DNA of 15,846 nucleotides from Candidatus Roizmanbacteria bacterium. Its GTDB lineage: Bacteria; Patescibacteriota; Microgenomatia; UBA1406; GWC2-37-13. Shown piece by piece: positions 1 to 15,846 of this stretch (position 1 is the first letter of the stretch; the number at the start of each line of letters is the position of its first letter). The notes below the pieces were generated by a model. The model worked only from the letters and a program-made list of their open reading frames with translations, had not been told where the DNA came from and made no database searches. Position numbers and translations under genes: made by a program. The stretch lies in the NCBI GenBank assembly GCA_024653985.1, contig JANLIS010000117.1:1-15846 (forward strand), read 5' to 3'.

Positions 1-197
1 ATCATACCTGGAAAACTTTGAAGAAATGAAGTTTTTATATTAAGATCTTTTGCCCAATCGGCCTTTTCTTTGTCAAAATATGAAGTATAAAAAACTGCAT
101 TTGGAAAAATTTGATGAAGATTAAGCAAGACTCTTTCCACTCCTCCCCACTTATCAATCCAGTCATAAACTATGGCAATTTTTTTAGGTTTTATCAT
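1..197 (-). CDS. Glycosyltransferase family 4, N-terminal fragment (runs off left edge)
   Basis: The minus-strand frame opens at ATG 197-195 and stays open to the window edge, giving 65 residues. It begins MIKPKKIAIVYDWIDKWGGV and continues with ERVLLNLHQIFPNA. This is the N-terminal Rossmann strand and glycine loop (GGVER) typical of GT4 (GT-B fold) sugar transferases, followed by the usual 'YTSYFDKEKADW' type segment. Such enzymes move a sugar from a nucleotide-sugar donor onto a lipid-linked or polysaccharide acceptor at the inner face of the membrane. Donor and acceptor cannot be told from this fragment. With the GT2 and GT4 genes further right it suggests a surface-polysaccharide locus. 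The start fits the family, and a TATAAT lies just upstream at 210-205. It is partial only because the window ends. Confidence 0.85.
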   Translation of the reverse strand, partial: MIKPKKIAIVYDWIDKWGGVERVLLNLHQIFPNAVFYTSYFDKEKADWAKDLNIKTSFLQSFPGM

Positions 198-204
198 TGT
201 CTAT

Positions 205-210
205 ATTATA
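205..210 (-). promoter_or_regulatory. Candidate -10 box for the left-edge glycosyltransferase
   Basis: Read on the minus strand, positions 210-205 are TATAAT, a perfect -10 hexamer, seven bases before the ATG at 197. No convincing -35 is seen 16-18 nt upstream. If used, the transcript would start at or within a few bases of the start codon. The surroundings are very AT-rich, so chance occurrence is possible. Confidence 0.35.
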
Positions 211-239
211 TAATAACCTCAAACATACTAATTCAGGGT

Positions 240-248
240 TGCTATAAT
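240..248 (+). promoter_or_regulatory. Extended -10 promoter for the small membrane protein gene
   Basis: The sequence TGCTATAAT at 240-248 is a perfect extended -10 element (TGN plus TATAAT). The -35 region about 17 nt upstream (near 220-225, CAAACA) is poor, as extended -10 promoters tolerate. The ATG of the downstream gene lies at 254, so transcription starting about 7 nt past the -10 would produce a leaderless or nearly leaderless message. It is back-to-back with the minus-strand TATAAT at 210-205, forming a compact divergent promoter region. Confidence 0.5.
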
Positions 249-253
249 ATCTC

Positions 254-571
254 ATGTTGTCTTTGATGATTTTAAAAATTTTATATTTGCTTGTATTCAT
301 TTTGACTGCAAATATTCCTTATAAAAAAGCGATTTTTAATAAAATAAATTTTAAACAGACAGTATTGTTATCTTTAATATTTATTACTTCATCGTTTTTT
401 CTTTATGTCTTTGATTACAAAAAAATTAACATACAACTAAATTACTTTACTATAACCACATTTATAGCTGCTACAACTTTATGGTTTATTTTCCCTAAAT
501 TAGTTAGACTTTTTGGAAAGTATCCAAATTCATATTATTGGTTTACCCCAAAATATTCTAAATCTAAATAA
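254..571 (+). CDS. Small predicted membrane protein, unknown function
   Basis: This is the only plus-strand gene I support. The 105-residue product has three hydrophobic stretches, about residues 4-20 (LMILKILYLLVFILTANI), 36-53 and 64-80, separated by short lysine-rich loops, and a basic, aromatic C-terminal tail with YYWF and KYSKSK. I do not recognise a family. A perfect extended -10 sits directly upstream, supporting expression. The second methionine (codon 5, position 266) is an alternative start and would leave an 11-12 nt leader. The gene is divergent from the left-edge glycosyltransferase and converges on the RAYT gene, 25 nt away. It could be an accessory to surface-polysaccharide synthesis or a remnant of a larger membrane protein; neither is shown by the sequence. 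Confidence 0.55.
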   Translation: MLSLMILKILYLLVFILTANIPYKKAIFNKINFKQTVLLSLIFITSSFFLYVFDYKKINIQLNYFTITTFIAATTLWFIFPKLVRLFGKYPNSYYWFTPKYSKSK

Positions 572-596
572 AGAATAAATATTTTGACATTGATAA

Positions 597-1097
597 CTAT
601 CCGAGATTATTTCTGTCTTCATTCCAATTAATTGGATTGTCTCTGATATATTGACGGATAGAATATAAAGAATATTCTGTACGAATAATGTGGTCATAAA
701 ATGATTTTTGCCATTTAAATGAAATCAATCCAGATTCATGAATTCTTCTTGATGAAAATGTTTTTAATCCACGAATCATTTCGGATATCGAATATTTTGT
801 AGGGAACGGTTTCAAACCGTTCCCTACGTGTTGATTTATATTTTGGATAATAATTATTCCGTGGATATGATTTGGCATTATGATAAATTCATCTAATACA
901 CAATTTGAATAATGATTTATTAAATCTTCATAACATTTTTCAACAATTTTTCCATAATGATTCAATGTCATGATTTCATTTTTGACCGTACCAAATTCAC
1001 ACCGACGTTTATTGGTACAAATCGTTACAAAATAATATCCATTTTTAGAATAATCAAAACCCTTTAGACGATTTTGTTTACGATGCTTTATAACCAT
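597..1097 (-). CDS. REP-associated tyrosine transposase (RAYT, Y1_Tnp / IS200-like)
   Basis: The 166-residue protein has the full set of Y1 transposase signatures: an N-terminal RLKGFDYSKNGYYFVTICT segment, the metal-binding HUH motif in MPNHIHGIIII (H77 and H79), a WQKSFYDHIIR segment, and the C-terminal IRQYIRDNPINW motif with Y150 as candidate nucleophile. HUH enzymes of this group cut single-stranded DNA at REP hairpins bearing a GTAG-type foot. The gene appears intact and is a single copy without a partner gene, the usual state of RAYTs, which act as domesticated REP-processing enzymes more often than as free insertion sequences. Codons 91-100 (VGNGLKPFPT) are encoded by a perfect REP-like palindrome. 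Related hairpins occur at 6115-6141 and 14125-14152. Its start, ATG 1097, has no Shine-Dalgarno. Confidence 0.9.
   Translation of the reverse strand: MVIKHRKQNRLKGFDYSKNGYYFVTICTNKRRCEFGTVKNEIMTLNHYGKIVEKCYEDLINHYSNCVLDEFIIMPNHIHGIIIIQNINQHVGNGLKPFPTKYSISEMIRGLKTFSSRRIHESGLISFKWQKSFYDHIIRTEYSLYSIRQYIRDNPINWNEDRNNLG
799..827 (-). repeat. REP-like palindrome inside the RAYT coding sequence
   Basis: The arms are GTAGGGAACGGTTT and AAACCGTTCCCTAC around one central base: a 14-bp perfect inverted repeat in 29 nt. On the coding (minus) strand it begins GTAGGG and ends CCCTAC, matching the feet of the two intergenic hairpins at 6115-6141 and 14125-14152. It lies in frame and encodes RAYT residues 91-100, between the HUH motif and the following helix, a position that probably tolerates insertion. 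Confidence 0.85.
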
Positions 1098-1100
1098 GAA

Positions 1101-1129
1101 ACAATAAAACCATTTAACAATTTTATTGT
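1101..1129. repeat. Short inverted repeat upstream of the RAYT gene
   Basis: ACAATAAAA at 1101-1109 and TTTTATTGT at 1121-1129 are perfect 9-bp complementary arms around an 11-nt loop. The hairpin starts four bases before the RAYT start codon on the minus strand, so in a transcript from upstream it could fold next to the start. It is AT-only in the arms except for one C/G pair and could be a chance structure. Confidence 0.45.
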
Positions 1130-1182
1130 CTACTACTTATAACTTACAAAAGTAGGTTTTTGGATTATTAGAACAGTGTATT

Positions 1183-1227
1183 TTCTTCAATAGATGTATC
1201 GATACATCGAAGCTAAATATTGAAGAA
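1183..1227. repeat. Nested inverted repeat with central 16-bp palindrome
   Basis: A perfect 16-bp palindrome, GATGTATC followed by GATACATC (1193-1208), is flanked by 10-bp complementary arms TTCTTCAATA (1183-1192) and TATTGAAGAA (1218-1227). The left arm is contiguous with the palindrome; on the right there is a 9-nt bulge. It begins 11 nt past the stop codon of the GT4 gene on the minus strand. No U-run follows on that strand, so it does not look like a classical intrinsic terminator. It could be an operator, a transcript-end stabilising hairpin, or the foot of a mobile element together with the RAYT gene. Confidence 0.6.
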
Positions 1228-1238
1228 TTATTTGTTGG

Positions 1239-2339
1239 TCAATTTCCATACAGAACCTTTTGGTAAATTCTTAATGTCTCATTCGTCATCATTTTAAAAG
1301 AATATTTACTTGAAATATCTTTGTAATCAAATTTAGGTTTTTTATTAATGAACTGTTCTATTTTTTCGGACATATCTTCTACATTATTCGGGTCAAAAGA
1401 TAGATAATTATCATCCAACAATTCCTTAAATACCTTGATGTCTGACCCGATTATCGGGCAACCAAAATATGCCGCTTCGATCAATGGAAGACCAAAGCCT
1501 TCCGATATTGAAGGATGAATGAGGGCATTGGCATTTTTATAAAAAAATATCAGGTCTCCTACCGACAAACTGTTGAAAAATAAAATCCTATTTTTTTGTT
1601 TCAGTTCATTGATAAGTTGTGATAATCTTCTTTTAAAAAAATCATTGGGTCCGAGCAATAACAGCTTTCCTGACGTTTTGACAGTTGAAAAAGCTCGGAT
1701 CAATTTCTCTATATTCTTGTGAGGATAGAAATTGCCAACATATATAAAAAAATCCGTAAATTTTTTTCCTAAATTTTTATTTTCCTTTGAATTTATTATT
1801 TGGTAATTGACCCCTTCATAGATAGTTGATATCTTGCTTGATATTTTTTTACCGTAAATCGTTTCCAACTGATTCCTTACCGTAAGTGTCGGGGTAATTA
1901 TCCTGGCCGCTCTCACGATCTGGCAGCGAAGGATCCATCTGAAAAATAAATGCTTCAGGTTGTAAATAAATTTATTTTTGGTTGAGGCCTTTCCTGTTTT
2001 AAACAGTAAAGGTGTGACGTCGTGAACGGTCGCAACAAATTTTCTAAAGTAAAAAACCGGATAACTGAAATAGGTAAAGTGCATCAGGTCCAAGTTATCC
2101 TGATATAATTTTACCGCAAAACCAAGTTGTTCTCCGATAGTATGCCATCGCTCATAAACCTTTCTTTTCAAAATGTTTTTATTTTTGAAGGTCAGTTTTT
2201 TATAATCATCAGGTAATAAATATATGTAGATCAGTTTGTTTTTCAGGTCTTTTTTCTCTAAAAAATATATGAGGTTCTTTAGGTAGGTTCCTACCCCTGT
2301 TTGAGAATATAATCTGGCATCTATTCCTATTTTTTTCAT
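1239..2339 (-). CDS. Glycosyltransferase family 4 (GT-B fold)
   Basis: The 366-residue protein starts MKKIGIDARLYSQTGVGTYL, the usual N-terminus of this GT4 group. It has TVHDVTP around residues 104-110, the domain-2 strand YVGNFYPHKN (200-209) with the donor-contacting lysine K208, and HPSISEGFGLPLIE (275-288), which holds the E-x7-E motif (E280, E288) that binds the nucleotide-sugar ribose and phosphates. These enzymes are retaining transferases, often mannosyl- or rhamnosyltransferases in O-antigen or exopolysaccharide synthesis; the sugar cannot be assigned. The ATG overlaps the stop of the upstream GT2 gene as ATGA, implying translational coupling and a shared pathway. The length is normal and it has no signal peptide or membrane segment. 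Confidence 0.92.
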   Translation of the reverse strand: MKKIGIDARLYSQTGVGTYLKNLIYFLEKKDLKNKLIYIYLLPDDYKKLTFKNKNILKRKVYERWHTIGEQLGFAVKLYQDNLDLMHFTYFSYPVFYFRKFVATVHDVTPLLFKTGKASTKNKFIYNLKHLFFRWILRCQIVRAARIITPTLTVRNQLETIYGKKISSKISTIYEGVNYQIINSKENKNLGKKFTDFFIYVGNFYPHKNIEKLIRAFSTVKTSGKLLLLGPNDFFKRRLSQLINELKQKNRILFFNSLSVGDLIFFYKNANALIHPSISEGFGLPLIEAAYFGCPIIGSDIKVFKELLDDNYLSFDPNNVEDMSEKIEQFINKKPKFDYKDISSKYSFKMMTNETLRIYQKVLYGN

Positions 2340-3220
2340 TTATTAAAAGATTTTTTAATGTCTATTGCCAGATGAACAAATTTATTGGTAAGCCAGTTAT
2401 GATCTTTAGCATAATGTTTGTCATAAAAAATTTTCATTGAGTCATAAAAATGATAACTGGTTTTTTTCCGTATATTCAGGTCATTTTTCTTTAATCCCGA
2501 TACCGACTTTAAGTGAAGAACCTTCCAAAACGGATAATAAATTATTTTGTAACCTAACTTTTTTATTTGAAATGCCATCTCAATGTCCTCCCCGTAAGCA
2601 AAATAATCCTTATCAAATCCGCCAAATTTATTAAGGATCTCCTTCTTTGTAAACAAAAAGGCTCCTGTAGGTACGTCTATCTCGTGAATGTTATTTAAAT
2701 TAAGATTTATCAAATGATATCCGCCAAACAATTTATTTAATATAGGAACATTTGCAAATGTTTTTTCCAGTCCGGAAAAATAGGTAAAAGACCTCCATAT
2801 CGTCGGGAACCCTCTGTGTGAAGCCGGATCTATCTCTCCCGTCGGTAAGACTACTTTGACGGTCAGAGCTCCGATGTCCTTTTGCATATCCATGATCTTG
2901 ACTAGGTCACGGAAATCTATATCGGAAATGATTGCGTCAGAATTAAGAAAGAGAATATGTTTTCCACTGCTTTTTTCCAGTCCGAGATTATTTCCCAAAC
3001 CAAAACCAAGATTTTTTTTGCTCAAAATAACATGAAGTTCGTTCCAATTTTTTTCCAAGTCCAAAAGAAACTCAACCGATCCGTCGTGAGAATCATTATC
3101 AACGACTATGACTTCATATTCCAATGGATATTTAATCAGATCTTTGCGAAGTGAAGAAAGACTTTTTTTAGTTATTTCCTTTGTATTAAAAGAAACAATG
3201 ATGATCGAAAGAGAGATCAT
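2336..3220 (-). CDS. Glycosyltransferase family 2 (rhamnosyltransferase-like, GT-A fold)
   Basis: The 294-residue protein begins MISLSIIIVSFNTKE, the first strand of a GT-A domain. DND at 41-43 and the metal-binding NSD (93-95, in LFLNSDA) bind the nucleotide-sugar, and VPTGAFLFTKKEILNKFGGF (183-202) followed by GED (210-212) is the acceptor/base region characteristic of WbbL-like GT2 enzymes. They add a sugar, often rhamnose, to a lipid-linked glycan in the cytoplasm; the actual substrate is unknown. The start lies only 15 nt beyond the rpsI stop, so the gene is probably reached by transcripts from the ribosomal cluster, and its end overlaps the GT4 start by 4 nt. No Shine-Dalgarno precedes its ATG. 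Confidence 0.92.
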   Translation of the reverse strand: MISLSIIIVSFNTKEITKKSLSSLRKDLIKYPLEYEVIVVDNDSHDGSVEFLLDLEKNWNELHVILSKKNLGFGLGNNLGLEKSSGKHILFLNSDAIISDIDFRDLVKIMDMQKDIGALTVKVVLPTGEIDPASHRGFPTIWRSFTYFSGLEKTFANVPILNKLFGGYHLINLNLNNIHEIDVPTGAFLFTKKEILNKFGGFDKDYFAYGEDIEMAFQIKKLGYKIIYYPFWKVLHLKSVSGLKKNDLNIRKKTSYHFYDSMKIFYDKHYAKDHNWLTNKFVHLAIDIKKSFNK

Positions 3221-3235
3221 AAGTAAAAAAGTAAA

Positions 3236-3691
3236 TTATCGCTTAGGTGATTGTTTCATTCTTCTTGCCTTTCCTCCCGTACCAACTTTTCTTGTTTCTT
3301 TCTTTCTTGGATCTCTTGTCAATAAACCGTTAGTTTTCAAAGTTATTCTGTAGGCGTCGCTATCAACGAGCAAAAGGGCTCTTGATATTCCATGAACCAT
3401 TGCGTCCAACTGTCCGGTCGTTCCTCCGCCGCTTACAACGATAGAGACAGCAAATCTGCTTTCGTTTTTAGTCAATAATAAAGGCATTGCGAGAAACTTT
3501 TTTTTGTAAGCTTTAAAAGATGTTTCATCAACATTTTTTCCGTTTATATATATTTCTCCGGCTTTTATCTTTGATTTTCCAACCAAGACTTCAGTACTTT
3601 TTTTCATTAAGTAAAGTCGGACCCGTGCTACCGATCTTTTCCTTCTTCCGATCGCTTCATAAAAAGCCAAGTTTTTTATCTTTTTTGCCAT
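3236..3691 (-). CDS. rpsI: 30S ribosomal protein S9
   Basis: S9 reaches into the decoding centre with its C-terminal tail, which contacts the P-site tRNA. The C-terminal signature is clear: VSGGGTTGQLDAMVHGISRA, then LLTRDPRKKETRKVGTGGKA and the terminal SPKR. I start at ATG 3691 (MAKKIKNLAFYEAIGRRKRS, 151 residues) rather than the upstream ATG at 3745, because the longer form would overlap rplM and add 18 residues unlike S9. At 151 it is still longer than the usual ~130: there is an N-terminal extension of about ten residues and an insertion around residues 28-45 (KKSTEVLVGKSKIKAGE). It follows rplM by one base, the common L13-S9 pair. Confidence 0.96.
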   Translation of the reverse strand: MAKKIKNLAFYEAIGRRKRSVARVRLYLMKKSTEVLVGKSKIKAGEIYINGKNVDETSFKAYKKKFLAMPLLLTKNESRFAVSIVVSGGGTTGQLDAMVHGISRALLLVDSDAYRITLKTNGLLTRDPRKKETRKVGTGGKARRMKQSPKR

Positions 3692-3692
3692 A

Positions 3693-4127
3693 TTATTTAT
3701 TTGTAAATTTATTTTTAAAACTGTGTTCTTCGTTTGCAAAGACATTAACTCTATTCAATCTGTCATCACGGAACTTATTTTTTGCCAACATGCCTGAGAC
3801 AGCTCTTTTAATGACTTCTCTTGGATCTTTTTTCAACAGATCAGCAAAATTTATTTTCTTTAAACCGCCGGGATAACCCGAGTAGTTAGTATACACTTTG
3901 GATAATGATTTTTTTCCGGAAATTGTTACTTTAGAAGCATTGATGACAACAATGTAGTCACCGATGTCCATGTTTGGAACATAACTTGTTTTGTGTTTTC
4001 CTTGAACAAGTTTGACGATCTCGGGAACCATTCTTCCTAAGATCTTACCTTTTGCATCAATCAAGTGCCAGTTTCTGACAACTTGTTTTTCTTTGGTTGG
4101 TTTTGTTGATTGAGTTAATTTGTTCAT
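3693..4127 (-). CDS. rplM: 50S ribosomal protein L13
   Basis: L13 is an early-assembly protein binding 23S rRNA domains near the 5' end. The 144-residue product shows the family core: RNWHLIDAKGKILGRMVPEI (18-37), GKHKTSYVPNMDIGDYIVVI (43-62), NASKVTISGKK, and YSGYPGGLK followed by PREVIKRAVSGMLAKNKF. Length is normal. About 15 polar residues before the core (NKLTQSTKPTKEKQ) form a modest N-terminal extension. The start is two bases after the rplQ stop and the stop is one base before rpsI, so the trio L17-L13-S9 is translated as a tight unit. The last residues (EEHSFKNKFTNK) are somewhat divergent. Confidence 0.97.
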   Translation of the reverse strand: MNKLTQSTKPTKEKQVVRNWHLIDAKGKILGRMVPEIVKLVQGKHKTSYVPNMDIGDYIVVINASKVTISGKKSLSKVYTNYSGYPGGLKKINFADLLKKDPREVIKRAVSGMLAKNKFRDDRLNRVNVFANEEHSFKNKFTNK

Positions 4128-4129
4128 AT

Positions 4130-4501
4130 TTATTTTTGTTTAATGATCGGATAGACCCATTCAATACGGGCAGTTTCAGCTCCGTCAGACTCTCTTTGAC
4201 CAAGTTTTATAATTCTTACATAGCCGCCATTTATTTTAGCAACAACAGGACTTATATCCTTATATGCCATTTCAATGACTTCCTTGTTATCCAATTTTTG
4301 TTTCAAATAGTTGATGTTTGCCTCTGTTTTTACTTTCATCTTTTCAACCAGTCTTTCCAAAACAGGTTTAATCGCTTTTGCCTTTGGCAAGGTTGTTGAC
4401 AATTTTCCGTTTAAAAAGAAATTTACAGCCAACTTCCTGACCAATGCGCGATTGGAATCAACGCCATTACTAAATTTTATTTTTTTTACTCCATGTCTCA
4501 T
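4130..4501 (-). CDS. rplQ: 50S ribosomal protein L17
   Basis: L17 sits near the polypeptide exit tunnel. The 123-residue product begins MRHGVKKIKFSNGVDSNRAL and has LSTTLPKAKAIKPVLERLVE, the family hallmark (TTLxKAK), then GGYVRIIKLGQRESDGAETA and the closing ARIEWV. Length is close to the bacterial norm. It is separated from rpoA by a 33-nt spacer made of ACTTTATGA-like units and from rplM by two bases. No Shine-Dalgarno is present; the start is preceded by repeat sequence. Confidence 0.97.
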   Translation of the reverse strand: MRHGVKKIKFSNGVDSNRALVRKLAVNFFLNGKLSTTLPKAKAIKPVLERLVEKMKVKTEANINYLKQKLDNKEVIEMAYKDISPVVAKINGGYVRIIKLGQRESDGAETARIEWVYPIIKQK

Positions 4502-4534
4502 AACTTTACAAACTTTATAACTTTATGAACTTTA
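4502..4534. repeat. Degenerate ACTTTATGA repeat filling the rpoA-rplQ spacer
   Basis: The whole 33-nt spacer consists of about four 8-9 nt units on the plus strand: AACTTTACA, AACTTTATA, ACTTTATGA, ACTTTATC. The same unit builds the spacers at 6969-7064 and 14463-14511, and one further unit overlaps the infA start. Confidence 0.8.
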
Positions 4535-5458
4535 TCAACTCAACTCTATTTCCATTTTCTTCAATTCTTCCTCAATAAGTTCGATAGATTTTTTACCAAC
4601 ACCTTTCATTCCGGTTAATTTTTCTTTTCCGGTCTTTACCAGGTCGGCAACTGTTTCAATCTTTTCTCGAAGCAAAGCATTGATCACTCTTGATGGCAAA
4701 TTCAATTCATCAATGATGATCTCAAATAATTTCTTATCAATTGCTTCTTTCTTTTCGTCGGCCAAACTTGTCTGTTTTTTCAATTCTGGTTTATCTTTTC
4801 CAGAAAGAAGATACTCAAAATATTGAGTCAATAATTCTGCTGCTTCTTTGATGGCTGTTTCAGGTTTAATACTTCCATCAGTTTCAACTTCAATGATAAG
4901 TCTGTCAGAATTATCTTTTCTTCCAATTCTCGCCTCTTCTACTTTGACATTCACTTTTTTGATAGGTGAAAAAAAGGCATCTACTGGAATATAACCGGTC
5001 TTTTTTTCTTCACGATCTTCAACTGTTGAATAACCGACTCCTACTTCAACGATAATCTCAAAAGAAAATTTTGCTTTATCATCGGTCATCTCACCAATAT
5101 AAAAATCACCATTGATTGGTTTGATTTCACCTTCTAAATCTTTTGCATATATTTTTTTTGCACCTTTTCCTTCAAAGCTAACCTTGTAAGGACCACCTTC
5201 TTTGACGTCAAATTTAAGTTGTTTCAAATTCAACATGATCTCTAAAACGGATTCTTTCACTCCTGGGATAACTGAAAACAAGTGAGGGGCTCCTTCAAAT
5301 TTTATATTTGTAACTCCTGCTCCTTTTAATGAAGAAAGAAGAGTTCTTCTCAATGCATGACCCATGCTTTGGCCAAAACCTTGTGGCAATGGTTCAATGA
5401 CAAACTTTCCATAATTACCCTCTTCAGTTTTTTGGGTGAAAAAAATTGGACTAAACAT
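4535..5458 (-). CDS. rpoA: DNA-directed RNA polymerase subunit alpha
   Basis: Alpha dimerises to nucleate RNA polymerase assembly, and its C-terminal domain contacts UP-element DNA and activators. The 307-residue product has the alpha-NTD at about 1-215, with GKFVIEPLPQGFGQSMGHAL then RRTLLSSLKGAGVT as the dimerisation signature and GYIPVDAFFSPIKKVNVKVE further on. A charged linker (about 216-238) leads to an alpha-CTD at about 239-307 with LNLPSRVINALLREKIETVA and GMKGVGKKSIELIEEEL, a typical helix-hairpin-helix. Length is near the usual 310-330. It stands between rpsD and rplQ as in the classical alpha operon. The stop is TGA. Confidence 0.98.
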   Translation of the reverse strand: MFSPIFFTQKTEEGNYGKFVIEPLPQGFGQSMGHALRRTLLSSLKGAGVTNIKFEGAPHLFSVIPGVKESVLEIMLNLKQLKFDVKEGGPYKVSFEGKGAKKIYAKDLEGEIKPINGDFYIGEMTDDKAKFSFEIIVEVGVGYSTVEDREEKKTGYIPVDAFFSPIKKVNVKVEEARIGRKDNSDRLIIEVETDGSIKPETAIKEAAELLTQYFEYLLSGKDKPELKKQTSLADEKKEAIDKKLFEIIIDELNLPSRVINALLREKIETVADLVKTGKEKLTGMKGVGKKSIELIEEELKKMEIELS

Positions 5459-5481
5459 ATTGTTTATAATTTAACTTTTAA

Positions 5482-6102
5482 TTACCGAGAATAATATTCA
5501 ATGATTAATCTCAGATTTATCAATTTTTCAATCACTTCTTGTGTCGGTTCTTTTATCAACTTTCCGACAGTGGCTTTCTTTTCCAACCATGAAGGCAGAA
5601 TAACATCTTTGTTATCTAAAGAGGTTTCAATATAAGGGATCTTTGTCGTCTTGACGTCAGAAAAACTCATCTCATCTCCAACCTTAACTTGATAGGAAGG
5701 GATAGATAATCTTTTTTTGTTTACGGACATATGCCCATGAGTAATTAATTGGCGGGCAGCAGCTCTGGTTGGAGCAAAACCCAAATGAAAGACCATGTTG
5801 TCAAATCTACTTTCCAAAGAGTGTGACAAATACAAGGCGGTATTACCTTTTTTCATGCTTGCCTTTTTAAAATAATTTTTCAACTGAGTTTCGGTAATTC
5901 CGAACATATATCTTAACTTTTGTTTTTCTCGGAGTTGAGTACCTCTTTCTGACACCTTCCTTCTTTTTCGCAATCCATGTTGTCCAGGAGGTACACCCAA
6001 TTTCTTCAATAAACGGGCATGAGACTTTGAACCTAATGTTTTTAGTTCTAGATCTACTCCTTCTCTCCTTGCTATTCTATTTTTTGGTCCTCTATATCTC
6101 AT
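5482..6102 (-). CDS. rpsD: 30S ribosomal protein S4
   Basis: S4 initiates assembly of the 30S body and in many bacteria represses its own operon. The 206-residue product begins MRYRGPKNRIARREGVDLEL, with PPGQHGLRKRRKVSERGTQL then REKQKLRYMFGI, the S4 domain LESRFDNMVFHLGFAPTRAA followed by RQLITHGHMSVN (about 95-126), and the C-terminal LIIEYYSR. Length is standard. Between rpsK and rpsD lies a 45-nt spacer almost filled by a REP-like hairpin, which would be transcribed between the two messages. The N-terminus lacks a four-cysteine zinc site, so this is the zinc-free form. Confidence 0.98.
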   Translation of the reverse strand: MRYRGPKNRIARREGVDLELKTLGSKSHARLLKKLGVPPGQHGLRKRRKVSERGTQLREKQKLRYMFGITETQLKNYFKKASMKKGNTALYLSHSLESRFDNMVFHLGFAPTRAAARQLITHGHMSVNKKRLSIPSYQVKVGDEMSFSDVKTTKIPYIETSLDNKDVILPSWLEKKATVGKLIKEPTQEVIEKLINLRLIIEYYSR

Positions 6103-6114
6103 ATATTTTTATTT

Positions 6115-6141
6115 GTACGGGTCGGGTTACCCGACCCCTAC
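6115..6141 (-). repeat. REP-like hairpin in the rpsK-rpsD spacer
   Basis: The arms on the plus strand are GTACGGGTCGGGT and ACCCGACCCCTAC around one base, pairing at 12 of 13 positions. The single mismatch is the fourth base from each foot, the same place as in the hairpin at 14125-14152. On the transcribed (minus) strand it reads GTAGGGG at the 5' foot and CCCGTAC at the 3' foot. It fills over half of the spacer between rpsK and rpsD and is far more GC-rich than its surroundings. It is a likely target of the RAYT at 597-1097. Confidence 0.82.
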
Positions 6142-6147
6142 TGGCAT

Positions 6148-6522
6148 TTAAACACGCCTAATTTTAGGTGGCCTCACTCCGTTGTGAGGGACCGGTGTAA
6201 TATCTATAATACGGTTAATATCTATTCTTGAAGCTTTGATCGCTCTTAAAGCTGCTTCACGTCCCGGTCCAATTCCCTTGACTAGAACATCGGCAACTTG
6301 AAAATCATGTTTTTCTTCGGCTTTCTTTAAGGCATTTTCGGTTGTAACTGTAGCTGCATATGGAGTGGATTTTCTTGTGCCAGAAAATCCATGCATTCCT
6401 GTTGATCCAACAACGAGCGGATTGCCTTTTTCATCGGTGATTGTCACTAAAGTATTGTTAAAGGTAGAAGTAATATATATTTTACCTTTAATAACGCTTT
6501 TCTTTGTTTGTTTTTTTATCAT
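6148..6522 (-). CDS. rpsK: 30S ribosomal protein S11
   Basis: S11 forms part of the mRNA exit region on the 30S platform, next to S18 and S21. The 124-residue product includes GKIYITSTFNNTLVTITDEK (13-32), GFSGTRKSTPYAATVTTENA (45-64), VLVKGIGPGREAALRAIKAS (79-98) and the closing DITPVPHNGVRPPKIRRV. All are diagnostic. Length is near 129. It starts 14 nt after rpsM within an AT-only leader (AAATTTATTTATAAAT before ATG) with no Shine-Dalgarno. Confidence 0.98.
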   Translation of the reverse strand: MIKKQTKKSVIKGKIYITSTFNNTLVTITDEKGNPLVVGSTGMHGFSGTRKSTPYAATVTTENALKKAEEKHDFQVADVLVKGIGPGREAALRAIKASRIDINRIIDITPVPHNGVRPPKIRRV

Positions 6523-6536
6523 ATTTATAAATAAAT

Positions 6537-6968
6537 TTATTTGGCTGGGGCCGTTTTAGTGGCATCAGCAGTTTTATTCTGCTCAAGCTTTGCCCACATT
6601 TCTTTCTTTAGGGCTCCAACGGTCTTTCTCTTACCTCTCTTTGTTCTTGCATTGGATTTTGTCCTTTGACCGTCAACCGGTAAACCTCGGACATGCCTTA
6701 TTCCCCTATAGCTGCCGATCTCTCTCAATCTTTTTATATTTTCATTTATGGCTTCTCTCAAATAACCTTCCACCTTATAATTTGTCTCGATCACTTCAAG
6801 AATTTTTTTAAATTCTTCTTCTGTTATTTCTTTGACTTTTTTGTTGGCGGCAACACCCGTTTGTTTCAGGACACCTTTTACGTTGGCCCAGCCGATCCCA
6901 TAAAGGGTGGTTAACGCATAATCAATTCTTTTTTCATCCGGTAATGTAACTCCAAGCATTCTTGCCAT
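6537..6968 (-). CDS. rpsM: 30S ribosomal protein S13
   Basis: S13 lies in the 30S head, bridges to L5 and contacts P-site tRNA through its basic tail. The 143-residue product begins MARMLGVTLPDEKRIDYALT with TLYGIGWANVKGVLKQTGV (about 21-39), then LREIGSYRGIRHVRGLPVDG and QRTKSNARTKRGKRKTVG. After about residue 113 comes a low-complexity tail ending KTADATKTAPAK, so it is roughly 20 residues longer than most S13 proteins. The start is set back 96 nt from rpmJ behind the largest repeat-filled spacer of the cluster, making this junction a candidate processing or regulatory point. Confidence 0.98.
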   Translation of the reverse strand: MARMLGVTLPDEKRIDYALTTLYGIGWANVKGVLKQTGVAANKKVKEITEEEFKKILEVIETNYKVEGYLREAINENIKRLREIGSYRGIRHVRGLPVDGQRTKSNARTKRGKRKTVGALKKEMWAKLEQNKTADATKTAPAK

Positions 6969-7064
6969 AAATTAGTTTATAAAGTTATAAAGTTCATAAA
7001 GTTCATAAAGTTCATAAAGTATTTTACTTTAAAGACTTTATAGACTTTCCAACTTTATGGACTT
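6969..7064. repeat. ACTTTATGA-type repeat array, arranged as opposed half-arrays
   Basis: The 96-nt rpmJ-rpsM spacer is made of two half-arrays in opposite orientation. At 6976-7020 there are about five TTCATAAAG/TTATAAAG units; at 7026-7066 there are ACTTTAAAG, ACTTTATAG, ACTTTCCA, ACTTTATGG and ACTTTT. For example CATAAAGTT at 6995-7003 and 7004-7012 is the exact complement of AACTTTATG at 7051-7059, so the RNA could fold back in several registers. No promoter or terminator is obvious inside it. Confidence 0.8.
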
Positions 7065-7178
7065 TTAACCCTGTTTTTGTTTGTGCTTAACATTAGAACA
7101 AACAACATATAAATTTCCTTTTCGTTTGACTATCTTGCACTTCGGACAAATTTTTTTAACTGATGAGTGAATTTTCAT
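7065..7178 (-). CDS. rpmJ: 50S ribosomal protein L36
   Basis: The 37-residue product starts [20 protein letters not shown] and ends NVKHKQKQG, the full length of the family. The zinc ligands C11, C14, C27 and H32 are all present, so this is the zinc-binding form. L36 is the smallest large-subunit protein and stabilises 23S rRNA near the peptidyl transferase region. It begins two bases after the infA stop, the common infA-rpmJ order, and is followed by the repeat-filled spacer before rpsM. The ATG is preceded by AGAAAATAAAT, without a Shine-Dalgarno. Confidence 0.96.
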
Positions 7179-7180
7179 AT

Positions 7181-7396
7181 TTATTTTCTATATGTGATCC
7201 TTCCTCTATTTAGATCGTAATGGGTCATTTCTATCTTTACCTTGTCACCCGGAAGAATCTTAATATAGTTCTTCCTCATCTTGCCTGACAGATAACATAA
7301 AATGACTTTTTCCGAATTTAAAAGCTTTACTTTAAATAGGGTGTTGGGAAGATTCTCGACCACTTCTCCCTCAACCGTAATCACGTCATCCTTCAT
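7181..7396 (-). CDS. infA: Translation initiation factor IF-1
   Basis: IF-1 is a single OB-fold protein that occupies the 30S A site during initiation. The 71-residue product has [20 protein letters not shown] (8-27), [20 protein letters not shown] (36-55) and the closing [12 protein letters not shown], matching the usual 72-residue protein; the otherwise invariant RI(T/V)YR ending is intact. The ATG (7396-7394) is contained in an ACTTTATGA repeat unit, and candidate promoter elements lie just upstream in the map-infA junction. No Shine-Dalgarno is present. Confidence 0.96.
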
Positions 7397-7405
7397 AAAG
7401 TCTAT

Positions 7406-7439
7406 ATTTTAACATAAAATAATTATATATTCATGTCAA
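7406..7439 (-). promoter_or_regulatory. Candidate promoter before infA
   Basis: On the minus strand TTGACA (7439-7434, formed by the last two map codons) is followed after 17 nt by TATGTT (7416-7411), a 4/6 match to the -10. An overlapping extended -10 (TG at 7414-7413, then TAAAAT at 7411-7406) offers a second option. Either would place the transcript start only a few bases before the infA ATG at 7396. The context is AT-rich, so this is a moderate prediction. Confidence 0.35.
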
Positions 7440-8183
7440 AATTACAGGCCCTTTGTCCGTAATAGCAATTGTGTGCTCAAAGCAAGCTGATATGCTCCGA
7501 TCTTTGGTAATAATTGACCAATTATCTTCCTCATAGATCATATGATCTGTCCCCATTGTGTAAATAATCTCAATTGCGATCACTAAACCTTTTTTGATCA
7601 AAGGTGATTTATTTACGGGTTGGTCCACAAAACCAAAGACATATGGATCTTCATGTAATTTTCTTCCTATTCCATGACCTGTTAGTTCCTTTATGATAAA
7701 GTACCCATTACCTGTAATCGCTTTTTCAATCACTTCCGAAATGTGTCCTAATCTATTTCCTATTTTGGCTTGTTTGATCGCCTGATATAGGGTTTCTTCT
7801 CCAATTTTCAAAAATTTATTAATATTTTTGTCTTTACTTTCTCCGCCGATCACCTTGGTGATCGCATGATCGGTATGCCAGCCTTTATACAACATTCCAA
7901 TATCTAAAGTTAGAACATCTCCGTCTTTCAAAACCCTCTTACTGGGCTTGGTATGAACTATCTGCTCATTTATCGGTGTACAGGTGCTGAATTTATACCC
8001 CGAAACGGTCATGAACGAAGACCTTCCTCCCTGCGCCTTTATCAGCTCTTCAGCCTTTTCATCAATCTCCTTGGTAGCTGTTCCCGCTTTGATTAGTGGG
8101 GTCAATTCTTTGACAACGGCTTTCAATCTTCTTCCTCCCTCAGCCATTACTTCAATTTCTGCGTCAGACTTTAAATACACCAT
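7431..8183 (-). CDS. map: Methionine aminopeptidase, type I
   Basis: This metalloenzyme removes the initiator methionine from new proteins. The 250-residue product has the complete dinuclear metal site: D94 (LTLDIG), D105 (HTDHA), H170 (GHGIG), E205 (AIEI) and E236 (FEHT), plus the catalytic histidines H77 and H177. Length and lack of an N-terminal zinc-finger extension match simple type I enzymes. The residue run before the first ligand, CTPINEQIVH, replaces the commoner SVNEEVxHG. It starts immediately after the stop of the adenylate kinase fusion with no intervening base, in the widespread secY-adk-map-infA order. Confidence 0.97.
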   Translation of the reverse strand: MVYLKSDAEIEVMAEGGRRLKAVVKELTPLIKAGTATKEIDEKAEELIKAQGGRSSFMTVSGYKFSTCTPINEQIVHTKPSKRVLKDGDVLTLDIGMLYKGWHTDHAITKVIGGESKDKNINKFLKIGEETLYQAIKQAKIGNRLGHISEVIEKAITGNGYFIIKELTGHGIGRKLHEDPYVFGFVDQPVNKSPLIKKGLVIAIEIIYTMGTDHMIYEEDNWSIITKDRSISACFEHTIAITDKGPVILT

Positions 8184-9311
8184 TTATGAAAAGAAAATTG
8201 TACGATATGTTAATTCCAATTTGTCATAAAATTCTTCTTTTGAATAGTTGTTTTTTATTACATGATCAGCATAGGCAATGGTCGGACCGGCATTGATCCC
8301 GACAATTTCATTAATATCTCTTTCTTCACCATAATGCTCCGACATATCATTCCTTTTTGAGATTCTTTTATACCTGAGGAGCTTTTCGGAATATATGCAA
8401 ACTATCACCAGCTTAACATCCGGCAATACTTTTTTCAGATACAGATATTCTTCCCAAGAGCGCATACCTTCAACGATGATGATCAAATTATCTTTTAAGG
8501 CTGTTTTTATCTTATCAAGATTCAAAACTGCCATCGCCTCTTCTCCGTGCTCTGCCCTTAGCTCTTCCCGTACTTCCTTATGGGCTTTTTCGCTATGAGG
8601 TAATTTTTTTTGATTAACTTTATCAATGACTGTTTTTCCGAAAGAGATGACAGGTAAACCTTTGGTGCTTAAATAGGCTGCGGCATCAGTCTTTCCGCTT
8701 CCAGGCAAACCGACGATTGCAATTATGGTCTTTTGTTTTTTCTTCCAATCGGTCACCTGATTTTTGATAAGTTGTTTACCTAATCCTTTAAGGATCTCTC
8801 CGTTTACGTCCTCTATCTTCATTGTTCCGTCAATATCAACCAGCTTATTTTCTTTTCTGTAATACTCTATTACCGGTTCTGTGTGTTTGTAAAATAAAGC
8901 GATTCTTTTTTTCAAGGCAGGTAATGTTTCATCACTTCTTGTGCTGTCATCACGATGGAATAGTCTCCAGATCGCCTCTTTTTGAGAAATGTCAAGATAT
9001 ATCACCTTATCAACGTTGTTCTGAAATTCTTTTACCTGCTCCAAGGTTCTTGGAAATCCATCTAAGATGTATCCTTTTTTATATTCTGGACGATGCAAAT
9101 AGCTATTGACTATTTCGATCGTTTTAACATCGGGAACAAGAAGTCCTGCATTAACTGTTTCTTTTATGTAGCGGCCGAGTTGTGTTTTTTCCTTGGCAAT
9201 TTCCCTAAAGATATGACCTGTTGAAAGATATGGTATTTCCAATTGCTTGGATAATAAATTACCTTGGGTCGATTTTCCAGAACCCTGGATACCGATTAAA
9301 ACCAGTTTCAT
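8184..9311 (-). CDS. adk: Adenylate kinase fused to a UPF0200-like P-loop kinase domain
   Basis: The 375-residue protein holds two P-loop kinases. Residues 1-180 are a short-LID adenylate kinase: Walker A GIQGSGKS (7-14), STGHIFREI, GYILDGFPRT (80-89) and a brief LID at about 118-130 (HRDDSTRSDE), with no zinc-finger LID. Adenylate kinase interconverts ATP plus AMP and two ADP. Residues 194-375 have a second Walker A, GLPGSGKT (201-208), then FGKTVID, VREELRAEHGEEAMAVLNLD (247-266), the EGMRSWEE motif (281-288) and YADHVIKNNYSKEEF near the end. That order resembles the archaeal UPF0200 nucleotide-kinase/dephospho-CoA-kinase-like family. I start at ATG 9311 because MKLVLIG is the normal first strand; an upstream TTG at 9320 is possible but unlikely. 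The activity of the second domain is inferred only by family resemblance. Confidence 0.9.
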   Translation of the reverse strand: MKLVLIGIQGSGKSTQGNLLSKQLEIPYLSTGHIFREIAKEKTQLGRYIKETVNAGLLVPDVKTIEIVNSYLHRPEYKKGYILDGFPRTLEQVKEFQNNVDKVIYLDISQKEAIWRLFHRDDSTRSDETLPALKKRIALFYKHTEPVIEYYRKENKLVDIDGTMKIEDVNGEILKGLGKQLIKNQVTDWKKKQKTIIAIVGLPGSGKTDAAAYLSTKGLPVISFGKTVIDKVNQKKLPHSEKAHKEVREELRAEHGEEAMAVLNLDKIKTALKDNLIIIVEGMRSWEEYLYLKKVLPDVKLVIVCIYSEKLLRYKRISKRNDMSEHYGEERDINEIVGINAGPTIAYADHVIKNNYSKEEFYDKLELTYRTIFFS

Positions 9312-9328
9312 ATTTGACAAATAAGACT

Positions 9329-9350
9329 TATTGGACTAATTAGTCCAATA
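9329..9350. repeat. Perfect 22-bp palindrome in the rpmG-adk spacer
   Basis: TATTGGACTAA is followed immediately by its reverse complement TTAGTCCAATA, an uninterrupted 11+11 palindrome that takes up about half of the 46-nt spacer. It lies 17 nt before the adk ATG and 7 nt after the rpmG stop. It could be an operator for a dimeric protein or a hairpin in the mRNA. No U-run follows in the direction of transcription (minus strand), arguing against an intrinsic terminator. Confidence 0.75.
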
Positions 9351-9357
9351 GGAATTT

Positions 9358-9531
9358 TTAATCAAGTTTCTTTTTTTCTTTATGTGCTGTATGTTTTCGG
9401 CATTTTGAACAAAACTTGTTCAATTTTAAGCCGCTGGTCGTATTGACCTTATTTTTTTCAACCACGTAATTAACGGATTGACATACTTCGCAAACCAAAC
9501 CGACATCGATTCTAGAGCCTTTTTTAGCCAT
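9358..9531 (-). CDS. rpmG: 50S ribosomal protein L33 (zinc-binding form)
   Basis: The 57-residue product starts MAKKGSRIDVGLVCEVC and ends KCRKHTAHKEKKKLD. The motif order (MAKKG, two CxxC pairs C14/C17 and C41/C44, NTTSGLKLNKFC, CRKHTxHKE) is diagnostic of L33, a protein near the E site of the 50S subunit. It is slightly longer than the usual 50-55 residues. Its place between secY and adk is unusual: in many bacteria rpmG lies next to rpmB or before secE-nusG. The start is preceded by AT-rich sequence (CTTTTACTATT) without a Shine-Dalgarno. Confidence 0.95.
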   Translation of the reverse strand: MAKKGSRIDVGLVCEVCQSVNYVVEKNKVNTTSGLKLNKFCSKCRKHTAHKEKKKLD

Positions 9532-9556
9532 AATAGTAAAAGTTTTAAATTATAAT

Positions 9557-10846
9557 TTACTTCACAAACCTATCGTAATTCCTCATCACAAGCTGCGATT
9601 CAATCGTCTTGAAAGTTTCCAGAATAACCGAAACAACGATCAGGATACCGGTTCCACCGATTACTAAGTTCGTCATACCGGTTATTTTGGAAACTAATAC
9701 TGGCATTACGGCAATTACACCTAAAAACAAAGCTCCAACAGTTGTGATCCTATATAAGATCCTTTGCAAATATTCTTTTGTAGCGATCCCCGGACGGATT
9801 CCCGGAATAAAACCACCCTGCTTCTGAATTTCTTCAGAAATCTTTTGCGGATTGAAAACGATGATCGTATAAAAGTAGGTAAAGCCAACCACCAAGAAAA
9901 AATAGAAAAAATTGTAGAAAAATCCTGTCGGTTCAAAAACCGTTGAAAGAAAAGTGCCCACACTAGCCAAAGCTGGGTTTTTTACATATCTCAAAAAGTT
10001 ACCTATTAACTGTGGAAAAAGAACGAATGAAACGGCAAATATGATCGGAATGACTCCGGCCTGATTCAGTTTCAAAGGCAGGAAGTTGGTCGCCCCCTGA
10101 TACATTCTGTTTCCTTTGATCCTTTTTGCGTATAGAACAGGGATCCTTCTTGTTGCTTCATTGATATAAACGATTGCGGCAATCACGAAAAGTGAAAGAG
10201 CCAAAAAGATTATGATATTGAAAATTATTTCCTGGTTAAATACTGTCGCAGTCTGACCAAGAAGGACATGGAGCCTACCGACGATACCTACAAAGATCAA
10301 AAGCGATATCCCGTTTCCCAGACCAAATTCTGTGATCAATTCACCAAACCAAACCAAGATAAACGTACCGGCAACCATCGTCACGACGAATGAAAAGAAC
10401 TCAAGAGGGCTCAAAACACCGATAACTTTTTGGTTTTTAAGAAGCATAAATATACCGATCGCCTGAACTATCGTCAACGGAACGGTCAACATTCTTGTAT
10501 ATTGATTGATCTTAGCTCTACCGTATTCCCCTTCCTTTGACAGACTTTCAAGATGAGGTATCATCATGGTCAACATCTGCAATACGATTGACGCATTGAT
10601 GTAAGGATTCAAACCTAAAGCCATAACTGAAAAATTTATCAATGTGCCTCCGGAAAAAATATCCAGAAGCGAAAGAAATTGATTTTGTGAAAATAACTGT
10701 TTAAGTCTTATCAAATCGATTGCCGGAACGGGTAAAAATGCAAAAAATCTGAAGGCTAAGAAGATAAATAAAGTGAACAAAAGCTTTCTCTTCAACTCAG
10801 GGTCTTTGAGAAGAATATTGATTTTTTCAATAATTTTTTTTATCAT
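9557..10846 (-). CDS. secY: Protein translocase subunit SecY
   Basis: SecY forms the protein-conducting channel of the inner-membrane Sec translocon with SecE and SecG. The 429-residue product has the expected ten hydrophobic segments. Recognisable landmarks are [11 protein letters not shown] in the first periplasmic part, the plug/TM2 region [20 protein letters not shown] then [32 protein letters not shown], the cytoplasmic loop with [20 protein letters not shown], and [20 protein letters not shown] before the last helices. Length matches the family. It starts three bases after rplO, the classical spc operon position, and is followed by rpmG. Confidence 0.98.
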
Positions 10847-10849
10847 TTT

Positions 10850-11296
10850 TCAGGATTCAATCGTACCGCCGAGTTTTTCGACAGCTTCCTTAACTTTTTT
10901 AGAAACGGGGAGTTTTATAATTAACTTTTTTTTCAACTGCCCATTAGCTAAGATCTTTATCGGTAGTTTTTCATTTCCGTTGGTTATAATATTTTCTTTT
11001 ATCAATGTTTCCCTGCTAACAATAGAGTTTTCAGCCAATTTATTTAATGTCTCCAGATCTATCACAAAAGCTTTTGCATTGATGGAATTGTTCTTCCCTT
11101 TACCGCGGAGAAGAGGATACTTTTTGACGATCCTTCCTTGACCACCTTCAAAATGAAGAGGTACGCTCTCTCGGGCTTTTTGATGTCTTGTTGTTCCCCG
11201 TCCTGATTTAGATCCTTTCCCGCTCCCTAACCCTCGTCCTAACCTCTTTTTTTTCTTAATATTTACCTGTGGCAAATTTGATAAAAAATTTTTCAT
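10850..11296 (-). CDS. rplO: 50S ribosomal protein L15
   Basis: L15 is a late-assembly 50S protein whose long N-terminal arm enters the rRNA core. The 148-residue product has KKKKRLGRGLGSGKGSKSGR (14-33), the glycine-rich arm signature, FEGGQGRIVKKYPLLRGKG (49-67), and the globular C-terminal part with ILANGQLKKKLIIKLPVSKK and AVEKLGGTIES. Length is normal. It follows rpsE by seven bases, leaving no room for rpmD (L30), which normally lies between S5 and L15. The loss of L30 is a known trait of Candidate Phyla Radiation bacteria. Confidence 0.97.
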   Translation of the reverse strand: MKNFLSNLPQVNIKKKKRLGRGLGSGKGSKSGRGTTRHQKARESVPLHFEGGQGRIVKKYPLLRGKGKNNSINAKAFVIDLETLNKLAENSIVSRETLIKENIITNGNEKLPIKILANGQLKKKLIIKLPVSKKVKEAVEKLGGTIES

Positions 11297-11303
11297 AATA
11301 TAA

Positions 11304-11762
11304 TTAAAACTTTGTTCTTAATAAACTTAAAGCTTTCATAATGGCGTAGGTATTTACGATCTGATTTCTGGAACCGATTATCTTTCCTGAGGCGTTCTCT
11401 ACTCCGGCCAGATCCAATATGACACGGGTGACACTTCCAACCTTTAGTCCGGTTCCTTCTGGAGCCGGCTTTAACAATATCCTGGCAGCTCTAAATTTGA
11501 CCCTGACCTCATGAGGAATAGTTTTGTTTCTCATTGGGACATTGATCATATGTTTCTTTGCATAGCTGATGGCTTTTTGAATTGCTGGGGGCACTTCAAG
11601 AGATCTACCCAGTCCAATACCAACTTTACCCTTACGGTTTCCAACAACCACCAATGCAGAAAAAGTTACATAGTTGCCACCGGTAGTCTTTTTTGAAACT
11701 CTTCTTATCTTAACAACTTTTTCCTGAAATTCTTTATCTTCTTGTCTGTATCGATTGAACAT
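11304..11762 (-). CDS. rpsE: 30S ribosomal protein S5
   Basis: S5 helps form the mRNA entry channel and affects decoding accuracy. The 152-residue product has EKVVKIRRVSKKTTGGNYVT (14-33), the double-stranded-RNA-binding-like N-terminal domain, then FSALVVVGNRKGKVGIGLG, the loop IPHEVRVKFRAARILLKPAP then EGTGLKVG, and the C-terminal AGVENASGKIIGSRNQIVN. The protein is a little shorter than the ~166 residues of E. coli S5. It lies 20 nt after rplR, across a spacer containing two TAGTAATT units. Confidence 0.97.
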   Translation of the reverse strand: MFNRYRQEDKEFQEKVVKIRRVSKKTTGGNYVTFSALVVVGNRKGKVGIGLGRSLEVPPAIQKAISYAKKHMINVPMRNKTIPHEVRVKFRAARILLKPAPEGTGLKVGSVTRVILDLAGVENASGKIIGSRNQIVNTYAIMKALSLLRTKF

Positions 11763-11782
11763 TTTTATTTAGTAATTAGTAA
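11763..11782. repeat. Short TAGTAATT tandem in the rplR-rpsE spacer
   Basis: The spacer consists of TTTTTATT followed by TAGTAATT twice in tandem (11770-11785, running into the end of rplR). It is a small AT-rich tandem of a different type from the ACTTTATGA arrays. It shows no hairpin or promoter and may simply be low-complexity spacer. Confidence 0.45.
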
Positions 11783-12145
11783 TTATATTTTCAGTCCGCC
11801 TTCTCTTAAGCCTTCTGCCAAAGACTTAACCCGACCATTGTATGCATATGATCCTCGGTCAAAGACACCTGATAATATTTTCTTTTCAATAAGTTTTTTT
11901 GCCAGTCCAATACCAATCTCTTTAGAATCATCAGTTTTTTTGCCTTTTTTAAAATCCTTCTCTTTCTTCAGGTCTGAATTGGAAAAAGATAATAATGTTT
12001 TCTTTGTTGTGTCATCAATTGCTTGAGCATAAATATATTTACTGGAACGGAAGATAGATATTCTCGGCCTATCACCTGTTCCTTTTATATTTGAACTGAC
12101 TCTTCTTTTTCTTCTCAATTTACGATCTATGTTTATATTTGACAT
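11783..12145 (-). CDS. rplR: 50S ribosomal protein L18
   Basis: L18 binds 5S rRNA together with L5 in the central protuberance. The 120-residue product starts MSNINIDRKLRRKRRVSSNI, then GTGDRPRISIFRSSKYIYAQ (22-41) and AIDDTTKKTLLSFS, and ends FDRGSYAYNGRVKSLAEGLR with EGGLKI, all typical. Length matches the family at about 118. It starts eight bases after rplF. The run DLKKEKDFKKGKKTDDSKEI is a lysine-rich region within the normally variable loop. Confidence 0.97.
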   Translation of the reverse strand: MSNINIDRKLRRKRRVSSNIKGTGDRPRISIFRSSKYIYAQAIDDTTKKTLLSFSNSDLKKEKDFKKGKKTDDSKEIGIGLAKKLIEKKILSGVFDRGSYAYNGRVKSLAEGLREGGLKI

Positions 12146-12153
12146 ATTATTGA

Positions 12154-12708
12154 TTAAGCGGCTGCACCTGCGGCCTTTGCCTTTTTACCAGGTTTAATTC
12201 TTAACTTTTCTCCCAAATACCTTATTCCTTTTCCTTTATAAACGTCAGGTTTTCTTATCATCTTTATTTGATAGGATACCTGTCCGACCATTTGTTTGTC
12301 GTATCCTTCAACAGTTACTTTATTGTTTCCCTCAACCTTATATTTTATCCCTGGTTGTTTCTTAAAGGTTACCAAATGTGAATATCCAATTTTGAAAACT
12401 AGATCTTCACCTTGCAATTTCACTGTGTAACCGGTTCCGACTACTTCTAATTTTTTCTCCCATGGTTTTTCAACTCCGATTACGGCATTCCCGATAAGTT
12501 GTCGATACAGACCATGTAATGATCTGACCTTTTTTTCGTTATTGTTTCTTTTTATGAGCAAATTATTTTCTTCTTTTACCAAAGTTATTTCCTTAGGTAC
12601 GTCAAAAGACATCTCACCTTGAGGACCTTTGATGGAAATCTTGTTACCATCAATGGTCAAGGTTACAGCCGATGACAAAATAATTGGTCTTTCTCCTATT
12701 TTAGACAT
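12154..12708 (-). CDS. rplF: 50S ribosomal protein L6
   Basis: L6 is a two-domain protein near the factor-binding site. I start at ATG 12708 (MSKIGERPIIL, 184 residues), because this matches the family N-terminus; the upstream ATG at 12741 would overlap rpsH. It has VTLTIDGNKISIKGPQGEMS (about residues 16-35), LHGLYRQLIGNAVIGVEKPW, and a second domain with VGTGYTVKLQGEDLVFKIGY and IRKPDVYKGKGIRYLGEKLR then IKPGKKA, the L6 signature 2. It ends in a short alanine-rich tail (KAKAAGAAA). The start lies four bases after the rpsH stop. Confidence 0.96.
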   Translation of the reverse strand: MSKIGERPIILSSAVTLTIDGNKISIKGPQGEMSFDVPKEITLVKEENNLLIKRNNNEKKVRSLHGLYRQLIGNAVIGVEKPWEKKLEVVGTGYTVKLQGEDLVFKIGYSHLVTFKKQPGIKYKVEGNNKVTVEGYDKQMVGQVSYQIKMIRKPDVYKGKGIRYLGEKLRIKPGKKAKAAGAAA

Positions 12709-12712
12709 AAAA

Positions 12713-13099
12713 TTACCAGAAACTAAATAATAATTCTCCACCTAACTTTGCTTTCTTCGCTTCACGATCGGTCATAATCCCTTTTGAGGTGGAAAGGACA
12801 GAATATCCAAAACCGCTCAAAACAGGTTTCAAATTTTTATAAGATATATATAATCTCATTCCCGGTTTTGAAAATATTTTTACATCGCTAATGGCTGGAT
12901 TGCCTTCTTCATATTTCAAATGAATGACGGTATTCTTTTTTATATCTCCTTCAACCTCATAGCTCTCAATAAACTTGAGCGCTAACAACTTTTTCAGAAT
13001 TGCTTCTTTATAAGTTGAATAGGGAGAAGTTATAACTTCCTTTCTCGCCATATATCCGTTTTTAATTCTGATAACCAGATCAATGATTGAATTTTCCAT
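12713..13099 (-). CDS. rpsH: 30S ribosomal protein S8
   Basis: S8 binds the central domain of 16S rRNA and in E. coli regulates the spc operon. I choose ATG 13099 (MENSIIDLVIRIKNGYMARK, 128 residues) instead of ATG 13141, which would add 14 residues unlike S8 and overlap rpsS. The N-terminal DLVIRIKNGY is typical, and the C-terminal half has YKNLKPVLSGFGYSVLSTSK then GIMTDREAKKAKLGGELLFS, close to the usual ISTSKG-MTDxxAR-GGE signature. The ending FSFW replaces the common CYVW. It starts four bases after the unusually placed rpsS. Confidence 0.95.
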   Translation of the reverse strand: MENSIIDLVIRIKNGYMARKEVITSPYSTYKEAILKKLLALKFIESYEVEGDIKKNTVIHLKYEEGNPAISDVKIFSKPGMRLYISYKNLKPVLSGFGYSVLSTSKGIMTDREAKKAKLGGELLFSFW

Positions 13100-13103
13100 A
13101 TTT

Positions 13104-13388
13104 TTATGTTGCTTCAACAACTTTTTTGGTAACTTTACCATGGCTTCGGAATGTTCGAGTGATCGAAAATTCCCCTAATCTATGTCCAACCATGTTTTCG
13201 GTAATTGAAACTTCTATAAATTTTCTTCCATTGTGAATGGCAAATTTATGTCCGACAAAATCCGGTGGGATCTGACAGGCGCGTGACCATGTTTTAATCG
13301 CTGTATTGTCATTCGTCTCTTTCTGTTTAAGAACCTTTTTCATCATCCGATCGTCAATGTATGGACCTTTTTTACTTGATCTACTCAT
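13104..13388 (-). CDS. rpsS: 30S ribosomal protein S19, in an unusual position
   Basis: S19 lies at the top of the 30S head and partners S13. The 94-residue product starts [20 protein letters not shown] and has [20 protein letters not shown] (31-50) and [20 protein letters not shown] then [15 protein letters not shown], the canonical S19 signature, at normal length. In standard S10 operons rpsS lies between rplB and rplV, well upstream of rplP. Here it is between rpsN and rpsH. Its ATG overlaps the rpsN stop as ATGA and its stop is four bases before rpsH, so it is fully built into the operon. Whether a second copy exists upstream is outside the window. Confidence 0.96.
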
Positions 13389-13570
13389 AGTGAAACTTTT
13401 TTAACTCCGGGAATATCTCCCTGTAATGCTTTTTCTCTAAAACAAATTCTGCATAATCCAAATCTTCTCATATATCCGCGTGCCCTTCCGCAAATAGCAC
13501 AACGGTTGTGTTGTCTAACCTGAAATTTTTGTTTTTTCAAAAATTTTACAACGCTTGATGTTTTTGCCAT
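13385..13570 (-). CDS. rpsN: 30S ribosomal protein S14, zinc-binding (type Z)
   Basis: The 61-residue product is the short, zinc-binding form of S14, which sits in the 30S head beside S3, S10 and S19. The ligands C24, C27, C40 and C43 occur in [20 protein letters not shown], the family signature. It ends [18 protein letters not shown]; the usual terminal residues after PGVxKxSW are shortened. It starts two bases after rplE, its normal neighbour, and overlaps rpsS by four bases. Confidence 0.97.
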
Positions 13571-13572
13571 AA

Positions 13573-14112
13573 TTATTTCATAAATGGAATTCCTAACATT
13601 TCAAACAATTTTTTCCCTCTTTCTTTATTTTTAGCATTGGTAACAACTGTTACCTGCAAACCTCTTATTTTATCAATTTTATCAAAATCTATTTCGGGAA
13701 ATATTATTTGTTCAGGAAAACCAAGATTTAGGTTACCGTTCTGGTCAATAGTATTTCCAGGAATACCTCTAAAATCTTTAAGCCTTGGGATAACTATTTT
13801 AATCAATTTTTCAACGAAATTATACATTCTTTTTCCTCTCAAAGTCACTTTAACACCTATCGCCAATCCTTTTCTGATCTTAAAAGCTGAAACGGATGTT
13901 CTGGCTTTTGTGATTATTGTTTTTTGTCCGGCTATGGTTGATATCTGTTCCTGGATCTTTTCAATGACATTTTTATTGGTCACTGCTTCACCGGCTCCAA
14001 CATTAATAGCAATTTTAATTATTTTAGGCACAGCCATTACATTCTTAACACCCAATTCTTTTGTTAGTTTTGGCGCTACCTCCAAGCTGTAAAAATCTTT
14101 GAATGTTGCCAT
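13573..14112 (-). CDS. rplE: 50S ribosomal protein L5
   Basis: L5 binds 5S rRNA in the central protuberance and touches P-site tRNA and S13. The 179-residue product is exactly the E. coli length. It has [20 protein letters not shown] (25-44), [20 protein letters not shown] then [19 protein letters not shown], and the C-terminal [20 protein letters not shown] followed by [17 protein letters not shown], all diagnostic. It lies between rplX and rpsN as usual, but the rplX-rplE spacer contains a REP-like hairpin. Confidence 0.98.
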
Positions 14113-14124
14113 ATTATTTTTTTG

Positions 14125-14152
14125 GTACGGGTTTGATTAATCAAACCCCTAC
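14125..14152 (-). repeat. REP-like hairpin in the rplX-rplE spacer
   Basis: The arms on the plus strand are GTACGGGTTTGATT and AATCAAACCCCTAC, directly adjacent and pairing at 13 of 14 positions. The one mismatch is at the fourth base from the feet, as in the hairpin at 6115-6141. The feet are the same as in that copy while the stem core is different and still self-complementary. It occupies most of the 44-nt spacer between rplX and rplE. Confidence 0.82.
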
Positions 14153-14156
14153 ATTC

Positions 14157-14462
14157 TTAAATCTTGCTATCGCACTTTCTGCAAATTCTAATTTTTTTAT
14201 TTTTCTCTATTCTAAACCCAATTCTGGTTACCTTTGAACATTTTGGACAAACAAAACTTAATTTTGAAACGTCCATTGCTCTTGCAATTTCAACGATTCC
14301 ACCTTGAGGCATCTTTTCATTTTTCTTTACATGTCTTTTATACATGTTCATGCCTGTCACTAATACTTTATCGGAATTTTTATAGACCTTTTCAACCACT
14401 CCGGTCTTTCCTTTATCTTTTCCGATGGTAATCTTTATTTTGTCACCTTTTTTAATCTTCAT
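14157..14462 (-). CDS. rplX: 50S ribosomal protein L24
   Basis: L24 is an assembly initiator near the tunnel exit. The 101-residue product begins with a KOW motif, MKIKKGDKIKITIGKDKGKT (1-20) and GVVEKVYKNSDKVLVTGMNM, then YKRHVKKNEKMPQGGIVEIA. The C-terminal part has a zinc-ribbon with C72, C75, C94 and C97 (VCPKCSKVTRIGFRIE, IRICRKCDSKI). Length is normal for a bacterial L24. It is separated from rplN by a 49-nt spacer of ACTTTATGA units and followed by a REP-like hairpin before rplE. Confidence 0.97.
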   Translation of the reverse strand: MKIKKGDKIKITIGKDKGKTGVVEKVYKNSDKVLVTGMNMYKRHVKKNEKMPQGGIVEIARAMDVSKLSFVCPKCSKVTRIGFRIEKNKKIRICRKCDSKI

Positions 14463-14511
14463 TTCTTTATAGACTTTATGAACTTTATAACTTTATGACT
14501 TTATGGACTAA
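14463..14511. repeat. ACTTTATGA-type tandem repeat in the rplN-rplX spacer
   Basis: On the plus strand the spacer reads as consecutive units CTTTATAG, ACTTTATGA, ACTTTATA, ACTTTATG, ACTTTATGG, ACTAA. It is the same unit as at 4502-4534 and in the right half of 6969-7064, and it stops exactly at the coding boundaries. Confidence 0.8.
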
Positions 14512-14886
14512 TTAATATATCTCTTCAGCCAAACTTGCAATTTTTGAAAAACCATTTTCTTTTATTTCTTTTCCAACCGGTCCAAATATTCTTGTCCCTT
14601 TTGGATCCTTGACCTCTTTTGAAGCCAACAATACACAGGCGTTGTCATCAAATCGTATATAACTTCCATCTTTTCTTCTGACTTCTTTTCTTGTTCTGAC
14701 AATAACGGCTGAATGAACTTCACCTTTCTTTACCATGCCAAACGGTTGAGCTTCCATTACGGTGACATTTATCACTTCACCGATATAAGCAAATTTTCTA
14801 TTGCCCATTTTTGCCATACCGATCATTCCGACCTTCTTGGCTCCACTATTGTCTGCCACGTCTAATATTGTTCTTAATTGCAACAT
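14512..14886 (-). CDS. rplN: 50S ribosomal protein L14
   Basis: L14 forms intersubunit bridges with 16S rRNA and binds RsfS. The 124-residue product starts MLQLRTILDVADNSGAKKVG with IGEVINVTVMEAQPFGMVKK (36-55), GEVHSAVIVRTRKEVRRKDG then SYIRFDDNACVLL, and ends DPKGTRIFGPVGKEI with FSKIASLAEEIY, very close to the 122-residue norm. The core GAKxxGMI motif is seen at residues 15-23. It follows rpsQ across a 118-nt AT-rich spacer with direct repeats. Confidence 0.98.
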   Translation of the reverse strand: MLQLRTILDVADNSGAKKVGMIGMAKMGNRKFAYIGEVINVTVMEAQPFGMVKKGEVHSAVIVRTRKEVRRKDGSYIRFDDNACVLLASKEVKDPKGTRIFGPVGKEIKENGFSKIASLAEEIY

Positions 14887-15004
14887 ATTTTAAAAAACTT
14901 CAAATTACAAATTTTAAATAACAATTGAATAACAAATTACAAATTTTAAATGTTTTAAACATTTATTATTTGATATTTGAGATTCAATTGATGTTTGTTA
15001 TTTG
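14887..15004. repeat. AT-rich spacer with 19-bp direct repeat and inverted repeats (rpsQ-rplN)
   Basis: CAAATTACAAATTTTAAAT occurs twice without mismatch (14901-14919 and 14933-14951). AAATGTTT and AAACATTT around one T form a 17-nt palindrome at 14948-14964. The right part (14993-15018) carries TTTGTTATTTG/TCATTTGTTATTT, which is roughly the reverse complement of AATAACAAATTACAAAT at 14928-14944, so the spacer could fold back on itself. No gene, Shine-Dalgarno or clear promoter was seen in it. Confidence 0.7.
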
Positions 15005-15244
15005 TCATTTGTTATTTATCTTCTTAATAACTTTAAAGTGTTTATCTCTTGAGATCGGTTTTGTTTCTTCAATCTTAACTGTGTCTCCAACGATCAGATC
15101 TAATTTTTCATTGTGAGCTTTAAATTTTTTGTGTCTAACTATGACCTTGTGATAAACAGGGTGCCTTAATTTTCTTTCAACCATGACCACGACCGTCTTT
15201 ATCATTTTTGTCGAGACTACTTTTCCGATCAGTGTTTTTTTCAT
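15005..15244 (-). CDS. rpsQ: 30S ribosomal protein S17
   Basis: S17 is an OB-fold primary binder of 16S rRNA. The 79-residue product has KKTLIGKVVSTKMIKTVVVM (2-21), VERKLRHPVYHKVIVRHKKF (22-41), KAHNEKLDLIVGDTVKIEET (42-61) and the ending KPISRDKHFKVIKKI, matching the family (80-87 residues). Its ATG overlaps the rpmC stop as ATGA. A purine run (AGAAAAAAAAGAAG) precedes the ATG; it is A-rich and not a true Shine-Dalgarno. Confidence 0.97.
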   Translation of the reverse strand: MKKTLIGKVVSTKMIKTVVVMVERKLRHPVYHKVIVRHKKFKAHNEKLDLIVGDTVKIEETKPISRDKHFKVIKKINNK

Positions 15245-15438
15245 ACTTCTTTTTTTTCTGATAATAATGTTAACAAGACTGCTAATTGTTTTCTTTTTTT
15301 TGTCAAACTATTGGTATCCTTGGGAGGATTGCTCTTAAAAGACATTACCGATTTGGCAATCTCTTCTCTCAACAAACCTACCTCTTTTTCAAGTTCTTTA
15401 CTTGTCTTTCCGATATATATTTTAGTTGTTTTTTTCAT
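15241..15438 (-). CDS. rpmC: 50S ribosomal protein L29 (divergent)
   Basis: The 65-residue helical protein fits L29, a small tunnel-exit protein, by length and pattern: KTSKELEKEVGLLREEIAKS (11-30), then LTKKRKQLAVLLTLLSEKKE, which corresponds to the (I)R(K/R)xIAR(I)xT(V)L family ending. The N-terminus (MKKTTKIYIGK) is not typical. Position between rplP and rpsQ, with ATGA overlaps on both sides, makes the assignment secure despite divergence. Confidence 0.92.
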   Translation of the reverse strand: MKKTTKIYIGKTSKELEKEVGLLREEIAKSVMSFKSNPPKDTNSLTKKRKQLAVLLTLLSEKKEV

Positions 15439-15845
15439 ATTTCTTTGCTTACAATTTTTGTTTTTACGGATATTTTTGAGGCAACATCGGTCAATACCTT
15501 AATTGCTTCTGCTTTTGGCAATCCGTCAATTTCAAATAAGATCCTTCCTGGTGTGACACTGGCAACAAAAAAAGCAACATCTCCCTTTCCCGAACCCATG
15601 GTCACTTCTGGGGGTTTCTTGGTATAAGGTTTATCAGGAAATATTCTAAACCAATATTTTCCGCTTTTTCTTGTACCACGGGCAAAGATAACTCTTGCTG
15701 CTTCTATCTCCCTGTCTTTTATCCATGCGCTCTTCATTGCTTTCAATCCGTAAAAACCAAAATTTAACCTATCGCCCTTAACGGCAATTTTTCTAAAGGT
15801 ACCTCTAAACTGTTTTCGATATTTTTGTCGTTTAGGTGCTAACAT
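15435..15845 (-). CDS. rplP: 50S ribosomal protein L16
   Basis: L16 lines the A-site region of the 50S subunit and helps place tRNA. The 136-residue product starts MLAPKRQKYRKQFRGTFRKI, the canonical N-terminus, with FGFYGLKAMKSAWIKDREIE (29-48), AARVIFARGTRKSGKYWFRI and the conserved FPDKPYTKKPPEVTMGSGKG followed by DVAFFVASVTPGRILFEI. Length is standard. The ATG is one base from the window edge, so any upstream signal and the neighbouring rpsC/rplV genes cannot be seen. The stop overlaps the rpmC start. Confidence 0.97.
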   Translation of the reverse strand: MLAPKRQKYRKQFRGTFRKIAVKGDRLNFGFYGLKAMKSAWIKDREIEAARVIFARGTRKSGKYWFRIFPDKPYTKKPPEVTMGSGKGDVAFFVASVTPGRILFEIDGLPKAEAIKVLTDVASKISVKTKIVSKEI

Positions 15846-15846
15846 A

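What the first reader, a model, noticed from the sequence alone, without database searches (positions are those of the whole stretch)
6115..14152. REP-like hairpins with conserved GTAG/GTAC feet inserted in two ribosomal spacers
Seen: the hairpins at 6115-6141 (rpsK-rpsD) and 14125-14152 (rplX-rplE) read GTAGGGG at the 5' foot and CCCGTAC at the 3' foot on the transcribed strand. The stem cores are different (TCGGG versus TTTGA) yet self-complementary, and both have one mismatch at the same place, four bases from the foot. Known: REP elements processed by RAYT proteins carry a GTAG-type tetranucleotide foot. Inference: this is a RAYT-linked REP family that has entered the otherwise compact ribosomal cluster, where it may stabilise or divide the long mRNA.
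Basis: partly seen in the sequence, partly recalled or inferred. Interest (0 to 1): 0.7.

Follow-up and report, generated by a model that had tools for sequence, protein, structure and literature searches.

The report
Roaming DNA hairpins inside ribosomal operon
The two hairpins between ribosomal genes look like recently inserted copies of a small mobile DNA hairpin of a kind linked to a known transposase family, and related copies also sit, read as protein, inside conserved genes and inside the transposase gene itself.

Summary
In detail: both hairpins are at the stated places on the minus (coding) strand, with GTAGGGG/CCCGTAC feet and one G·G mismatch at the fourth pair. They belong to a dispersed family: 16 places at E<=0.01 in the window's genome. 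In the genus (relatives include Candidatus Roizmanbacteria records) a GTAG hairpin fills the rpsK-rpsD spacer in 3 of 19 loci and rplX-rplE in 2 of 19, with different stems in different species. The rplX-rplE hairpin with one foot base left open is in 80 fetched stretches from many phyla, five times inside such a transposase frame. The REP/RAYT reading is supported; an mRNA effect is untested. Beyond it: 93 of 145 copies examined lie deep inside reading frames, 7 of 18 sites shared among six species hold different stems, and directional copies between co-directional genes face one way (24 of 24; 4 of 5 in a second set).

The parts
6115..6141 (-). GTAG hairpin in the rpsK-rpsD spacer, TCGGG stem
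   Evidence: (E 4.6e-6); absent from 16 of 19 genus loci
14125..14152 (-). GTAG hairpin in the rplX-rplE spacer, TTTGATT stem
   Evidence: (E 1.0e-7); absent from 17 of 19 genus loci
799..827 (-). symmetric GTAG hairpin inside the transposase reading frame; codes VGNGLKPFPT
   Evidence: (E 1.8e-5)
597..1097 (-). REP-associated tyrosine transposase-like protein, 166 aa, HUH motif MPNHIH (which tyrosine is catalytic is recalled, not tested)
   Evidence: PF01797, 27.5 bits, cut-off 23; only sequence match in the PDB: 4er8, E 0.0028; NF047646, E 4.5e-14 but below its cut-off; model, mean pLDDT 85.7; best fold match 4er8, E 4.1e-7
6148..6522 (-). rpsK, gene before the first hairpin
5482..6102 (-). 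rpsD, gene after the first hairpin
14157..14462 (-). rplX, gene before the second hairpin
13573..14112 (-). rplE, gene after the second hairpin

Best explanation
Both hairpins are mobile GTAG-type REP elements that inserted into ribosomal spacers within this genus. The likely mover is a HUH/Y1 transposase of the REP-associated kind (RAYT), which acts on single-stranded hairpins and reads the GTAG foot (inferred from published work on TnpA-REP enzymes, PMC8266576). New copies last where they do little harm: in the few bases between a stop and a start codon, or in frame in protein loops. Some transposase genes of this kind carry a hairpin of a mobile stem class in their own reading frame, so gene and hairpin could travel together. 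Shown: membership in a dispersed family, species-specific presence at the two spacers, different stems at the same sites, hairpins in transposase frames, orientation in spacers. Inferred: that the transposase moves them, and how. Not shown: any effect on the ribosomal mRNA.
For: Family: 16 places at E<=0.01 in the own genome; 98, 31, 12, 83 and 97 strand-counted matches at E<=0.1 in five close relatives; 12 of 110 class genomes, own included, at E<=0.001. Absence in relatives. Transposase link: correlation; the window frame holds a hairpin; RAYT-like frames on C61, C38 and C65 of the own genome hold GGGTTTGATnAATCAAACCCCTAC, the rplX-rplE stem with a decayed left foot; in G002:C12, G008:C7 and G002:C64 one hairpin lies in the frame after the HUH motif and one of the same stem at or just before the likely start. 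The 28-mer with one foot base open is in 80 fetched stretches; five lie inside frames that match a RAYT profile (L332, L336, L376, L378, L385) and one overlaps the end of such a frame (L383). Fold of the window protein: 4er8, a REP transposase bound to a REP hairpin, ranks first.
Against: Movement was not observed. The window protein scores below the NCBIfam REP-transposase cut-off (52.6 against 80 bits) and its gene is not flanked by two outer REPs. Its own stem (AACGG) occurs once among the 21 own-genome places printed. I saw no transposase frame with the TCGGG stem among those examined. Some genomes have several Y1_Tnp genes and few pattern matches (G006: 5 and 2; G019: 3 and 3). Of 84 places of the 28-mer elsewhere only 2 have the GTAC foot of the window copy; 74 have CTAC and 8 TTAC. 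The RAYT profile was built from proteins that carry such hairpin peptides.
Confidence: 0.82

Rival explanations
1. Host-owned regulatory hairpins of the ribosomal operon (attenuator, processing or stability element) kept by selection at these spacers.
For: Stable folds; directional copies between co-directional genes face with transcription in 24 of 24 and, in a second set, 4 of 5 cases; both window copies end 12 nt before an ATG.
Against: Absent from 16 of 19 and 17 of 19 orthologous spacers; stems differ between species at the same spacer; no Rfam match up to E 0.1; not terminator-like; related copies sit in unrelated genes.
Confidence: 0.06
2. The hairpins are moved by replication template switching between short palindromes, not by the RAYT.
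For: Unrelated palindromes occupy the same loops of recG and ileS; in the 120 listed TsaD homologs 22 have a GTAG-type peptide at one linker, 12 a CHPR type, 8 a KTSAV type; at recG site 5 the filled form is only 12 nt longer than the empty one, as if sequence was replaced.
Against: Feet are kept while stems differ; counts follow Y1_Tnp; the TTTGATT stem lies inside RAYT-like frames of five records named for different lineages.
Confidence: 0.12
3. One old insertion at each site, losses in some species, and later exchange of stems at fixed sites (compatible with RAYT as mover; it concerns history, not identity).
For: Filled species G000, G008, G015 are scattered on the tree; 7 of 18 coding sites shared among six species hold different stems, five of the seven at the same codon by eye; flanks show no strong target motif that would explain repeat hits.
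Against: Needs several clean losses; inner branches are weakly supported (0.69-0.95); two or three separate insertions explain the two spacers as well.
Confidence: 0.3

Closest known systems
GTAG REP families (PMC3733652; abstract, passages, sections 5 and 16 and part 1 of section 17 read)
   Same: 20-40 bp palindromes with a GTAG end, dispersed, mostly near gene ends, sometimes inside genes; different REPs at about the same site of recB in two Xanthomonas species; linked to RAYTs; some families shared by distant organisms.
   Different: Here GTA of the foot can pair with a 3' TAC, with only the fourth base mismatched or the foot fully symmetric; the sections read do not mention hairpins in the middle of RAYT frames (they mention flanking repeats overlapping RAYT gene ends).
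RAYT / TnpA-REP transposases (PMC2817692, PMC6006769, PMC8266576; passages only)
   Same: HUH motif; best fold match is the REP transposase 4er8; the 2018 survey reports patchy spread by horizontal transfer and a variable HUH-Tyr distance in some subclasses.
   Different: There RAYT genes are described as flanked by REPs; here a hairpin is inside the frame after the HUH motif, with one more at or before the start in three loci.
Rickettsia palindromic elements (passages of PMC3733652 and search listings only)
   Same: Short palindromes inside unrelated genes of a small genome.
   Different: The R. conorii ones described there (RPE-4, RPE-6) are CGTC repeats, which that paper finds not linked to a transposase.

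Membership tests
GTAG REP element | GTAG 0-2 nt before a fully paired stem of 7-20 nt with a loop of 2-5 nt (PMC6006769, passage) | tested here: met
   GTAG, then 8 bp and a loop of 3 or 4 nt
GTAG REP element | terminal GTAG motif not involved in pairing (PMC3733652) | tested here: inconclusive
   in the predicted RNA fold only the fourth base is unpaired; GTA pairs with the 3' TAC
GTAG REP element | dispersed multi-copy family | tested here: met
   16 places at E<=0.01 in 817 kb; one of the model's 16 training sequences occurs in this genome
GTAG REP element | mobile: sites without it in relatives | tested here: met
RAYT transposase | HUH/Y1 transposase fold and motifs | tested here: met
   H77 and H79 invariant in 41 sequences; 4er8 first of 30 matches at E<=0.001
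RAYT transposase | passes the curated cut-off of NF047646 REP_Tyr_transpos | tested here: not met
   52.6 bits against 80, E 4.5e-14
[quoted passage not shown]
   window gene: one hairpin, inside the frame; G008:C7, G002:C12, G002:C64: one inside, one at or before the start
RAYT transposase | binds and cuts its REP as single-stranded DNA | not testable with these tools
   needs the protein

The most novel reading that the evidence does not exclude
A transposase lineage that keeps its own mobile hairpin in its reading frame, as a floppy loop of the protein, is a self-contained travelling unit: it carries nearly the same 28-nt hairpin between phyla, and in these small genomes the hairpins settle in fixed protein loops and spacers ('sockets') where stems are exchanged over time, giving conserved enzymes species-specific ten-residue inserts.
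Probability: 0.35. Interest if true: 0.8.

Novelty: new variant of a known kind. Interest (0 to 1): 0.62.

Why it matters
In my view how a REP population starts in a new host is open. A transposase gene that contains its hairpin would give an answer, and near-identical hairpins inside such frames in five differently named lineages make that testable. The in-frame copies in ileS, recG, tsaD, lepA and pheT also give a natural map of protein loops that tolerate about ten extra residues, in genomes usually described (recalled) as streamlined.

Tried and rejected
Terminator reading: neither hairpin is among 12 terminator-like sites; the sense strand runs into A, not T. Known RNA element: no Rfam match up to E 0.1. 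Phage origin: no exact match of either pattern in viral contigs. Strong target motif: flanks show mainly A after the 3' foot and, in symmetric copies, little A before the 5' foot, which just extends the palindrome. RAYTs with internal hairpins could not be counted without bias: my HUH filter kept 13 frames, 7 of them taken because they hold hairpins; of the 6 others two carry a GTAG-type stem, one being the window gene.

Weaknesses: the 145 copies come from loci picked from truncated lists, not a census, and a few weak ones may be noise; 'inside' means inside a frame of at least 70 aa, and only 17 frames were checked against curated families (one had none, and the PheT and IleS pieces score below their cut-offs). 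Orientation counts leave out frame edges (4 sense, 5 antisense; 1 and 1) and copies not between co-directional genes, and some spacer copies are at orthologous sites. The wider figure (11 of 22 shared sites with different stems) includes 8 sites from distant species that I picked out of 13, mostly because they matched; I therefore rest on the 7 of 18 from six species. The homologs were found by shared words that include the internal peptide; 98 of the 120 listed hold VGNG[LF]KPFPT and 118 a looser form.

Full report
What was claimed and what is there. The two hairpins are real and as described, on the minus strand, which is the coding strand of the ribosomal cluster. They fold as three outer pairs (GTA with UAC), a G·G mismatch, then eight pairs. 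The window is one whole contig (C23, 15846 bases) of a draft genome of 817 kb, 85.8% complete. It also holds a transposase-like gene at 597-1097 with a third hairpin in its frame.

A dispersed family. The pattern GTAGG...CCNTAC gives seven clear hairpin places in the own genome among its matches, though the match count itself (15) is not above the reversed control (22). A covariance model built from 16 hairpins finds 13 places at E<=0.001 and 16 at E<=0.01. In six close genomes the strand-counted matches at E<=0.1 are 30 (own), 98, 31, 12, 83 and 97. Over 110 genomes of the class, own included, 12 match at E<=0.001, in several families. The same stems recur in other species of the genus.

Insertions. 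At rpsK-rpsD 19 genus loci were read; three hold a GTAG hairpin: G000 with the TCGGG stem, G008 and G015 with an AACAAA stem; 16 do not, one of them (G011) having another palindrome there (G013 gave no match). At rplX-rplE 2 of 19 are filled: G000 with TTTGATT and G008 with AACAAA (fragmented G019 was left out). The map of the cluster in six close genomes adds copies between rplN and rplX and at the secY end in G008, and between rpoA and rplQ in G015; none among the mapped genes of G002, G014 and G016. A looser scan adds one with a changed foot between rplN and rplX in G015. Filled species lie apart on the tree, whose inner branches are weak.

Link to the transposase. Y1_Tnp is found in 15 of 20 genus genomes. 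The five without it have 0, 3, 0, 0 and 2 pattern matches against 2, 3, 2, 1 and 1 for the reversed control. In G002:C12, G008:C7 and G002:C64 a RAYT-like frame has one hairpin after the HUH motif and one of the same stem at or just before its likely start. Own-genome RAYT-like frames on C61, C38 and C65 hold the TTTGAT stem of the rplX-rplE hairpin with a decayed left foot; C38 and C65 were not among the five Pfam matches. The window protein's predicted model (41 sequences, mean pLDDT 85.7, pTM 0.80) has one stretch below pLDDT 50, residues 90-100, which is the hairpin-coded VGNGLKPFPT (residues 91-100) between the HUH strand and the next helix. Its best fold match among solved structures is 4er8, a REP transposase bound to a REP hairpin (E 4.1e-7), followed by IS200/IS605-type transposases. 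NCBIfam's REP-transposase model matches at E 4.5e-14 but below its cut-off.

Across phyla. The rplX-rplE hairpin with one base of the 3' foot left open is in 81 stretches of the genome collection; 80 were listed and read, from many phyla by record title, among them Zixibacteriota, Nitrospirae, Dadabacteria, Rhodothermales, Planctomycetota and Roizmanbacteria. Of 84 places, 74 have a CTAC foot, 8 TTAC and 2 GTAC, the window's form. By my frame searches are between genes and 17 inside frames of at least 90 aa. Five of these frames match a RAYT profile made proteins (L332, L336, L376, L378, L385; two are cut or short frames), and in L383 the hairpin overlaps the end of one.

Inside genes. Of 145 copies in fetched loci of six genomes, 93 lie at least 25 residues inside a frame, 12 near a frame's edge and 40 between frames. 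Codon phases of the 93 are 66, 25 and 2; the rare phase would read the foot's TAG as a stop when the copy lies in sense. Hosts by curated models: thiamine diphosphokinase, PEP carboxykinase, Tgt and chorismate synthase in the own genome; RecJ, CarB, MrdA, RecG, TsaD, LepA and UvrA in relatives; PheT and IleS pieces below cut-off. Among six species 18 sites are shared and 7 hold clearly different stems; adding eight picked sites of four distant species makes it 11 of 22. At the ileS linker G008, G002 and G017 hold three different GTAG stems. Other palindromes use the same loops in recG, ileS and tsaD.

Orientation. Copies whose 3' foot is not CTAC have a direction. Between co-directional genes 24 of 24 face with transcription; deep inside frames 16 do and 30 do not (Fisher p 1.9e-8). 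In a second set, in which copies of G017, G009, G007 and G010 were found, it was 4 of 5 against 5 of 12; the one G016 stretch gave none. I cannot explain this; it fits a role, or a cost, at the RNA or strand level in spacers. In five spacer cases the gene before ends within the foot, by a 4-nt overlap.

Judgement. The element works like a GTAG REP with its RAYT and meets most criteria tested; the complementary 3' foot, the missing outer flanking pair and the hairpin inside the transposase frame set it apart. Intragenic REPs and different REPs at about one site were reported before (PMC3733652), so I file this as a new variant of a known kind.

Noticed in passing
window 597-1097 with 799-827: REP-type transposase frame with a perfect hairpin in frame after the HUH motif; 98 of the 120 listed homologs hold VGNG[LF]KPFPT, but the search was biased to it.
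   Followed up: partly
L231-L248 (recG), L261-L281 (ileS), P0001-P0120 (TsaD): Several unrelated palindrome families occupy the same protein loops in this genus.
   Followed up: partly
recG site 5, L231 and L233 against L232, L234, L235: Filled form is 12 nt longer than the empty form although the hairpin has 28 nt, as if host sequence was replaced.
   Followed up: no
window 14901-15011 and 9314-9365: Two further AT-rich inverted repeats without GTAG feet around the rplN-rpsQ and adk-secY spacers.
   Followed up: no
window 8184-9320: Adenylate kinase frame carries a second P-loop kinase-like domain in its C-terminal half.
   Followed up: no
L383:1918-1945: In a Dadabacteria record the hairpin overlaps the last 4 bases of a transposase frame, so its foot may supply the stop codon.
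   Followed up: no
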